DNA of 64,000 nt, taken from positions 62,001-126,000 of the forward strand of contig NZ_BMPH01000013.1 in assembly GCF_014647495.1 (NCBI RefSeq), written 5' to 3'. A program made the translations under genes and the position numbers. This DNA comes from Glutamicibacter protophormiae (lineage in GTDB: Bacteria; Actinomycetota; Actinomycetes; Actinomycetales; Micrococcaceae). Below the pieces are notes generated by a model that was given only the letters and a program-made list of their open reading frames with translations, was not told where the DNA came from and searched no databases. Shown piece after piece: positions 1-64,000 of this stretch (positions are counted from its first letter, which is position 1; each line of letters starts with the position of its first letter).

Positions 1-47
1 ATTTCCGGATCCATGCGATGCTCGTCGTCGAAATTCTGGCTAGGCAT
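1..47 (-). CDS. Start of a DUF721/DciA-like gene (partial)
   Basis: Only about 15 codons are inside the window. An ATG at 47 overlaps the recF stop by 8 bases and opens a frame (MPSQNFDDEHRMDPE) that runs off the left edge. A second in-frame ATG lies at 14. In actinobacteria the gene after recF usually encodes a DUF721 protein (DciA-like, helicase-loading), and the overlap suggests translational coupling. The product name rests on synteny, because too little sequence is visible for a domain call. Confidence 0.4.
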   Translation of the reverse strand, partial: MPSQNFDDEHRMDPE

Positions 48-1203
48 CGACAACCTGCCCAGGGGAGACCTGGAAGAAATGCCCCTTCAAAGCCTCGGGA
101 ACGTCTTCTACCACGGCGGCGGTGACCAGCACCTGTTCGGCTCCAGCGACAATATGGGCCAGGCGGTTGCGGCGGGTTGCGTCCAGCTCGGCGAAAACAT
201 CGTCCAGGATCAAGATCGGCCCGGAGCCCGGACGGGGGTCGTCGTCGCCGAAGACGCGGTAGGCCGCCAAACGCAGCGACAGCGCAAAGGACCAGGTTTC
301 GCCGTGCGAGGCGTAGCCCTTAGCCGGTGCCGCGCCAAGGGTCAGGACCAGATCGTCACGGTGCGGGCCGAACAGGGAAATGCCTCGATCCAGCTCGCGG
401 GAACGATTCGCTTCGATCGCAGTCAGCAGCAATTCCTGGATTTCTTCCTGTCCAAGGGTCTCGAGATCCCGGGCCGGCAGGCTGGCATCATCCACTTCTC
501 CCTCGAGCGATGAACGATATACCGCGCTGGCTTCCTTCGCGCCGTCGGCAAGATCCGCATAAGCGGCCTGCATGTAGGGACGCAGCAGCGACAGGACGTT
601 GAGCCTGCCGCGGATCAGTCGCGCTCCGCAGGCTGCCAGCTGCAAGTCCCACGCCTGCAGCGTGTTTTCCTGCGAGGTAGTCGGCTTGGACTTCCCGCGG
701 ATCGACTTGAGCAGCGCGTTGCGCTGCTTCACAATGCGTTCGTAGTCGTTTTTGGTCCCGGCTTCGACAGGGCGCAGGGTCACCAGCAATTCATCGAGGA
801 ACCGGCGGCGGTTCGAGGGATCGCCCTTGATCAAGGCCAAATCCTCCGGCGCAAAGAGCACGGTGCGCACCATGCCAAGGATTTCCCGGGCACGCACCGG
901 ATTCGCGCGATTGATGCGAGCTCGGTTGATCTTTCCGCTGGTGATCTCCACTTCGAGCTGCGTCTGCTGGTTTCCTCGATGCAGCGTGCCTCGGATCAAC
1001 GCGCGTTCGGCACCAAAATTTAATAGCGGTGCATCATTGCTGACCCGATGGGAGGCAAGATTCGCCAGATAACCAATGGATTCGACGATGTTGGTCTTGC
1101 CCACGCCGTTAGGCCCCACCAGGACGTTGATCCCCGGGACAAGGTGCACGTCGGCTTGCGCATACGAGCGGAAGCTCGTGAGTGAAAGCTGCGAGATATA
1201 CAC
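40..1203 (-). CDS. recF: DNA replication and repair protein RecF
   Basis: RecF is an SMC-like ATPase that loads RecA at single-strand gaps and stalled forks. The 387-residue product has Walker A GPNGVGKT at about residues 30-37, a signature-like stretch SHGETWSFALSLRLA near 300 and Walker B ILILDDVFAELD further on, all in family order and at the usual length. I place the start at GTG 1203 (MYISQLSLTSFRSY). The frame stays open further upstream but reads through the hairpin between dnaN and recF and has no RecF-like residues there. It lies just downstream of dnaN on the same strand, as in most actinobacterial origins. Confidence 0.96.
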   Translation of the reverse strand: MYISQLSLTSFRSYAQADVHLVPGINVLVGPNGVGKTNIVESIGYLANLASHRVSNDAPLLNFGAERALIRGTLHRGNQQTQLEVEITSGKINRARINRANPVRAREILGMVRTVLFAPEDLALIKGDPSNRRRFLDELLVTLRPVEAGTKNDYERIVKQRNALLKSIRGKSKPTTSQENTLQAWDLQLAACGARLIRGRLNVLSLLRPYMQAAYADLADGAKEASAVYRSSLEGEVDDASLPARDLETLGQEEIQELLLTAIEANRSRELDRGISLFGPHRDDLVLTLGAAPAKGYASHGETWSFALSLRLAAYRVFGDDDPRPGSGPILILDDVFAELDATRRNRLAHIVAGAEQVLVTAAVVEDVPEALKGHFFQVSPGQVVDA

Positions 1204-1224
1204 CGGAATCCTGACACGAAGAAG

Positions 1225-1250
1225 CGGTGGGTGGCAGCTGCCACCCACCG
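1225..1250. terminator. Perfect palindrome between dnaN and recF
   Basis: A perfect 26-bp palindrome (arms CGGTGGGTGGCAG/CTGCCACCCACCG) lies 9 bp past the dnaN stop and 22 bp before the recF start. The A/T tract is on the dnaN side, so it is not a textbook terminator for leftward transcription. It may be an attenuator or RNA-stability hairpin that sets the recF to dnaN ratio. Confidence 0.6.
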
Positions 1251-1258
1251 AAAAATTG

Positions 1259-2386
1259 TTAGTTGGAGTTCGGCAGGCGAACTGGCATGACCAGATAGCG
1301 GTACTGGTCCTGGTCTTCCTCATCCAGCTTTTCCTGCCCGGTCAACATTGCCGGTTTGGGTGCGCTGGTGAAGGAGAAACGAACGAAATCGGTGTTAAAG
1401 GAGTTCAGGCCTTCGGAGAGGAATGTCGGGTTGAATGCCACCACGATGTCTTCGCCGCGCAGGGCTGCAACAATGGCTTCTTCCGCCTGGGCATCCTCGC
1501 CGGTACCGGCATCCAAGGTCAGCTGTCCATCCGTGAATGCCATGCGTACCGGGGTATTTCGCTCGGCCACCACCGAGACGCGGCGCACGGCTTCAATCAA
1601 TTCACTGGTACGAACCGTGGCATGGATTGGGGTGTCGCTGGGGAACAAGGAACGGATCTTCGGGTATTCACCATTGATCAGCAATGAAGTGGTGCGACGG
1701 TTCGCACTCTCGAAACCAATCATTTCGCCGTTCTTGCTGATGGCAAGTTTGAGTTCACCCGAGCTCGAGAGGGTCTTGGCCACTTCACTGAGTGTTTTTG
1801 CCTTGATCAAGAACGACGTAGAGATTTCTGATTGGTTCGGAGTCCAGTTGAGTTCACGCATGGCCAGCCGGTAACGGTCGGTAGCGAGGAAGGTGATGAG
1901 ATCGTTTTCGATCTCGACCTTGATACCGGTCAGTACCGGGAGAGTGTCATCTTTCGATGCAGCCACGATGACCTGCGAAACGGATTCTGCGAATGCCTGC
2001 CCATCGATGGTGCCAGCAATTTCAGGCAATGCAGGCAGGGTTGGGTATTCATCGACTGGCATCGTTGCGAGATGGAAGCGTGAACGGCCGCAGGCCAAGG
2101 AAATCTTTGACCCTTCGGTTTCGAGGGTGACTGTGGAATTTGGCAGCGAGCGGGTGATTTCTGCTAACAGCTTGCCTGAGACCAGGATTGATCCCTGCTC
2201 GGAGATGTCCGCAGGAATTTCGATGTGGGACGAAATTTCGTAATCGAATCCCTCGAGGCGAACTATGCCTTCGTGGGTAGTGATCAGAATGCCAGCCAAT
2301 ACAGGCGAAGGTGGTCGCTGCGCCAAGGACCGGGCGGTCCAAGATACGGCGTCTGCCAAAACATCCTTTTCAACGCTGAACTTCAC
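1259..2386 (-). CDS. dnaN: DNA polymerase III beta subunit (sliding clamp)
   Basis: DnaN forms the ring-shaped dimeric clamp that tethers DNA polymerase III to DNA. The 375-residue protein matches the family length and has the three-fold clamp architecture, starting MKFSVEKDVLADAVSWTARSL and ending YRYLVMPVRLPN, the typical C-terminal 'MPV/MPL..' signature. It sits between oriC/dnaA and recF on the same strand. A long AT-rich origin region precedes its start, so its promoter probably lies inside oriC. Confidence 0.97.
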   Translation of the reverse strand: MKFSVEKDVLADAVSWTARSLAQRPPSPVLAGILITTHEGIVRLEGFDYEISSHIEIPADISEQGSILVSGKLLAEITRSLPNSTVTLETEGSKISLACGRSRFHLATMPVDEYPTLPALPEIAGTIDGQAFAESVSQVIVAASKDDTLPVLTGIKVEIENDLITFLATDRYRLAMRELNWTPNQSEISTSFLIKAKTLSEVAKTLSSSGELKLAISKNGEMIGFESANRRTTSLLINGEYPKIRSLFPSDTPIHATVRTSELIEAVRRVSVVAERNTPVRMAFTDGQLTLDAGTGEDAQAEEAIVAALRGEDIVVAFNPTFLSEGLNSFNTDFVRFSFTSAPKPAMLTGQEKLDEEDQDQYRYLVMPVRLPNSN

Positions 2387-2854
2387 GAAAAATCCGCCTT
2401 TCGAAACCCATAAGTCTTAAGCCAGGCCAAGAAGGTAGTTTCCCGCCAAGTTCTTAAGCATAGATCAGGTAGTTGCACGTTCTCTGCAAATAATTTTGCC
2501 ACGTCCATCCGACGCTGTCTCAGCGAGGGACCCAAAGTGTGGAAGAGACAACAAAAATTCAGGGTTCTGCACAGTTTCGAAGTCCTGGTCAGGGAGTGGA
2601 CTCGTTATTTGGATGAATAAGTCTTAAAGGTAGAAGTGTTAATAACCCCTGTGGATACTGTGGACAAGTGCCATAACGCCAGACCTGAGGCCGATTGTGC
2701 ATGTGAACAACATGTGTTTGGAAGTGACACTCAGTTCCATGACCTTGTTGAAACTCAGTTCCATGATTTTTAACGTCCACATGCAAAGACGTACTTATCC
2801 GCAGATCATCACCAGATCTTCCACAGATTTATCCACACCTGTGGTTTCGGCTTT
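2387..2854. other. oriC: Chromosomal origin oriC (dnaA-dnaN intergenic)
   Basis: This 468-bp gene-free stretch is AT-richer than its surroundings and holds clustered DnaA boxes. TTATCCACA is perfect at 2829-2837. TGTGGACAA (TTGTCCACA on the other strand) is at 2659-2667, directly next to TGTGGATAC at 2650-2658. TTATCCGCA with one mismatch is at 2795-2803. Further near-matches occur around 2533 and 2774. A dnaA-dnaN spacer with such boxes is the standard actinobacterial oriC position. The unwinding element cannot be fixed by eye. Confidence 0.85.
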
Positions 2855-4291
2855 TTAGTGCTCCCGCTGGCTCTGTTTAATGCGGTTTGTCAGTTCCGTC
2901 ACCTGGTTGAAGATCGCGCGTCGCTCGGCCATCAATTCGCGGATTTTGCGGTCTGCGTGGATCACGGTGGTATGGTCGCGTCCGCCAAGTTCCGCGCCGA
3001 TCTTCGGAAGAGACATCTCAGTCAATTCACGCAGCAGGTACATGGCTATCTGACGTGCAGTGACCAGCGTGCGGGTACGCGATTTGCTGTTCAATTCTTC
3101 AATGGTCAACCCGAAGTATTCGGCGGTCTGCTTGATAATGGTCGACGGAGTAATCTCCTGCGCGCCATCGTCGCTAATCAAATCCTTGAGCACGGTTTCA
3201 GCTAGCGCCAGGTCCACCTGCTGATTGTTCAGCGAGGCGAAGGCAGTGACACGGATGAGGGCGCCTTCGAGCTCGCGGATATTGGTGGAGATGCGTGAAG
3301 CGATGTACTCCATGACATCGCTGGGTGCGGAAAGATTCTCGGCATCGGCTTTCTTGCGCAGAATAGCAATACGCGTTTCTAGCTCCGGCGGCTGAATATC
3401 CGTAAGCAGGCCCCATTCGAAACGCGAACGCATACGGTCTTCGAAACCCTGAAGCTGTTTGGGCGGAAGATCCGAAGTGATCACAACCTGCTTGTTGTGG
3501 TTGTGCAGCGCGTTGAACGTATGGAAGAACTCTTCCTGAGTGGCATCCTTGTTTGCCAGAAACTGAATATCGTCGATCAACAGAATGTCGACGTTGCGAT
3601 AGGTCTGCTTGAAGCTGGCGCCTTCGTCATCGCGGATGGAGTTGATGAAGTCGTTAGTGAACTCCTCGGAATTCACATAGCGTACGCGGATGCCTTTGTA
3701 GAGGTGGCGAGCGTAGTGGCCGATGGCATGCAGCAAGTGTGTCTTGCCCAAGCCAGAATCACCGTAGATGAACAACGGGTTGTATGCCTTGGCCGGGGCC
3801 TCTGCGACGGCAACAGCGGCTGCATGCGCGAAACGGTTCGAGGACCCGATGACGAAAGTATCGAAAATGTACTTCGGGTTCAGGCGCCCGAATTCCTGCG
3901 AATTTGATGGGGGAGTGGGTTGCGGTGCTGGCTGCGGGCGCGGACCAGGCGCTTCAGTCACTGCCTGTGGTGCTGCCGGCGCGGCCGGAACCTCAGGTTC
4001 TTCGGCTTCCAATTCATCTGACAACGACAGGTCAACACTGACAGCGCAGCGAATGTCGTCCTGGAATACCGCGCGCAACGCATCATCCAGTGGCTCTCGA
4101 AGCTGGGTCTGCAGCATGTCGCGGGTCAAATCATTGGGCACAGCCACCAGCAGGGTAGTCCCGATCAATCCCTGTGGCTTGGCGAGAGAAACGAAAGCCC
4201 GATGGCGGGCCTTAACGCGGTCGTCGTCCTCGATCTTCCGGACTACTTGGCGCCATGAGCTACCAATGCTATTGGTCTCGTCGCTGCTCAC
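2855..4291 (-). CDS. dnaA: Chromosomal replication initiator DnaA
   Basis: DnaA binds DnaA boxes, forms an ATP-dependent filament and melts oriC. From the chosen start the order is domain I (SSWRQVVRKIEDDDRV), a Pro/Ala-rich domain II, the AAA+ domain III (Walker A GDSGLGKT, Walker B ILLIDDIQFLA) and domain IV with the DNA-binding signature GGRDHTTVIHADRKI. The frame is open to an ATG at 4411, which would add about 40 residues with no domain I similarity. GTG 4291 (MSSDETNSIGSSW) fits the family's usual beginning better and follows a GGAAAG/GGGG stretch. The true start therefore remains uncertain. Confidence 0.95.
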   Translation of the reverse strand: MSSDETNSIGSSWRQVVRKIEDDDRVKARHRAFVSLAKPQGLIGTTLLVAVPNDLTRDMLQTQLREPLDDALRAVFQDDIRCAVSVDLSLSDELEAEEPEVPAAPAAPQAVTEAPGPRPQPAPQPTPPSNSQEFGRLNPKYIFDTFVIGSSNRFAHAAAVAVAEAPAKAYNPLFIYGDSGLGKTHLLHAIGHYARHLYKGIRVRYVNSEEFTNDFINSIRDDEGASFKQTYRNVDILLIDDIQFLANKDATQEEFFHTFNALHNHNKQVVITSDLPPKQLQGFEDRMRSRFEWGLLTDIQPPELETRIAILRKKADAENLSAPSDVMEYIASRISTNIRELEGALIRVTAFASLNNQQVDLALAETVLKDLISDDGAQEITPSTIIKQTAEYFGLTIEELNSKSRTRTLVTARQIAMYLLRELTEMSLPKIGAELGGRDHTTVIHADRKIRELMAERRAIFNQVTELTNRIKQSQREH

Positions 4292-4809
4292 TAAGGGCGC
4301 CCCGCTTTCCGTCGAATTAATGCAATCTTGGTCACTTAACACTCCGTAAATGGGTGCCGCCGATGGTGCCAAAGCGGCATCGTCTCCCCTGATTCTATCC
4401 GTCATCCACATGGTTATGCACAGCTCGGTGGAAAAACTCGAGGTTTTGGTTGTGGAAAACTATTTTTCCCTTGAAATCAAGCGTTTTCAAGCACGCGATG
4501 ACATGGAAGCACGGGTCTGGATGTGAACTTTCTTTCGTTAAGTCCACCGATAATCCACAAGTTTGGGGTAGATTATTCACAGGCACTGCCCCGCTGGTTC
4601 AAACGGGGAGGTACAGCTGTGCCAATTTGACCTGGCGCGCAGTTTTTTCTATTGTTACTAAGTCCCATGCGTGCGTTTTGCGACCTGCTCAGTTTTAGAA
4701 GAGCCCGCGGAGCCTCGCGTTTTTCAAAAATAAATGTGCGTCACCAATGTTGTTATCCAGCTAGCTAGCAACGGGTAGGGCGTATCACTAATCGTCTTGG
4801 AGTATCACC
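4292..4809. promoter_or_regulatory. dnaA-rpmH divergent region with DnaA boxes
   Basis: This spacer carries the divergent promoters of dnaA and rpmH. TAATCCACA at 4551-4559 and TTATTCACA at 4573-4581 are DnaA boxes with one mismatch each. Weaker relatives are TCATCCACA near 4402 and TTATCCAGC near 4752. They could serve dnaA autoregulation or a second part of a bipartite origin. The stretch from 4292 to 4411 would be coding if dnaA starts further upstream. Confidence 0.6.
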
Positions 4810-4947
4810 GTGAGCAAGCGGACTTTTCAGCCAAACAACCGTCGCCGTGCCAAGAAGCATGGTTTCCGCCTTCGTATGCGTACCCGTGCGGGTCGTGCCA
4901 TTCTGTCGGCACGCCGTGGCAAGGGCCGCAGCGAGCTGTCCGCATAA
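4810..4947 (+). CDS. rpmH: 50S ribosomal protein L34
   Basis: This 45-residue, strongly basic protein of the large ribosomal subunit starts at GTG ([18 protein letters not shown]) and ends GRSELSA. It is a near-perfect match to the L34 family in length and sequence. It opens the rightward rpmH-rnpA-yidD-yidC-jag-rsmG series, a universal bacterial order. It is 65 bp upstream of rnpA. Confidence 0.98.
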
Positions 4948-5012
4948 ATTTGCGACACAGCTCTTGGCAGCATAGTTTTCCTGGACTCGACTAAGAGTCA
5001 CGAGGAAATCCC

Positions 5013-5363
5013 ATGTTGCCAAAGAATCAGCGACTGCGCCTAGCGCAGGACCTTACAGCCACTGTACGTTCCGGCGTCCGAAGCGGACGCCGGAACGTCG
5101 TGCTATATGCACGACCCCGGACTGATGAAGAATCGGGGGATAGATTTGGATTCATTGTGTCCAAGGCTGTAGGTATTGCCGTTAAAAGGAACCTTGCCAA
5201 GCGGAGAATGCGCGAAATCGCCCATGAGCTTCGGCGTGCAGATGGAAATCTGGACATCGTCGTACGTGCGCTTCCAGGAGCTGCAGAAATTTCCTGGGAT
5301 GAAATTCATTCGCAGGTTTCCTCGGCCTTCGCCTCTGCGGTTAGAAAAGCCGAGGCACGCTGA
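5013..5363 (+). CDS. rnpA: Ribonuclease P protein component
   Basis: RnpA is the protein cofactor of RNase P and helps the RNA subunit mature tRNA 5' ends. The 116-residue basic protein has the family core motif [16 protein letters not shown] at about residues 58-73 and begins MLPKNQRLR. Its stop overlaps the yidD start by one base, which suggests coupled translation. Size and neighbours are as expected. Confidence 0.96.
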
Positions 5364-5740
5364 TGCGCAAGGATTCAGCACCCCGTACAGGTGTTGTGTG
5401 GTTCGTTATTGACCTGCCACGCAATATCCTCATCGGCCTGCTCAAGATTTACCGAAAAATCATTTCGCCGTTGTACGGCGATGTATGCAGATATTTCCCC
5501 AGCTGTTCTGCCTATGGGCTCGAAGCAGTTACCCAGCATGGCGTCGTTAAAGGGGCCGGGCTAACTGCATGGCGCATCCTTCGATGCAATCCGTGGTCCC
5601 ACGGTGGTGTCGACCACGTTCCCGAGGGACCGAGGATTTGGCCAGAAGGTAAACTGCCGAGGATCATAGTTCTGAATCATCCTGTGATTCCCGACGATGA
5701 AGACGCCGCGGATAGCGGCCGCAAGGAGCGCGACCTCTGA
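5363..5740 (+). CDS. yidD: Membrane protein insertion efficiency factor YidD
   Basis: YidD is a small membrane-associated protein that assists YidC-dependent insertion. The 125-residue product contains the family signature [27 protein letters not shown] with the conserved cysteines, followed by [17 protein letters not shown]. The C-terminal tail is charged and slightly longer than in enterobacterial homologues. It overlaps rnpA and yidC by one base each, so the three genes are tightly coupled. Confidence 0.95.
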
Positions 5741-6705
5741 TGAACAACTTCCTAGACACGATATTGACTCCGTTTACGTATGCGGTGTCTTGGGTTCTGT
5801 GGGCTTTCCACGAACTGTTCACGATCATTGGCATGAATCCGGACTCGGGCGTCACCTGGACCCTGTCCATCATCTTCCTCGTGCTGCTGATCCGAACCCT
5901 GCTGATCCCGGTCTTCGTCAAGCAGATCAAGTCTCAGCGTGCCATGCAGGCACTGCAGCCGGATCTTAAGAAGCTGCAGGCGAAGTACAAGGGCAAGACT
6001 GACCAGATGTCGCGTCAGGCCATGGTGCAAGAACAGCAAGCGCTATTCAAGAAGCACAAGACGAACCCGCTGTCTTCTTGCCTCCCGCTGTTGATCCAGA
6101 TGCCGTTCTTCTTCGCGCTGTTCCGCGTATTGAATAACGCTTCGCATGCAAGCGAGACCAATCAGTCCGTCGGTGCGCTGTCGGTCGAGAACATCCGCAG
6201 CTTCGACTCGGCATCTATCTTCGGTGCCCCATTGTCCGAGACTTTCCTGGGCACCTTCAACTCCGGCAACACCAACTGGGCTGTTGTTGTTGTCGCCGTG
6301 ATCATGATCCTTGCCATGATCGCTTCGCAGTTCTTCACCCAGCGGCAGCTGATGACCAAGAACATGAGTGCGGAAGCCCTGCAGGGCCCGTTCATGCAGC
6401 AGCAGAAGATGATGCTGTATATCCTGCCTCTGGTCTTCGGCATCGGTGGCATCAACTTCCCAATCGGTGTGCTGATTTACTGGACCGCCACCAACCTGTG
6501 GACCCTCGGCCAGCAGTACTGGGTTATCCACAACAACCCAACCCCGGGTTCTGAAGCAGAGCGTGAGCTCAACGCCCGCCGTGCTGCCAAGGGCCTGCCG
6601 CCAGTTGGCCAGAAGAAGACCGCAGAAGCAGAGCAGCCTGTCATTGAGCAGGCCAAGGGCCAGCGAGAGCAGCCACAGCGTAAGAACCGCCGGAAGAAGA
6701 AATAG
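5740..6705 (+). CDS. yidC: Membrane protein insertase YidC/Oxa1
   Basis: YidC inserts and folds inner-membrane proteins, alone or with SecYEG. The 321-residue protein is of the short Gram-positive Oxa1 type, without the large periplasmic domain. It has hydrophobic segments at about residues 10-35, 40-60, 115-135, 175-200 and 225-260, a cytoplasmic basic loop (QPDLKKLQAKYKGKTD) and a Lys/Arg-rich tail ending RKNRRKKK, typical of ribosome-binding tails. It starts one base inside the yidD stop and is followed after 2 bp by the Jag gene. Confidence 0.96.
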   Translation: MNNFLDTILTPFTYAVSWVLWAFHELFTIIGMNPDSGVTWTLSIIFLVLLIRTLLIPVFVKQIKSQRAMQALQPDLKKLQAKYKGKTDQMSRQAMVQEQQALFKKHKTNPLSSCLPLLIQMPFFFALFRVLNNASHASETNQSVGALSVENIRSFDSASIFGAPLSETFLGTFNSGNTNWAVVVVAVIMILAMIASQFFTQRQLMTKNMSAEALQGPFMQQQKMMLYILPLVFGIGGINFPIGVLIYWTATNLWTLGQQYWVIHNNPTPGSEAERELNARRAAKGLPPVGQKKTAEAEQPVIEQAKGQREQPQRKNRRKKK

Positions 6706-6707
6706 CC

Positions 6708-7235
6708 ATGACTGCAGCCGAAAATTTTGAAGTGCCCGATCTGGAAAACCAGGTCGATTCCGAGCAGGAAGTTCTGGACGAGGGCGACGTAGCCGCCGAC
6801 TATCTTGAAGAACTTCTGGATATCGCGGATCTCGATGGCGACATCGACATCGAAATCCGCGGCGGTCGCACCTACATCTCCATCGTGACCGATGAAGCAG
6901 GGACGGACCTGAGCGGCCTTGTAGGTAAGGACGGCGAGGTCTTGGATGCGCTCCAAGAGCTCACCCGCCTAGCAGTTCTGAATGCCACCGGAGAGCGATC
7001 GCGACTGGTTCTGGACATTGCAGGTTACCGTTCGGATCGTGCTGATCAGCTGCGCACAATCGCGGATGAAGCTATCCAAAAAGCCCGGGAGACCGGCGAA
7101 GAAGTCCATCTTGAACCAATGAGCGCATATGAGCGCAAGTTGGTGCACGACGTGATCGCCGACGCTGGACTGCATTCCGAATCCGAGGGTGAGTCGGGCC
7201 GCCGGCACATCGTTGTGTCAACGCTGGACAATTAA
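6708..7235 (+). CDS. jag: Jag/KhpB RNA-binding protein (KH + R3H)
   Basis: This 175-residue protein has an acidic N terminus, a KH-like domain in the middle (LVGKDGEVLDALQELTRLA) and a C-terminal R3H domain (AYERKLVHDVIADAGLHSES). That is the Jag/SpoIIIJ-associated, KhpB-type architecture. KhpB proteins bind RNA and influence cell division and elongation in Gram-positives. It follows yidC after only 2 bp, the conserved partner position. The N-terminal jag_N domain seen in firmicutes is absent or very short. Confidence 0.92.
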   Translation: MTAAENFEVPDLENQVDSEQEVLDEGDVAADYLEELLDIADLDGDIDIEIRGGRTYISIVTDEAGTDLSGLVGKDGEVLDALQELTRLAVLNATGERSRLVLDIAGYRSDRADQLRTIADEAIQKARETGEEVHLEPMSAYERKLVHDVIADAGLHSESEGESGRRHIVVSTLDN

Positions 7236-7280
7236 GCCGCGCTGGCCACTAGCGTACGTGAACAAGCAAAGGACCATGCA

Positions 7281-7922
7281 ATGACTGAGGATCTCAGCCT
7301 TACCGCAGAAGAGGCACTCGCCGCCGAAAAGATCTTCGGCGACCGCCTCGATCTTGCCAAGCGATATGTAGAGCACCTGGCCACCTCCGGCATCGAGCGC
7401 GGCCTGCTTGGCCCGCGGGAAGTACCCCGTCTGTGGTCCCGTCACGTGTTGAACTGTGCGGTCATCGAGTCAGTTATGGAGAAGGACGCCGAGGTGGCCG
7501 ATGTGGGCTCAGGTGCTGGCCTGCCAGGGCTTTGCCTGGCCATCGCCCGCCCGGACCTGAATCTGACGCTCATCGAGCCTCTGGAACGCCGCTGCATCTG
7601 GCTCTCCGAGGTCATCGATGACCTCGGACTGACCAACGCCACCGTAATGCGGGGGCGCGCTGAACAGATGGTCGATGTCGTCAACGCCCGTTACGTGACC
7701 GCACGCGCTGTATCAGCGCTGACTAATCTTGCTGGGCTGACGATTCCGCTGCTCCACGGTTCAGGGGAGCTCATCGCCATTAAGGGGCGTTCCGCTGCTG
7801 AGGAAATCGACAAGGCATCGAAGGCTATCCGCAAGCTGGGTGGCAAGGAGACCGAGGTACTCGTGATCGGGGAAGGTCTGCTCAGCGAACCCACTACGGT
7901 GGTTCGTATCAAGGTTGGCTAG
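7281..7922 (+). CDS. rsmG: 16S rRNA (guanine527-N7)-methyltransferase RsmG
   Basis: RsmG (GidB) uses S-adenosylmethionine to methylate G527 in the decoding region of 16S rRNA. The 213-residue protein has the Rossmann SAM-binding motif VADVGSGAGLPGLCLAIARP at about residues 73-92 and the RsmG-specific segment ARAVSALTNLAGLTIPLL. Length and place between jag and parA are typical. Loss of this enzyme is known elsewhere to give low-level streptomycin resistance; the copy here looks intact. Confidence 0.95.
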   Translation: MTEDLSLTAEEALAAEKIFGDRLDLAKRYVEHLATSGIERGLLGPREVPRLWSRHVLNCAVIESVMEKDAEVADVGSGAGLPGLCLAIARPDLNLTLIEPLERRCIWLSEVIDDLGLTNATVMRGRAEQMVDVVNARYVTARAVSALTNLAGLTIPLLHGSGELIAIKGRSAAEEIDKASKAIRKLGGKETEVLVIGEGLLSEPTTVVRIKVG

Positions 7923-8023
7923 TCCAACAAGTTAGGCTTAAAACAGCTTTAGGTGCGCCAGACGCGTTTTGTTGAATTAATTTCACTGAAAAGCGGATTG
8001 CAATCTTAAGGACTTGTTTTGAA

Positions 8024-8039
8024 TGTTTCACGTGAAACA
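8024..8039. promoter_or_regulatory. parS: parS site 1 (rsmG-parA intergenic)
   Basis: TGTTTCACGTGAAACA is a perfect 16-bp ParB-binding palindrome, extended by one pair to ATGTTTCACGTGAAACAT. It lies 56 bp before the parA start, so ParB could both nucleate here and affect parA transcription. Confidence 0.97.
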
Positions 8040-8095
8040 TTGTCGATGACAGTCGGAAACTGCGACTGCATCTTTTCAAGAGGAGGAGTTTCACC

Positions 8096-9025
8096 TTGTC
8101 TAAGACCAAGGATTCGTCGAGCAGTGTTTTTGACTTTAATGACTCTTCCTCGCCGCTAGCCAGCCAGCTGGCGAGTGAACATCGTCGACGCGAAGCTTTG
8201 GAGGCCCGTAAGGTGCCCAAGCCTGACAAGACCCGTTATTTCACTATCTCAAACCAAAAAGGTGGCGTAGGTAAGACAACTACGACCGTCAACCTGGCTG
8301 CTGCTTTAGCGAAGGGTGGCTTGAATGTCCTGGTGATCGATATTGATCCGCAGGGCAACGCTTCGACCGCTTTAGGAATTGAGCATCACGCCGAGGTCGA
8401 AAGCATCTACGACGTTCTCATCAACGACGTACCGCTGGCCGACGTTGTAGCCACCTGCCCTGATTTGCCTTCGCTTCAGGTAGCGCCTGCGACTATCCAC
8501 CTGGCTGGCGCCGAAATTGAATTAGTGTCCCTTGTAGCCCGAGAGCAGCGTCTTCAGCGCGCACTGGACGATTATGCCCGTACCCGGCAGCGCTTGGGGC
8601 AGCCACGTTTGGACTACGTGTTCATCGACTGTCCACCGAGCCTAGGGCTGCTGACAGTTAACGCGTTCGTTGCAGCACGCGAGGTATTGATCCCGATTCA
8701 GTGCGAGTACTACGCTTTGGAAGGCCTGAGTCAGCTACTGAAGAACATCGAGATGATTCAGAAGCATCTGAACTCTCGCCTCACAGTCTCCACTATCTTG
8801 CTGACCATGTACGACGGGCGAACGAACTTGGCGGCCCAAGTGGCCAACGAAGTTCGTGAGCATTTCCCCGAACAGGTTCTCAAGGCAGTGATTCCTCGTT
8901 CTGTCCGTATTTCTGAGGCACCAAGTTATCAACAGACCGTTATTACATACGATCCGAATTCTACTGGTGCGCTTTCATACTCGGAGGCTGCACAGGAAAT
9001 CGCTGATCGAGGGGCCAAAAAGTAA
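8096..9025 (+). CDS. parA: Chromosome partitioning ATPase ParA
   Basis: ParA is a Walker-type ATPase that forms gradients on the nucleoid and pulls ParB-parS complexes. The 309-residue protein has the deviant Walker A KGGVGKTTTTVNLAAAL at about residues 54-70, the A' motif DIDPQGNAST and Walker B FIDCPPSLGLLT. The start is TTG 8096, preceded by a very strong AGGAGGAG ribosome-binding site 8-15 bases upstream. About 50 residues precede the Walker A motif, longer than in plasmid ParA proteins but common in actinobacterial Soj types. A terminator follows, so parB has its own promoter. Confidence 0.96.
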   Translation: MSKTKDSSSSVFDFNDSSSPLASQLASEHRRREALEARKVPKPDKTRYFTISNQKGGVGKTTTTVNLAAALAKGGLNVLVIDIDPQGNASTALGIEHHAEVESIYDVLINDVPLADVVATCPDLPSLQVAPATIHLAGAEIELVSLVAREQRLQRALDDYARTRQRLGQPRLDYVFIDCPPSLGLLTVNAFVAAREVLIPIQCEYYALEGLSQLLKNIEMIQKHLNSRLTVSTILLTMYDGRTNLAAQVANEVREHFPEQVLKAVIPRSVRISEAPSYQQTVITYDPNSTGALSYSEAAQEIADRGAKK

Positions 9026-9041
9026 CACGAAGCATTTCAGA

Positions 9042-9073
9042 AACTAAAAGCAGGAAAACTCCTGCTTTTAGTT
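9042..9073 (+). terminator. Intrinsic terminator after parA
   Basis: A perfect 14-bp stem (AACTAAAAGCAGGA / TCCTGCTTTTAGTT) with loop AAAC is followed by a T-rich run. It lies 17 bp past the parA stop and separates parA from parB transcriptionally. Confidence 0.85.
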
Positions 9074-9167
9074 GTTTAAGACAGGAGTATTGGGTCGATT
9101 TTCCGGAAGTGACGGAAACACTCACCTTTCATGTACTACGCGTCCCAACTCTTAACGCAGGTAACAG

Positions 9168-9173
9168 TAGACT
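9168..9173 (+). promoter_or_regulatory. Probable -10 element of parB
   Basis: TAGACT lies 40 bp before the parB ATG, downstream of the parA terminator. It matches the actinobacterial TANNNT form. No clear -35 element is visible. Confidence 0.45.
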
Positions 9174-9213
9174 AGTCGTGGGCTGAGATTCGGGATGAAA
9201 GGGCGTGCATTAA

Positions 9214-10362
9214 ATGGCTGAGAAGAAACGTGGCTTGGGTAGGGGGCTGGGTGCGCTGATCTCCAGCTCGCCGGCAGCGACTGTTCCAGAAGAACATGTA
9301 GATGTTTCACGTGAAACGAGCGCGACAGAAACGACTGCTCCACCGTCTAAAACTAAGCCTGCACGACCCGTAGATATGTTCTTCGAACCGGGAAGGAAAT
9401 CTTCTTCATCGGGAACTGGGAGTACATCGTCGCGTTCCACTAAGAAGCCTCGGGCAACGATGCCGGGGCTCACCTCCACGGTAGCTTCAACTAAGCCGAA
9501 GCCTGCGGAACCCAGTATCCAGCCTGAAACCGATGGGCTCGTCGATGTTCCTGGCGCACAGTTTGCCGAGATCGACGTCAAGCAGATCCACCCGAATCGC
9601 AAACAGCCGCGTAGCAATTTCGATCAGGAACACATGGATGAACTCATCCACTCGATCCGCGAAATTGGTCTCCTGCAGCCAATCGTGGTGCGTCCGTCAC
9701 GAGAAAACAACGAGGCACCATATGAGCTGGTCATGGGCGAACGCCGTTGGCGGGCAACCCAGGAAGCCGGCCTTTCGACAATTCCAGCGATCATTCGGGA
9801 CACGCAAGACACTGATCTCTTGCGTGACGCTCTTTTGGAGAACCTGCATCGTTCGCAGCTTAACCCTTTGGAAGAAGCTGCGGCATACTCGCAGTTGTTG
9901 GAAGAGTTCAATTGCACTCAGGAAGTGCTCTCTGAACGTATCGGGCGCTCTCGATCGCAAATCTCGAATACGATCCGCCTCATGAAGTTGCCGGCACTGG
10001 TGCAGCGTCGTGTTGCCGCCGGAGTGCTTTCTGCAGGTCATGCACGCGCGCTTCTTGGGCTTTCCAATAATGAGGCGATTGAGCAGCTCGCCCAGCGTAT
10101 TATCAACGAAGGCCTGTCCGTGCGCGCCACGGAAGAAGCAGTCGCTTTGAGCGATGACAAGCCGAAACCGAAGGGTCGAAAGGTACGCGAGACGCAACGG
10201 AACGAGCGGCTCGACTTTATCGCAACTTCGCTTGCCGACAGACTCGATACCAACGTCAAGATCCAGCTTGGCAGCCGCAAGGGCAAAGTCAGCATTGAAT
10301 TCGCCTCTGTCGAAGATCTGAATCGAATCATGGAAGTTCTCGATCCGAATATGAAAGCTTAG
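9214..10362 (+). CDS. parB: Chromosome partitioning protein ParB
   Basis: ParB binds parS, uses CTP to slide and spread as a clamp and recruits SMC and ParA. The 382-residue protein starts [18 protein letters not shown], the basic ParA-stimulating N terminus. A Ser/Thr/Pro-rich linker of about 90 residues follows, then the N-terminal CTPase core with motif GERRWRA, then the helix-turn-helix ([21 protein letters not shown]) and a C-terminal dimerisation domain. One parS copy lies inside its own coding sequence and another just after its stop. Confidence 0.97.
9303..9318. promoter_or_regulatory. parS: parS site 2 (inside parB)
   Basis: TGTTTCACGTGAAACG matches parS at 15 of 16 positions and lies within parB codons that read about DVSRETS. 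It falls in the variable linker region of the protein, where the sequence is free to accommodate it. Confidence 0.9.
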
Positions 10363-10373
10363 TAGGCCAGTCT

Positions 10374-10413
10374 AATCAGGGTGTATGTTTCACGTGAAAC
10401 ATACACCCTGATT
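10374..10413. promoter_or_regulatory. parS: parS site 3 within a 40-bp perfect palindrome
   Basis: The parS core TGTTTCACGTGAAACA at 10386-10401 sits in the centre of a perfect 40-bp palindrome with 20-bp arms (AATCAGGGTGTATGTTTCAC and its complement). It starts 11 bp after the parB stop and a short T run follows about 13 bp later. It could work both as a ParB nucleation site and as the 3' hairpin of the parB transcript. Confidence 0.93.
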
Positions 10414-12007
10414 GCCTTAATAGCGTTTTGAATGAACCGTGTTTCACGTGAAACAACTATCCTGCTGTCGAAGGAACTGCTTCGACGCGGCGAGGCCATG
10501 GATCATTGGTTTGAAAATTCTACTTCGACACCCTGATCGAAAAAGAACTTAAAGACGCAACGCAGACTAGTGAGTACGCCTTTCCAAGTCATCTGAGATA
10601 TCCACTTCCTGCCTTCGGGGGAGCGACCACGAAGGATGGAAAGCGAGCATGGCATTTGCTGCAGCGACCAAGGCAACTGGTACAAGCAGGGCTCCGAACT
10701 TAGCAGTCACAATTCTCTAAATGGTCACCAGTCTGCCGGGACAATAGTGCAGATTCAAAGGCTGACGTAACGTGCGCAATCCGCTACTAACTGTTTCCGC
10801 GGTCGTTGGTTAGTGCGAGCGTGATTGCATTACTTGCTGTATTGCTGGAGAGCAATCCGGCTAATAGGCCCGCACTCCACGACTCGGATGATCCGACGTT
10901 CATGATCTTGAGATCGGCTTACTGCATTGGAGAAAACTGCCATCACGGCTGCGAAAACTTTTAGAAGCTGCCAGCTGCAAACAGCACGACCTTGGGGATG
11001 GACGTGCCTATCGAGCCGAACCTGGTTGACTAAACCTGACCGAATCAGCTCGGACTACCGAAGGGGGAAACGGAGACGTTCATCGTCGCTAGTGCGGGTC
11101 TTATTCCTTGGGCGCTTTGACGCATGAACCAGGCTGGAAAGCTGCCATCTGGTCAGAAGCAGATGCTGTCGGTCGAGCAGGACGCACCCTCGAACATCAG
11201 TCTGCGGCACCGAAACAGAGGAGCGCGCTGTAGCTGGCAACAAACTCTGCTGATCGACAGTAAATTTCTCGGATGAAGAGTTAACCGTAAGTGGAACACC
11301 GGCCCGCACGAAAGATGTAGACATCGGATAAGGCAGGGGAGAGTAGCTACGGTTGGTGAGTCGACTGACCTGCGCGATACACCGGACAATTAAAGTACCG
11401 CCGGCCATGCATGTAGTTGCTCTGTCGAATCTTCCATGCATGGCACTACTACCTTTAAGTGAAGCTCGGATGATTTTGTATCATAATCTGCCCCGAGGGC
11501 CGCTGGAACCGCACACAGCGCCACTACGATCCCCAAAGCCTCCAACCCATGTCTGAGGGCGTCCAGGACCCCCAGAGGCCTCCTGAGCCGCACAGCAAGG
11601 TGTTGCCGTCCTTATGCATCGCCCAGGGAGTTGCTGCTTAGCTGGAAGGCGATACGGCATCCTCTGATTCCATCAACGTTTGGGTAACGCTGACGCTTTT
11701 CCCGCTCACCACCAAAATGATCGAGAACTGACTTCGGAGCTTCTTCGGGCCCTGCTTTGGGCTGCTCAGTTTCATGCGCAATTTGGCGTAAGCCCGCCAC
11801 GGATGAAGACCGAACTGGTGTCAACCCAGGAGGAAATTACAGCGGCAAAATAACAGGGGCAATTACTAGTTGAGTAGAGTTCTCTGGATTCTTCCCAAGA
11901 TGATGCACTTCCACAGTGAACTATGAAGCCAAGATCAAAGCAGTAAAGATGGACTCATCCTCTCGGCAATGAGTACCTCTTCAAATATTTCGCTGGCTAG
12001 ACACTGC
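10414..12007. other. Coding desert, left part
   Basis: About 1.6 kb without a supportable gene. Open frames are short, overlap on both strands, lack ribosome-binding sites and resemble no family I know. The composition is more AT-rich than the neighbouring genes. The only recognisable element is parS site 4. The stretch looks like decayed DNA. Confidence 0.6.
10440..10455. promoter_or_regulatory. parS: parS site 4
   Basis: TGTTTCACGTGAAACA is perfect, 38 bp to the right of the core of site 3. The two sites form a pair directly behind parB. Confidence 0.96.
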
Positions 12008-12589
12008 TGAATATTTGACTCATTGAGAGCCACTAAATTTGTCGTTCAGAGCCACTAGCGGAGAACAGTATTATTGCCCGTGAGTGCCACCCAGCATTGC
12101 CTTTCAGATCCGCTTTCTGTGGCTGTTTTCTCTCCGTAGGTGTCAGTGTCCCTAACACGGCCTGCGTCGGAGACGCGGGGTACCACTTCGTCCGTGTGAT
12201 TTGCAGTCAAGGTGATAAGGGCCTTACATCTGCAGCACTATTGGTCTCCCAAGGCCTGAGCGCCGGTCTACGCTCGACTGGGCAGTTTTAGTGGCCTTCA
12301 GCGAGCATTCTTCCTGCCCGTTGTTAGGACGAAACCATTCCCCTGAACAAGGTCAGGTAGGCCACAGTGAGCAAACGTATCATTGTAGCGTGCGGCGCGA
12401 GACAAGTGGCCTACGCGCTTCCGTAGCACGAGTACCGTTTCATTCGTCCGGTGCAATGTCTGCCAATTCGCTAGGCAACGTGCCAATCAAGCAGGTGGAT
12501 CTGAACAAGAATATATGGGTGGCTCCGAACCGTAATAACGGGTGGCTCTGATCGGGAATAATGGTGGCTCTCAAAGCTTCGAATATTCA
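12008..12589. mobile_element. Shrunken IS21-type element relic A
   Basis: Both ends carry TGAATATT/AATATTCA at the outside, followed inward by repeated GTGGCTCT-type units spaced 20-30 bp. On the left the units (AGAGCCAC) are at about 12026, 12048 and 12093. On the right (GGTGGCTC) they are at about 12517, 12541 and 12563. Multiple short repeats inside long terminal inverted repeats are typical of IS21-family ends. The 380 bp between the ends hold no istA or istB homology I can see, although a complete element would be about 2-2.5 kb. It is therefore a deletion derivative or a MITE-like form. Confidence 0.65.
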
Positions 12590-14771
12590 GTCTCCTTCAC
12601 ATTGGAAAAGATTTGGAGGGGAGATGCTGACAGCAGGGGAGTAGCCTGGCACCATCAATCCAACGCATTCTGAACCTCTCACATTTACCCGACGGGGTAG
12701 CTTCTGCCCGTATCAAGCATCTCCAACTGTTCAGCGCAGGACATCGCTCGGCCACGCCAGCGAGATTCTTTCCTGCGCACGGTGGAAGTAGCATCCTTGC
12801 ATAATGAAGCAATTTTTTGAGCAGTCAACTCTTGCAGTGAACATCTGCAGGTATTGCTGAAGGAAGGTAACTCAACAATGCTCATCTGGGCTACTAGGGG
12901 TGGATTACGACCCGAAGATTCCAGAGATGTTCGAATACACAGAACCAAGAGCTCAGGTAGATAGTCTTGCGAAATTCAATGATTTCCTTTTGGCGGTCTG
13001 ATGAGTTTGGCCTATCAGGTGGGGCTCGGCACACCATATGCCGCATTCCCGCTGGCAACTCTACGGCTTCGCGAATCCTCCGTTAGAAGATTGCCTCCGC
13101 CCCGAAAATGGAATTGATGTTTTCGGCAGTGGTTCTTAAGAATCGAAAATGAGTTTCAACTTCCATTGATCTGAAGGGATGAGCGCATATCGGTTGCCAG
13201 CCCGATGAGGGATGCCCCCTCACCTTAGGAAATCGATTCTTTGAATGCTGTTGGTAACCGAAGCGAACTATGGAAATGAGATGGTCGGTCTTCTTCGGGC
13301 AGTCTTTCATCTCGTTCAAGACTGGCCACGCAAAAAGATGTACGAATTTCGCGAGATACTGGCCAGGGAGTTTTCTGCCGTGTTCAGCTAACTGAGTCAC
13401 AGAAGAAGTGCTGGTGCCTTGGTTGGGTTGTGTCTGTGAATCGGACACAGCGATTGCTGCTATCGGGCCACTAGAAGTTCGCCTCTCTCACTGCTGCCCG
13501 CCTAGCTTCCAAAATGTGAAGAGAAAGTTCGCTGATAAGTGATTCCGGGTGCGGCTGTATCTACCGCCGCTATTGTTGGACCGACATTTCCTGCTAAATT
13601 CGCATGCCTCGATAATTTACATGCGCATACCGGTTCAGGGACAAAATTATGAAGACTGCTCCGTTGTGTAGTTCCCGTTGCCTACGCGCGTTTCCTTTTC
13701 AGTTTGGTAACTTCTGATGGGAGAAAGATCCCAAGGAATCTTTATGATGGGCAAAGGGGAACTGATTTAGAAATGAGCTACTGTGGCCACGCGAGTGCTG
13801 TGCTGAGTTGGACTAGAAGCAGATGGAGTCGTAGCCAGGACAAACTACATCAGATCTACCCGAGGTGGATATTTGAACTTCAACGTAGCCTGTCCGTGCT
13901 CATTTGTTTGACTCTTAATATTCATTGTCGCGCTCAGAAGCTCGTGGAGAGTGATCTGCGGCGTCTGAGCGCTTCGTAGCGCCTTCCCCTAGCAAGTGGA
14001 GCCTGAAACATCGCAGAGGAGCACTTAGGCGGGCTGAGAGGGCTGCTTTGGTATTCGACCTGCATCGGGCTCTCCGCCGGTATGACCAGCGGGTAATTTC
14101 TGGAAGCAATTCGATCGGGAATCACGTTTTGGAACAGCCGGAGATGGGAAGAATTCTGGTTCAAGGAGATGACGCTAACTATGATCGACACGGTCGGCTT
14201 AGGTTGCGCGCAGGAGAGAATCTCCGTGGAAAGAAGGCTTCGACAGCGAACCGACTTGCTCGCAGCTGGTCGTAGGAATGGCTTTTCTGCGCGGACACCA
14301 ACGACCGGAAGTAGGCTGACGCCTGCAATGCGGGGGATCTGGCGGCCAACATACGGCTGACTCCGAGACTTCCTCACAGTTGCGGTGGTGCCGGCAGCTG
14401 CATCCCGCGGGAAATCAGGCCAAGAAGCCTAGTTCCTTGCCGGCTGCTAGGTAGCTTTCTGGGCGGAACGATGGGAGGCCCATGAGGCGATATCTTGGAA
14501 TGGTGGCGGGAGGTTCCGGCACCCGTGACTCATTTTGCGACTGCGCCGCGATCCACGATATTCCCAGCGCAGCACGTGAAGCCCGCGAGCTTCCCAAGGT
14601 GTGGTTGTACATGCAGTCCGCCTCGACAGCCTTCCGCCAGGGCTTGGGGGAGTGGTTGCTTGGGGGAGTGGTTGACCTTCACCATGGCGCTCCGAGGTGC
14701 CGATCCGCGGTGCGCGGCACTGGCCTACTGGTTCAGGACGGAGACTCTATGCTGCCATTTGGATCAGGGCA
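12590..14771. other. Coding desert between the two relics, left part
   Basis: About 2.2 kb with no recognisable gene. The longest frames (for example 13083-13448 on the minus strand) have no homology that I recognise and no ribosome-binding site, and frames on both strands are equally fragmented. The four-site parS cluster follows at the right edge. Confidence 0.55.
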
Positions 14772-14787
14772 TGTTTCACGTGAAACA
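14772..14787. promoter_or_regulatory. parS: parS site 5 (cluster)
   Basis: TGTTTCACGTGAAACA is perfect. It is the first of four copies within 204 bp. Confidence 0.97.
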
Positions 14788-14827
14788 ACACGGCGAGGTG
14801 CCAGCGGCCGGCTAGTCTTCCGCGAGG

Positions 14828-14843
14828 AGTTTCACGTGAAACA
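14828..14843. promoter_or_regulatory. parS: parS site 6 (cluster)
   Basis: AGTTTCACGTGAAACA matches at 15 of 16 positions (first base A instead of T). It lies 56 bp after site 5, start to start. Confidence 0.92.
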
Positions 14844-14878
14844 TCATCATTCCCGCAGCCCCGGTCTGGCCCGAAACA

Positions 14879-14894
14879 TGTTTCACGTGAAACA
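14879..14894. promoter_or_regulatory. parS: parS site 7 (cluster)
   Basis: TGTTTCACGTGAAACA is perfect and lies 51 bp after site 6, start to start. Confidence 0.97.
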
Positions 14895-14959
14895 GATCCG
14901 TTGAAGCAATCGTGACTGAGCGTGCACAGCATGCGCCAATAAGGTATCGACGTCAATCG

Positions 14960-14975
14960 TGTTTCACGTGAAACA
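14960..14975. promoter_or_regulatory. parS: parS site 8 (cluster)
   Basis: TGTTTCACGTGAAACA is perfect and lies 81 bp after site 7, start to start. It is the last site seen in the window. Confidence 0.97.
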
Positions 14976-15729
14976 ATGCAGGGGGAATGGCCCGTTAGCA
15001 AGAGAAGCTAAGGGTCCGGTCAACATAGGCAGATACATAGGTCCACTCCTATGAACACTTGAAATGCGCGAATGATGCGAGATATGAGTGCCAATCAAGG
15101 TAGCAGTCGCCATAAGGACACAGGTGTAAATGTCGTCAAATTTGCGAATCACCGAACGCAGGACAGCTTGGAACTAATCCATAGAAGCTTATCGCCACAC
15201 ACACTTGGCATCATGATGGAATGAATGGTTGCCGTAAGTATGAATGCGATGCCAACGGTTGGAAGTGCCATTCAACAGCAAACATCGAATTGCGGCAACG
15301 AACAGATTCACCTATCCCGACAGCGTTGTCGAAGCCGCGAGCGTGCCAACGTGCATGAGGGGAACTCAATGAGGATTTCGATGGTTCACTGCGACGACCT
15401 TGTCCTGCACAGGAGATGGGAACTCATATTTGGATAGATTGCTTGAGGAGAATTTCGGTCCAGACGGCTGTGCGGGCCATGTTGTGCCTAGAGCTGCAGC
15501 GGTGCCAGCGACAGTTTCCTAGAAACCTCAAAAGGATACGGACCAAGAACGGGAGTGCCTACGTCTTGTTGTAGAAGGCGGCGAATGATTAGCAGATCTT
15601 AATACCAGGGTGACAACGAGTTCTTCGGTGGCAGTTTTCATGCTTGCATAGACCGTACGCAGAAGGCGTATGCATTCTGCACGCGTCACGGGGTCAAAAG
15701 TGAGTATTCGCTAAACTCGACGAGTGTAT
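14976..15729. other. Coding desert between parS cluster and relic B
   Basis: About 750 bp without a supportable gene, RNA gene or strong repeat. Short open frames on both strands are unrelated to any family I recognise. Confidence 0.5.
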
Positions 15730-16268
15730 TGAATATTAAGATGTTTGTGAACCACCAATACTGCCGTTCAGAGCCACCTGCCCACTTTATGCACTCGTAA
15801 AAGACTCGGCGGACATTGCACCGACTCGACTCAACGATATCCGCGCTCCGGAAGCTCAAACGCTTATTGGGCCGCACGGATCCCCATGTGTGCACATTGA
15901 CTCGCAGCTGCCGACTTGGCCATTTTTATTGGAGATTGGTTTCTGCCCAACGACAGGCAGGAAAATACCCATCACTGATGGTCGATAGAATTGTGCCGGC
16001 GCGCGAAGACCACTCCTAAGGTCTCGGAAGATTTCTGCGGCAGCAGATGCAAGGACTCTCATCGCTTTCGCTGTAAATCACACGGAAGCAGTGGCAGTCG
16101 GAATCTCCTGCGCAGTCAGTGCTTGGGGGAACGGTGGTCGGGAGTCTAAACAGCGGCGCGTGGTGGCTCTGAAAGAGAACATCTGGTGCCCCTCACCGAC
16201 AATAATGTTGTTCTCCGCTACTGGCCATGAACGGCAATATTGATGGCTCTCGACGATTCGAATATTCA
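15730..16268. mobile_element. Shrunken IS21-type element relic B
   Basis: It carries the same end structure as relic A. TGAATATT is at 15730-15737 with AGAGCCAC at about 15770 on the left. GTGGCTCTGAA at about 16162, TGGCTCTCGA at about 16243 and AATATTCA at 16261-16268 are on the right. The right end shares a TGTTCTCCGCTA segment with the left end of relic A, so the two relics lie in opposite orientation. The inside (about 370 bp) has no visible transposase homology. No target duplication is recognisable. Confidence 0.62.
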
Positions 16269-17033
16269 CGCATCGGGGAATCTTTGGGCCGACGATTTGC
16301 AGTGCTGCCGATTATATGAACTTGGCGTTGAGCCATCGGGCGCCGATACAATGACGCTGAGGACTGCAGGCTTGGTCGCGTCTTGAGTGACCAAGTTTCG
16401 GTAGCCTTTGCTCAAGGCATACAAGTTCCGGACCCAGAATGGTTTCGTTTTGATGGCCTAAGAAATTCCGCTCTCTTTCAATTGTGTTCCAGTTATGTGG
16501 GGTGGTGCGGGCAAGCCCTAGGACGCAAAGGTTCTATCGGATTGAGTGAAATCGTTTACTGGTGTAATGGCTAACTTTGCAGGTACGGGTCTTTTCCGCG
16601 TGGAATGGCGGCAGGGAGGTCCCGATATCGACTGTTCAGATATCCGGACGGAGTGTTCGCTCGACGGTGACGGGAGTTGGTAGCTCGTAGGGGCCAGGGC
16701 TTTCCGAACCAATACAATCAGCATCCTGCCAGTTCGAGATCAGAATAATGCGATTCACCAAGATTCGGCTGCCTGCGGATTGGAGCCGCGGATCAGAATC
16801 TCCTATACGACTGGAGGACGAGGTTCTGGCGACTTTGGTGAAAGCCTGCATCAACTGCTTACAGTTATGCACAGCTGGCACGGACGACAACGAGAGATAA
16901 AGGATCACCTCTTGTAGTTCAGTGAAAAACAAGCGTATGAATATGTTTAACTGGAATGATGCGCGTAACGTCTCTAAGGTAGAACGCCTCGCTCACTCGA
17001 ACAATGGTAAGGGCAGTTGTGATCCCTTTTAGA
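16269..17033. other. Coding desert, right part
   Basis: About 760 bp up to the trxA terminator without a supportable gene. The small frames present have neither ribosome-binding sites nor recognisable motifs. Confidence 0.5.
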
Positions 17034-17073
17034 CAAAAAAGTGGTGCGGCGGGAACAATTCCCGCCGCACCAC
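17034..17073 (-). terminator. Intrinsic terminator of trxB-trxA
   Basis: A perfect 13-bp stem (GTGGTGCGGCGGG / CCCGCCGCACCAC, loop AACAATT) is followed, read leftward, by a run of T (AAAAAA on the plus strand). It lies 20 bp beyond the trxA stop and insulates the operon from the desert. Confidence 0.92.
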
Positions 17074-17092
17074 TCAAAATGCCGGCTACTGG

Positions 17093-17425
17093 CTACAGGT
17101 AGGCTGCAAATTCTTTCTCGATGACAGCCTTGGGCTTGGCACCCAGGGAAGAAGCTACGTGCTCGCCGTTCTGGAACACGAACATGGCTGGGATGGAGGT
17201 AATCCCGTACTTGGCGGACAGGGCCTGGTTCTCGTCGATGTTCAGCTTCACGACGGTGACCTTTTCAGCGTGCTCTTCAGCGATCTGGTCCAGGATAGGG
17301 CCGAGCTGGCGGCATGGACCGCACCATTCTGCCCAGAAGTCTACGATGACCGGCTTGTCGGATTCCAGAACCTCTGCCTGGAACGTTGCTTCGGTAACTG
17401 CTTTAGCGTTGCTCATGAGATGCAA
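17093..17425 (-). CDS. trxA: Thioredoxin
   Basis: A small cytoplasmic disulfide reductase that is re-reduced by the thioredoxin reductase encoded directly upstream. The 110-residue protein has the thioredoxin fold with active site WAEWCGPCRQLGP at about residues 31-43 and the cis-proline segment TSIPAMFVF. The start MHLMSNAKAV has a second ATG three codons in; MSNAKAVTEATF is the likelier N terminus. The 15-bp gap to trxB indicates one transcript. Confidence 0.96.
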   Translation of the reverse strand: MHLMSNAKAVTEATFQAEVLESDKPVIVDFWAEWCGPCRQLGPILDQIAEEHAEKVTVVKLNIDENQALSAKYGITSIPAMFVFQNGEHVASSLGAKPKAVIEKEFAAYL

Positions 17426-17440
17426 CCCCTTTCTGAGGAA

Positions 17441-18409
17441 TTAGTTTGCGGCTTCTGCCGGGGTCTTGACGTTGGCCAGGAAGTGCTCGACGTCCTGCGC
17501 CGCTGCGCAGCCGGAGCCGGCAGCAGTGATGGCCTGACGGTAGGTGGAATCGATGACGTCGCCCGCGGCGAACACGCCTGGCAGCGAAGTCTTGGAGCTG
17601 CGTCCGTCGACGGCGATGGTGCCTTCTGCAGTCAGCTCAAGCTGGTCCTTGACCAAATCCACGCGAGGGTCGTTACCGATGGCCACGAAGACACCGGTAA
17701 CGTCCAAAGTGGACACTTCTCCGGTGTTACGGTTCTTGACGACTAGTCCGTTGACCTTGTCCGCACCGGTGATGCCGACAACCTCGGAGTCCCAGACGAA
17801 CTCGATCTTCTCGTGCGCCAGGGCACGGTCAGCCATGATCTTGGAAGCACGCAGCTCGCTGCGGCGGTGCACGACGATGACCTTGGAAGCGAACTTGGTC
17901 AGGAACAGTGCTTCTTCCATGGCCGAGTCGCCACCGCCGATCACGGCGATGGTCTGTTCGCGGAAGAAGAAACCGTCGCAGGTAGCGCACCAGGAAACGC
18001 CGTGTCCGGACAAGCGCTTCTCATCGGCCAATCCCAGCTCGCGGTATGCGGAGCCGGTGGAAACAATGATGGAACGGGCACGGTACACAGTGCCGTCGGC
18101 CAGCGAGAGGGTCTTGATCTCGCCTTCTAGATTCATTTCGGTGACATCGTCGAAGAGGATCTCGGCACCAAAGCGCTCTGCCTGCTGCTGCATGTTGTCC
18201 ATCAGGTCCGGGCCCATGATGCCCTGAGGGAAGCCCGGGAAGTTCTCCACGTCCGTGGTATTCATCAGCTCGCCACCTGCGGTTACGGAACCTGCAATCA
18301 CCAAGGGATTCAAGTTTGCTCGCGCGGTGTAGATCGCAGCGGTGTAACCGGCAGGGCCGGAACCCACGATGATTACGTCGCGGATTTCATCGTTCTGTAC
18401 TGAAGTCAC
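17441..18409 (-). CDS. trxB: Thioredoxin reductase (NADPH)
   Basis: A flavoenzyme that passes electrons from NADPH via FAD and a redox disulfide to thioredoxin. The 322-residue protein has the N-terminal FAD motif GSGPAGYTAA, the active-site CATCDG at about residues 143-148, the NADPH-binding motif GGGDSAMEEA and the C-terminal FAD motif GVFAAGDVIDSTYRQA. This is the low-molecular-weight bacterial type at normal length. It is upstream of trxA in an operon, the common actinobacterial order next to murJ. Confidence 0.97.
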   Translation of the reverse strand: MTSVQNDEIRDVIIVGSGPAGYTAAIYTARANLNPLVIAGSVTAGGELMNTTDVENFPGFPQGIMGPDLMDNMQQQAERFGAEILFDDVTEMNLEGEIKTLSLADGTVYRARSIIVSTGSAYRELGLADEKRLSGHGVSWCATCDGFFFREQTIAVIGGGDSAMEEALFLTKFASKVIVVHRRSELRASKIMADRALAHEKIEFVWDSEVVGITGADKVNGLVVKNRNTGEVSTLDVTGVFVAIGNDPRVDLVKDQLELTAEGTIAVDGRSSKTSLPGVFAAGDVIDSTYRQAITAAGSGCAAAQDVEHFLANVKTPAEAAN

Positions 18410-18439
18410 GGGGGTAGAACCCTTTCGTTCTTATAATGC

Positions 18440-18476
18440 GAGGTGGATAGCGAGGGCTAACCTCACTATCCACCTC
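18440..18476 (-). terminator. Hairpin between the pseudokinase gene and trxB
   Basis: Stem GAGGTGGATAG-C-GAGG / CCTC-A-CTATCCACCTC (one internal mismatch, loop GCTAA) in the 100-bp spacer. It probably ends the leftward transcript of the upstream membrane-protein gene. It has only a weak T run. Confidence 0.7.
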
Positions 18477-18509
18477 AACGCATTGCTTTGGTAAAAAATT
18501 CCGCGCGTG

Positions 18510-20171
18510 TTACTTGGCGGAGAATTCGCCGATCTGCAGACCGTATGGACGATCAGGATTGGCACCCGAGGCCCGGCGAGGCAGATCGGTGACATTCAGG
18601 AAGATGTACTGGCCTTCCATGAAGTCCTTGTCCCCATCCTTGACCGGGACGGTGACCGATGGGCCGGAGAAGGAACCCTTGGCCACGGACGTGGCGCTGC
18701 CCAGATCATCCGAACTGCCCACGAGAATTTCGTAGGCGCCACCGGTGGCGTTCAGGCCATCCAGCGAGATCTCGGAAACAGCCGACTTCTCTTCAAGCTC
18801 GAGGATGAAAACCATGTTCGAGGCGAATCCGCCGAAGTTGCCTGTGGTGTAGGAGAAGGACTTGTAGCTGCTCGAGGCATTCCCGTCAGTCATCTTCGAC
18901 AAAGTATCGTCGGTTGCCGAATTCAATTCCTGATTGCCCGGAACCAGTCGGGAGACGTCGGCGACAGCCGGAGCCGGCAGTGACGGGGTCTCGGATTCCT
19001 CCGGGGTATTGGACTCACCCGGGGTGGTTGGAGCTTCGTTGACGGTCGGGGCCCCGTTGTCATCCGCCTGGTTGTCCTTGTCGCCGCCCAGGAAGTTGAA
19101 GGCAAAGACCACGCCGATGACCAGAACGATCACTAGTACGGCACCGACCAGCAGGCGGGTGCCGCGCGAGGTGCTCTCCTCCTCGTCAACCTGTTCGACG
19201 GCCTGGTTCTGCACCGGAGCGTTCTTGGCCGCTGCCGGGAAAGTCGAGGCCTTGGGTGCAGCTGCGCTGGCCGCACCCGCTGCAACGCCGGCAGCCGCCG
19301 CTGCGGCCTTCTTCTTGGCGTCGCTCGAGGCAGCGGCAGACTTGGGCTGCTGCTTCTGCTGCTGGGGCCTGGATTCTTCCGGTTTGGCCTTGGGAGCCTG
19401 GCCCTTGGACTGTGCCGCGGCGGCCAGGGCAGCGGTTGCGGTGACGTTGGGCTCGACCTTGTCGTCCAGCCGCGTGACCTTCGGCTTGGGAGCCTCGGGC
19501 TGCGCAGGAGCCACCGGGGTAGCGGCGGTCGGAGTCACCTGGACATTCGGAGCGGTCTGGTCGTCGACATCGGCCGGAGCCGCATATTGCTGGCCGTCGT
19601 CTTCCTGGTAGCCGGAATCGTCGTAGACGTCCTCGGCAGACTGCTGCTGGTTTTTCTTGCCGAAGCGGTTTTTGAAGCCGGCGAAGCCGTTGGACAGCGC
19701 GGTGCCGACCTTGCCCTGCTGTTCGGACGCGTCCTCGTAGCGAAGGTTCTCGTAGTACTCGTCATCGTCCGCGTAGGTCTCCGGGACGGACTGGCGCGAT
19801 TCGCCGAAGATCTCGGTGCCCAGGGTGTCGGTGAAGAACGGCTCCACGTACGGCGCCTCGTCGGTTTCCAGCACCAGATCAAGCATGTCCGACGAACGGG
19901 CCACGTTGGCGACCAGATAGGTCTGATTTGAATCGGTGATGCCCAAGTCAAGAACCTGGACATTGGACGTACGCTCGCCCATGGCGATTTCACGGGCGCT
20001 GGTGGCCAGCTGGGATGAATTGTGAACCGAAGCCACCATGATGCTGACCGCGCGGTTGAGCACCTGATCGATGCCGCTTAGGACCAGATCGCCTTCTGCG
20101 GATGACAAAACGGTCTCGGTGACCTGGTAACGGCCGCTGAGAACGGAGCCGACATCGATTGGCTGCGACAC
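18510..20171 (-). CDS. MurJ-associated pseudokinase-like membrane protein
   Basis: The protein begins GSVLSGRYQVTETVLSSAEGDLVLSGIDQVLNRAVSIMVA, which resembles the N-lobe of a Ser/Thr protein kinase without its catalytic C-lobe. A low-complexity Gln/Ala/Pro/Lys-rich segment follows, then one membrane helix (LLVGAVLVIVLVIGVVFAFNFL). The C-terminal extracellular domain (SYKSFSYTTGNFGGFASNMVFILEL) looks like a galactose-binding or discoidin fold. In mycobacteria the MviN protein Rv3910 carries a pseudokinase, a TM helix and such a domain fused behind MurJ. Here the equivalent is a separate protein next to murJ. I chose GTG 20171 (SQPIDVGSVL) because GGAG lies 7 bases upstream; TTG 20183 and ATG 20177 are alternatives. 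Confidence 0.75.
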   Translation of the reverse strand: MSQPIDVGSVLSGRYQVTETVLSSAEGDLVLSGIDQVLNRAVSIMVASVHNSSQLATSAREIAMGERTSNVQVLDLGITDSNQTYLVANVARSSDMLDLVLETDEAPYVEPFFTDTLGTEIFGESRQSVPETYADDDEYYENLRYEDASEQQGKVGTALSNGFAGFKNRFGKKNQQQSAEDVYDDSGYQEDDGQQYAAPADVDDQTAPNVQVTPTAATPVAPAQPEAPKPKVTRLDDKVEPNVTATAALAAAAQSKGQAPKAKPEESRPQQQKQQPKSAAASSDAKKKAAAAAAGVAAGAASAAAPKASTFPAAAKNAPVQNQAVEQVDEEESTSRGTRLLVGAVLVIVLVIGVVFAFNFLGGDKDNQADDNGAPTVNEAPTTPGESNTPEESETPSLPAPAVADVSRLVPGNQELNSATDDTLSKMTDGNASSSYKSFSYTTGNFGGFASNMVFILELEEKSAVSEISLDGLNATGGAYEILVGSSDDLGSATSVAKGSFSGPSVTVPVKDGDKDFMEGQYIFLNVTDLPRRASGANPDRPYGLQIGEFSAK

Positions 20172-20300
20172 GTGCATCTCCAAGGGGTTGGTTTGCGGTT
20201 CGATGGCAGTGAGGCACCGCCATCTGCCATGTTACCTGCCGATGTCGGCGGATTGGTGGCTATTTGGGCAGAATCACCTTGGTTCTTCGCGGCGCCGCTG

Positions 20301-22058
20301 CTAGCGCTTAAGTCCCGGGATTCGGCGCAGCAGGGGGCCCAGGAACCCGTCCAGTTCCGGAACCTTGGTCTTGTAGAGCAAACCGATGAAGACCACGGCC
20401 ATCACGCCACCCACGACGATCACGGTGATGATGGCGGTGATCAGCGAATCGTAGGCGAATCCGAAGTTGAAACCGCCCATGAACCACAGCACCAAGCAGC
20501 CCACCAATGCGGAAATGGTTGCCATCCAGCCGATGCGCACGTAGGTGTCGATCACCCGGGTGATGCCGTAGTCCCCGTACCTGTGCTTGACCAAATAGTG
20601 TGTGCCGATGGCGCCGAGCACGTTGGTCAGGCCGTAGATGAAGGCGATGGCCGCGGCGATGTGCAGCGGGTCGACCACTGCGGCCGCGGTGAAGGCGAGC
20701 ACCAGACCCAGGGCGGCGGTGGCAGTCTGGATCAACATGGGGGTGCGGGTGTCCTCATCGGCGAAGAACACGCGCAGCATGAAGAACTGCAGGGACTTGA
20801 ACGGAAGGCCCAGCGCAGTGAGCACCAGCAACTGGCCCAGCGCTCCGGCGGCCTGGGCGGCGTATTCGGAGTTGCCGGCGAAGAGACGCCCCAGCGGACC
20901 AGCGAGCACGATGAAAACCAGCGTGCAGAAGATGATGGGTATGGCTGTCGAGCGCATTCCCTGGCTGAGCAGCCCACCCACGTCATGCCGGCGGTTCTCG
21001 TGGAAGGCCCGAGTGAAGTCGTTGAACAGCACGGTGGCGACGGTCAGCGCGAACAGCGAATGCGGCAGCACGGTGATCAACTGAGAGGTGTTCAGCGCGT
21101 ATTCGCCGGCCACGGAGGCCGCCTGCTCCGCAGGCAGCTCGGTTCGGGCGGCCGTCGCAGCGGAGACGATCTTCGAGTACAGCAGCGAGGAGACGTTGCC
21201 GATGACCATGGCTGCCAGAGTCCAGATGGCCAGCTTGCCCACGTGGCGCAGGCCCATGCCACGCCAGGAAAAATCGAGTTTGAGCTGTAGGCCGGTCTTC
21301 TTCAACGGCCACAGCAGCACTACCGATTGCATCATGATTCCCAGTGTTGCGCCGCCGGCCAGCCAGATGGTTTTGCCGGTGGTCCAGGTATCCATCGGGT
21401 CCCCGGAGGAATAGGCGCCGAAAGTGATGATGAATGCGCCGATGACCAGCAGCTGGATGATGTTGTTGACCGCCGGGGCCCACATAAATGCGGCGAACCT
21501 GCCGTTGGCGTTGAGCACCTGGCCGAGCACGGCATACAGGCCGTAGAAGAAGACTTGGGGCAGCGACCAGTAGGCGAAGGCCGTGCCCAGCACAATCATC
21601 GGTTCGGTCCAGTTGTGGGTCAGCGCCACGATCAGGGGCCTGGCGAACAGCGTGAGGACCAGTGCCATCGCGCCCATGACGACCATGGTGAGGGTGATCA
21701 GTTTGGAGGTGTAGGCGGCGCCCCGGTCCGCGGCCTTGGATGCCTTGATCAGCTGCGGGATCAGCACCACGTTGAAGATGCCGCCGGCCAGCAGCATGAA
21801 GATGATCGTCGGGATGACGTTCGCCTTCTCGAAGATGTCCGCCACCGATGTCACCGATCCGATGGCCAAGGCCAGCAGGGCAGTGCGCACGAAGCCCAGG
21901 ATTCTGGACACCAAGGTGCCGGAGGCCATCAGGGCATAGACCTTTGACCTGGAGCCGCCGGAGGCAGCCGGGGTTTTGGCCACTGGTTCGGGAACCATTT
22001 CCAACGCTCCTGTTACCGGTTGGTCGGAGCCCTGAAACGAATTAGGAACCTGAGACAT
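20301..22058 (-). CDS. murJ: Lipid II flippase MurJ (MviN)
   Basis: MurJ moves lipid-linked peptidoglycan precursor across the membrane. The 585-residue protein is strongly hydrophobic, with about 14 membrane segments of the MOP superfamily (for example ASGTLVSRILGFVRTALLALAIG, IFMLLAGGIFNVVLIPQLIKA). It begins with a short cytoplasmic tail and has no C-terminal pseudokinase, in contrast to mycobacterial MviN. Its start overlaps the end of the NUDIX gene by 17 bases, implying translational coupling. The downstream gene encodes the separate pseudokinase-like partner. Confidence 0.94.
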   Translation of the reverse strand: MSQVPNSFQGSDQPVTGALEMVPEPVAKTPAASGGSRSKVYALMASGTLVSRILGFVRTALLALAIGSVTSVADIFEKANVIPTIIFMLLAGGIFNVVLIPQLIKASKAADRGAAYTSKLITLTMVVMGAMALVLTLFARPLIVALTHNWTEPMIVLGTAFAYWSLPQVFFYGLYAVLGQVLNANGRFAAFMWAPAVNNIIQLLVIGAFIITFGAYSSGDPMDTWTTGKTIWLAGGATLGIMMQSVVLLWPLKKTGLQLKLDFSWRGMGLRHVGKLAIWTLAAMVIGNVSSLLYSKIVSAATAARTELPAEQAASVAGEYALNTSQLITVLPHSLFALTVATVLFNDFTRAFHENRRHDVGGLLSQGMRSTAIPIIFCTLVFIVLAGPLGRLFAGNSEYAAQAAGALGQLLVLTALGLPFKSLQFFMLRVFFADEDTRTPMLIQTATAALGLVLAFTAAAVVDPLHIAAAIAFIYGLTNVLGAIGTHYLVKHRYGDYGITRVIDTYVRIGWMATISALVGCLVLWFMGGFNFGFAYDSLITAIITVIVVGGVMAVVFIGLLYKTKVPELDGFLGPLLRRIPGLKR

Positions 22059-22581
22059 ACTTCGTTAGAACCTCGCGTGCCAGTTCTGCGATCCGGCGCT
22101 CATTAGGGAAGGACAGGCGTTTGCCCAGGGCATCGAGCGGCACCCAGGCAACATCCACGGCTTCGTGATCTGGATCGTTTTCGATGGTCAGATGCCCGCC
22201 GGTGGCTTCCAATAGGAAATGGTGTACGGTCTTGTGCACCCGGTAGTTAGTCACGGTGAACCAGTAGTCAACCGAACCCAAGGGTGCGAGGATCTTGCCG
22301 GCGATGCCGGTTTCCTCCTCGATTTCGCGGATGGCCGCTTCCTCGTTGGTTTCTTCGCCCTCCGGGTGCCCCTTGGGAAGGCACCATTCCAGGCGCCCGC
22401 CGCGGTTATACCGAGCGATGATCGCCACCGGAAAATCCGGTTTTTCGAAGTCGATGACGATGCCTCCGGAGGAGACTTCCTCGACGGTCGGCAGACTCGT
22501 ATGACCGCCAGTTGCCTGCGCGCGGGCCATTGACGCAGTCAACGGCGTGCGCTTTGGGGCAGACGGGATCGGTCGGTTCAT
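22042..22581 (-). CDS. NUDIX hydrolase
   Basis: The 179-residue protein contains a complete NUDIX box, GHPEGEETNEEAAIREIEEETGI (G-x5-E-x7-RE-x2-EE-x-G), at about residues 100-122, so it should cleave a nucleoside diphosphate linked to another group. The substrate cannot be told. The order NUDIX-murJ-pseudokinase-trxB-trxA is conserved in actinobacteria and faces the CCA gene divergently. The first 25 residues (RPIPSAPKRTP) are basic and unstructured. A -10 element 6 bp before the ATG suggests a leaderless mRNA. Confidence 0.9.
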   Translation of the reverse strand: MNRPIPSAPKRTPLTASMARAQATGGHTSLPTVEEVSSGGIVIDFEKPDFPVAIIARYNRGGRLEWCLPKGHPEGEETNEEAAIREIEEETGIAGKILAPLGSVDYWFTVTNYRVHKTVHHFLLEATGGHLTIENDPDHEAVDVAWVPLDALGKRLSFPNERRIAELAREVLTKYVSGS

Positions 22582-22587
22582 GGATCC

Positions 22588-22593
22588 ACTCTA
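22588..22593 (-). promoter_or_regulatory. -10 element giving a leaderless NUDIX mRNA
   Basis: TAGAGT (minus strand) ends 6 bp before the ATG at 22581. Transcription would start at or next to the A of the start codon, and no Shine-Dalgarno sequence is present. Confidence 0.5.
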
Positions 22594-22705
22594 TCTAGAA
22601 AGTGCCCTCCTTCGCCTTATCGACGTGGGCAAGTAAGTGATCTCGCTGGCAATGTCACTGATTTTTGAAGCAAACTTGCGGGATTTCTGGCACGCTTAAG
22701 GAACT

Positions 22706-24154
22706 ATGCATGTACTCCCCACTCATGACGCACTGCGTCAAATCCTGCCCTCGGTCATTTTTGAGCTCGCCGACCGATTCGTCCGGGCAGGTCATGAGCT
22801 ATCCCTGGTGGGCGGTCCGGTCCGCGACCTGTACCTCGGCCGGGTTTCACCCGATCTCGACTTCACCACCAGTGCACGGCCCGAGGATACCCTGAAAATT
22901 ATTGCCGGCTGGGCAGACAATACGTGGGATGTGGGTCGGGAGTTCGGCACCATTGCCTTCAAAAAGGGCACATACACGCTCGAAGTCACGACCTACCGAG
23001 CTGATGCCTATGACAAGGATTCACGCAAGCCGGTAGTGGCCTTCGGCGACAACTTGCATGATGATCTTTTCCGCCGCGACTTCACCATGAATGCCATGGC
23101 CTTGCGTCTGCCCGAGCTAGAGCTGGTCGACCCGTTCGACGGTGTCTCGTCGCTGACCGACCAACAGATCAGGACTCCCGGTTCGCCGGATATCTCCTTC
23201 TCGGACGATCCGCTGCGCATGATGCGAGCGGCACGTTTCGCTTCGCAACTGAAGATCGAAGTGAGCCCGGAAGTGCGCCAGGCCATGAGTGAAATGACCG
23301 ACCGCATCGAAATCATCTCCGCAGAGCGCGTGCGTGATGAATTGGTCAAGCTGATCAACGGAGCGGATCCCCGTGCTGGCATCGACCTGCTGGTGGATAC
23401 CGGTCTTGCCGATCGCGTCCTGCCCGAGGTGTCCGCCCTGCGTCTGGAAATCGACGAACACCACCGCCACAAGGACGTGTACCAGCATTCTCTGACGGTG
23501 CTAGAACAGGCCATGGAACTGGAAACGGACGCGGAGGGAGCCGTTCCGGGCCCGGATTTTGTTCTGCGTTTCGCTGCGCTCATGCACGATGCGGGGAAGC
23601 CGGCAACCCGGAAGTTCGAGCCTAGCGGCGCGGTGTCCTTCCGCCATCACGACATGGTTGGTTCCAAACTGGTCAAGGCGCGCATGCGCGCCCTGCGCTT
23701 CGACAAGGACACCACAAAGGCCGTGGCCCGCTTGGTCGAACTGCACATGCGCTTCTACGGCTACGGCGATGCCGGGTGGACCGACTCGGCGGTGCGCCGC
23801 TATGTCACGGATGCCGGCAGCTTGCTGGAGCGGCTGCATCGCCTGACTCGTTCGGATGTCACTACGCGCAATCGTAGGAAGGCAGAGCGGCTCGCTTTCG
23901 CCTATGACGATCTCGAGGCACGCATTGCAGCCATTGCGGAGCAGGAGGAGCTTGATTCGATCCGCCCGGACTTGGACGGCGAACAGATCATGGCCATCCT
24001 CGGAATTCGCCCGGGCCCCGTCGTGGGGCGGGCCTATAAATTCATGCTTAATTTGCGTCTTGATGAAGGCGTGCTTGGTGAGGAAACTGCCGGTGAGCGG
24101 CTCCGTCAATGGTGGGCACTGCAACCGGAGGCGCAAGCGGGAGTTACTGAATAG
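22706..24154 (+). CDS. cca: CCA tRNA nucleotidyltransferase
   Basis: This enzyme adds or repairs the 3' CCA end of tRNAs. The 482-residue protein has the polymerase-beta-like head with LVGGPVRDLYLGR and DLDFTT (metal-binding acidic pair) at about residues 30-55, the RRDFTMNAMAL motif near 125, the tRNA-binding neck, and an HD domain with HDAGKP at about residues 296-301. The HD version is the usual actinobacterial form and may remove 2',3'-cyclic phosphates. AAGGAA precedes the ATG. It is transcribed divergently from the NUDIX-murJ operon. Confidence 0.93.
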   Translation: MHVLPTHDALRQILPSVIFELADRFVRAGHELSLVGGPVRDLYLGRVSPDLDFTTSARPEDTLKIIAGWADNTWDVGREFGTIAFKKGTYTLEVTTYRADAYDKDSRKPVVAFGDNLHDDLFRRDFTMNAMALRLPELELVDPFDGVSSLTDQQIRTPGSPDISFSDDPLRMMRAARFASQLKIEVSPEVRQAMSEMTDRIEIISAERVRDELVKLINGADPRAGIDLLVDTGLADRVLPEVSALRLEIDEHHRHKDVYQHSLTVLEQAMELETDAEGAVPGPDFVLRFAALMHDAGKPATRKFEPSGAVSFRHHDMVGSKLVKARMRALRFDKDTTKAVARLVELHMRFYGYGDAGWTDSAVRRYVTDAGSLLERLHRLTRSDVTTRNRRKAERLAFAYDDLEARIAAIAEQEELDSIRPDLDGEQIMAILGIRPGPVVGRAYKFMLNLRLDEGVLGEETAGERLRQWWALQPEAQAGVTE

Positions 24155-24176
24155 TAGCGTCTGACTAGTTCAGCAG

Positions 24177-24214
24177 CGAAGAGCCGGATTCCCCGCAGGG
24201 AATCCGGCTCTTCG
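24177..24214 (+). terminator. Intrinsic terminator after cca
   Basis: A perfect 17-bp stem (CGAAGAGCCGGATTCCC and its complement) with a CGCA loop lies 22 bp past the cca stop. Only weak T-rich sequence follows. Confidence 0.85.
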
Positions 24215-24396
24215 CATGCGCGGCTGAAATTTTCTTAAATAAAATGTTGAAATAGCTAGCGTGCGTCTCGTCGTGCATGTATGCTGAATATTGTGATTGG
24301 GAAGTCTCAATGAGAATTTCGAATCGAAAAGTTATCCGAACACAGTCTCGCGTTGCACGCGATTGACTCAGAGCAGATTTTAGGAGGTGGGACACG

Positions 24397-24510
24397 ATGA
24401 ATATGAATCAGACTTATGTGATCGATCGCCCGGTGCGATTCGGCAAAGGCATTTCTGCGCCCAACGGCCATCGCTTCGTCTCCCCAACCTCCGGAACAGC
24501 GGACTCCTAA
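24397..24510 (+). CDS. 37-residue small ORF with strong RBS
   Basis: ATG 24397 follows TAGGAGGTGGG at an ideal distance and opens MNMNQTYVIDRPVRFGKGI, ending TSGTADS. It is slightly basic, has no membrane segment and belongs to no family I recognise. A hairpin with a T run follows 20 bp after its stop, so it may be a leader peptide for the next two small ORFs or an independent small protein. It stands between two terminators, downstream of cca. Confidence 0.5.
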   Translation: MNMNQTYVIDRPVRFGKGISAPNGHRFVSPTSGTADS

Positions 24511-24530
24511 CATCATCTAGGTATCCAGAC

Positions 24531-24584
24531 AAAGTTCCTGAGGTTGAAAGTCAGTAATCGACTCCCACCTTAGGAACTTTTTTC
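24531..24584 (+). terminator. Terminator/attenuator between small ORFs
   Basis: AAAGTTCCTGAGG pairs with CCTTAGGAACTTT (one G-T pair), with a 27-nt loop and a run of six or more T directly after the stem. The next ORF starts one base after the T run, and its only possible ribosome-binding site (AGGA) lies inside the 3' arm. The hairpin could thus control both transcription and translation of the next ORF. Confidence 0.65.
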
Positions 24585-24743
24585 ATGTCTGCTCCACTTT
24601 TCGCCACGGCAGCCCAACGTGCAGTTCGGACCTCGGAACTAATCTTCGCTGGACCGGAAAGCCTGAAGGCTCGTGCAATCTCTACTACCCGTCAAGATCT
24701 TCCTGCCCCTTTGATGCTGCGCGAAGGGAGGGAAAGCAAATGA
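24585..24743 (+). CDS. 52-residue small ORF
   Basis: MSAPLFATAAQRAVRTSELI to LREGRESK, basic, no recognisable family. Its stop overlaps the ATG of the next small ORF (ATGA), which suggests translational coupling. Its own start is poorly exposed because AGGA lies in the preceding hairpin. The evidence for real translation is this coupling only. Confidence 0.4.
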   Translation: MSAPLFATAAQRAVRTSELIFAGPESLKARAISTTRQDLPAPLMLREGRESK

Positions 24744-24862
24744 CCAAACGCCAGGACAAGCGCAAGATCAACTACCTTGACAGCGCCGAATTCAGCCGCA
24801 ACATGCGCCAGCGTGAGTTGAAGAACCACGTGCCGCCAGAAATGTACTTCCGCATTCGATAG
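24740..24862 (+). CDS. 40-residue basic small ORF
   Basis: MTKRQDKRKINYLDSAEFSR to PPEMYFRIR, very basic with a charged, probably helical middle. It is preceded by GAAGGGAGGGAAA at a good distance, the best translation signal of the pair, and overlaps the previous ORF by 4 bases. A hairpin follows directly. It is unrecognised; its composition suggests nucleic-acid or ribosome binding, which is inference only. Confidence 0.5.
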   Translation: MTKRQDKRKINYLDSAEFSRNMRQRELKNHVPPEMYFRIR

Positions 24863-24863
24863 A

Positions 24864-24892
24864 TGCTGATAACGCCATTACCGTTATCAGCA
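24864..24892 (+). terminator. Hairpin after the small-ORF pair
   Basis: A perfect 11-bp stem TGCTGATAACG / CGTTATCAGCA with a 7-nt loop starts 1 bp after the stop codon at 24862. There is no T run. Confidence 0.55.
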
Positions 24893-24940
24893 CCATTGAA
24901 CCTAGGAGTACATCATGAACTCGCCGATCAATTCTCAGAG

Positions 24941-24966
24941 GCCCGCCGGCCTGCAAGCCGGCGGGC
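24941..24966 (+). terminator. GC-rich hairpin
   Basis: A perfect 10-bp stem GCCCGCCGGC / GCCGGCGGGC with loop CTGCAA, followed by TTCCC. It lies within a possible 36-codon frame (24915-25025) that I do not call a gene. Confidence 0.6.
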
Positions 24967-25044
24967 TTCCCGCATTAAGTGCCAAATGCGGCCGCCAATC
25001 GGAAATAGACCAGCCATGGTTTTGATTCGGGGGTTGCGGGCAAC

Positions 25045-25089
25045 AAAAAAGCAGCCGGTGCTGGAATCAATGATCCCGGCACCGGCTGC
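25045..25089 (-). terminator. Intrinsic terminator of ino1
   Basis: Stem GCAGCCGGTGC / GCACCGGCTGC around a 17-nt loop. On the minus strand it is followed by TTTTTT (plus strand AAAAAA at 25045-25050). It lies 14 bp past the ino1 stop. Confidence 0.9.
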
Positions 25090-25103
25090 TGATTCAATGA
25101 GGC

Positions 25104-26189
25104 TTAGCGCTCGATGTCGCCCCGGATGAAGGCTTCGACCTTCTGGCGGGCGCTTTCATCGTCGTACTGCTCTGGTGGCGACTTCATGAAGTAGCTGGAT
25201 GCCGACAGGATTGGTCCACCGATACCACGGTCCAGTGCGATCTTGGCGGCGCGCACAGCGTCGATGATCACGCCGGCGGAGTTCGGGGAATCCCAGACCT
25301 CGAGCTTGTATTCCAGGTTGACCGGGGCGTCGCCGAAGTTGCGGCCCTCAAGGCGCACGAACGCCCACTTGCGGTCGTCAAGCCAAGCAACGTAGTCCGA
25401 CGGGCCGATGTGCACGTCGTCCTCGCCCAGTTCGGCCGAGGTGTTGGAGGTGACGGCCTGGGTCTTGGAAATCTTCTTGGATTCCAAGCGGTCGCGCTCG
25501 AGCATGTTCTTGAAGTCCATGTTGCCGCCGACGTTCAGCTGGTAAGTGCGATCGAGCACCACGCCGCGGTCTTCAAAGAGCTTCGCCATCACGCGGTGGG
25601 TGATGGTGGCGCCAATCTGGGACTTGATGTCATCGCCAACAATCGGGACGCCTGCATCAGTGAACTTCTGGGCCCACTCAGGGGTGCCTGCGATGAAGAC
25701 GGGCAGGGCATTGACGAAGGCGACGCCGGCGTCAATGGCGCACTGGGCATAGAACTTTGCGGCCTTTTCGGAACCAACCGGCAGATAGCAAACCAGTACG
25801 TCGACCTTGTCGTCCTTCAGCGACTGGACGATGTCGACCGGCTCGGCCGCCGACTCTTCGATGGTCTCGCGGTAGTACTTGCCCAGGCCATCCATTGTGT
25901 GGCCACGCTGAACGGTCACGCCCGTGGTCGGGACGTCAGCAATCTTGATGGTGTTGTTCTCGCTGGCGAGGATTGCCTCGGACAGATCGAGGCCAACCTT
26001 CTTGGCGTCAACGTCGAAGGCGCTGACGAACTGCACGTCGCCGACGTGGTACTCGCCGAACTGCACATGCATTAAACCGGGAACGGTGGAATTTGCATCG
26101 GCATTCCGGTAGTACTCGACACCTTGGATAAGTGAAGTGGCGCAGTTGCCTACGCCAACGATGGCAACGCGAATCGGGTTCGCCGACAC
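25104..26189 (-). CDS. ino1: Inositol-3-phosphate synthase
   Basis: Converts glucose 6-phosphate to myo-inositol 3-phosphate, the first step to phosphatidylinositol and mycothiol in actinobacteria. The 361-residue protein has the NAD-binding motif [21 protein letters not shown] at the N terminus, the catalytic region [21 protein letters not shown] and [12 protein letters not shown], typical of the short bacterial/archaeal class. It stands alone, with its own terminator and a 296-bp upstream spacer. Such genes are often controlled by inositol or an adjacent regulator, but none is seen here. Confidence 0.95.
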
Positions 26190-26485
26190 ATGAACTCCTT
26201 ATTGAAATGTATAAACCTCCGGGCAACTGGGCGCGCAGAAGACGCGGCACAGAGATATGCCCCTATTGATCTTAAGTCCTTAGGGCCCTGAAACATTCCC
26301 GGAATTGCCGGTAATCACAGTAGGTCAACGAATCGTGCCCTGAACGCGGGTCAGATCAGATCAATGTTGTAGTTGCCCATGACGGCGTTTCGAAGGTACT
26401 TTGTACAGGGCTATAAATAAGTTTAATAATGACACTGCCGAGGAATTCAAGGTCAAATCAATGTCAGTATCAAAATTATTTTTGT
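26190..26485. other. Spacer between ino1 and the glycan operon
   Basis: About 300 bp of non-coding DNA, AT-rich towards the glycan operon. It must hold the ino1 promoter and the end of the glycan operon. No convincing hairpin terminator or operator stands out. Confidence 0.4.
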
Positions 26486-27724
26486 TCATGACGTGGATCT
26501 GAGATTCTTTCGGCCCTGGCTGTTCAGGAATCTTCTTATTTTCTGCAACATGCGCACTACGGGCGTGGGAAGCACCGTTCGCAGCCGCTGACGCATCGGT
26601 GGGTTTCTGATGAGTGCAAGAACTTCTGGGTTGGTCGTTAGTCGTCCTTTGCGGGCTTGTGAGGCCAAAATCGCCATCGACTCGTTGAAACTGCCGTCCA
26701 TGCGGTGAAAATAGTTCTCCCGTAACCAGGCCTTGGTGGGAACCGCGAAAGAGAGCGCTTCAAGATCCTGCATGGATCCAAGAATATTCGAGCCGCGGAA
26801 GACTTCATTGATCATTTGCTCGTTCACTCCGAAATCGGAGAGGATCATCGTCGGAAGGCCCCGGTCGAGTGATTCGAGTGCGGCGGTCGATGACACGGTG
26901 ACCAGAGCGCTGCGGGGTGTCAGTACATTGGACATGGTGCCGGTTTCGAACCGTAGGTGGGAATTCGGTCCCAGCCTGCCGGTAGCCTGCAACTCGTTGC
27001 AGAGCTGATCATAGGGAAAAGCTTCAAGGTGGGTTTGCGGTTCTCCCTCGCGGGCCCTCAACTTCACGATCACCTCGAGGCCGGGGTTCAACCGAGCGGT
27101 CCGCTCGAGGGTCAACAGGATCGCTTCGCGATCCTCGCGGGTGAAAGGCACCTTCGCCTGCGGAGCAAAGACGACCCTCTGGATCTCCCCATGCGGTTCC
27201 GGTGGGAAACCCGACGAATGCAGGAAGGGCAGCTTGCTGACCATGATCGTTGGCTGGTGTCCTGGTTGTTCCTCGGTCATGAAGGAGAAATCCCGGGCTT
27301 CGGCGTGGGAATGGCAGATGAACGCATCTCCGGCACGGCGGTAGTTCCACCCCTTGGCCGTCGCAGGGTAGGCGACACCCGGTAGTGCGGAGATCAGGGC
27401 GGTACGGCGGGCCTGCGCCGGCTCCGTGCGCAGGATCCGAGCATAGGCATCGGCAACCACCGGACCGGTGGCCGCAGCGAAGACGATGTCTTCGGGGATC
27501 GACTCCGCATTCAGCTGATGCAGGGTCATGAACTGCAAATCCTGCGGATCAAGGCTCGTGCCGTCAAACGCTGCGGCAATTTGTTCCTCGGTAGGTATTA
27601 CCGGCGTGCGCACCAGGGCAACCCGCCTGTCCCATGCCGGGCCGAGTCGGTCGAGAAAGGTCACGGCCAGCTTCAGGTAGGAATCTGAATCGGCGATGGC
27701 GAGAATGGATTGATTCGCTGACAT
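26486..27724 (-). CDS. Putative glycosyltransferase (DUF6716-like)
   Basis: A 412-residue protein without signal peptide. It begins SILAIADSDSYLKLAVTFLDRLG and has a GT-B-like second half with RVVFAPQAKVPFTREDREAILLTLE, LEVIVKLR, and LVTVSSTAALESLDRGLPTMILSDFGVNEQMINEVFRG, the layout of nucleotide-sugar-binding C-lobes. It resembles the DUF6716 family, which I associate with nonulosonate gene sets in actinobacteria. It is the last gene of the six-gene leftward operon, 1 bp after its neighbour. Donor and acceptor are unknown; CMP-nonulosonate is plausible from context. Confidence 0.7.
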   Translation of the reverse strand: MSANQSILAIADSDSYLKLAVTFLDRLGPAWDRRVALVRTPVIPTEEQIAAAFDGTSLDPQDLQFMTLHQLNAESIPEDIVFAAATGPVVADAYARILRTEPAQARRTALISALPGVAYPATAKGWNYRRAGDAFICHSHAEARDFSFMTEEQPGHQPTIMVSKLPFLHSSGFPPEPHGEIQRVVFAPQAKVPFTREDREAILLTLERTARLNPGLEVIVKLRAREGEPQTHLEAFPYDQLCNELQATGRLGPNSHLRFETGTMSNVLTPRSALVTVSSTAALESLDRGLPTMILSDFGVNEQMINEVFRGSNILGSMQDLEALSFAVPTKAWLRENYFHRMDGSFNESMAILASQARKGRLTTNPEVLALIRNPPMRQRLRTVLPTPVVRMLQKIRRFLNSQGRKNLRSTS

Positions 27725-27725
27725 G

Positions 27726-28781
27726 TCAAACCTTCAAGGAGCTGGAAAGGTGTTCGCGCAGCGTCACCGGGGTCGACTCAGTCCACCATGATTCCGGGAC
27801 TGCTTGGGGGTAGAGCTGACGCGCGTCTTTGCCCAGCAGAAGGCGCAAGGACGGGATGACGGTCGAAGGCAGTGCGCGGATCTCCTGGCCGGGCCGCAGC
27901 TCACGCAGCCGCATTTCGATCGGAACCGTGTGCTGCTTGGGAACAACGTTCTTGATCTGGCTGATTTTCTCCAGAAATTCCGTGCTTTCGCGTCGGTGCG
28001 GAAAATAGGCGACCGGCCCGTCGGCGGCGATGGAGCTGATCCATTCGCGGTAGGGCTCCTCGTGGATCAGCCCGTCGGCGACCATGGCGGAGCCGATCAG
28101 GAGCGTCGGCTCGGTGAATCGTTCGGCCACCGGCTGGGTCGAAAGCCATTCGAACTTGTGCTGCGCGAACTTGATGCCCAGCTCGGCCATGCGGCGCTGG
28201 GTCGCAGGGGAAACCAGCAGCGCGGAGACGATCAGCAGCCGCCCTTCGCGGGCCAGCTGGCGCAGCCGATGCCACATGGCCAGGCCCATGGCGCTGCGCG
28301 CCGCGGAATTCCTCGCTCGAGCGCGGACCAGCGGGGTCGGTTCCCCGGCCACCAGCTGGTTGATCAGTGCCAGCGTGGCCAGGCCGTCATCGATGATGAT
28401 GACTTCTTTGGCCTTCACCCCGGCCAGCAGTGCTCGCTGGACCTTGCCAGAGTAGGCATCCCCCGCGACGAAGCGGTCAGTGGAGTATTTCGGCGCAGGA
28501 GGCCTGCGGGAAGCCCGCATGAATTCCACGCCGGCCGGGGCCTTCGACAGCAGCGCCTGGGTCGTGGCTTCCAGCGGCATGCCCTGCCTCGGCACGATGC
28601 GTACCTCGTGGCCCAGCAGCCCGGCCGCGTGGGTTTCCACCGCGGAGAGCAGCTGCAGCGGGGACTCCACCCAGACCGAGGCCGCGCCGAAGCGCGGTCG
28701 CGGCACCTCGGAGGTATCGCGGCGGGACAGGTTCATGGACATGGAACGGGCGATTCCTTCGCTGCGGACGGCGGAAGTCAT
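27726..28781 (-). CDS. Sialyltransferase-like glycosyltransferase
   Basis: The 351-residue protein carries VWVESPLQLLSAVETHA near residue 36 and IIIDDGLATLALIN in the middle, with an acidic-acidic-Gly motif, and later YFPHRRESTEFLE. These fit the (D/E)(D/E)G and HP-type motifs of bacterial sialyltransferases (GT52/polysialyltransferase-like), although the second motif reads PHR. It has no membrane segment and is probably cytoplasmic. Its ATG overlaps the stop of the upstream transferase by 4 bases. The family assignment comes from motif reading only. Confidence 0.6.
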   Translation of the reverse strand: MTSAVRSEGIARSMSMNLSRRDTSEVPRPRFGAASVWVESPLQLLSAVETHAAGLLGHEVRIVPRQGMPLEATTQALLSKAPAGVEFMRASRRPPAPKYSTDRFVAGDAYSGKVQRALLAGVKAKEVIIIDDGLATLALINQLVAGEPTPLVRARARNSAARSAMGLAMWHRLRQLAREGRLLIVSALLVSPATQRRMAELGIKFAQHKFEWLSTQPVAERFTEPTLLIGSAMVADGLIHEEPYREWISSIAADGPVAYFPHRRESTEFLEKISQIKNVVPKQHTVPIEMRLRELRPGQEIRALPSTVIPSLRLLLGKDARQLYPQAVPESWWTESTPVTLREHLSSSLKV

Positions 28782-30130
28782 TGGGCCAGGCGGCTCAGCG
28801 ACTTGGACAAGGAGTCTAACCCCTTGGAACCGCGGCGCAGCACTTGGCGCGATGCCCCGCGAACCTTCGAGGGCAGGCTGCGGCGGGTGGGCAGGTGGGC
28901 CCAGCGCGGCGGCAGCTCCAGCTTGGTGATGCGGCGCCGCTTGAAATGCACGGAATACTCGGCGTAGTGCTCGTCCAGGAAAGCGGATGCCTGCTCGCGC
29001 AGGTGCGGGACCCGGGCCGACTGCATGCAGAAGGAAACGGCCGCCAGCAGGCGCGACAGCATGTCTTGTCCGGCAGGAATTCCGCTGTCGCGGGGGACCG
29101 GCAGGTCCTGGACGAACAGTGCATGGATGATTGACAGCGGGATCCGGTTCGAATTCTCGTACGGCGCCAGCGCCTGCAGCATCATGCCGGTGCCCACTGC
29201 GCGCACCTCGGTGCCCAGGATGTAGCGGGCGGTCGCCAAGCCCGTGGAGAAGCAGGAGACCACCAGTTGCGGCCGGGCCAGCGCGATCACGGTTTCGGCC
29301 AGGTGGTCGGTGCGCAGCAGCCGGAATTCCAGGCCAAGGTCCGCGGCGGCCTGTGCCAGCCGGACGGCGGCGGTGGGGCTGGCGGACGGATGGGCCTTGA
29401 ACAGCACGGTGCCGAGCCCGGCGTGGCCGACCTCGCGCAGCATCTGCAGGTGCAGCTCGAATTCCTCCTCGGCATCCAGCAAGCCCAGGGAGCCCAGGTA
29501 CTGCCCGAGCACCAGCGCCGCTCCCTGCGGCAGCTCGAGGGCCGCCTGCGCGGCCAGCTGCTCGAACACGGCGGCCAACGCGGAAGCCGGCAGCACCTCG
29601 CGCAGCGGATTCAGCTCGGCCAGCAGCGCCGGTTCAAGCCCCGGCACCAGGTCAACATGGAGGGTGCGGGTGATGCGCTGGCGCAACGGCATGGCCAGTC
29701 GGTTGCGGGTTGGCCCGTAGGACATCAGCCCGTCCGAGTGCACCCAGATCTCCGCGTCGAAGAAGATCCTGGCCAGTGCCTGCGATGGATTGACTTGTAT
29801 GGATTCAAGCACCAGTACCAGCGGCTCGTCGTCCAGGTCCCAGGCGTCGCGCAGCAGGCGTTCGAAGACCAGCAGCTCGTCCTCGCGCGGGTTGAACTGC
29901 GCGGGGCGGCGCGGGGCCATCAGCTGGGCGTAGTCCACCACGCGGTCGAAGCGGGAGGCCAGCTGCTCGAAACCGGGGGCGTCCTGCAATGCGGTGGTCA
30001 GCTCCGGCACCTGGGAACCGTTGGCCAGCACCAGGATGCGCTCGTCGGCGGCCGGGAGCAGGCCGGCGTCGGCCATGGCGGCCAGGGAGGCGAGCTGGAA
30101 GTAGCTGCTGGCCTCGACTAATGCGATCAC
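28778..30130 (-). CDS. Polysialyltransferase family protein
   Basis: From GTG 30130 the protein (about 450 residues) begins VIALVEASSYFQLASLAAMADAG, the family's typical first strand. It has ALARIFFDAEIWVHSDGLMSYGP (DG motif), TVLFKAHPSASPTAAVRLA (HP motif) and PQLVVSCFSTGLATARYILG (Ser-rich donor-site loop), as in alpha-2,8-polysialyltransferase-like enzymes. The frame stays open to 30358, but that part only shadows the GT2 gene. GTG overlaps the GT2 stop (GTGA), so translation is coupled. It probably adds CMP-activated nonulosonate to a surface glycan. Confidence 0.75.
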   Translation of the reverse strand: MIALVEASSYFQLASLAAMADAGLLPAADERILVLANGSQVPELTTALQDAPGFEQLASRFDRVVDYAQLMAPRRPAQFNPREDELLVFERLLRDAWDLDDEPLVLVLESIQVNPSQALARIFFDAEIWVHSDGLMSYGPTRNRLAMPLRQRITRTLHVDLVPGLEPALLAELNPLREVLPASALAAVFEQLAAQAALELPQGAALVLGQYLGSLGLLDAEEEFELHLQMLREVGHAGLGTVLFKAHPSASPTAAVRLAQAAADLGLEFRLLRTDHLAETVIALARPQLVVSCFSTGLATARYILGTEVRAVGTGMMLQALAPYENSNRIPLSIIHALFVQDLPVPRDSGIPAGQDMLSRLLAAVSFCMQSARVPHLREQASAFLDEHYAEYSVHFKRRRITKLELPPRWAHLPTRRSLPSKVRGASRQVLRRGSKGLDSLSKSLSRLAQ

Positions 30131-31125
30131 TTTGCGGCTCCGATCGTTCCGGGCTGCAGGAAGGAGAGGATGTGCCGGCGTCGGGCCACATCCATCTCCA
30201 GCGCCACCTGCAGGGCGGACTGCGGGTCGATCGAGGTGAAGACCTGGCGCAGCCGCTGTTTCATGGCCAGCCGCACCGCCGGCGGGTAGTGCTTGGCGCG
30301 CTTCTCGTGGTGGCAGACGATCGCGAAGAACTGGCGCAGCGCCTTGGGCAGGTGGCACTCGGCGTCAGGGTGGCTGCGCACGGCGGACAGGATCCGCTCG
30401 TAGGCGGGGATGAACCCGAGCTGGCGTTCGTCGAACACCTGGGTCAGCGAACCGGGCAGCCCGCGGCGGTAGAACACGCTGGGGGAGGAGACCACGGCGT
30501 AGCGGGCGGTGTCCAGATGTACCTTCCACAGCCACAGCCGGTCCTCGGCGCTGCTCAGGTCCTCGTCGAAGTAGAACAGGCCGCGCTGGCGCATCAACTC
30601 GGTGCGGTACATGCCCGCCCAGACGAACGCGTAGTCGACCATGGAAGGCGAATCGATCGGCTCGATGTCGTCCGCCGGGTTCAGCGGCATGCCGCGCAGC
30701 GCTTGCGGGGCGCGGTGGATGACGCGGTTGGTGCCGGTGACGCGCACGTGGTCGCTGCGCACGAAGTCCACATGCAGCCCGGTCAGGGCGTCGGCCAGCA
30801 CGGACAGGTGCTCGGGGCTGTACCAGTCGTCCGGGTCCAGGAAGGTGAAGTACTCGCCGGTCGCCCGCTGCAGCCCGGCATTGCGGGCCGCGGAGACGCC
30901 CGCGTTCTGCTCCAGCCGGATCAGCTGGAGCCCGGGCAGCGAGTCGCGGAAGCTGTCCGCCAGCGCGGCGGTCGCGTCGGTGGAGGCGTCGTCCACCACC
31001 AGCACCTCGAGGTCCCAGCGGCCCAGCTTCTGCCGGGCCAGCGAGGCCAGCGCATCGCAAATATACGCCTCCTGGTTGTAGGCCGGGATGACCACGGAGA
31101 TGCGGCCGGGGGTCAAGCTCGTCAT
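30127..31125 (-). CDS. Family 2 glycosyltransferase
   Basis: A 332-residue GT-A enzyme with ISVVIPAYNQEAYICDALASL at the N terminus, VLVVDDASTDAT, NAGVSAARNAGLQRATGEYFTFLDPDDWYSPEHL (the DxD metal/sugar-nucleotide motif is DPDD) and a catalytic-region SAEDRLWLWK. There are no membrane helices, so it probably acts on the inner face of the membrane. It follows the neuB gene after 100 bp containing a strong hairpin and is coupled to the downstream transferase. Likely it builds the backbone that the other transferases decorate. Confidence 0.88.
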   Translation of the reverse strand: MTSLTPGRISVVIPAYNQEAYICDALASLARQKLGRWDLEVLVVDDASTDATAALADSFRDSLPGLQLIRLEQNAGVSAARNAGLQRATGEYFTFLDPDDWYSPEHLSVLADALTGLHVDFVRSDHVRVTGTNRVIHRAPQALRGMPLNPADDIEPIDSPSMVDYAFVWAGMYRTELMRQRGLFYFDEDLSSAEDRLWLWKVHLDTARYAVVSSPSVFYRRGLPGSLTQVFDERQLGFIPAYERILSAVRSHPDAECHLPKALRQFFAIVCHHEKRAKHYPPAVRLAMKQRLRQVFTSIDPQSALQVALEMDVARRRHILSFLQPGTIGAAK

Positions 31126-31171
31126 TGCTGCTCGGCTTCCTTGTATTCGGTGCTGACGTCGGTGGGTAGCA

Positions 31172-31206
31172 TCCGGCGGCCGGACCGGGATGGTCCGGCC
31201 GCCGGA
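31172..31206 (-). terminator. Perfect hairpin between neuB and the GT2 gene
   Basis: A perfect 15-bp stem (TCCGGCGGCCGGACC / GGTCCGGCCGCCGGA, loop of 5) lies 20 bp past the neuB stop. There is no T run in the leftward direction. It could be a partial terminator that lowers transferase expression relative to precursor genes, or an RNA-stabilising element. Confidence 0.65.
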
Positions 31207-31225
31207 TATGCGGTGCGTGTGCTGC

Positions 31226-32119
31226 TTAGCCGTCGACGCGGCGCAGGCGGGACAGCGGTGCCAGCTCGCCCGGGAAGACCTTCTTGACGCCGTCGCCCAT
31301 GGCTTCTTCCAGGATGCGGATGTCGCGGATCAGCGCGGCGAAGCCCTTCGGCTCGAGGCTGGACGCCTGGTCGGAGCCCCACATGGTGCGGTCCAGGGTG
31401 ATGTGGCGCTCCACGGTCACCGCGCCCAGGGCGACGGCGGCCAGCGAGATCTGCAGGCCGCGCTCGTGGCCCGAGTAGCCCACCGGAACCTGGTAGCGGT
31501 CGCGCAGGGTCTCGATCATGCGCAGGTTGGCCTCTTCCGGAGGCAGCGGGTAGGTGCTGGTGGCGTGCATCAGCACCAGGTTGTTGGTGCCCAGGGTCTC
31601 CACGGCCTTGTCGATCTGCTCGATGGTGGACATGCCGGTGGACAGGATGATCGGCTTGCCGGTTTCGCGCAGGGCGGTGAGCAGCTCGATGTCGGTGACC
31701 GAGGCGGAGGCTACCTTGTGGGTCACCGCGCCCTGCTCCTCCATGAACTCGACCGATGGGACGTCCCACGGGGAGGCGAAGGCGTGCAGGCCCTTGGAGG
31801 CGGCGTAGGAGATCAGTTCCTTGTACTGCGCGGCGTCGAACTCCACGCGGTAGCGGTAGTCCATGTAGGTCATGTCACCCCACGGAGTGGAGCGGATCTT
31901 GTCGCGCATGTCCATCGGGGTGGAGATCTCCGGGGTGCGCTTCTGGAACTTCACCGCGTTGGCGCCGGCCTCGGCGGAGATGTCGATCAGCTGCTTGGCG
32001 ATTTCAATGTCGCCGTTGTGGTTGATGCCGATCTCGCCGATCACGTAAACCTGCTGTCCTGCGCCGAGCAGGTTTTCGCCGATGGCTACCGGCTTGATGT
32101 CAGTGGTAATAGAGGTCAT
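31226..32119 (-). CDS. NeuB-type nonulosonate synthase, no SAF domain
   Basis: Condenses phosphoenolpyruvate with a hexose derivative to a nine-carbon nonulosonate. The 297-residue TIM-barrel has VYVIGEIGINHNGDIEIAKQLI, NAVKFQKRTPEI, FASPWDVPSVEFME, ILSTGMSTIEQID and PVGYSGHERGLQISLAAVALGA, all NeuB family hallmarks. It stops at about GELAPLSRLRR, so the C-terminal SAF (antifreeze-like) substrate lid of ordinary NeuB (about 340-350 residues) is missing. The start is ATG 32119 with AAAGG upstream; the frame stays open further upstream only as a shadow of the previous gene. Product could be Neu5Ac, Kdn or another nonulosonate. Confidence 0.88.
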   Translation of the reverse strand: MTSITTDIKPVAIGENLLGAGQQVYVIGEIGINHNGDIEIAKQLIDISAEAGANAVKFQKRTPEISTPMDMRDKIRSTPWGDMTYMDYRYRVEFDAAQYKELISYAASKGLHAFASPWDVPSVEFMEEQGAVTHKVASASVTDIELLTALRETGKPIILSTGMSTIEQIDKAVETLGTNNLVLMHATSTYPLPPEEANLRMIETLRDRYQVPVGYSGHERGLQISLAAVALGAVTVERHITLDRTMWGSDQASSLEPKGFAALIRDIRILEEAMGDGVKKVFPGELAPLSRLRRVDG

Positions 32120-32130
32120 GGTATTGCCTT

Positions 32131-33345
32131 TCAGTGGGTGAAACTTGGGAAACTTTTGGCTGCGGCTTCGGCGTCGCTGCGGGCTGCGAGCACCAGCTCG
32201 GCCACCTCGCGCACCGCCCCGTGCCCGCCGTTGCGGGACAGGTTCAGTCGGGCCGCCTGGGCGACACGAGGCTGGGCGTCGGCGACGGCGACCGGCCAAC
32301 CGACCAAGGCCATGGCGCCCAGGTCGTTCACGTCGTTGCCGACGTAGGCCACGCGGGCCGGGTTGATCGACTCGTCGGCCAGCCAGCGGGCCAGGTATTC
32401 GGCCTTGTTCTCGATGCCGTGCGCCACTTCGACCTTCAGCTTGGCGGCGCGGGCGGCGACCACGGGGTTCGTCTCCTTGGACAGGATCAGGAACTTCACC
32501 CCGGCGGCGCGCAGCCGGGAGACGCCCATGCCGTCCGAACGGGAAACCCGTACGGTTTCGGTGCCGAACTGGTCGACGTAGGCAGTGTCCGGGGTGTGCA
32601 CCCCGTCGAAATCGGTGACGACCGCGTCCACCAGCACCGGGTCCGGATGCTGTTCCTCCTGCAGGGAGGCCAGCATCAGGTCCGCTTCGGTGTCGATGTC
32701 GATTCCGTGCTCGGCGGGCACCTCTTGGATCGCGACCCGGCCGAAGAATCGGTGGTTTGCTGCCAAGAATCCCGCAGAATCCATGGCGTAGAACGCGCCG
32801 GTTTCGCGGAAACGCTGCTCGCGGTCCTGCCGGCGCGGACGAACCGACTTGTCGTGGCCTACCGCCTGGGCGAGCCCGGCGGAATCCAGCGACCAGTGGA
32901 ATCCATGGTCCGCGACGGCGGCGAAGCTGACGTCCAGCTCGCCGCGCAGCACCCGGTTGACTGCCGCGTCGAGATCCGTCGGATCGATGAACGGGCTGGT
33001 GCACTGGATGAAGACGGTCGCCTGCGGCAAGGCCGGTTCGCGTTCAAGCACGTGAACCAGGACGGATTCGCTGGTGGCGGTATCGCCGGCGATTTCTGCC
33101 GGGCGGTCCACCACGCGGGCCCCGTAGGACAAGGCTTCGGCCTTGATCCCGGGATGGTCGGTGCTCACCACAACATCGCTGACTGACGCTGCGGCCTGGG
33201 CGGATTCGATGGCGCGTCCCAGCAGGGACTTGCCATGGATCCGGCGTAGGTTCTTAAGCTCGATGCCCTTGGACCCTCCCCGTGCGGGGATGATCGCCAG
33301 GACCTGCGGCTGGTTGGTGTTGCTCACGGGTTCGACGTTAATCAC
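32131..33345 (-). CDS. CMP-nonulosonate synthetase fused to HAD phosphatase
   Basis: The 404-residue protein has an N-terminal acylneuraminate cytidylyltransferase domain (about 1-225; LAIIPARGGSKGIELKNLRRI, VVVSTDHPGI, FIQCTSPFIDPTDL, RFRETGAFYAMD). It continues into a KdsC-type HAD domain (about 235-400) with all four motifs: DFDGVHT, Ser in LILSKE, Lys in IENKAEYL and GNDVNDLGAM. The phosphatase could therefore be active. The same layout exists in animal CMAS. It is the first gene of the operon, 11 bp ahead of the NeuB gene. No UDP-GlcNAc 2-epimerase is nearby, which suggests a 9-phosphate route such as Kdn. Confidence 0.88.
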   Translation of the reverse strand: MINVEPVSNTNQPQVLAIIPARGGSKGIELKNLRRIHGKSLLGRAIESAQAAASVSDVVVSTDHPGIKAEALSYGARVVDRPAEIAGDTATSESVLVHVLEREPALPQATVFIQCTSPFIDPTDLDAAVNRVLRGELDVSFAAVADHGFHWSLDSAGLAQAVGHDKSVRPRRQDREQRFRETGAFYAMDSAGFLAANHRFFGRVAIQEVPAEHGIDIDTEADLMLASLQEEQHPDPVLVDAVVTDFDGVHTPDTAYVDQFGTETVRVSRSDGMGVSRLRAAGVKFLILSKETNPVVAARAAKLKVEVAHGIENKAEYLARWLADESINPARVAYVGNDVNDLGAMALVGWPVAVADAQPRVAQAARLNLSRNGGHGAVREVAELVLAARSDAEAAAKSFPSFTH

Positions 33346-33602
33346 CGGAGTTAACCATCCGGGGGCACTCGGGTAAACGCAGGGTGAAGTGCGGGTTTAA
33401 TTACCTGCTGGTTTGCTGAACGCCTTGTCAGCAACCCTTTCGATGCCATGTTCCGGGGCAGGGGCAGGGTTCGGGCGGCGCCCGCCCGCCCGCGCAGGAC
33501 CGGTCGGGACCTGCGGTGTCCTGCACGCCGCGCCCTCCGTAATTTTGTGAACCCAAGTGATGAAACAGTCGCTGGCAGCACCGTACAAATAGGCCGAGCT
33601 AC

Positions 33603-33608
33603 TAGGCT
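33603..33608 (+). promoter_or_regulatory. -10 element, leaderless GT87 mRNA
   Basis: TAGGCT ends 7 bp before the ATG at 33616, a spacing that places the transcription start at the start codon. GGAGGG lies between them but too close to be a normal ribosome-binding site. Confidence 0.5.
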
Positions 33609-33615
33609 GGAGGGT

Positions 33616-35130
33616 ATGCGCGAGTCAAAGCAGCCACAGTCCACCCGGGGCCCGTTGCGGATCACCGTGCCCTCGAGGGCCGACGGTTTCCTGCGCCAAT
33701 TCACCGCAGTGATCGGCGGCCCGCTAGGCAGGCACAGCGACCCCGGACGGGTGAATCCCGGATTCTTCACGGTGGAACGCGTGCTGATCCTGATGACCGT
33801 CGCCGCATCGCTGCTGATGCTGCTGGCCAAGAACCCCTGCCGTCTCAACGGCTGGGGCGGCAGCAACCCCTATGTCTACGCCTGCTACAGCGACTGGGTG
33901 CCGCTCTTCGGCGCCCGCGGCTTCGCCGAGAACCCGTGGGTGCCCTTCTCCGCGCAAGCGCAGTTCGAGTATCCGGTGCTGATGAGCGCGGTCGCCTCCG
34001 TGGTGGCCTGGCTGGTGCCCGAGGGGGCCGCCAACCGCTCGCTGCTCTACTTCGACATGAACCTGCTCCTCGTGGCCATCCTGTGGATCATCACGGTTGT
34101 CTGCACGCTGCGCATGGGAGGCCGCCGCCCGTGGGACGCCGCGATGGTGGCCATTGCCCCGGGCATCATCCTAGCCGGGAGCATCAACTGGGACCTGTGG
34201 GCCGTGGCCCTGCTTGCCTTGGGCATGCTCAGCTTCGCGCGCCGGCACACCGTGCTGGCAGGCATCCTCATCGGCCTGGGCGCCGCCATGAAGATCTACC
34301 CGTTCTTCGTGCTCGGCGCGGTGCTGGTGATCGCGGTGCGCACCGGAAAACTCAAACCATTCTGGGTCACGGCCGGCACCGCGACGCTGACTTGGGCCCT
34401 GGTCAACCTGCCCTATGCGCTGGCCTACCCGGACTCGTTCAAGCACTTCTTCGCCTTCTCCTCCGAACGCGGCGCCGGCTTCTCCAGCTTCTGGCACGTC
34501 TGGAACCTGCTGGCCGGCAAGTCCGAGGTGCTCGAGCCTGTCAACGCCGAGCAGATGTCCTTCTGGGGGCTGGCCATCTTCTTCCTATGCTGCGCGGGCA
34601 TCGCGGTGCTCGGCCTGGCCGCGCAGCGGACCCCGCGGCTGGGCTCGCTGGCATTTTTGATCGTGGCTTCCTTCGTCATGGTCAACAAGGTGTATTCGCC
34701 GCAGTTCGTCGTCTGGCTGATCCCGCTGTTCGCCCTGGCCCTGCCGCGCTGGCGTGAATTCGCGATCTGGATGCTGGTGGAAGTCGCCCACTTCTACGGG
34801 CTCTGGTTCTACCTGGACTCGCTGGACGCCGACGACATCCACAAGGTGTTCCCGGAAAACGGCTACATCTTCCTGGTCCTCGCCCACATGCTGATGCTGG
34901 CGTACCTGATGTATCTGGTAGCGCGTTCGGTGCTCGATCCGCGCCGCGATCCCATCCGCGCAGTGGGGCAGGACGACCCGCTGGCCGGCCCGTTCGCCGG
35001 CGTGCCCGACGCCTTCACCCTGCGCGGCTCGAGGGCCCGCGGGACCCGGAACCCGCAGAAAGAAAAGGAACCAGTGGAATCCACAGGCCATCCCGAACCC
35101 GCATCGACCACCACGGGACCCACCGCATGA
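33616..35130 (+). CDS. GT87-family membrane mannosyltransferase-like protein
   Basis: A 504-residue polytopic protein with about 10 membrane segments, starting after a basic 50-residue cytoplasmic tail (VERVLILMTVAASLLMLLA, then GWGGSNPYVYACYSDW). Motifs such as FEYPVLMSAVASVVAWL, GSINWDLWAVALLALGMLSFARR and GLGAAMKIYPFFVLGAVL are typical of DUF2029/GT87 polyprenyl-phosphate-sugar transferases. The C terminus is soluble. I start at ATG 33616; the frame is open further upstream without family-like sequence. It overlaps the next gene by 4 bases (ATGA). It probably adds hexose to a cell-envelope lipid or glycan. Confidence 0.85.
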   Translation: MRESKQPQSTRGPLRITVPSRADGFLRQFTAVIGGPLGRHSDPGRVNPGFFTVERVLILMTVAASLLMLLAKNPCRLNGWGGSNPYVYACYSDWVPLFGARGFAENPWVPFSAQAQFEYPVLMSAVASVVAWLVPEGAANRSLLYFDMNLLLVAILWIITVVCTLRMGGRRPWDAAMVAIAPGIILAGSINWDLWAVALLALGMLSFARRHTVLAGILIGLGAAMKIYPFFVLGAVLVIAVRTGKLKPFWVTAGTATLTWALVNLPYALAYPDSFKHFFAFSSERGAGFSSFWHVWNLLAGKSEVLEPVNAEQMSFWGLAIFFLCCAGIAVLGLAAQRTPRLGSLAFLIVASFVMVNKVYSPQFVVWLIPLFALALPRWREFAIWMLVEVAHFYGLWFYLDSLDADDIHKVFPENGYIFLVLAHMLMLAYLMYLVARSVLDPRRDPIRAVGQDDPLAGPFAGVPDAFTLRGSRARGTRNPQKEKEPVESTGHPEPASTTTGPTA

Positions 35131-36554
35131 GCGCCGTAGCGGTCATCGGCTCCGGCCCGAACGGGCTGGCCGCCGCCGCGGTCGCCGCCAGTGCAGGCCT
35201 GGACGTCACCGTGTACGAGGCCAACGACACCCTGGGCGGGGCGGCGCGCACGCAGCCGCTGGGCGGGTCGGCGGCCCGCTTCGATTTGGGCAGCGCAGTG
35301 CATCCCATGGCCCTGCAGTCCCCGGCGATGCGCGAGCTGGGGGTGCTGGACGCGGTGGACTTCATCATCCCGGAGCTGTCCTTCGCCCATGTGCTCGACG
35401 ATCGCACCGCCTACGCCTGGCGGGACCTCGAGCGCACCGCGCAGGACCTGGGCGCCGGCGGGGCTCTGTACTCCCGGCTGCTGTCTCCGCTGGTGCAGCG
35501 GATGGACGAGCTGGGCGACACCCTGCTCAACCCGCTGCTGAAGGTCCCCTCGCACCCGGTGACGCTGGCCGCCTTCGGCGCCAGCACACTGGGCGGCATG
35601 GGGCTGAAGGACCTGTTCTCCTCGAAGCACGAACGGGCCGCGGCGCTGTACGCCGGTTGTTCCGCCCACGTGGCCGGGGGATCGCGCGGCCCGGCCAACG
35701 CGGGTGCGGGATTGTTCCTTGCGGCGGCGGCCCATGCCAAGGGCTGGCCCATTCCGCGCGGCGGATCCCAGGCGATTTCCTATGCGCTCGCCGAACAGGT
35801 CAAAGCCCGCGGCGGGCGCCTGCGCACCGGCCAGCGGGTCACCAGCCTCGGCCAGCTGCCCGAAGACGTCGTCCTGTTCGACACGTCCGCGGAGATGGCC
35901 GGGCAGATCGCCGGAAACCGGCTGCCGTCCAAGCTGTCCAAGGCGCTGGCGGCCACACGTCGGTCTCCGGGCAGCTGCCTGGTCCATTTCGTGCTCTCGG
36001 AGCCGGTGCCCTGGAAAGACCCGGTGCTGGCGCAGGCCGGGACCGTGCACCTGGGCGGGACAGCCGCGCAGGTGGGCCGCGCGGAGCGCGAAGCCAAGCA
36101 CCGCGCGCCGGGCAAGCCGTTCATGATCGTTTCCCAGCCTTCGGTCTTCGACGGCTCGCGCGCGCCGCACGGCCGGCAGGTTCTCTGGGCCTACTGCCAT
36201 GTGCCGCTGGGCTCCCCTGCGGACATGAGCGGACAGATCCGCTCGATGATCGAGGCCGCCGCCCCGGGATTCAGCGAGCTGATCATCGAATCCCATGTAG
36301 TCACCGCGCAGGGGCTGGAAGCGCAGAACGCCGCGCTGGTGGGCGGCGATCTGTCCGGCGGCACCATGGACCTGTTGGGCAGCATCCGCCGTCCGGTGAT
36401 TTCAACCGATCCCTGGTACCTGGGCAGCAAGGGGCTTTACCTGGTCTCCTCGGCAGTCCCGCCCGGACCATCGGTCCACGGCATGGGAGGGTTCCTCGGC
36501 GCCAAGTCGATGCTGAAACGAGAATTCGGCATCACTTGGGAGGATTCCATCTAA
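35127..36554 (+). CDS. Phytoene desaturase-like FAD oxidoreductase
   Basis: The 475-residue protein starts AVIGSGPNGLAAAAVAASAGLDVTVYEANDTLGGAARTQPLGG, a Rossmann FAD motif followed by the GGR-type motif of the phytoene desaturase/amine-oxidase superfamily. It ends GPSVHGMGGFLGAKSMLKREFGI, the second FAD-contact motif. It is the general NAD(P)/FAD-dependent oxidoreductase type found next to GT87 genes; the substrate is unknown, and no other carotenoid genes are nearby. Its ATG overlaps the GT87 stop. Confidence 0.85.
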   Translation: MSAVAVIGSGPNGLAAAAVAASAGLDVTVYEANDTLGGAARTQPLGGSAARFDLGSAVHPMALQSPAMRELGVLDAVDFIIPELSFAHVLDDRTAYAWRDLERTAQDLGAGGALYSRLLSPLVQRMDELGDTLLNPLLKVPSHPVTLAAFGASTLGGMGLKDLFSSKHERAAALYAGCSAHVAGGSRGPANAGAGLFLAAAAHAKGWPIPRGGSQAISYALAEQVKARGGRLRTGQRVTSLGQLPEDVVLFDTSAEMAGQIAGNRLPSKLSKALAATRRSPGSCLVHFVLSEPVPWKDPVLAQAGTVHLGGTAAQVGRAEREAKHRAPGKPFMIVSQPSVFDGSRAPHGRQVLWAYCHVPLGSPADMSGQIRSMIEAAAPGFSELIIESHVVTAQGLEAQNAALVGGDLSGGTMDLLGSIRRPVISTDPWYLGSKGLYLVSSAVPPGPSVHGMGGFLGAKSMLKREFGITWEDSI

Positions 36555-36766
36555 GAGACGGTGCCAACAGGAAACAGCTGGTTCTGAAGGCTTTCGATTG
36601 GGCCTTGCATCCCACCGATAAGTATGACGAAGCCCTGCAGCATGGACGTGACGAGGGGCTTACGCAAACAACCTGACAATCTCGGGAGGGCAGGCGCGTG
36701 ACCTTCTCGTGTAAACGGTTCCCGGCAAACCCTGCTTGACGCTGTCCGTGCCTGCTTCATTGCCTG

Positions 36767-37882
36767 ATGACGTGCCTGGCGTGGTTGATTACGCTGGCGT
36801 TAATACTTACTGCGGATGTTTCACTCCTATTGGCGCGATCTCTAAGCTGGATCGTGATGGAAGACTTCGGCTACGACTTAATTTCCCTGGCGTTCCTCGC
36901 GGTGCTGTGGACGGCATTCATCCTGCTGTACCGCAAGGAGCCGCGCAGGCTCGTGCTCGCCGCGGCCCTGCTGCCGCTGGTGCTGCTCACCTTGTCCACG
37001 ATCTCCGAAATGCTCACGAGCTTCGTGCCCGGTTTCGGGTTCCTGATGGCGATCCTGGTTGTGCTCATGCCGCTGATGCTGGTGGTGTTCGGCGGGGCGC
37101 TGATCTACAACGGCATCCTGATGTGGCGGCGCGAGGGCGCGAAGATCCCCAACCTGCTCTCGCTGATCGCGGGAATCCTGGTGTTCGCGCTACCGGTGGC
37201 GGCCCTCGGCCTGGTGATGATCTCCCAATGGTGGAGCTTGTCCCTGGCATTCATCATGTTCTTCGCCTCCGTGTTCAGCGCCAGCATCTTCGCCATGCTG
37301 CTGCTGTATTCCTGGGTGAACGCCAGGTTCCCGGCCAAGGGCCGGGGCGCCGCGGTGATCGTGCTCGGTGCCCGGACCATCAACGGCCAGGTCACCCCGC
37401 TGCTGCGCGGGCGGTTGGACAAGGGCATCGAGCTCTACGGCTCCCAGCGCGACCCGAAACCCTACATGGTTCCCACCGGGGGACAGGGGCGCGACGAGAT
37501 CGAGCCCGAAGGCGTGAGCATGGGCCGCTACCTGGCGGAGCAGGGGATCCCGCAGGAGCAGATCCTGGTCGAGGACCGGGCCAAGGACACTATCGAAAAC
37601 CTGGAATTCTCCAACCAGCTGGTCCGGGCACAGCGCGGTGACGGGCGCCTGTGGCTGGTCACCAGCGACTACCACGCGCTGCGTGCAGGGCTGGCCTCGC
37701 GGACGCTGGGGCTGGACGCGCGCTCGTTCGGCGGCAAAACCGCCGCCTACTACCGTCCCAGCGCCTTCCTGCGCGAATGCGTGGCGATCGCCCGCGACAA
37801 CCTGAAGTTCATGCTCCTCCTGGGCCTGCCGTTCGCGCTGATGATAGTCGGCGCACTGTTCGTCGCCACCTCGGTCTCCTAG
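36767..37882 (+). CDS. YdcF-like (DUF218) membrane protein
   Basis: The N-terminal half has about five membrane helices (AWLITLALILTADVSLLLA, LVLAAALLPLVLLTLSTI, ILVVLMPLMLVVFGGALI and two more). The C-terminal half is a DUF218/YdcF domain with AVIVLGARTINGQVTPLLRGRLDKGIELY, MVPTGGQGRDE, ILVEDRAKDTIENLEFS and LVTSDYHALRAGL. The family is linked to envelope biogenesis; SanA and ElyC are relatives. An in-frame ATG at 36857 is an alternative start and would remove the first helix. No ribosome-binding site is visible for 36767. The upstream spacer 36555-36766 shows no gene. Confidence 0.85.
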   Translation: MTCLAWLITLALILTADVSLLLARSLSWIVMEDFGYDLISLAFLAVLWTAFILLYRKEPRRLVLAAALLPLVLLTLSTISEMLTSFVPGFGFLMAILVVLMPLMLVVFGGALIYNGILMWRREGAKIPNLLSLIAGILVFALPVAALGLVMISQWWSLSLAFIMFFASVFSASIFAMLLLYSWVNARFPAKGRGAAVIVLGARTINGQVTPLLRGRLDKGIELYGSQRDPKPYMVPTGGQGRDEIEPEGVSMGRYLAEQGIPQEQILVEDRAKDTIENLEFSNQLVRAQRGDGRLWLVTSDYHALRAGLASRTLGLDARSFGGKTAAYYRPSAFLRECVAIARDNLKFMLLLGLPFALMIVGALFVATSVS

Positions 37883-38024
37883 GACCCGCACCCCGAAACC
37901 CGGAGCACACCCCGATTAATGCACCCTCGGGTGCATGGAACGGCGCCGGGGCGGATGCGGATCCTCCTTTCGAGGGAGGCCCAAGATCAGCATTCCGGCC
38001 GGTTCGCGAACCCCGGCGGGTTCC

Positions 38025-38030
38025 TATGCT
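38025..38030 (+). promoter_or_regulatory. -10 element, leaderless ABC-transporter mRNA
   Basis: TATGCT ends 6 bp before the ATG at 38037, and no Shine-Dalgarno sequence precedes the start codon. Confidence 0.55.
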
Positions 38031-38036
38031 GGATAT

Positions 38037-38963
38037 ATGATCCAGGTACAGGAACTGACCAAGAACTACGGTGCAAAAACCGTGGTCGACCACGCGTCGT
38101 TCACGGTTCAACCGGGGATCGTCACCGGATTCCTCGGCCCCAACGGCGCAGGCAAATCAACTACCATGCGAATGATCGTTGGATTGGCAAACCCCACCCG
38201 CGGGCAGGTGCTCGTGAACGGGAAGAACTTCAAGTCCTCCACCCACCCGCTGACCGAGGTCGGCACCCTGTTGGAAGCCAAATCGGTCCACAAGTCGCTG
38301 ACCCCGCGCTCCCACCTGAGGGCCATGGCGGCCACCGCGGGCCTGGGCAAGTCCCGGGTGGACGAGGTGCTGGAGCTGACCGGCCTGGGGCCGGTGCAGC
38401 GCAAGAAGGTCGGCGGCTTCTCCCTGGGCATGGGACAGCGCCTAGGCATCGCCACCGCCCTGCTGGGCGACCCGCAGGTGCTCATCCTCGACGAGCCGGT
38501 CAACGGACTGGACCCCGAAGGCGTGGCCTGGATCCGCAACCTGGCCCGCCAGCAGGCGGCCGCCGGGAAAACCGTGTTCATCTCCTCTCACCTGATGAGC
38601 GAGATGGCGCAGACCGCAGACCACCTGATCGTGATCGGCAAGGGCCGGATCATGGCCGATGCCCCGATCAGCGAATTCATCGACAACGGGCTGGCCCAGA
38701 CGGTGGTCCGCGCCCGGGACATCGAACTGCTGATGAACGCCCTGGCGGCCGAGGGGGTGCAGCTGCGCCGGCTGGACGCCACCACGCTGGAGGTCACCGG
38801 GCCGGAATCCGAGGACATCGGCCGCCGTGCGCTGGAAGCCGGGATCGTGCTCAGCGAACTGCGTCCGCTGCAGCGCACCCTGGAAGACGCCTACATGGAA
38901 CTGACCCGCGACGCCATCGAGTACCGCTCGCAGGTGTCCAACGACAATCCGGCTGGGAAGTAG
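38037..38963 (+). CDS. ABC transporter ATP-binding protein
   Basis: A 308-residue ATPase with Walker A GPNGAGKST at about residues 38-46, signature FSLGMGQRLGIATALLG, Walker B VLILDEPVNGLDPEG and the switch His in SSHLMSEMAQ. A C-terminal accessory domain (RARDIELLMNALAAEG) is typical of the ABC-2/DrrA/bacitracin-type exporters. I use ATG 38037 because the leaderless promoter and the family's N terminus (MIQVQELTKNYG) agree. It is followed after 6 bp by the permease gene. Confidence 0.93.
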   Translation: MIQVQELTKNYGAKTVVDHASFTVQPGIVTGFLGPNGAGKSTTMRMIVGLANPTRGQVLVNGKNFKSSTHPLTEVGTLLEAKSVHKSLTPRSHLRAMAATAGLGKSRVDEVLELTGLGPVQRKKVGGFSLGMGQRLGIATALLGDPQVLILDEPVNGLDPEGVAWIRNLARQQAAAGKTVFISSHLMSEMAQTADHLIVIGKGRIMADAPISEFIDNGLAQTVVRARDIELLMNALAAEGVQLRRLDATTLEVTGPESEDIGRRALEAGIVLSELRPLQRTLEDAYMELTRDAIEYRSQVSNDNPAGK

Positions 38964-38969
38964 GAAACC

Positions 38970-39824
38970 ATGAGCACCGAACTTGCGGCACCGGCCGCAC
39001 CGCGCACCGGCGGAAAGGTCACCCTGGGCGGCGTGCTGCGCAGTGAAATGATCCGCTTCTTCTCCCTGAACTCCACGCGCATCCTGATCCTGGTCTCGAT
39101 GGTGGTCTACATCGGCATCGCCGCGGTCGGCGTGTGGGGCGTGGGCTCCTTCTTGCAGAGCGCACCGGATGCCGGGCAGATCCCGGGCACCGAAAGCATG
39201 GGCACCGCCGACTTCACCGTGGAAACCATGGCCTCGGGGCTGATGTTCTCCCAGCTGATCCTCGGCGTGCTCGGCGTGCTGCTGTTCAGCGGCGAATTCA
39301 CCACCGGTTCTGCGGTGAGCACCTTCCTGGCCAGCCCGCAGCGGCTGCGCGTGCTGGCCGCCAAGATCATCGTGATCACCGGGCTGAGCGCAGTGGTGCA
39401 GCTGGTATCCACGCTGGCCGCCTATCTGGTGTGCCGCCCGCTGGCCGAGAACTACTCGCTGACCCTGGACCTGGGCGGCGAGGCGTTCCAGCGCGTGCTC
39501 TGGTACGGGGCGCTCGCCGTGGTGATGGCCTCCCTGCTGGGACTGGCGCTGGGCCTGCTGCTGCGCAACTCCGCCGGCGGCATCACCAGCCTGGTGGCGG
39601 TGTTCTTCGTGCTGCCGCTGATCGCGCAGATCCTGATGGCGGTGACCGACTGGTTCAAGGACTACGCGCGGTTCATGCCGGACCAGCTGGGGCTGGGGCT
39701 GGCCCTGCCGCTGAGCTACCCGAGCACGCTGGAAAGCTGGCAGCAGCTGGCAGGGGTGGCGGGATGGGTTCTGCTCCCGCTGCTGCTGGCCGGCATCCTG
39801 CTCAAGAGCCGCGATATCAAGTAG
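38970..39824 (+). CDS. ABC-2 type transporter permease
   Basis: A 284-residue integral membrane protein with six predicted helices (ILILVSMVVYIGIAAVGVWG near the start, SGLMFSQLILGVLGVLLFSGEFTTGSAVSTFL, then four more, ending GWVLLPLLLAGILLKSRDIK). The phrase GEFTTGSAVSTFLASPQR is typical of ABC-2 permeases. With the upstream ATPase it forms an exporter whose substrate is unknown. It lies in the same transcription unit as the ATPase, while the next gene has its own -10 element. Confidence 0.9.
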   Translation: MSTELAAPAAPRTGGKVTLGGVLRSEMIRFFSLNSTRILILVSMVVYIGIAAVGVWGVGSFLQSAPDAGQIPGTESMGTADFTVETMASGLMFSQLILGVLGVLLFSGEFTTGSAVSTFLASPQRLRVLAAKIIVITGLSAVVQLVSTLAAYLVCRPLAENYSLTLDLGGEAFQRVLWYGALAVVMASLLGLALGLLLRNSAGGITSLVAVFFVLPLIAQILMAVTDWFKDYARFMPDQLGLGLALPLSYPSTLESWQQLAGVAGWVLLPLLLAGILLKSRDIK

Positions 39825-39836
39825 GAACCGGAAAAC

Positions 39837-39842
39837 TAGACT
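39837..39842 (+). promoter_or_regulatory. -10 element, leaderless histidine-kinase mRNA
   Basis: TAGACT ends 7 bp before the ATG at 39850, so the kinase-regulator pair can be transcribed apart from the ABC genes. Confidence 0.5.
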
Positions 39843-39849
39843 GGAAACC

Positions 39850-41145
39850 ATGAGCAACCTTTCGCTGCAGGAGTCGGTAGCCTCCTTCGACGAACTGGCC
39901 GCCAAGCGGATGGGCCGGGTACGCAGGTACCTGAGGACCCATCCGCGTTTGGTGTCCGTCGGCGTCGTGATCTTCTACCTGCTCGGAACACTGCCCGGGG
40001 TGCTGTTGATGGCCGACATGCCGGGCAACCACGGGCTGGTGCTGCTGCTGATCACCCTGGCCACCGCCGGCACGCTGCTGTTCCGCCGCCGGGCGCCCAT
40101 GACGGTGCTGTGCATCGTGTTCGCCCTGGAATGCATCTCGGTCCTGGACGTCGGCTCGGTCTACGGGGCCGAGGGCCTGGGCATGATAATCGCCCTCTAC
40201 ATGGTGGCCACCAGCTATTCGGCCCGGCGCTCCATTCCGCTGGCCATCCTGGCCGGCAGCTTCCAGATGGTGCTGATGGTGCTGGTCGGCTTCCCGGACA
40301 TGAGCGGCATGGAGATCGACCCCTCGGACGGAATCAGCGAATCCACGCTGGCCATCGTCATCATCGGGGTGTTCGCGGCGTTCCTCATCGGCTTCTATGT
40401 CACCGCGGCCGCCATCGGCGTGTACATCCGCAACACCCGCATCCACGAGGCCGAGCTGAACCACTGGGCCTCGCAGGTCTCGCGGCTGGCGCAGGTGCAG
40501 GAGCGCAACCGCATTGCCCGCGAGATGCACGACGTGGTGGCGCACTCGCTGTCGGTGATGATCGCGCTGGCCGAAGGCGCCCGCGTGGTGGGCCGCCGCG
40601 ACCAGGAGCGCGCCGAGGAGGTGCTTGCCGAGCTGTCCGGCACCGGCCGCGCCGCGCTGGCGGACATGCGCCGGATGCTCGGCGTGCTGCGCGAGGGCGA
40701 GGGCGGGGACCTGGCCCCGCAGCCCACCTCAGGCGGCATCGAGCACCTGCTCGAGGGCTTCCGGGCCGCCGGCCTGCCGCTGACCTACACCTACGTGGGC
40801 GAGCCGCTGCCGGATGACAAGGCGTTCGCGCTGACCATCTTCCGCATCATCCAGGAGTCCTTGACCAACTCGCTGCGCTACGCGCGCAACGTCAGCGACG
40901 TCCAGGTCCGCCTGGAACGCGGCAGGCACCAGGTGCGGCTGGAGATCATGGACAACGGGGACGCCACCCGGGTGCCGAGCGTGGGCAGCGGCCGGGGCTT
41001 GCGCGGCATGCGCGAGCGCGCCGAGCTCTTCGACGGCACGGTGGACGCCGGCCCCGTGGCCAGCGGCGGCTGGATTGTGAAGGCGATGTTGCAGCTGCCC
41101 GAGTGCAGCGCGAAGAATGGTAACCAGAAAGCTGCAAAGGGGTAG
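39850..41145 (+). CDS. Two-component sensor histidine kinase (NarL-type)
   Basis: A 431-residue sensor with about six membrane helices in the first 200 residues and almost no extracytoplasmic loop, so it probably senses the membrane. The HisKA_3 motif RIAREMHDVVAHSLSVMI holds the phosphorylated His at about residue 230. The HATPase domain has IFRIIQESLTNSLRYARN and GSGRGLRGMRERAELF. The placement right behind an ABC exporter suggests that it controls it, like bacitracin or envelope-stress modules. It is 3 bp upstream of its response regulator. Confidence 0.92.
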   Translation: MSNLSLQESVASFDELAAKRMGRVRRYLRTHPRLVSVGVVIFYLLGTLPGVLLMADMPGNHGLVLLLITLATAGTLLFRRRAPMTVLCIVFALECISVLDVGSVYGAEGLGMIIALYMVATSYSARRSIPLAILAGSFQMVLMVLVGFPDMSGMEIDPSDGISESTLAIVIIGVFAAFLIGFYVTAAAIGVYIRNTRIHEAELNHWASQVSRLAQVQERNRIAREMHDVVAHSLSVMIALAEGARVVGRRDQERAEEVLAELSGTGRAALADMRRMLGVLREGEGGDLAPQPTSGGIEHLLEGFRAAGLPLTYTYVGEPLPDDKAFALTIFRIIQESLTNSLRYARNVSDVQVRLERGRHQVRLEIMDNGDATRVPSVGSGRGLRGMRERAELFDGTVDAGPVASGGWIVKAMLQLPECSAKNGNQKAAKG

Positions 41146-41148
41146 GAC

Positions 41149-41841
41149 ATGGACGAAACAATCAAGGTGCTTCTGGTCGACGACCAACCCCTGCTGCGGA
41201 TGGGCTTCCGCCTGATCCTCGAGGGCGAGGACGACATCCAGATCGTCGGCGAAGCGGCCGACGGGCTGGAGTCGCTGGCGCAGACCGCGGCCCTGCACCC
41301 GGACGTGGTGCTCATGGACGTGCGCATGCCCAACATGGACGGGATCGAAGCCACCGACCACATCGCCAAGGCGCACCCGGATACCAAGATCATCATCCTG
41401 ACGACTTTCGACCTGGACGAATACGCATTCTCCGGGCTGCAGGCCGGTGCCAGCGCCTTCCTGCTCAAGGACGTCGCCCCGGAGGAGCTGGTCTCCGCCG
41501 TGCGCCTGGTGGCCTCAGGCGACGCCGTGGTGGCGCCGCGCGTGACCGCCAGGCTGCTGGAGACCTATGTGCGCAACGGCGGCAAGGCGCAGACCGCCGC
41601 CACGCCGCAGCGCGACCCGCTGCTGGACGATCTGACCCCTCGGGAGCAGGAAGTGCTGCGCGCGCTCGCCGAGGGGCTGTCCAACGCGGAGATCGCCCAC
41701 CGTTTCTTCCTCTCGGAAGCGACGGTGAAAACCCACGTGAGACGCATCCTGACCAAGCTGCACCTGCGCGACCGGGTGCAGGCGGTGGTCTACGCCTACG
41801 AGACCGGGCTGGTCATCCCCTCGCAGGGACTGGATTTCTAG
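41149..41841 (+). CDS. LuxR/NarL-family response regulator
   Basis: A 230-residue cytoplasmic regulator. The receiver domain has the phospho-acceptor Asp in PDVVLMDVRMPNMDG (about residue 57), T in IIILTTFDLD and K in AFLLKDVAPEEL. The C-terminal LuxR helix-turn-helix is LTPREQEVLRALAEGLSNAEIAHRFFLSEATVKTHVRRIL. It is the partner of the kinase just upstream and probably activates the leaderless ABC operon. It meets the LapA-like gene tail to tail with no spacing. Confidence 0.95.
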   Translation: MDETIKVLLVDDQPLLRMGFRLILEGEDDIQIVGEAADGLESLAQTAALHPDVVLMDVRMPNMDGIEATDHIAKAHPDTKIIILTTFDLDEYAFSGLQAGASAFLLKDVAPEELVSAVRLVASGDAVVAPRVTARLLETYVRNGGKAQTAATPQRDPLLDDLTPREQEVLRALAEGLSNAEIAHRFFLSEATVKTHVRRILTKLHLRDRVQAVVYAYETGLVIPSQGLDF

Positions 41842-42327
41842 CTACCGGCTCTTCCGCTCGGCCTTGCGCTTCTTGCGGGCCGTGGCGCGCAGCTGGATCA
41901 CGCGCGCCGCCCCGATGGCCGCGACCACCAGTGCGCCGCCCAGCGCCCCGATGAACAGGGCCAGCCCCAGGCTGATTTCGCCGCGCAGCCCGAAGTACTG
42001 CACGGTCACGGGATTCTGGTTCTGCGCGATAAAAACAATCAGCAGGATCAGCAGCAGCACGCTGATGACGGTCGCCGTCCACAGCCGGGCGAGCCTGGTC
42101 GACTGGGCCCGGTCCTCGGTGTCCTCCACCGGCAGCGGACGCATCCCCTCGGGGTCCGGCTCCGCCGGGACGTAGGGCTCGGTGTCGACAATTGCAGGGC
42201 CTGAACTCAGCGTGGTGCTCGGCTCATCGACCGGCTCAAGGTCTACTCCGGCCTCGGTCTCCGACTGCGGCTCGAGGGATTCACGGTGCTCCGGGAAATC
42301 TTCGGGCGTGCGGTTGGTCTTTGGCAT
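41842..42327 (-). CDS. LapA-domain (DUF1049) membrane protein
   Basis: A 161-residue protein with a long acidic, Pro/Glu-rich cytoplasmic N-terminal half. Two membrane helices follow (VISVLLLILLIVFIAQNQNPV and LGLALFIGALGGALVVAAIG) joined by a short loop with VTVQYFGLRGEISL, the DUF1049/LapA pattern. It ends in a very basic tail. LapA-domain proteins take part in envelope assembly in other bacteria; the role here is unknown. The start is ATG 42327 (MPKTNRTPED). Confidence 0.85.
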   Translation of the reverse strand: MPKTNRTPEDFPEHRESLEPQSETEAGVDLEPVDEPSTTLSSGPAIVDTEPYVPAEPDPEGMRPLPVEDTEDRAQSTRLARLWTATVISVLLLILLIVFIAQNQNPVTVQYFGLRGEISLGLALFIGALGGALVVAAIGAARVIQLRATARKKRKAERKSR

Positions 42328-42557
42328 GTTGTACTCGCTTTCTTGGTCGGCGTAGGCCTGATCACAGCATTTACGCCGAGCGAGGTCCACGTCAAGCCCG
42401 GTGGCGCAATTCGCGGGCATTTCCCCGGCTGGCGCGGTCCGGGCCATGCACCGAGCCAATCCACGACGCAGGCTACTAAGCTGGAGATAACCCGGCAGAT
42501 CCCGTCGGGCAGCAGCACTTGATGACAACCGATCTCGAAAGAAGTGAGCATCCAGTC

Positions 42558-43838
42558 ATGGCACAAGCCGCGGCAATGGCACACATTGCAGATTTGGCCG
42601 AATACGTAGCGACCTCCCCGTCGAGTTACCACGCCGCCGCGAGCGCGGCGAAGCGGCTGGATGCCGCTGGATTCACCGCGCTGGACGAAGCCGAGGCATG
42701 GAACCTCGGGCCCGGCGCCTACTATGTGGTGCGCGACGGCGCGGTCATCGCCTGGGTGCAGCCCGAGGGCGCCACCGCCACGACCGGCTTCCACATCCTC
42801 GGCGCGCACACCGACTCGCCTGGCTTCAAGCTGAAGCCGAAGCCGACCACCGGATCCAATGGGTGGTGGCAGGCCGGGGTCGAGGTCTACGGCGGGCCGC
42901 TGCTGAACTCGTGGCTTGACCGCGAACTGGTACTCGCCGGCCGCCTGGTGTTGCGCGACGGCTCGGTGCATCTGGCGCAGACCGAGCCGCTGCTGCGCAT
43001 CCCGCAGCTGGCCATCCATCTGGACCGCCAGGTCAACGACGGACTGGCCCTGGATCGCCAGACCCACACCAACCCGATTTTCGGCGCCGGCGATCTGGCC
43101 GACGCGGATATCCTGGCCGTGCTGGCCGCCTCAGCCGGCGTGGACCCGGCCCACATCGCCGGCTACGACGTGCTGACCGCCCCGGCGCAGCGCGGCGAGG
43201 TGTTCGGCGAAGGCAAGAACTTCTTCGCCTCCTCGCGCCTGGACAACCTGTCCTCGGTGCACGCGGGCCTGATCGCGCTGACCGACTATGCGCGTAAGCC
43301 CGAGGGCCGACGCATCGCCATGCTGGCGGCATTCGACCACGAGGAACTGGGCTCCGAGTCGCGTTCGGGCGCCAGCGGCCCGTTCCTGGAGGAACTGCTG
43401 GCGCGCATCCAGGCTTCGCTGGGCGCCTCGGTGGAGGACACCGCCCGCGCGCTGGCCAACTCCGTATGCCTGTCGGCCGACGCCGGCCATGCAGTGCACC
43501 CGAATTACGCCGAGCGCCACGACCCGGCGAACCGCCCGCAGGTCAACGCCGGCCCGCTGCTGAAGATCAACGCCAACCAGCGCTACGCCACCGATGCCGT
43601 GGGCGCCGCCGCATTTGCCGGTTGGTGCGAAGCCGCCGGGGTGCCCTACCAGGAGTTCGTCTCCAACAACCGGGTTCCCTGCGGCTCGACCATCGGTCCG
43701 CTGACCGCGACCCGCATCGGCATCCGCACCGTGGATGTGGGCGTGGCGCTGCTGTCCATGCACTCGGCTCGCGAGATGTGCGGCGTGGATGACCCGTGGT
43801 ACCTGTCCAAGGTGGCCCGCGTCTTCTTCGGCGAGTAG
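42558..43838 (+). CDS. M18 family aminopeptidase
   Basis: A zinc-dependent aminopeptidase (yeast Ape1/DNPEP-like), probably cytoplasmic. The 426-residue protein has LAEYVATSPSSYHAAASAAKRL, the metal-ligand motif ILGAHTDSPGFKLKPKP, SSRLDNLSSVHAGLIAL, AAFDHEELGSESRSGASGPFLEELL and the C-terminal MHSAREMCGVDD, all typical of M18. I start at ATG 42558, about 10 residues before the family core; TTG 42519 and ATG 42522 add 12-13 residues. The gene is divergent from the LapA gene, with a TAAGCT -10 element near 42477. Confidence 0.92.
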   Translation: MAQAAAMAHIADLAEYVATSPSSYHAAASAAKRLDAAGFTALDEAEAWNLGPGAYYVVRDGAVIAWVQPEGATATTGFHILGAHTDSPGFKLKPKPTTGSNGWWQAGVEVYGGPLLNSWLDRELVLAGRLVLRDGSVHLAQTEPLLRIPQLAIHLDRQVNDGLALDRQTHTNPIFGAGDLADADILAVLAASAGVDPAHIAGYDVLTAPAQRGEVFGEGKNFFASSRLDNLSSVHAGLIALTDYARKPEGRRIAMLAAFDHEELGSESRSGASGPFLEELLARIQASLGASVEDTARALANSVCLSADAGHAVHPNYAERHDPANRPQVNAGPLLKINANQRYATDAVGAAAFAGWCEAAGVPYQEFVSNNRVPCGSTIGPLTATRIGIRTVDVGVALLSMHSAREMCGVDDPWYLSKVARVFFGE

Positions 43839-43849
43839 CGGCATCCAGA

Positions 43850-43886
43850 CCGCGGCAGGACTCCCGTCCATGGAATCCTGCCGCGG
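43850..43886 (+). terminator. Terminator after the M18 gene
   Basis: An 11-bp stem CCGCGGCAGGA / TCCTGCCGCGG with a 15-nt loop lies 11 bp behind the stop codon. Confidence 0.75.
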
Positions 43887-44023
43887 CAGGCACCGCCAGG
43901 ATCTATGCCCTTTGAGGAATATAGTGGGAGTTGGGGTCTGTCGGACCGCTCTTCCGTGCCATGTCGCGGTGCTGTCGGGTAGTTGTCGGGTCGAAGTCGT
44001 GGTGCTGTCGGGCCGAGCATGGC

Positions 44024-44029
44024 TAGGGT
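44024..44029 (+). promoter_or_regulatory. -10 element, leaderless XRE mRNA
   Basis: TAGGGT ends 7 bp before ATG 44037. No Shine-Dalgarno sequence is present. Confidence 0.5.
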
Positions 44030-44036
44030 GACTGGT

Positions 44037-44528
44037 ATGAATGAATCACGAATTGCAGAAATTCGCCGTTCCAAGGGCTGGACGCAGGAACGGCTGGCCG
44101 CCCAAAGCTCGGTCACAGTCCGGACGATCCAGCGGCTGGAAGCCGGGCAGGACGCCAGCATGGACACCCTCTCCAGGATCGCCGCCGCCCTCCAGGTGCC
44201 GGTGGGTGAGCTGTTTGCCAGTGTCCAGACTCCGCAGTTCCAGGCATCCGTCGACGGCCTGGAGCAACGGATGGCCCAGCAACAGGAGCAGCGCGATTCC
44301 TATACCAAGGGCGTGGTGCTGATCTATCGAGGCGTGGGCATTGTGCTGGTTTTCGCCACGGTGATCCTTGCCTTCTCGATGAACTGGGGCTGGTTCAGCT
44401 GGCTGGCGATCCCGGTGTACTGGGGTGCCGGGCGGCTGGTGCTGGAAGCGGTCTTCCGGCTGGCACTGGATCCGAAGCTCGACGAGCGGTACCCGCTATC
44501 CAAGGCCGACCGCGGCATCCTTGGCTGA
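44037..44528 (+). CDS. Membrane-anchored XRE-family regulator
   Basis: A 163-residue protein with an N-terminal Cro/C1 helix-turn-helix at about residues 5-60 (IRRSKGWTQERLAAQSSVTVRTIQRLEAGQDASMDTLSRIAAALQVPVGELF). A Gln-rich linker is followed by two membrane helices (VVLIYRGVGIVLVFATVILAF and WFSWLAIPVYWGAGRLVLEAV). DNA-binding domains fused to membrane hairpins suggest sensing of membrane state. The target is unknown. It stands alone before a LURP-one gene that has its own promoter. Confidence 0.85.
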   Translation: MNESRIAEIRRSKGWTQERLAAQSSVTVRTIQRLEAGQDASMDTLSRIAAALQVPVGELFASVQTPQFQASVDGLEQRMAQQQEQRDSYTKGVVLIYRGVGIVLVFATVILAFSMNWGWFSWLAIPVYWGAGRLVLEAVFRLALDPKLDERYPLSKADRGILG

Positions 44529-44591
44529 CTCGCAGCGAACCGCGCGAGGTCAAACGGTCCCGATTGGCCTGTGGCGGCCAAGCGCTGATGG

Positions 44592-44597
44592 CATAAT
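44592..44597 (+). promoter_or_regulatory. -10 element, leaderless LURP-one mRNA
   Basis: CATAAT ends 7 bp before ATG 44605, and no ribosome-binding site lies between them. Confidence 0.5.
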
Positions 44598-44604
44598 CGC
44601 TGGC

Positions 44605-45153
44605 ATGACGATCTTCGAACCGGACGTGCTGGTCATCCAACAGACCAAGAACCTTATGAAGAACGATTTTGCGATCCTGGACGGCGAGGGGATGCAAGTC
44701 GCCCACGTGGAGACCGGAGGAAGCGCACTGGGTCGCATGTTCGCCGGTTCCCGGCAGCTAACGGTGTTCGACGGCCCGGGCAATCCGGTCCTCCAGGTCA
44801 AGGACACCATGACCCTGGGGCGTGAACGCATGGAGATCCTGGACGGCCAAGGCCGCCCGGTCGCCAGCCTGGTTAAACGGATCACCATGTTCAAGACCCG
44901 GGTGACCGTGGAATTCCAGGGTGAACAGATCGATCTGATCGGCGATCTCTGGGACTTCGAGTTCCAGATCAGCGCACCGGACGGAGTCATCGCGACGGTG
45001 TCGCGCAACTGGTCTGGCCTGGGCAACGCCTTGATGGGCAAATCCACCTACTCGGTGCGGCTCGCCCCGAATATCAGCGCAGGCCATCGTTTGGTGGGCG
45101 TCGGCTCGGTGCTCGCCCTGGACCTGATCCGGGAGAAGCAAAAGCGCGACTAG
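44605..45153 (+). CDS. LURP-one-related / scramblase-like protein
   Basis: A 182-residue protein without signal or membrane helix. It has a beta-barrel repeat pattern, LVIQQTKNLMKNDFAILDGEGMQVAHVE, LTVFDGPGNPVLQVKD, MEILDGQGRPVASLVKR and TVEFQGEQIDLIGD, matching the Tubby-like LURP-one/phospholipid scramblase superfamily. Such proteins may bind phosphoinositides or act in redox signalling; no bacterial function is established as far as I know. Its stop overlaps the convergent LhgO gene by 4 bases. Confidence 0.82.
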   Translation: MTIFEPDVLVIQQTKNLMKNDFAILDGEGMQVAHVETGGSALGRMFAGSRQLTVFDGPGNPVLQVKDTMTLGRERMEILDGQGRPVASLVKRITMFKTRVTVEFQGEQIDLIGDLWDFEFQISAPDGVIATVSRNWSGLGNALMGKSTYSVRLAPNISAGHRLVGVGSVLALDLIREKQKRD

Positions 45154-46358
45154 GCGATGCTCTTGCGCGCCAGCGAATCCACGATGTATTCGGCGATGGC
45201 CAGCGAGCTCGTGGCGCCGGGGGACGGGGCGTTGCGGATATGCGTGGCATGTTCGCGGTAGTCGATGGCGAAATCATCAAGCAGCTTGCCGTCGGCGTCC
45301 ATGGCCTGGGCGCGGATGCCGCGGGTTAGCCGGGTTGCCTTGGCTCCCTCCAGGGAGGGAACATACTTGGCGGCTTCCTTCAAGAAGAACTGCTCCGAGA
45401 TCACTGTGCGGGCTTCACGCACCGCGGTCGGCATGTTCCGGGCGGCGAACTTCCAAAAGCCGGTGTTGGCCAGAACTTCGCCGAGATCCTTGAAATCCAG
45501 GCCAAGTCCCCGGTACTTTTCCCGCGACAGCGAGAGGAATGCATTGGGTCCCACCATCATCTGTCCATCCACCCGCTTGGTCAGGTGGACACCGAGGAAC
45601 GGGTATTTCGGATCCGGCACTGGATAGACCAGCCCGTTGAGGATGGTGCGGTAGCTTTCCTCCAGTTGGAAATATTGTCCGAAGAACGGCACCACGCTCG
45701 GCTGGGCACTGGCGCCGGAACCACGTGCCAGGCGGTCGGACTGGGAACCTGCGCAGACGATGACGTGATCCGCGCGAATCTGCCCTGTACTGGTGTGCAG
45801 GCGGACCCCGGTGGCCAGTTCCTCAATGCGCTCGACAGTGCAGCCGAATCGTACGTCGCCGCCCGCCAGACGGACCTCGTCAATCAGCGCCTCGGTCACC
45901 GCGGCATAGCTGATGATCGCCGTACTGGGGGAGTGCAGCGCCATGCGCCCCGTAGCGTTGGGTTCAATGGCTTTGATGCCGTCCGGGCCGAGCATGGAGA
46001 TCCCGGGTACCCCGTTGGCCTGTGCCCGTTCGAAGATGTTCTCCAACCGCTGTTCTTCCTCGGGGTTCAGTGCAACCACGAGTTTTCCGCATTCCTCATA
46101 GGGGAGGGAGCGGGACACCGCAAGTTCCTTGAGCAATTCGACTCCGCGGCGGCACAGCTTGGCCTTCAGGCCCCCTGGCTCGTAATACAGGCCAGCGTGG
46201 ACCACGCCCGAGTTGTGTCCAGTCTGGTGTGCGGCCGCGCTGTGTTCCTTTTCCACGATAGTGATGCTTGCCTCGGGGTATCTGGCCAGCAGCTCGCGGG
46301 ATACAGCGGCGCCGATAATCCCAGCGCCTACCACTGCAAACGACTTGGCTTGGGGCAT
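45150..46358 (-). CDS. lhgO: L-2-hydroxyglutarate oxidase
   Basis: An FAD-dependent enzyme that oxidises L-2-hydroxyglutarate to 2-oxoglutarate, removing a by-product or joining glutarate and lysine catabolism. The 402-residue protein has the FAD motif FAVVGAGIIGAAVSRELLARYP, TGHNSGVVHAGLYYEPGGLKAKLCRRG (the HNSGVVHAG segment is diagnostic for this DAO subfamily), LYPVPDPKYPFLGVHLTK-like residues and the C-terminal HIRNAPSPGATSSLAIAEYIV. It is monocistronic here. Confidence 0.93.
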   Translation of the reverse strand: MPQAKSFAVVGAGIIGAAVSRELLARYPEASITIVEKEHSAAAHQTGHNSGVVHAGLYYEPGGLKAKLCRRGVELLKELAVSRSLPYEECGKLVVALNPEEEQRLENIFERAQANGVPGISMLGPDGIKAIEPNATGRMALHSPSTAIISYAAVTEALIDEVRLAGGDVRFGCTVERIEELATGVRLHTSTGQIRADHVIVCAGSQSDRLARGSGASAQPSVVPFFGQYFQLEESYRTILNGLVYPVPDPKYPFLGVHLTKRVDGQMMVGPNAFLSLSREKYRGLGLDFKDLGEVLANTGFWKFAARNMPTAVREARTVISEQFFLKEAAKYVPSLEGAKATRLTRGIRAQAMDADGKLLDDFAIDYREHATHIRNAPSPGATSSLAIAEYIVDSLARKSIA

Positions 46359-46538
46359 TGCATGTCCTTACGTCGGGTGGCGCGGAAAATCAACGGAACA
46401 TCAGGCAACGCTACCGACGAATGACTCGCGAAACAATTGAATTACGCCCGCCCTTCCAGTCATTTCAAACTGTCCGTTTCTGTGCCCGTTGACTGGTGCT
46501 CACCGGATGTTTACCCGGGGCTGGTTCGATCAAGCATT

Positions 46539-48605
46539 ATGAGTTCGTTTGCCGCCCCGATCAGAAATTTCCGGCCTGAGATCCAGGCGTTGCGCGCCCT
46601 GGCGGTCTTGCTGGTGGTGATCTATCATCTGGAGCCGCGGATCCTGCCGGGAGGATATATCGGGGTGGATATCTTCCTGGTGATCTCGGGTTTCCTGATC
46701 ACCTCCCATCTGCTGCGCGAAGCCGAACGCACCGGCCGCATCGACTTGCTCTCCTTCTACGCCGGGAGGGTTCGGCGAATCCTTCCAGCGGCATTGCTGG
46801 TCATCGTGGTGGTAGTGGCGGGCGCGCTGCTGATCCTGCCCAGCACCATGTGGAAGTCGCTCGGAATTCAAGCTGTGGCTTCGGCTCTTTCGGTGCAGAA
46901 CTGGGTGCTGGCGGCTTCGTCGGTGGACTATCTTGCGGCGGAGGAGGCGCCGAGCGCACTGCAGCATTTTTGGTCCTTGGGAGTTGAAGAGCAGTTCTAC
47001 GTGTTCTGGCCCTTGCTGGTTGTAGCCGCCTATGCCGGCATATGTCGCCGATGGACCACCCGTGCACTGTGGATCGGCTTTTCCGCGACAGCGCTGGCTT
47101 CGCTGGCCTATTCGGCCTACCTGGGTTTCACCGGGGATCCCAGCGGCTATTTCGTCACCACCACCCGTGTCTGGGAGCTGGCGACCGGTGGATTGCTGGC
47201 ATTGGTGGCCGCGCGGCGAGCACGCTCCGGGCAGAGAATTCTGGAAGGGATCCCCGCAGTGCTGCGCAACGTCCTGGTTCTTTTCGCCCTGGCCGCGCTT
47301 GCCGGTGCGGCGTTTACCTACAGCGGCGCCACCGCTTTTCCCGGCATTGCCGCCTTGGTCCCGGTCCTGGCCACCGTTCTGATCATCTCTGCGGAGCGCA
47401 CCGAAGGACGGCTTTCGCTGCATCCGGTGGTCGACAGCGGCCCGGTCCAATGGGTCGGAGCGGTGTCCTACTCCCTGTACCTGTGGCATTGGCCGTTGAT
47501 CGTTTTTGCCACCCAGCTCATGGGCGGCGATCCCGGCCCGCTGGAATCCGTGGGGCTGCTCGCCTTGTCGCTGCTGCTGGCGCAGCTCAGCTTCCGCTAT
47601 GTCGAGAATCCGGTGCGCCGCTGGCCAGCGCTGTCGCGCGGGGCCGGCCGCACAGTGCTGGCCGGGGCTGCCGCCGTGGGGCTTGTCGCAACGCTGGGGT
47701 TCGTCCCGCAGCAGGCGCAGTCCGCCCTTGCTGAGAAGCAGAACGAGCAAGCCGCCGAGCTGACCCGCAATCCTCCTCCCGGTTTCGGCGCCGCCTCGCT
47801 GGCCCAGGGGGCGCCGGCCTATCTGGGAGAGAACCGGCAGATCGTTCCCATGCTCAGTGAAGCCAGCGGTGATTCCCCGCAGATCGGCGATTGTGTGCAA
47901 AAGCCCCAGTCCGAGGAATCCAAGGAATGCGAATTCGGCAACCCGTCAGCCCAGACCACCATTGCGCTGGTCGGCGATTCGCACGCCACGCACTGGTATC
48001 AGGCGGTGCAGGCGCTGGTTGATGCCAACGATTGGAAGCTGGTCACCTATCTGAAAGACTCCTGCCCTTTCTCCACGGCCCAGCGCACTGCCGAGGCGGA
48101 CGGATCGATTTCCTGCAGCGAGGCCAACACGGAGACCGCGCGGCGGCTGGCCGAGCGCGGCGACATCGACGTGGTGCTGACCGCCAATTGGGCTGAACCG
48201 GCTTACGCTTCGGACCCGGCACGAGGTTTCGCCGAGGCCTGGTCCGAGCTCGAAGATGCCGGGATCAACGTCATCTCGCTGGTTGATACACCTCGCCCGG
48301 CACTCAAGGGCTACGCCAGGGATTGCTTGGCGGAGAATCCCGGGGATCCGCAGAGGTGCGCGACCCCGCGGACCAAGGCGCTTCCGCCCGGGGACGTCAC
48401 AGAAGAAGCCGGCAGGCTGGAACCGCGGGTGCAGGTCCTGGACCTCACCGATGAATTCTGCACCAGCGAAGATTGCCCTGCGCTCGTGGGCAACGTTCTG
48501 GTGTACCGGGACAAGCACCATGTCTCGGATACGTATATGCGCACCGTGGCCCCGGAGTTCATCGAGCGGATCCAGCCGCTGATCGACCGGGATCTGGGGA
48601 ACTAG
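46539..48605 (+). CDS. OafA/YrhL-type acyltransferase with SGNH domain
   Basis: An integral membrane O-acyltransferase that acetylates surface glycans. The N-terminal acyltransferase-3 domain (about residues 8-375) has ten or more membrane helices and the motifs RPEIQALRALAVLLVVIYHL, GGYIGVDIFLVISGFLIT, AGRVRRILPAAL and HFWSLGVEEQFYVFWPLL. The C-terminal extracytoplasmic SGNH domain has GDSHATHWYQAV (catalytic Ser) and YRDKHHVSDTYM (catalytic Asp/His). The start is ATG 46539; the open frame continues upstream without conserved sequence. The glycan cluster at 26-33 kb could supply substrate, but this is speculative. Confidence 0.92.
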   Translation: MSSFAAPIRNFRPEIQALRALAVLLVVIYHLEPRILPGGYIGVDIFLVISGFLITSHLLREAERTGRIDLLSFYAGRVRRILPAALLVIVVVVAGALLILPSTMWKSLGIQAVASALSVQNWVLAASSVDYLAAEEAPSALQHFWSLGVEEQFYVFWPLLVVAAYAGICRRWTTRALWIGFSATALASLAYSAYLGFTGDPSGYFVTTTRVWELATGGLLALVAARRARSGQRILEGIPAVLRNVLVLFALAALAGAAFTYSGATAFPGIAALVPVLATVLIISAERTEGRLSLHPVVDSGPVQWVGAVSYSLYLWHWPLIVFATQLMGGDPGPLESVGLLALSLLLAQLSFRYVENPVRRWPALSRGAGRTVLAGAAAVGLVATLGFVPQQAQSALAEKQNEQAAELTRNPPPGFGAASLAQGAPAYLGENRQIVPMLSEASGDSPQIGDCVQKPQSEESKECEFGNPSAQTTIALVGDSHATHWYQAVQALVDANDWKLVTYLKDSCPFSTAQRTAEADGSISCSEANTETARRLAERGDIDVVLTANWAEPAYASDPARGFAEAWSELEDAGINVISLVDTPRPALKGYARDCLAENPGDPQRCATPRTKALPPGDVTEEAGRLEPRVQVLDLTDEFCTSEDCPALVGNVLVYRDKHHVSDTYMRTVAPEFIERIQPLIDRDLGN

Positions 48606-48685
48606 GACGTTGCCGATAAACCCTGGGACGACACCCATTTCATGATCTGCGACACCATGACTACTGCATGACGGGTCCCCTCGGG

Positions 48686-48691
48686 TAAGCT
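48686..48691 (+). promoter_or_regulatory. Probable -10 element of the rpsF operon
   Basis: TAAGCT stands 115 bp before the rpsF ATG. Transcription from here would give a leader of about 105-110 nt that contains the structured element described next. Confidence 0.4.
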
Positions 48692-48752
48692 TGGAAGGTC
48701 TGTGCTACCGCATGCCCGAAACTTGGGTGTGTCCGGCTCAGGCAACGCAAGA

Positions 48753-48797
48753 ACCTCCTGTTGCGGAAATGCCGCGACCGTTTAGCCCAAAGGAGGT
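48753..48797 (+). promoter_or_regulatory. Putative S6:S18 autoregulatory leader of rpsF
   Basis: ACCTCCT (48753-48759) is complementary over 7 bp to AGGAGGT (48791-48797), the rpsF ribosome-binding site. Between them lies a small hairpin GCGG-AAATG-CCGC and a CCG-containing bulge. This resembles the known class of S6:S18-binding leaders, in which excess S6-S18 complex holds the ribosome-binding site closed. The structure is read directly; its function is inferred from family knowledge. Confidence 0.6.
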
Positions 48798-48805
48798 GGG
48801 TTCAC

Positions 48806-49102
48806 ATGCGTGCTTATGAACTTATGGTCCTCATCGATCCAGAGGTCGATGACCGCACCGTAGAGCCAACCATCGAGAAGTACCTCGAGGTTGTTCGCTC
48901 CCACGGTGGCACCATCGACAAGGTTGATGTCTGGGGTCGTCGCAAGATGGCTTACGAGATCAAGAAGAAGGCAGAAGCCACCTACATCGTGGTGAACTAC
49001 ACCGCAGATCCAGCTACTTCGGCTGAGCTTGAGCGTCAGCTGAAGATCAACGAACTGATCCTGCGCCACAAGGTCACCCGCCCGGAAGAGGCTCGCGTTT
49101 AA
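48806..49102 (+). CDS. rpsF: 30S ribosomal protein S6
   Basis: The 98-residue S6 protein pairs with S18 on the small-subunit platform. [30 protein letters not shown] and the final [12 protein letters not shown] fit actinobacterial S6. ATG 48806 with AAAGGAGGTGGG at ideal distance is the right start; an upstream in-frame start at 48761 is ignored because it reads through the leader structure. It is the first gene of the rpsF-ssb-rpsR-rplI operon. Confidence 0.97.
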
Positions 49103-49157
49103 TTACGCAAGTACTTCCGTCGTAGAACAAACGTTCAAACTTTTCTAAGGAGAGTCA

Positions 49158-49718
49158 ATGGCAGGCGAGACTGTTATTACCGTTATCGGAAACCTGACCG
49201 CCGATCCGGAGCTGCGTTTTACGCCGTCCGGTTCAGCCGTAGCGAACTTCACGATCGCTTCGACTCCTCGCACCTTTGACCGCCAGACCAATGAATGGAA
49301 GGACGGGGAAGCCCTGTTCTTGCGTGCATCGGTATGGCGCGAGGCTGCAGAGAACGTTGCAGAAACGCTGACCAAGGGCATGCGCGTCATCGCCCAGGGT
49401 CGTTTACGCTCGCGTTCTTACGACACCAAGGAAGGCGAACGTCGCACCGTTATGGAGCTCGAAGTCGATGAAATCGGCCCGTCGCTCCGCTTTGCGTCCG
49501 CCAAGGTAACCCGCACCCAGCGCTCCGGCGGTGGCGGCGGCGGATTTGGTGGGGGAGGCTTCTCCAACGCACCACAGCAAAATGCACCACAGCAGCCGCA
49601 GCAACAGCAGCCGCAGCAGGGTGGCGGCTGGAACGCTCCAGCCAACGACCCGTGGAGCACTGGCGGAAACAACGGTGGCGGCTGGGGCAACCCGGGCAAC
49701 GACGAACCGCCTTTCTAA
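49158..49718 (+). CDS. ssb: Single-stranded DNA-binding protein
   Basis: A 186-residue protein with an N-terminal OB-fold ([59 protein letters not shown]) at residues 1-115. A Gly/Gln/Pro/Asn-rich linker follows, and then the acidic protein-interaction tip NDEPPF at the C terminus. It binds ssDNA as a tetramer and recruits repair and replication proteins. An AAGGAGA ribosome-binding site precedes it. It stands between rpsF and rpsR as is usual. Confidence 0.97.
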
Positions 49719-49780
49719 CCACAATTTATTCACCATCCCGCAGAAGAATCTGCGGGCTCCAAAACTAAAGGAGCTCCACG

Positions 49781-50020
49781 ATGGCTAAGGCTGAAATCCG
49801 TAAGCCCAAACCAAAGTCCAACCCCTTGAAGGCCGCTGACATCACCGTCATCGACTACAAGGACACCGCATTGCTGCGCAAGTTCATCTCCGACCGCGGC
49901 AAGATCCGCGCTCGTCGTGTGACCGGCGTTTCCGTGCAGGAACAGCGCAAGATCGCACAGGCAATCAAGAACGCACGTGAAGTTGCCCTGCTGCCTTACT
50001 CCGGCGCTGGCCGAGGCTAA
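49781..50020 (+). CDS. rpsR: 30S ribosomal protein S18
   Basis: The 79-residue basic protein carries [58 protein letters not shown], complete S18. The family's zinc-binding N-terminal Cys residues are absent, as in other zinc-independent paralogues. AAAGGAG precedes the ATG. It lies between ssb and rplI. Confidence 0.97.
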
Positions 50021-50038
50021 GGAAGAAGGGATAGCAAA

Positions 50039-50497
50039 ATGGCAAAGATCATTCTGACTCACGAAGTATCCGGTCTCGGTGCTGCTGGCGATATTGTCGA
50101 GGTAAAGAACGGCTACGCCCGTAACTACCTGCTGCCACGCGGTTTCGCAATCGTCTGGACCCAGGGCGGTGAGAAGCAGGTTGATTCCATCAAGGCTGCT
50201 CGCGCTGCTCGCGCCGTTGCAAACCTTGAGGAAGCTCAGGCTCTTGCAGCATCGCTGAAGTCCCAGCCGGTCAAGGTTACCGTCAAGGCTGGCTCCAACG
50301 GCCGCCTGTTCGGCACCGTGAAGACCGCAGACATTGCTGCTGCTGTTGCAAACGCTGGTCTGGGCAAGATCGACAAGCGCAACATTGAGGTCAGCGACCA
50401 CATCAAGTCGACTGGCAACTACACCGCAACCGTTCGCATTCACGAGGACGTCGTTGCAAACCTGCGCCTGCAGGTTGTTGCTGCTGCAAAGAAGTAA
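50039..50497 (+). CDS. rplI: 50S ribosomal protein L9
   Basis: A 152-residue protein with the N-terminal L9 domain ([35 protein letters not shown]), the connecting helix and the C-terminal RNA-binding domain with [16 protein letters not shown]. Normal length, ending VVAAAKK. It closes the operon 18 bp after rpsR and a strong terminator follows. Confidence 0.97.
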
Positions 50498-50520
50498 GTC
50501 TTCTAGACCTGCTTTCTGTT

Positions 50521-50564
50521 CAACGGGTGGCGCACTCTCCGCAAGGGGAGTACGCCACCCGTTG
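50521..50564 (+). terminator. Terminator of the rpsF-rplI operon
   Basis: A 12-bp outer stem CAACGGGTGGCG / CGCCACCCGTTG with an inner CTCC/GGAG stem, located 23 bp past the rplI stop and followed by GCGTTTAA. Confidence 0.88.
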
Positions 50565-50617
50565 GCGTTTAATCGAAGCACTCCGAATGAGCGTCATGGG
50601 TCCTCTCCCGTTAAGAT

Positions 50618-51466
50618 ATGGGTGTGGAACAACTGGATGAGCACAGCGCCTTGTCGCGGGAACGCTGGGAACTGGATTCCCGCCCGGCGGATGTCATCGC
50701 CATCGGCTCCCAGGTGGTTTACGGCACGGTCGGCCTGAGCGCTTCGGTGCCGGTGTTGACGGAGCGCGGCCTGAAGGTCGCGGCGCTGCCCACCGCCATG
50801 CTCAGCAACCTGCCGCACTACCCGCAGGTACATGCCGCCGATCTGTCGGGCCCGTGGGTTGCGGACGCGCTGCATGACCTGACCGCGCTCGGCATCGCAG
50901 ATGAGGTCTCCACCGTCTACACCGGGTACTTCGCCGGGCCGGCCCAGGTAATCGCCGTAGCCGGCTGGCTTCGCGTGCTGCTGGAACGCCGCCCGCAGCT
51001 GCGCGTCGTCGTCGACCCCACGCTTGGGGACTACGACGTGGGCGCCTACACCGATCCCGAGGTGGCTTCGGCCCTGCGCAAGGAGCTGCTCCCGCTGGCG
51101 ACCGGGATCGTTCCGAACCTCTTTGAACTGCAGCACCTGCTTGAAAGTTCCCCGGAGCGCGACCAGCCCGTCGACCAGATCATCAAGGACGCGCGCCGAC
51201 TGCTGCACGGACGCTGCCAATGGGTGGTTGCCACCGGCCTGGACGGACAGGACAGGCAACACGGTGAGGATCTCGTGGTGACAGCAGACGAGGTCGCCGC
51301 CATCGGCTACGAGCGCCTGGACGTGCGCGTCAAGGGAACCGGGGACGTCATGGCCGCCTCGATCGTGGCAGGGCTGCATCAAGGTCTGGACATCGCCGAT
51401 TCCGTGGAACAAGCCGGAACCGCGGTACGCCGGCGGCTCGAAGCACGCAGAATCGGTCGCATTTAG
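50618..51466 (+). CDS. pdxY: Pyridoxal/pyridoxamine kinase
   Basis: Phosphorylates pyridoxal to pyridoxal 5'-phosphate in the salvage route. The 282-residue ribokinase-fold protein has VIAIGSQVVYGTVGLSASVPVL, VYTGYFAGPAQVIAVAGWL, VVVDPTLGDYDVGAYTDPEVA, the TPN-like GIVPNLFELQHLL and the ATP/catalytic motif VKGTGDVMAASIVAGLHQG. PdxY/PdxK family; the exact substrate preference is not visible. It is a single gene behind the ribosomal-protein operon. Confidence 0.9.
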   Translation: MGVEQLDEHSALSRERWELDSRPADVIAIGSQVVYGTVGLSASVPVLTERGLKVAALPTAMLSNLPHYPQVHAADLSGPWVADALHDLTALGIADEVSTVYTGYFAGPAQVIAVAGWLRVLLERRPQLRVVVDPTLGDYDVGAYTDPEVASALRKELLPLATGIVPNLFELQHLLESSPERDQPVDQIIKDARRLLHGRCQWVVATGLDGQDRQHGEDLVVTADEVAAIGYERLDVRVKGTGDVMAASIVAGLHQGLDIADSVEQAGTAVRRRLEARRIGRI

Positions 51467-51727
51467 AAACACGACCGACACTCCCACGGATCATCCTGCC
51501 CAACTGCCGAAGCCAGCAGCCGGCGTATCCTCCCTTGCGCCCGCGTCAGCAGCGTTGTTGGTTTGGGGCGTTAGGAAACCTTGTGTTGGCCGCCCGCGCA
51601 GTTTGGCTCCCGAACCGCAAGTCGCGTTCATGCTGTAGCCCCCGAGCCGCAATCTTCGGGCAACTTGCCGAACCTACACTGGCTTTAGGTTGACAGATGT
51701 TCGATCATTCGGGGGAGAACAGCACCC

Positions 51728-52045
51728 ATGGGATTTGGTTTCCTTGATCCGCGCGAACTATCGGCGCAACAACGACAGGACCTAGAAGTCCATCGCCGCC
51801 AGCATGAAGCTCGAACCCAGAAATCCTCAAAGGAAAATTCACTGGCACAACTTCGCGAACTTACAGGCTTGAGTACCAAGGAGCTCGCCGGGAGACTCAA
51901 GACCAGCACCGACCGGGTGCAGAAGCTTGAGTCGGGAGACCTGGACCGCATCCAGCTGGCCACCCTGCGCCGGCATGCGGAAGCCATCGGCTGCCATCTG
52001 GAACTCCGCTACGTCGCCGAGGGCGCCCACGCAGCATTTAGCTGA
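51728..52045 (+). CDS. Small XRE-family DNA-binding protein
   Basis: A 105-residue protein. Residues 1-40 form a charged helical start (DPRELSAQQRQDLEVHRRQHEARTQ). A Cro/C1 helix-turn-helix follows (LRELTGLSTKELAGRLKTSTDRVQKLESGDLDRIQLATLRRHAEAIGCHLELRYVAE), whose C terminus resembles HigA-type antitoxins. No toxin gene is adjacent on either side, so a stand-alone regulator is as likely. A terminator follows. Confidence 0.8.
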   Translation: MGFGFLDPRELSAQQRQDLEVHRRQHEARTQKSSKENSLAQLRELTGLSTKELAGRLKTSTDRVQKLESGDLDRIQLATLRRHAEAIGCHLELRYVAEGAHAAFS

Positions 52046-52116
52046 GTGGTTGCTTGAGGGTATCCCTGAGCTCGATGCCGCTTTCACCGCTGAAGGCGCC
52101 TGAACTCGTGACGAAC

Positions 52117-52162
52117 CATTGCCTGGGCTCCGGATCGTAATTCATCCGGAGCCCAGGCAATG
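52117..52162. terminator. Bidirectional hairpin terminator
   Basis: A perfect 18-bp stem (CATTGCCTGGGCTCCGGA and complement) with a 10-nt loop between the convergent XRE and SPW genes, serving both directions. Confidence 0.88.
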
Positions 52163-52189
52163 CGAATTCACAGATCGTATGCGTGGAAT

Positions 52190-52555
52190 CTAGTGCGCGG
52201 TGCTCGATCCCCCTGTTGCATGGCGCATTTCCATGGCCGGGGCCAGAGCCATCAAGCCGGCGGCGACACCAACGGCACCGCAGATCCACGACACCCAAGT
52301 GCTCATGGAATAGCTGGTGAACTGTCCCATCCACGGTGAGGCGAAGAGCAGCGCACCGGAAATGGCAAGTGCCCATTCCATCGAAACGAGACGCGGCATC
52401 GCAACGCTCCACACTGCGGTGACGACCATCAGCAAACCGAAGACCATCATCAGCGTCATGGATGTTGTTGTTCCATTGAGCCAGATGGATGCGATTGCGG
52501 CATACAGACCTGCCACGACACCGACCCAGTCTTGCCACCGAGTCCATTTCTTCAT
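52190..52555 (-). CDS. SPW-repeat membrane protein
   Basis: A 121-residue protein with four membrane helices arranged in two repeats (WQDWVGVVAGLYAAIASIWL, MTLMMVFGLLMVVTAVWSVAM, LAISGALLFASPWMGQF, WICGAVGVAAGLMALAP). FASPW matches the SPW repeat motif. The function of the family is not established. The spacer 52556-52820 upstream shows only its putative promoter region. Confidence 0.8.
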   Translation of the reverse strand: MKKWTRWQDWVGVVAGLYAAIASIWLNGTTTSMTLMMVFGLLMVVTAVWSVAMPRLVSMEWALAISGALLFASPWMGQFTSYSMSTWVSWICGAVGVAAGLMALAPAMEMRHATGGSSTAH

Positions 52556-52820
52556 TTGAATCCGACCTCCAACATGAGATTTCAGAGGGCCCCCGACGGG
52601 AGTCACCTTAAATGTAGGAGCGCCCCCATGGCCGGTCAACGGCTATTCGGGGACAAAACGGTAACGGCCAGATTTCCTTAGGAGCTTGGCGATTTTCGCG
52701 CCACGCGAGCGCGCAATGCGCCCGAACTCGGGCAGGAAATCGCATATTTGGGGTTCTTGCCCCTACCGGTTCGACACCGCAGCGCCCTGCGGTGCCGAAT
52801 CTGGCCATGGGGATCCGGCC

Positions 52821-53462
52821 CTAGGCGACCTGCATGGTGGTCAGGCAGGTGGCGTCCTCGGACCCTGCCGTGGAGATGGACTGCGTCGAGGTCTTGCCAT
52901 CGGCGGTGATCGTCAGTTCACCGGTGACTCCGCTGGGGAGCCAGAGGCCGACGAACCCGTTGTCATTGGTTGCCAGCTTCTTGCCGTCCAGAACCTTTGT
53001 GCCATCGTTTGTCGTGAAATCGATGATGACGTCAGCATTCTGCAGCTCCCCGAGGCAGGTGGTGAGACTGTGGAAGTGGCAGTCATGGGTCTGGCTCTCG
53101 TAGGGAGCGACGGAAAGGTAGAACTTGTCCTCGGGCAGCTGCATGGCGGCTTGGCGACCGGCCTCGTCGCTGAGCACCAGCTGGCCCGGCCGGACAGAGG
53201 CCATCAGGTTGGCGGGGCGCTCGGCGACCGGAAGCTGCTCCAGATGGTCGATGATCTGCGCCGGGTCCAACCCCTGGAGCCCGAACCGCTCAAGCAGTTC
53301 GCCTGAATCCGCGGAAGATTCGGCTCCGGACTGGGCCACCGGAGCAGGGGATGGGGCCGGCGCTTGTGAGCAGCCGCTGAGCACCATGGCGAGCATGGCC
53401 AGCGGAGCGGCGAGCCGCACTGCCTGGCGGCTCCAGGCGCTGGGTTTTTCGAGGGGGTTCAT
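52821..53462 (-). CDS. CueP-like metal-binding lipoprotein
   Basis: A 213-residue lipoprotein with signal peptide and lipobox (LAMLAMVLSGCSQ, Cys at about residue 31). The core YESQTHDCHFHSLTTCLGELQNADVIIDFTTNDGT matches the periplasmic copper-binding protein CueP, including the conserved Cys/His pairs. A second Cys near the end (DATCLTTMQ) is kept. It should bind copper outside the membrane. It is last in the DUF6153-DUF305-CueP series, 14 bp behind DUF305. Confidence 0.85.
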   Translation of the reverse strand: MNPLEKPSAWSRQAVRLAAPLAMLAMVLSGCSQAPAPSPAPVAQSGAESSADSGELLERFGLQGLDPAQIIDHLEQLPVAERPANLMASVRPGQLVLSDEAGRQAAMQLPEDKFYLSVAPYESQTHDCHFHSLTTCLGELQNADVIIDFTTNDGTKVLDGKKLATNDNGFVGLWLPSGVTGELTITADGKTSTQSISTAGSEDATCLTTMQVA

Positions 53463-53476
53463 TGGTTCCTTCGGAC

Positions 53477-54082
53477 TTAGTATGTGGAGAGCAGATCATT
53501 CATCTGCTCAATTTCTGCGGTCTGGGTGTCAACGATGTGTTGGGCCATGTCCTTGGCTTGGGCGAAACGTCCGTCTGAAAGCTCTACTTCTGCCATTTCG
53601 ACGGCACCTTCGTGGTGGGCGACCATCTGTTCCAGATACAGTGTGGTGCCTTCATCCGCTTCGGCCTGGCGCAGCTTCTCCAGATTCGCTTCACTGACCA
53701 TTCCGTCGTCCTCGCCCATCGAATGGGGCTGCTCCGACGGGACGTTCCACTGTTCCTGCCAGCTGCGCAGGGTCTGGATTTCAGGACCCTGCGCATCCTT
53801 GATGCCCTGCGCCAGCTGCTGGATTTCCGCGTCGAGTCCCTGCTTGGACAGCAGGATGTCGCTCATCTCAATGGCCTGTTCATGGTGCACCACCATCATC
53901 GAGGCGAACATCTCGTCGGCGTCGTTCTGCGCGGCGCCCACGGACGCGTCGGAAGGCGAGGCGGTGCCCATGTCGTGGGTCGAATGCTCCGCCGGATTGT
54001 TCGGTTCCGGCGCGGAGCAGCCTGCCAGGGCCAGTACTGCCGCCGCCCCGAGGGCGCTGAGGGTCAGAGGGATGGACTTCAT
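53477..54082 (-). CDS. DUF305 lipoprotein
   Basis: A 201-residue lipoprotein (LALAGCSAPE lipobox) with two DUF305 ferritin-like halves: DEMFASMMVVHHEQAIEMSDILL and TLYLEQMVAHHEGAVEMAEVEL. The M-x3-H-H-x2-A(I/V)EM pattern is typical of the family, which often stands beside copper-resistance genes. Function is presumed metal or redox-related and extracytoplasmic. ATG 54082 was chosen because the signal peptide MKSIPLTLSALGAAAVLALAGC begins there. Confidence 0.88.
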   Translation of the reverse strand: MKSIPLTLSALGAAAVLALAGCSAPEPNNPAEHSTHDMGTASPSDASVGAAQNDADEMFASMMVVHHEQAIEMSDILLSKQGLDAEIQQLAQGIKDAQGPEIQTLRSWQEQWNVPSEQPHSMGEDDGMVSEANLEKLRQAEADEGTTLYLEQMVAHHEGAVEMAEVELSDGRFAQAKDMAQHIVDTQTAEIEQMNDLLSTY

Positions 54083-54180
54083 GGGAGATCTCCTATGTGT
54101 TGTCGATGGCGCGCCAATCACGCCGGGTTGCCGGGGCGCGGCCAGGGGATCGGCGAAACGCCGCTGGCCGCCACCGGTCA

Positions 54181-54654
54181 TCATGTTCGACTAATACACA
54201 GGCTGATCAGGCTCGGCGCGCGCAGCACGCTCCAGCTTGTCCAGGAACGGCGCGGTCCGGCCCGCGACGGGAAGACCCGGCGAACCAGTACGCTGCCGCG
54301 GCGGGGCAGTAGCAGTAAAAAGAGGATGAACGCGAGCACGCATCCGGCGGCGGCCGCCTGTGCGCCCTGCTCATCGCAGTCGGTGCAGGCCAGTGCGTTC
54401 GGCTGGTCGACAAGATGCTGCATGCCCGTGGCGACGAGCCCCGAACCCTGCAACAGGGGTCCCGCCGCGTGCCCGTGGGCGGTCTCGGCTGGGGTCACGG
54501 CGCCAGTGCTGGAGGCATGCTCGTTGTGCAGGTTCATCCCGTGCATTAAGAGCAGGCCGACAATCAGCAGCAACGCAAGAAACAAGGCACGCGTCAACAG
54601 GCCCAGCACCGCGTAGATGCGGTGCCGGGGTGCGGCGGCTCGTGCTGTAGTCAT
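54181..54654 (-). CDS. DUF6153-like small membrane protein
   Basis: A 157-residue protein with an N-terminal membrane helix (IYAVLGLLTRALFLALLLIVGLLLMHG), a His-rich outer segment (NLHNEHASS, AHGHAAG, MQHLVDQ), a CTDCDEQG motif and a second helix (AAAAGCVLAFILFLLLLPR). The Cys/His arrangement suggests metal binding. It is upstream of DUF305 and CueP-like genes, the grouping seen in actinobacterial copper loci. Family naming is from pattern and context. ATG 54654 follows GGTTGGGTGG. Confidence 0.7.
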   Translation of the reverse strand: MTTARAAAPRHRIYAVLGLLTRALFLALLLIVGLLLMHGMNLHNEHASSTGAVTPAETAHGHAAGPLLQGSGLVATGMQHLVDQPNALACTDCDEQGAQAAAAGCVLAFILFLLLLPRRGSVLVRRVFPSRAGPRRSWTSWSVLRAPSLISLCISRT

Positions 54655-54921
54655 CACCACCCAACCTAGCCACCGAGTCTGTCAATGGACTTAGAACGTG
54701 GTTGAAACTGCAATGCGCGTGGTGTTCGGGAGAATATTAGTCGCAGAAGGTGAATTTCCGGTGACCGGTTATCGCAAACTCTGGACAGGTCAGCGCTTTG
54801 CCCCTGCTTTATTCGGCATAGAGCCTAGAAGCTGGCTCTGAAAGGTCGAAAGCAACACTAGAGTATTAGGTTGAGATACTCGTTACAGACGTGGATCACA
54901 AAGAAGTGAGAAAGGGCTATT

Positions 54922-56439
54922 TTGCACCAGCGTATTCACCATCGCGCCTTCACTGAACGACTGATGAGCGCAGAACAGGCTGCCACTTTCGTTAAGCCAG
55001 GCATGACCGTAGCCATGAGCGGCTTCACCGGCGCCGGCTACCCGAAAGCCGTGCCGGGCGCTTTGGCAAAGCTCATCGGCGACGAGCACGATGCCGGCCG
55101 AGACTTCAAGATCAACGTTCTGACCGGTGCCTCCACCGCTCCGGAACTGGACGGCGTGCTGGCCAAGGCCGAGGGCATGAACCTCCGTCTTCCGTACATG
55201 TCCGACCCGGAGCTCCGCCGCCGCATCAACGAAGGCAACATGGAGTACATGGACATCCACCTGTCCCATGTCGCCCAGCATGCCTGGTTCGGCTTCTACG
55301 GCAAGATCGACCTGGCTATCGTCGAGGTTGTCGGCGTGACCGCCGAGGGCGATCTGATCCCTTCCTCCTCCGTGGGCAACAACAAGACCTGGCTGGAGAT
55401 GGCCGACAAGGTCATCATCGAGGTCAACTCCCAGCAGTCCTCCGCCATGGACGGCATGCACGACGTCTACTACGGCACCGCGCTGCCTCCGCACCGCAAA
55501 CCGATCGACCTGACGACCGTGCGCGACCGCATCGGCCAGAAGTACCTGGACGTCGACGTGAACAAGATCGTCGCTGTGGTGGAAACCGACGCCCCGGACC
55601 GCCTGAGCCCGTTCGCCCCGGTGGATGCCACCAGCGAGAAGATCGCAGACCACCTGCTCGGCTTCCTCGACTACGAGATCCGCGCCGGCCGCCTGAGTGA
55701 GAAGCTGCTGCCGCTGCAGTCCGGCGTGGGCAACATCGCCAATGCCGTGCTCGCGGGCCTGTCGCGCGGAGGCTACAAGGGCCTGACCGCCTACACCGAG
55801 GTCATCCAGGACGGCATGCTGGAGCTGATCAAGGACGGCACCATCGAGTTCGCCTCCGCCACCAGCTTCTCGCTGTCCGAGGCCGGCATCGCCGAGTTCA
55901 ACAAGAACGTGGACCACTACCGCGACCGCATCCTGCTGCGCGCCCAGGAAATCTCCAACCACCCGGAGATCATCCGACGGCTGGGCTGCATTGCCCTGAA
56001 CGGCATGATCGAGGCCGACATCTACGGCAACGTGAACTCCACCAACGTGCTCGGCTCGCACGTCATGAACGGCATCGGCGGCTCGGGCGACTTCGCCCGC
56101 AACGGCTACCTGTCGGTGTTCATGTCCCCGTCCACCGCCAAGGACGGCAAGATCTCGGGCATCGTTCCGTTCGCCTCGCATGTGGACCACACCGAGCACG
56201 ACACCATGATCCTGATTACCGAGCAGGGCCTGGCCGACCTGCGCGGCCTGTCGCCGAAGCAGCGCGCCCAGACGATCATCGACAACTGCGCGCATCCGGA
56301 CTACCGTCCGCTGCTGCAGGACTACTTCGACCGCGCCCGCAAGGAAAGCTACGGCAAGCACACCCCGCACCTGCTGGGCGAGGCCTTGTCCTGGCACCAG
56401 CGCTACCAGGAGACCGGGGACATGCGCCCGGCCCGGTAG
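54922..56439 (+). CDS. Succinyl-CoA:acetate CoA-transferase
   Basis: The 505-residue protein is an acetyl-CoA hydrolase/transferase family enzyme (Cat1/ScpC/AarC type) that moves CoA between succinyl-CoA and acetate. Motifs are FVKPGMTVAMSGFTGAGYPKAVP, NKTWLEMADKVIIEVNS, PLQSGVGNIANAVLAGL, ASATSFSLSEAGIAEFN, and IVPFASHVDHTEHDTMILITEQGLADLRGL. TTG 54922 is the start, with AAAGGG upstream. An inverted repeat GAGTAT-N9-ATACTC at 54861-54881 lies in its promoter. It is monocistronic, with a terminator behind it. Confidence 0.92.
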   Translation: MHQRIHHRAFTERLMSAEQAATFVKPGMTVAMSGFTGAGYPKAVPGALAKLIGDEHDAGRDFKINVLTGASTAPELDGVLAKAEGMNLRLPYMSDPELRRRINEGNMEYMDIHLSHVAQHAWFGFYGKIDLAIVEVVGVTAEGDLIPSSSVGNNKTWLEMADKVIIEVNSQQSSAMDGMHDVYYGTALPPHRKPIDLTTVRDRIGQKYLDVDVNKIVAVVETDAPDRLSPFAPVDATSEKIADHLLGFLDYEIRAGRLSEKLLPLQSGVGNIANAVLAGLSRGGYKGLTAYTEVIQDGMLELIKDGTIEFASATSFSLSEAGIAEFNKNVDHYRDRILLRAQEISNHPEIIRRLGCIALNGMIEADIYGNVNSTNVLGSHVMNGIGGSGDFARNGYLSVFMSPSTAKDGKISGIVPFASHVDHTEHDTMILITEQGLADLRGLSPKQRAQTIIDNCAHPDYRPLLQDYFDRARKESYGKHTPHLLGEALSWHQRYQETGDMRPAR

Positions 56440-56465
56440 CTACCGGCACCAGCCGCATGCGGTTC

Positions 56466-56511
56466 GCCAACGGCCGGCATTCCCCTTCGCGGGGGAGTGC
56501 CGGCCGTTGGC
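56466..56511. terminator. Bidirectional terminator
   Basis: A 14-bp stem GCCAACGGCCGGCA / TGCCGGCCGTTGGC with a C/G-rich inner stem between the convergent CoA-transferase and sugar dehydrogenase genes. Confidence 0.88.
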
Positions 56512-56518
56512 GTCTGCG

Positions 56519-57670
56519 CTACCCCATGCCGGGTGCCGGGATCGCCAGGAGCCGGTCATCTCCCGGAGCTGGGTTCCCGCGCCCGTCGGTGTTGTTGGTC
56601 AGCAGCAGCAGATTCCCGCCGGCTCCCGGGACGACGTCGCGCAGGCGCCCGAGCTCGCCGGTGAACAGCTCCCGCTGCCGTGCCGGGTCCGCCAGGTCCA
56701 CCGCGCGCAGCCGCTGCCCGCGCAGGTTGGCCAGGTAGAGCACCGAGTCGATGATGGCGATGCCGCTGGGGCTGGCCTGGTCGGTGGGCCACTGGGCGAT
56801 CGGGTCGGTGAAGCCCTGTGTGCCGGCGCCGCCCTCCACCTCAGGCCAGCCGAAGTTGCCGCCCGCGGTGATCTTGTTCAATTCGTCCCAGGTGTTTTGC
56901 CCGAACTCGCTGGCGTACATGGTGCCGTCAGCGTCCCAAGCCAGTCCCTGCACGTTGCGGTGGCCGTAGCTGTAGACATACGACCCCGGGAACGGGTTGC
57001 TTGCCGGCACGCCGCCAGCCGCTTCCAGCCGCAGGATCTTGCCTCCCAGGCTGCCCAGGTCCTGCGCGCTGTCCGGCCGCCCGGCGTCCCCGACGCTGGC
57101 GTACAGCATGCCGTCCGGCCCGAAGGCCAGCCGCCCGCCGTTGTGGTTGGATGCGGCCGGAAGCCCGTCCAGCAGCGTCCGGGGCTCGGACAGGGTGTAG
57201 CTTCCCGCGGATCCGGCCAGGGTGAACCGCTGGATCCGGTTGCCTTCAGGGCCCGTGGAATACGCATAGAGCCGGTTCGGGGCCTTGAAGGCCAGGCCGA
57301 GCAGCCCGCCCTCGCCGCCGAAATCCACGTCGGGCAGCCGGCCGACCTCGCGCACATCTCCGTCATCGAGGACCTCCACGATGCGTCCGGAATCCCGTTC
57401 GCTGACCAGCAGTGCATCGCCGGTATCCGCCACGGACCACGGGGCGTCCAGTTCAGCGGCCAGCGTCCGCAGGGTGCCGCTCTGGGCGGTATCCTCCCCA
57501 ATGGGGGCGTCGCCGGTCGGCGCCTCGCTGGTCGACACTGGACCGGTCGGTGCAGGATCGTTGGGAATCGAGCAGGAGGCCAACGCCAGCGCCCCGGCCG
57601 TCAGCAGTCCCATAACGTGCAGGGCCCGCGTGGACCGCGTAGGAGGCGGTGCTGCCCCTTCCGATGCCAC
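56519..57670 (-). CDS. PQQ-type sugar dehydrogenase lipoprotein
   Basis: A 383-residue GSDH/YliI-like beta-propeller. A lipobox (ALALASCSIP) anchors it outside the membrane. Family motifs include LAAELDAPWSVADTGDALLVSERDSGRI, GGEGGLLGLAFK, ASNHNGGRLAFGPDGMLYASVGDAG, YSYGHRNVQGLAWDADGTMYASEFGQNTWDELN and NFGWPEVEGG, with the NHNG and GHRN elements of the active site. It should oxidise aldoses with PQQ; PQQ synthesis genes are not in the window. Confidence 0.9.
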   Translation of the reverse strand: MASEGAAPPPTRSTRALHVMGLLTAGALALASCSIPNDPAPTGPVSTSEAPTGDAPIGEDTAQSGTLRTLAAELDAPWSVADTGDALLVSERDSGRIVEVLDDGDVREVGRLPDVDFGGEGGLLGLAFKAPNRLYAYSTGPEGNRIQRFTLAGSAGSYTLSEPRTLLDGLPAASNHNGGRLAFGPDGMLYASVGDAGRPDSAQDLGSLGGKILRLEAAGGVPASNPFPGSYVYSYGHRNVQGLAWDADGTMYASEFGQNTWDELNKITAGGNFGWPEVEGGAGTQGFTDPIAQWPTDQASPSGIAIIDSVLYLANLRGQRLRAVDLADPARQRELFTGELGRLRDVVPGAGGNLLLLTNNTDGRGNPAPGDDRLLAIPAPGMG

Positions 57671-57700
57671 CTGGATCTCCTCCTTGCAGGCCCGGCGCGG

Positions 57701-58279
57701 CTAGCCGTGCCGGGTCGGGCGGTAGGTGAGTTCCTGGATGCTGCCATCCAGCAGCCGGGAGTCGACCAGTTCCAAATCGTAGTCGTCCACCCCGGCGAAG
57801 ACCGGCGAGGCGCCGCTGCGCCCGGTGAGCACCGGGAACACAGTGACCTGGATGAAATCCACCAACCCGGCGGCCAGCAGCGAATGGTTCATCGCCAGGG
57901 ATCCATGGGAGCGCAGCGGCACGGGCGATTCGGCCTTGAGCCGGGCCACCACCGCCAACGCGTCCTCGCGCTCCAGCACCGCGTCGGGCCAGGCAAGCGG
58001 CTCGGCCAAGGTGGTGGAGACGACCGTGGCGGGCTGCTCGTGCATGGCGACGCCCCAAGGGTCCTCGACCTCCGGGTTCTCCGCGATCTCGCTCCAGAAA
58101 CGCTCGAAGAGCCGGAAGGTATTTGCGCCGTAGACCATGCGGCATGCCGGGGTGTACAGCTGCAGCCGGCGCTCGAGCAGTTCCGGGCCCTGCTTGCCCC
58201 AGTAGCCGCCCCAGTCGCCTCCCGCGCTGCCGAAGCCGTCCAAGGAACTGAACACGTCGAAGGTATAGGTTGCGGACAT
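57701..58279 (-). CDS. Dihydrofolate reductase-family protein
   Basis: A 192-residue RibD-C/DHFR-like protein starting MSATYTFDVFSSLDGFGSAGGDWGG, with RMVYGANTFRLFERFW, KAESPVPLRSHGSLAMNHSLLAAGLVDFIQVTVFPVLTGRSGASPVFAG typical of this family. It is likely an NADPH-dependent reductase of unknown substrate. ATG 58279 has GGGAGG upstream. The frame stays open to 59302 only as a shadow of the acyl-CoA synthetase gene. Confidence 0.88.
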   Translation of the reverse strand: MSATYTFDVFSSLDGFGSAGGDWGGYWGKQGPELLERRLQLYTPACRMVYGANTFRLFERFWSEIAENPEVEDPWGVAMHEQPATVVSTTLAEPLAWPDAVLEREDALAVVARLKAESPVPLRSHGSLAMNHSLLAAGLVDFIQVTVFPVLTGRSGASPVFAGVDDYDLELVDSRLLDGSIQELTYRPTRHG

Positions 58280-58356
58280 GGCGGACCTCCCGGAGCGGGT
58301 TTTTGGTGCGCCCACTCTACGCCGATGCCGTGCGGCGCGGAAGCCTGCGGGGAAAG

Positions 58357-59961
58357 TTATCCGGCGGCCTCTTCCAGCGCCTGTGCGCGCAGCACGTTCT
58401 TCTGCACCTTCCCGGTGGAGGTGCGCGGCAGATCCTGCGGGAAGACGATGGTGCGCGGCACCTTGTACCCGGCCAAGCGCTCGCGGGCGAAACTGATCAG
58501 CCCCTCGGCATCCAGCTCGGAGCCGCTGGTGCGGATCACATAGGCGACCGGGCGCTCGCCCCACTTTTCGTCCTGCACGCCGACCACTGCCAGGTCCAGC
58601 ACTTCGGGGTGCGCGGCCAGCGCCTGCTCGACCTCGATGGTGGAGATGTTCTCCCCGCCGGAGATGATGATGTCCTTGGCGCGGTCGCGGACCTGGATGT
58701 AGCCGTCCGGGTGCATCACACCCAGATCCCCGGTGTGGAACCAGCCGCCGGCGAACGCCTGCTCGGTGGCCTGCGGGTCGCGGTAGTAGCCGATCATCAC
58801 GTTGTTGCCGCGCAGCACGATTTCGCCCATGCTTTCCCCGTCCGCGGGCACGTCGTTCATGTCCAGATCCACCACGCGCGCGGATTCGGCGGTGATCATG
58901 CCCACGCCCTGGCGCGAGAGCCGCTCGGCGCGCTCGGCCGGAGCCAGCTCGTCCCAGGCATCCTGGTATTCGCAGATCGTGTACGGTCCGTAGACCTCGG
59001 TCAGTCCGTAGACATGGACCACCTCGATGCCAAGGTTCTGCAGCTTGGAGATGATGGCCGGCGATGGCGGGGCCCCGGCGGTGGTGATGCGCAGCGGTTC
59101 GTCCAGCTCGTGGGCGCGGGAAGCATCGGCGATGATGGAGCAAACGGTCGGGGCGCCGCACAGGTGGGTGGTGCCCAAGTTCTCGATGGCGTCCCATACC
59201 GAGTCCTCGCGCACCGCGCGCAGACACAGGTGGGTGCCGCCGGCGGCGGTGACCGCCCACGGGGTGCACCAGCCGTTGCAGTGGAACATCGGCAGGGTCC
59301 ACAGGTAGCGAGTCGCGGAGTTCATGCCCTGGTGCATGGCCTCGCCCAGCGAGTTCAGGTAGCTGCCGCGGTGCGAATACAGCACCCCCTTGGGCTTGCC
59401 GGTGGTGCCCGAGGTGTAGTTCAGCGTGATCGGTGCGCGCTCGTCCTCGACGGAATAGGGCAGCTTCGCATCGCTGGCCTCCGCCAGCAGCTCGTCGAGC
59501 ACCGCGTCCACCGCCACGTCGGGGCGCTGCCCGGTGAACTGGTCGTCGGTGAGCTCGATCAGCGCCTGCAAAGTGGGGTTCTCGGCGCGCAGCATCTTGG
59601 TGTTGCCCAGCAGCTCGGTGTCGGCGAAGAGCAGCTTGGCCTCGGAATGGTCCATGATGTACTGCAGCTCATGTGCGGACAGGCGGGTGTTCAGGGCGAT
59701 CAGCACACCCCCGGCCAGCGGTACGGCGTAGTGGGCCATGAGCATTTCGGGGGTGTTCGGAGCCAATACGGCCACGCGGTCACCGGGATTGATGCGTTCG
59801 CGGATGACCTGGGCGAAACGGTGGATCCGGGCTTCGAGTTCCGCATAGGTGTAGTTTCGGGTTCCGTGCAGGACAGCCTGCTTGGACGGGTAGACCTCGG
59901 CGGAGCGCTCCAAGAAGCGCAGCGGAGTCAGCTCGGAGTGGTTAGCGTGAGTCATGGCCAT
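58357..59961 (-). CDS. Acyl-CoA synthetase (AMP-forming)
   Basis: The 534-residue ANL-superfamily enzyme activates a fatty acid to acyl-CoA via an acyl-adenylate. Motifs are NYTSGTTGKPKGVLYSHRGS (P-loop), FHCNGWCTPWAV, HVYGLTEVYGPYTI, GGWFHTGDLGVMHPDGYIQVRDRAKDIIISGGENIST and the catalytic Lys in PRTSTGKVQKNVLR. It resembles medium-/long-chain or ketoacid-type ligases. It is divergent from a GAF regulator, with two tandem palindromes in the spacer. Confidence 0.93.
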   Translation of the reverse strand: MAMTHANHSELTPLRFLERSAEVYPSKQAVLHGTRNYTYAELEARIHRFAQVIRERINPGDRVAVLAPNTPEMLMAHYAVPLAGGVLIALNTRLSAHELQYIMDHSEAKLLFADTELLGNTKMLRAENPTLQALIELTDDQFTGQRPDVAVDAVLDELLAEASDAKLPYSVEDERAPITLNYTSGTTGKPKGVLYSHRGSYLNSLGEAMHQGMNSATRYLWTLPMFHCNGWCTPWAVTAAGGTHLCLRAVREDSVWDAIENLGTTHLCGAPTVCSIIADASRAHELDEPLRITTAGAPPSPAIISKLQNLGIEVVHVYGLTEVYGPYTICEYQDAWDELAPAERAERLSRQGVGMITAESARVVDLDMNDVPADGESMGEIVLRGNNVMIGYYRDPQATEQAFAGGWFHTGDLGVMHPDGYIQVRDRAKDIIISGGENISTIEVEQALAAHPEVLDLAVVGVQDEKWGERPVAYVIRTSGSELDAEGLISFARERLAGYKVPRTIVFPQDLPRTSTGKVQKNVLRAQALEEAAG

Positions 59962-60050
59962 GGGGGTGACGTCCTTTGATCTCTGTACCTGTCACGTTGC
60001 ACCGCCCGCGATCTTGTGAGCTGGCGCACGTCCAACAAATATCGTGGCAT

Positions 60051-60083
60051 GAAACGCAGGTTCAATTCAAGAAACGTAGTTTC
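60051..60083. promoter_or_regulatory. Tandem operator-like palindromes
   Basis: GAAACGTAGTTTC (60071-60083) is a perfect 13-bp palindrome. GAAACGCAGGTTC (60051-60063) is its near copy (11 of 13), exactly 20 bp away, two helical turns. Together they sit in an outer ATGAAAC...GTTTCAT frame (60049-60085). The form suits TetR-type dimers bound side by side. They lie about 90 bp upstream of the acyl-CoA synthetase start. Confidence 0.6.
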
Positions 60084-60204
60084 ATGTCGGTGAGCGGGGG
60101 CAATGCAGCGCCGAACGCACCGGGGTCTCCGGGCCGCAGCGGGGGAGGTGCGGTGCGGAAATGCAAGCCTTTTCCTGCGCTTGAATGCGTGTCATCCTCT
60201 ATGA

Positions 60205-61377
60205 ATGACACCTGTTCGCCCGCCGTCCGCCCCGAGCCTCCAAGCTGCGCTTGGCGCCGGAGTGGATCCGCTGGGTTACGCCCGCCAGCTGCTGCCGCTG
60301 CACCGCAGCTGGACCGAGGGTGCGCGCATCCAGCGCGAGGTTCGCCCGGTCATCGCGCGCTCCTGGGAGCGGGCGCCGGGCCGCGGCGGGGAATCCCGCC
60401 CGTTGCCGAGCAGCGAGCTGGCAGCCCTCCGTCGGGAGAACAGCGAGCTGTCGATCCTCGGTGAGCTGCTCAGTGACCGGTTGCTGCCTATGGCGGGGCA
60501 GGCGGAAAACCAGCTGGTGATCACCGACGGCGAGGGCTACATCCTCTCGGTGCTCGGACCCCGCGCGGTGCGCAGGCAAAGCGACGGGATCGGTTTCGTG
60601 GCCGGCGCGCGCTGGCGCGAAGCGGATGTCGGAACCAACGGCATCGGCACCGCCATGGCCGAGCGGATTCCCGTGCAGGTTTTCGGTCCGGAGCACGCCC
60701 GCGAGGAGCAGCATGCCTGGGTGTGCACCTCGGCGCCGATCGTCAATCCAGCCACCGGGATGCTGGCCGCCACCGTGACGCTGGCCGGTTCATTCCGCAC
60801 TGCGCATCCGCACACCCTCGCGCTCGTCTCCGCGACCGCCCGCGAGGCCGAGGGCGAGCTGCTGCGTTTGCACCAGCTGAAGCTGAACGAGCTGCGCGGC
60901 GCGGTGGACCAGCCGGCTGGGGGCTACGTGCTGGTCGACGAGCAGTACGCGGTAGCCGCCAGCCGCGGCTTCGACTGCCCTGCGCGGCTTTCGGTGATCG
61001 GCGGACTGCACGAGGGAAGCGTCTGGGTACGCGGCCTGGGCGCCATGCGCGCCGCGCCGGTGCCCGGCGGGTGGATGCTGCGCCCCGTCGCGGAGCAAAC
61101 CGTGCTGGAACTGTGTCCCGGCCCGCTGCCGCGCGCGGTGATCTGGGTGGGATCCGAGCGCACCGAGGTGCCGCTGAACTCTAGGCACTGGCGGATCTTG
61201 CAGCTGCTGGCCCGCCGCGAGCAAGGCGTGGACGCGGCCGGGCTGCGCGAACTCTGGTCCGAGCCAGTTACTCCAGTGACGGTGCGCGCGGAGGTTTCTC
61301 GGCTGCGGGCCAAGCTCGGCGGGATCATCGCCGCGCGCCCCTACCGGCTGACCGTGCCGGTGGTCTTCTCGGAATGA
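60205..61377 (+). CDS. GAF-domain transcriptional regulator
   Basis: A 390-residue regulator with an N-terminal segment like sigma54-activator receiver parts (VRPVIARSWERAPGR, ELAALRRENSEL, a GAF domain at about 80-220 with VTDGEGYILSVLG, GFVAGARWREADVGTNGIGTAMAERIPVQVFGPEHAR, VCTSAPIVNPATGMLAATVTLAG). The C terminus is a winged helix (NSRHWRILQLLARREQGVDAAGLRELWSEPVTPVTVRAEVSRLRAKLGG). It lacks the AAA+ domain. The pattern fits AcoR-like regulators of aldehyde or acid oxidation in actinobacteria. An inverted repeat GTGTCAT...ATGACAC (60189-60211) overlaps its start codon and may serve autoregulation. Confidence 0.85.
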   Translation: MTPVRPPSAPSLQAALGAGVDPLGYARQLLPLHRSWTEGARIQREVRPVIARSWERAPGRGGESRPLPSSELAALRRENSELSILGELLSDRLLPMAGQAENQLVITDGEGYILSVLGPRAVRRQSDGIGFVAGARWREADVGTNGIGTAMAERIPVQVFGPEHAREEQHAWVCTSAPIVNPATGMLAATVTLAGSFRTAHPHTLALVSATAREAEGELLRLHQLKLNELRGAVDQPAGGYVLVDEQYAVAASRGFDCPARLSVIGGLHEGSVWVRGLGAMRAAPVPGGWMLRPVAEQTVLELCPGPLPRAVIWVGSERTEVPLNSRHWRILQLLARREQGVDAAGLRELWSEPVTPVTVRAEVSRLRAKLGGIIAARPYRLTVPVVFSE

Positions 61378-62399
61378 CTGGAACCGAGCCTGCGCTTGCT
61401 GACCATGATTGCGATGTGGCTGCTGATCGCTGCGAGCGCTGTCGTAGGCGGTGTCCTGTTCTAAAGCGTTTATCGTGAGCGGTGCCGGAGGTTTTCTTGA
61501 GTCAACGTGGGTAATTGACGTGTAGCTACGGTCCCATCGCGGTTACCGCGAACACTCGCAGAATCGTACGTGCTTTTTCGGTCCTGACCGGAGCGGTCCT
61601 GTTGCAGGACGCAATGCCCATGGCTGAGGAAAGTCGAAGTTGAGCTGGCAAAGCGCTATGTGCGCACGGTAAACAGGAAGCCTCATTGCTCAGCGTTCGC
61701 GCAATGCGCTGCGAGGTCGCTTAGAAGGAGGTGGTCCATGGGCCAGCGGCCAATGGCGGTGAGGCGGATCTTGTGCATGGGGCGAGTGAAATTAAGAATC
61801 ATGTATTGCAGTGGCGTTACATTGCTAGTGTCGTTGTCTTCGATTACCTCGATGACGTCCCGTCTAGTTTCCTTAGTGGCCCTTTAAAAAAGTGTCTCGC
61901 AACCAATGGCGCAGACATGATTTTACGTCATTGGTTGCGACACATAGTTGCGAGAATTTTGGACCATTGAGTTTCCGCGGATTTTTCACCGGGGGAGTGG
62001 TATCCGTTGAGACGTCTTGCAACTCTTCACTTACAAGAAAAAATTCATGGACTTGCAAGGGCTGGGGGATTTTGGTGTCCAGCGATTCCCGTATAAGCAG
62101 CCCAAACAGCCTGGACCAGGCTAGAGAAGGTCTGGAGATGGAAACCGCTTCGTGTCGTCATGTGCAGGTGAAGCAGCAGGAGCTGCTGTAACGAAAGAAC
62201 TACCGGCTCCAACGCTCTCAAGCAAGGAGCGGGAAGCGTAGGAAGCTGTAGAGACGGCTGCGCGGCGTGAAAAGTAGCACGATGCCAACTTTCCAAACCC
62301 CTCCCCATGATCCGAAGCACTGGGAAGGGCCGAGCAAGAAACACGCCACCACAGATACCGCGAACTCGCGATGAAGGGTATGAACGATAGAGCAGTAAT
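61378..62399. other. Gene-free junction to accessory segment
   Basis: About 1 kb with no supportable gene. A frame at 61731-61970 has an AAGGAGGTGG signal but no recognisable protein, and its end runs into the inverted repeat at 61892-61943. The sequence becomes more AT-rich to the right. It probably marks the border of an accessory island. Confidence 0.5.
61892..61943. repeat. Imperfect inverted repeat, possible IS/recombination end
   Basis: GTGTCTCGCAACCAATG (61892-61908) and CATTGGTTGCGACAC (61929-61943) pair over 15 bp with one bulged T around a 20-nt spacer. A related TAGTTGCGAGA follows at about 61946. It may be the end of a lost mobile element or a recombinase site. The family is not recognised. 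Confidence 0.6.
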
Positions 62400-63419
62400 C
62401 TACCGGGTTAGGGAACTGAGCTTTTTATCGAGAATTTTAAGGAAGTAGAGAGCGCATACATACCTTGACCTATAGACGTTAGTTAATACTTCCTCAGGTA
62501 TGACTGATAGTTTCATTTGCTGCCCTCCTGCCGTGCTGATCGTTAGTTCAAATTTTCCAGTTGCGGGCACGGGGGTAATGTATTCCCACTCATTGAGCGC
62601 CACGAAGCTGTCATCCATTGAGCATTCGACCTTGTTGACAGACGACATGTTGAAAAGGACGGGCGATCCTTGATTGAGATTTTCAGATACGGCAGACATG
62701 ATGTCGTTTCCGTCAAAAAATCCTAAGCGTTCACCAGACTGGACTAGAAAGCCTTCCAAAGTTTGTCCCGTGGGCGCGACAAGACGGCAAACAAAAGATA
62801 GGCCTTCATCTTCTTGTACGTTCTCAAGAACCACCGTCTTTGCGTATTCGCCTAAGCCGTTACGTGGAGTATCGAAGTACCTTACGCAAAAGGAAGCAGT
62901 CAGTTGAGAAGATGCGAAACTTGTTTGCACCGCTTCCTCGTAGGTTTCATCCTCAGTTCCAGAACCAAAACTTTGGGCAGATACCCAAGCTTCGCCGTTC
63001 CAAAAGAGGTCAGACTCTATGAGCGATTTAGAGAACTCAACAGTCTGAGAGACGTCTTTGGACGAGATCTCTTCTGAGTGCGTCCCAGTAGTCGTAGTCT
63101 CTTTCCAGCGATCCTGCGCAAATTCAGGATAGGCAGTGAGGAATAGGTCTTCCCCTTGCAGTCCGAAGATTCTATTGCATAACCCCTGAACTAGCGCAAT
63201 AGCCGCTAGCCCTTGTGGCATATCAGCCAGTTCTTTCTCGTACTGCGATACCAGCCACGTAACCTCTGATTTAGGAACTACCGCATCCGGTATCCAGCTT
63301 GGTCTTTTCCTTTTGGGAAGGTACGCGACCTGACCAATCGCCACGGCGATTTCGGTTCGGACACCGACATTTTCTAACCGTGTGCGCAGTCCATTCGCTG
63401 CACCGTCTCTAATCCCCAT
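62400..63419 (-). CDS. Hypothetical protein in AT-richer segment
   Basis: The 339-residue protein (start ATG 63419, GGAGG 8 bases upstream: MGIRDGAANGLRTRLENVG) has no signal peptide or membrane helix. Visible features are TEIAVAIGQVAYLPKRKRPSWIPDAVVPKSE, a Ser/Thr/Glu-rich middle (ETTTTGTHSEEISSKDVSQTV) and a beta-rich second half (KTVVLENVQEDEGLSFVCRLVAPTGQTLEGFLVQSGERLGFFDG). I do not recognise the family. Base use is markedly less GC-rich than the core genes, which points to horizontal transfer. An IS481 relic lies upstream. Confidence 0.75.
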   Translation of the reverse strand: MGIRDGAANGLRTRLENVGVRTEIAVAIGQVAYLPKRKRPSWIPDAVVPKSEVTWLVSQYEKELADMPQGLAAIALVQGLCNRIFGLQGEDLFLTAYPEFAQDRWKETTTTGTHSEEISSKDVSQTVEFSKSLIESDLFWNGEAWVSAQSFGSGTEDETYEEAVQTSFASSQLTASFCVRYFDTPRNGLGEYAKTVVLENVQEDEGLSFVCRLVAPTGQTLEGFLVQSGERLGFFDGNDIMSAVSENLNQGSPVLFNMSSVNKVECSMDDSFVALNEWEYITPVPATGKFELTISTAGGQQMKLSVIPEEVLTNVYRSRYVCALYFLKILDKKLSSLTR

Positions 63420-63434
63420 AGATGAATCCTCCAC

Positions 63435-63867
63435 TGGTTACATCTAAAAAAGCAATTTCAAGTAAGCGGGGACTGGACGCGGCGGCCATCTTGTATTCAA
63501 CATCTTCGCGTCCTTCGTTGATTTCATTCGGGATCTCACCGCGAATGCCGGACCTAAGACTGCAGGCAGGCCGTGCCCGGAAAACTCCGCCCTACGCTCT
63601 GGTGCACACGCAATTCTCCTGCAACGCGGTCCGATTGAATCGCTCGACCTTGCTGCTGATCAGCGGTCGATACTGGCGGACGCGCCGGTGCTTAATTCCC
63701 GGTCCGAGCCCGTCTTTGAACACGTGAGACCGATAGCAGAACCCGTTATCGTTCAGCGCCCGCTTGGCCATGACATCAAGCCAGTCGAAGCACGCGTGAG
63801 ACGCTGTCCTCCCGGAAGGTAAGCGTTGCACGATATTATACGAAGAACGACTAGTCCTTCCTAGCAT
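63435..63867 (-). pseudogene. IS481-family transposase remnant
   Basis: Frame 63592-63867 carries FDWLDVMAKRALNDNGFCYRSHVFKDGLGPGIKHRRVRQYRPLISSKVERFNRTALQE. This is the C-terminal catalytic part of IS481-type DDE transposases (DNG with Asp, ...KVERFNRT with the catalytic Glu). An in-frame stop follows, and the family's continuation (APERRAEFSG) is found in another frame, so there is a frameshift. The N-terminal half is absent. It is a clear broken relic, and the left boundary given is approximate. Confidence 0.85.
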
Positions 63868-63930
63868 TCTAAATCTAGAATGTAACTTTATTTTTCGAAT
63901 TTAATATCTATTTATTGGAGGATATTTTCA

Positions 63931-64000
63931 GTGTTTCTTCGCGAGTATATTTATGTTGACTTTGATAAAGTCAAGGGTTTAGCGAGCCAACTTTATGACG
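63931..64000 (+). CDS. Start of a DUF6414-like gene (partial)
   Basis: GTG 63931, with GGAGG 9 bases upstream in AT-rich DNA, opens VFLREYIYVDFDKVKGLASQ and leaves the window after 23 codons. The F(L/R)EYIYVD-x-D-KVK-x2-ASQL pattern resembles the N terminus of DUF6414 proteins, whose role is unknown. The assignment rests on the first 20 residues only. Confidence 0.5.
   Translation, partial: MFLREYIYVDFDKVKGLASQLYD

Follow-up and report, generated by a model that had tools for sequence, protein, structure and literature searches.

The window analysed here is a stretch of 64,000 nucleotides from the genome of the soil actinobacterium Glutamicibacter protophormiae (3.83 Mb, 99.99% complete). 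On its minus strand lies a gene for a fused cytidylyltransferase-HAD enzyme (CMAS-HAD) of 404 amino acids (32131..33345, GTG start), the predicted CMP-Kdn synthetase and Kdn-9-phosphate phosphatase. Kdn is a sugar related to sialic acid and is derived from mannose 6-phosphate. It is followed after 11 bases by the gene for a NeuB of 297 amino acids (31226..32119, minus strand; PF03102), predicted to be a Kdn-9-phosphate synthase using mannose 6-phosphate and phosphoenolpyruvate (PEP). A previous sequence-only reading had placed the two genes at exactly these positions (33345-32131 and 32119-31226) and described them as a two-gene pathway. The pair is confirmed, but it stands at the head of a run of six genes, and the other four, which that reading had not listed, resemble glycosyltransferases. 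These encode, all on the minus strand, a GT2 glycosyltransferase of 332 amino acids (30127..31125; PF00535, 121 bits), a polysialyltransferase-family protein of 450 amino acids (28778..30130; PF07388 A-2_8-polyST, 92.5 bits against a cut-off of 23.3), a 351-aa protein (27726..28781) and a DUF6716 putative glycosyltransferase of 412 amino acids (26486..27724; PF20471, 386.4 bits). Genes overlap by four bases at two junctions of the run, and the GTG start of the polysialyltransferase-family gene overlaps the stop of the preceding GT2 gene. The six genes probably form a single operon.

The 297-aa NeuB gives the only PF03102 match in the whole genome (262.7 bits across the full 241-position profile). 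No SAF family was matched, and the protein ends 18 residues past the PF03102 match, in agreement with the earlier observation that the SAF lid is missing. Against the Neu5Ac synthase model TIGR03569 it scored 251.8 bits, below the cut-off of 399.65, and the match stopped at profile position 270 of 329. The closest named relatives are those of Glutamicibacter uratoxydans and G. soli (98% each), and NeuB was found at E<=1e-60 in 24 of 396 sampled genomes of the phylum, our own genome counted.

The active site was inspected in an alignment of this NeuB with 32 relatives (n = 33), using N. meningitidis NeuB as reference. Positions E25, K53, Q55, K129, S132, S154, Y186, S213, H215, E234, H236 and D247 (N. 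meningitidis numbering) were kept in all 33 sequences. All 33 differed from the reference at N74 (gap), T110 (S), F112 (W), N184 (S) and D214 (G), and 32 of them had S in place of E134. The metal and PEP positions are hence unchanged throughout, whereas positions of the aldose pocket are altered. The changes of T110 and E134 to S were counted against a Kdn product. For aligned positions outside the published site list of the reference enzyme, the roles are presumed. The listed residues are E25, Q55, N74, T110, F112, K129, N184, Y186, S213, H215, E234, F288 and R314, and Arg314, in the SAF-like domain, is described as contacting the N-acetyl group of ManNAc (PMC6795526). A NeuB with an altered pocket and no SAF-like domain would fit an aldose without an N-acetyl group. 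Among solved structures, the closest NeuB lacking SAF, 6ncs, carries the label N-acetylneuraminic acid synthetase, and for this reason the pocket argument is suggestive and not a proof.

The N-terminal half of the fused enzyme (about residues 13-230) matched CTP_transf_3 (PF02348, residues 17-165, 83.3 bits). The best PDB matches of the fused enzyme were 3mmz, which covers the HAD region (residues 238-391, 154.6 bits), and the CMP-Neu5Ac synthetase 1qwj. When the HAD region (about 238-391) was compared with KdsC and KDN-9-P-phosphatase models all family scores were under the cut-off, including the curated NF058599 (KDN-9-PPhBT; 88.7 bits, cut-off 180). We therefore do not assign the domain to that equivalog family and propose only that it works in the manner of the Bacteroides KDN-9-P phosphatase. 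As reference we used BT1713, which we take to be the Kdn-9-P phosphatase of Bacteroides, although its chain carries the PDB label acylneuraminate cytidylyltransferase. When used as a query against plasmids, BT1713 returned 41 records, and among the matches listed most were KdsC or unnamed HADs.

The HAD alignment comprised our own sequence and 75 relatives, that is, all of the 80 related loci in which tblastn found a HAD. At the BT1713 positions D10, D12, T54, K80, D103, D104 and D107 at least 75 of the 76 sequences carry the same letter. The claim that all four catalytic motifs are present thus held, with Ser replacing T54 in motif II and Asn replacing D103, the first Asp of motif IV. The lone exception was Schumannella L046 (D12 to G, K80 to P and D104 to T). 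Furthermore, E56 and K67 were kept in 75 of the 76 HADs, our own fusion among them, while two KdsC-type PDB chains carry the pairs R/S or R/D in these columns. Both sites have been singled out experimentally, since the PDB contains the BT1713 variants E56A and E56A/K67A. These residues argue for a nonulosonate 9-phosphate over Kdo-8-phosphate as the likely substrate; they do not distinguish Kdn-9-P from Neu5Ac-9-P.

Among the downstream proteins, the 351-aa protein matched no Pfam or NCBIfam family over cut-off. An AlphaFold2 model built from an alignment of 42 sequences (pLDDT 90.2, pTM 0.86) predicts a GT-B-like fold resembling sialyltransferases. In a Foldseek search the first-ranked match was the Neisseria LOS sialyltransferase 2yk4 (E 3.1e-7, TM 0.37, rmsd 16.8), and further matches included plant UDP-glycosyltransferases, the polysialyltransferase 5wcn (rank 4, TM 0.48) and the Pasteurella sialyltransferase 2ihj (rank 6). 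This protein is plausibly a GT-B-like CMP-sugar transferase and thereby a candidate CMP-Kdn transferase, the match being too distant to say which transferase it is. Homologs of the DUF6716 protein are found near NeuB and CMAS-HAD in Streptomyces loci and in Sinorhizobium fredii.

The sequence-only reading had also noted that no epimerase or acetyltransferase gene is nearby. The window holds 54 ORFs of at least 250 aa, and the family scan of the neighbours covered ten long ORFs between 20301 and 43067, operon excluded. None of the ten was an epimerase or acetyltransferase, two of them being without a family, and the dehydratase, aminotransferase, acetyltransferase and epimerase set of legionaminic and pseudaminic acid synthesis was likewise absent from them. 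A genome-wide search for a neuC-type UDP-GlcNAc 2-epimerase, which had been proposed as a check, gave no PF02350 match in our genome, whereas 11 of 14 control genomes were positive. PF07221 was not matched in our genome either. The genome has a phosphomannose isomerase. It also has NanE, which makes ManNAc-6-P (G000:C5:145952-146533, 190.9 bits), and the assignment is convincing against the NCBIfam model (275.4 bits, cut-off 189). The nanE gene is on a contig other than that of the NeuB pair and lies beside the gene for a ROK kinase that scores under cut-off against NanK. ManNAc-6-P can consequently be made in this organism, which keeps a route through Neu5Ac-9-P available.

The epimerase families were also surveyed in 50 of the genomes behind the 80 related loci, all with this NeuB and hand-picked for spread, the other 30 being left out. 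PF02350 was present in 20 of the 50, and NanE in 13 at E<=1e-50, 16 by the curated cut-off and 25 at E<=0.001. Neither family was found in 26 genomes (NanE at E<=1e-50) or 25 (curated cut-off). PF07221, sought in those 26 and our own genome, was present in 3 of the 27, all among the 26. By curated cut-offs, all three families were missing from 23 of the 50, including G. uratoxydans (L004), the NeuB of which is 98% identical to ours; six of the 23 show weak NanE matches below cut-off. These absences depend on the sensitivity of the profiles, most of the genomes are drafts and routes outside the three families would escape. An ordinary CMAS-HAD is present at the locus in 18 of the 23, and it is missing, altered or unlinked in five (L040, L046, L058, L059 and L083).

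A tblastn search (E<=1e-10) with six actinobacterial PF02350 proteins and the Azospirillum LegB, LegC, NeuC, LegH and PtmE as queries covered the 80 loci, with flanks of up to 8 kb, and additional relatives' loci. The only locus matched was Azospirillum L133 itself. Azospirillum, where a short NeuB and a HAD lie beside legionaminic-type genes, was considered as a counter-example and set aside, because the Leg operon already includes a neuB (1077 bases) and a cytidylyltransferase gene for itself, and the short pair is on the opposite strand.

The fused enzyme is not special to our genome. CMAS-HAD occurs as one ORF in 73 of the 80 related loci and is split between frames in two (L029 and L073). 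Three loci (L040, L045 and L058) have CMAS without HAD, and no HAD was found elsewhere in these genomes with query P0002. These three HAD-less loci, and one with a ruined HAD, were counted against the Kdn reading. No CMAS was present in the examined stretch of two loci: the contig of L059 ends at NeuB, with just a weak partial HAD match in that genome, and in L083 a 56% identical CMAS-HAD is located elsewhere in the genome.

In four of the 73 loci (L036, L037, L043 and L057) the CMAS-HAD frame continues without a stop into NeuB. L040 encodes a CMAS-NeuB fusion, and another three-domain ORF was found in Nonomuraea (L131). The 689-aa protein of Microtetraspora L043 was searched against 100 genomes of its family, Streptosporangiaceae by NCBI, and 41 matched. 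A single uninterrupted ORF covers the whole 689 aa in 30 of these, the query's own genome counted, while six have one in-frame stop and five have the protein in two pieces. The Microtetraspora and Nonomuraea linkers contain GTG codons only and no ATG, which makes a separate translation start for NeuB improbable. A linker Met remains in the three Arthrobacter three-domain cases, where fused and separate NeuB could both be made. No wall-polymer paper on Arthrobacter VKM Ac-2550 was found by title in the literature found for that strain. On a NeuB tree, at least three changes were required for the three-domain state and at least seven for the absence of HAD, by a quick method and with several long branches. 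The tree comprised 95 of 138 rows, 43 near-duplicates being dropped and L057 being too short to enter, and HAD absence in far relatives was judged by tblastn only.

The single-ORF protein of the Microtetraspora family is a candidate single-protein CMP-Kdn synthase. The expectation that single-ORF genomes would lack epimerases was not borne out: PF02350 was present in 30 of 30 and NanE was over cut-off in 7 of 30, so that substrate choice in these genomes is argued solely from homology. The argument from epimerase absence fails for the 20 PF02350-positive genomes among the 50 surveyed and for all 30 single-ORF genomes. Judged by listings, the open-access literature searched contained no report of a single protein that serves as CMP-Kdn or CMP-sialic acid synthase and includes a HAD phosphatase, and this form may therefore be undescribed.

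The gene pair is best read, and in our judgement probably so, as a route from mannose 6-phosphate and PEP through Kdn-9-P and Kdn to CMP-Kdn, in line with what the sequence-only reading had proposed. Kdn-9-phosphate, formed from mannose 6-phosphate and PEP by the SAF-less NeuB, would lose its 9-phosphate to the HAD domain of the fused protein, whose cytidylyltransferase domain would activate Kdn with CTP, so all dedicated steps to CMP-Kdn would be encoded by the two genes. The products of the four downstream genes (GT2, polysialyltransferase-like, DUF6716 and the GT-B-like protein of 27726-28781) would then assemble a teichulosonic acid-type wall polymer that contains Kdn. This reading is favoured by the kept HAD positions, the lack of PF02350 and PF07221, the presence of a phosphomannose isomerase, the 23 relatives without all three epimerase families, and the loss of the SAF domain together with the pocket changes. 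It is further favoured by the occurrence of the same gene set in Streptomyces and S. fredii and by the fusion of the three domains in other genomes. No Kdn chemistry for the genus and no assay of these proteins were found in literature searched without naming Glutamicibacter.

An animal-type Neu5Ac route, where NanE would convert GlcNAc-6-P to ManNAc-6-P, NeuB would form Neu5Ac-9-P, HAD would dephosphorylate it and CMP-Neu5Ac would feed the polysialyltransferase-like protein, appears unlikely, although several observations are in its favour. The enzymes for the substrate may be at hand, given the NanE of our genome and the ROK kinase with its partial, sub-cut-off NanK matches, and NanE is also present in relatives (13 of 50 at E<=1e-50, 16 over cut-off). 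The PF07388 protein is from the polysialic acid transferase family, and the HAD residues fit either 9-phosphate. However, NanE over cut-off, PF02350 and PF07221 are all lacking in 23 of 50 genomes with this NeuB, including G. uratoxydans (L004), the NanE of our genome is encoded on a different contig, and the polymer of Streptomyces contains Kdn.

The sugar could also be another 9-phosphorylated ulosonate made from a different phospho-aldose, which we regard as very unlikely. Methylomagnum has a 54% identical SAF-less NeuB and a separate HAD beside transketolase-like genes, an aminotransferase and an SDR, a setting where NeuB/HAD pairs may serve other sugars, and the sub-cut-off scores of our HAD in every family are compatible with this. 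On the other hand, neither the operon nor the ten scanned neighbours contain a sugar-tailoring gene, and the gene set matches that of Streptomyces. That the HAD domain is purely structural, as presumed for animal CMAS, with an unrelated phosphatase acting in its place, seems extremely unlikely. The HAD-less loci L040, L045 and L058 and the ruined-HAD L046 do retain a NeuB that is 69-72% identical, and for Prymnesium parvum one study reports that no clear phosphatase homolog was found (PMC6200933). Yet 75 of the 76 aligned HADs, our own included, retain the catalytic positions.

A broader proposal is that SAF-less NeuB and CMAS-HAD constitute a distinct CMP-Kdn synthase dedicated to mannose 6-phosphate, which has repeatedly been condensed into one protein. 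The polypeptide of about 690 aa in the Microtetraspora family would then convert mannose 6-phosphate, PEP and CTP to CMP-Kdn via three sites, and loss of the SAF lid would mark the dropped N-acetyl group. We give this proposal an even chance. Public records label several of the NeuB relatives N-acetylneuraminate synthase, whereas the evidence presented here points to Kdn as the more likely sugar, and Kdn in place of Neu5Ac changes the wall polymer predicted for many soil actinobacteria. Both the gene pair and its single-protein version would offer a compact way to produce CMP-Kdn from inexpensive starting materials. In addition, the natural versions with intact, ruined or no HAD lend themselves to testing how a phosphatase step can become superfluous, which is also a question for animal CMAS.

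Compared with bacterial NeuB/NANS enzymes that have a SAF domain, the Glutamicibacter enzyme has the NeuB barrel and the metal and PEP positions in common, whereas it lacks the SAF domain and its aldose-pocket positions are changed. The fusion has the same domain order as vertebrate CMAS, a cytidylyltransferase followed by a KdsC-like HAD, and its halves match the PDB chains 1qwj and 3ewi, both presumably mouse. The HAD half of animal CMAS is thought to be inactive, whereas the HAD motif positions are kept in the Glutamicibacter fusion. In Bacteroides thetaiotaomicron the Kdn pathway consists of the Kdn-9-P synthase BT1714, the phosphatase BT1713 and a CMP-Kdn synthetase (PMC6200933). The same three chemical steps are proposed here, and the HAD catalytic and E56/K67 positions are in common, but BT1713 is a separate 164-aa protein whereas the HAD of Glutamicibacter is fused.

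Plasmid pSfreNXT3c of Sinorhizobium fredii NXT3 encodes a NeuB without SAF match and a CMAS-HAD fusion, with a DUF6716 gene adjacent, and most of this stretch has similar DNA in two further Sinorhizobium records. Its NeuB is just 34% identical to ours, and by ORF reading capsule-export-like genes are found nearby, where Glutamicibacter has wall-polymer transferases. A Kdn polysaccharide has been reported from S. fredii SVQ293, a strain other than NXT3 (PMC7845648).

The closest counterparts are in Streptomyces, which contributes 23 of the 80 loci. CMAS and HAD are in one ORF in 21 of the 23, and homologs of the GT2, PF07388-like, DUF6716-like and 351-aa proteins are also present in 20 of 23 (the remaining loci, L059, L066 and L069, start at the edge of a contig). 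NeuB is 60-63% identical and the gene set is the same, whereas gene order and strands differ and the four downstream proteins are just 26-45% identical. Judging from gene content and the gene names in papers, these loci probably correspond to SCO4873-4882. For S. coelicolor, one paper names SCO4881 as NeuB (PMC2367054), another describes SCO4873-81 as PhoP-dependent and containing neuAB (PMC2267785), and a third, citing Ostash et al. 2014, gives SCO4873-4882 as the teichulosonic acid cluster (PMC13011467). Streptomyces teichulosonic acid is reported to contain Kdn (PMC11481543, PMC7831098), and a Kdn teichulosonic acid is reported from Promicromonospora citrea too (PMC6801904). In our genome, as in clusters of the Streptomyces type, the NeuB and CMP-nonulosonate synthetase genes lie alongside polymer glycosyltransferase genes. 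By gene content and conserved residues, the pair is assigned to the Streptomyces-type Kdn teichulosonic acid clusters, with a phosphatase step predicted to work like that of Bacteroides.

The cytidylyltransferase, HAD phosphatase and NeuB synthase domains are encoded by a single uninterrupted ORF of approximately 690 aa in 30 of the 41 genomes of the family of Microtetraspora that matched its 689-aa three-domain protein, and the same three domains likewise share one uninterrupted ORF in Nonomuraea (L136-L165; Microtetraspora, L043:6801-8867; Nonomuraea, L131:6994-9219). This ORF is a candidate single-protein CMP-Kdn synthase.

A NanE epimerase gene lies on another contig of the source genome (G000:C5:145952-146533, locus L002), with a ROK kinase gene directly upstream. 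No other pair of genes capable of providing ManNAc-6-P was found in this genome.

Within the six-gene run, the 351-aa protein (window 27726-28781) has homologs at 70 of the 80 loci carrying NeuB relatives. It matched no Pfam or NCBIfam family above cut-off; its predicted model is GT-B-like, and E39, H262 and R263 are among the residues invariant in 42 sequences. A short distance downstream of the run is a gene for a myo-inositol-1-phosphate synthase (window 25104-26189, PF01658), a homolog of which is also present at 27 of the 80 loci.

A short NeuB is also found with a HAD protein on a plasmid of Azospirillum thermophilum (L133:5970-7913). The N-terminal half of this HAD protein no longer matches cytidylyltransferase, and the divergently oriented legionaminic-type operon has its own neuB and cytidylyltransferase. 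On a Methylomagnum plasmid (L169:2874-8486), a 54% identical NeuB and a separate HAD protein adjoin split transketolase-like genes, a class III aminotransferase and an SDR, a group perhaps directed to an unusual ulosonate.

In Sediminivirga (L040:7233-8879) NeuB is joined directly to CMAS with no HAD between them, and a search of that genome with the query protein P0002 found no HAD. The HAD half remains fused to CMAS in Schumannella (L046:6440-8026), but its catalytic motifs are destroyed (DFDG has become DFGE, and the motif III Lys is replaced by Pro), an arrangement that echoes the animal CMAS.
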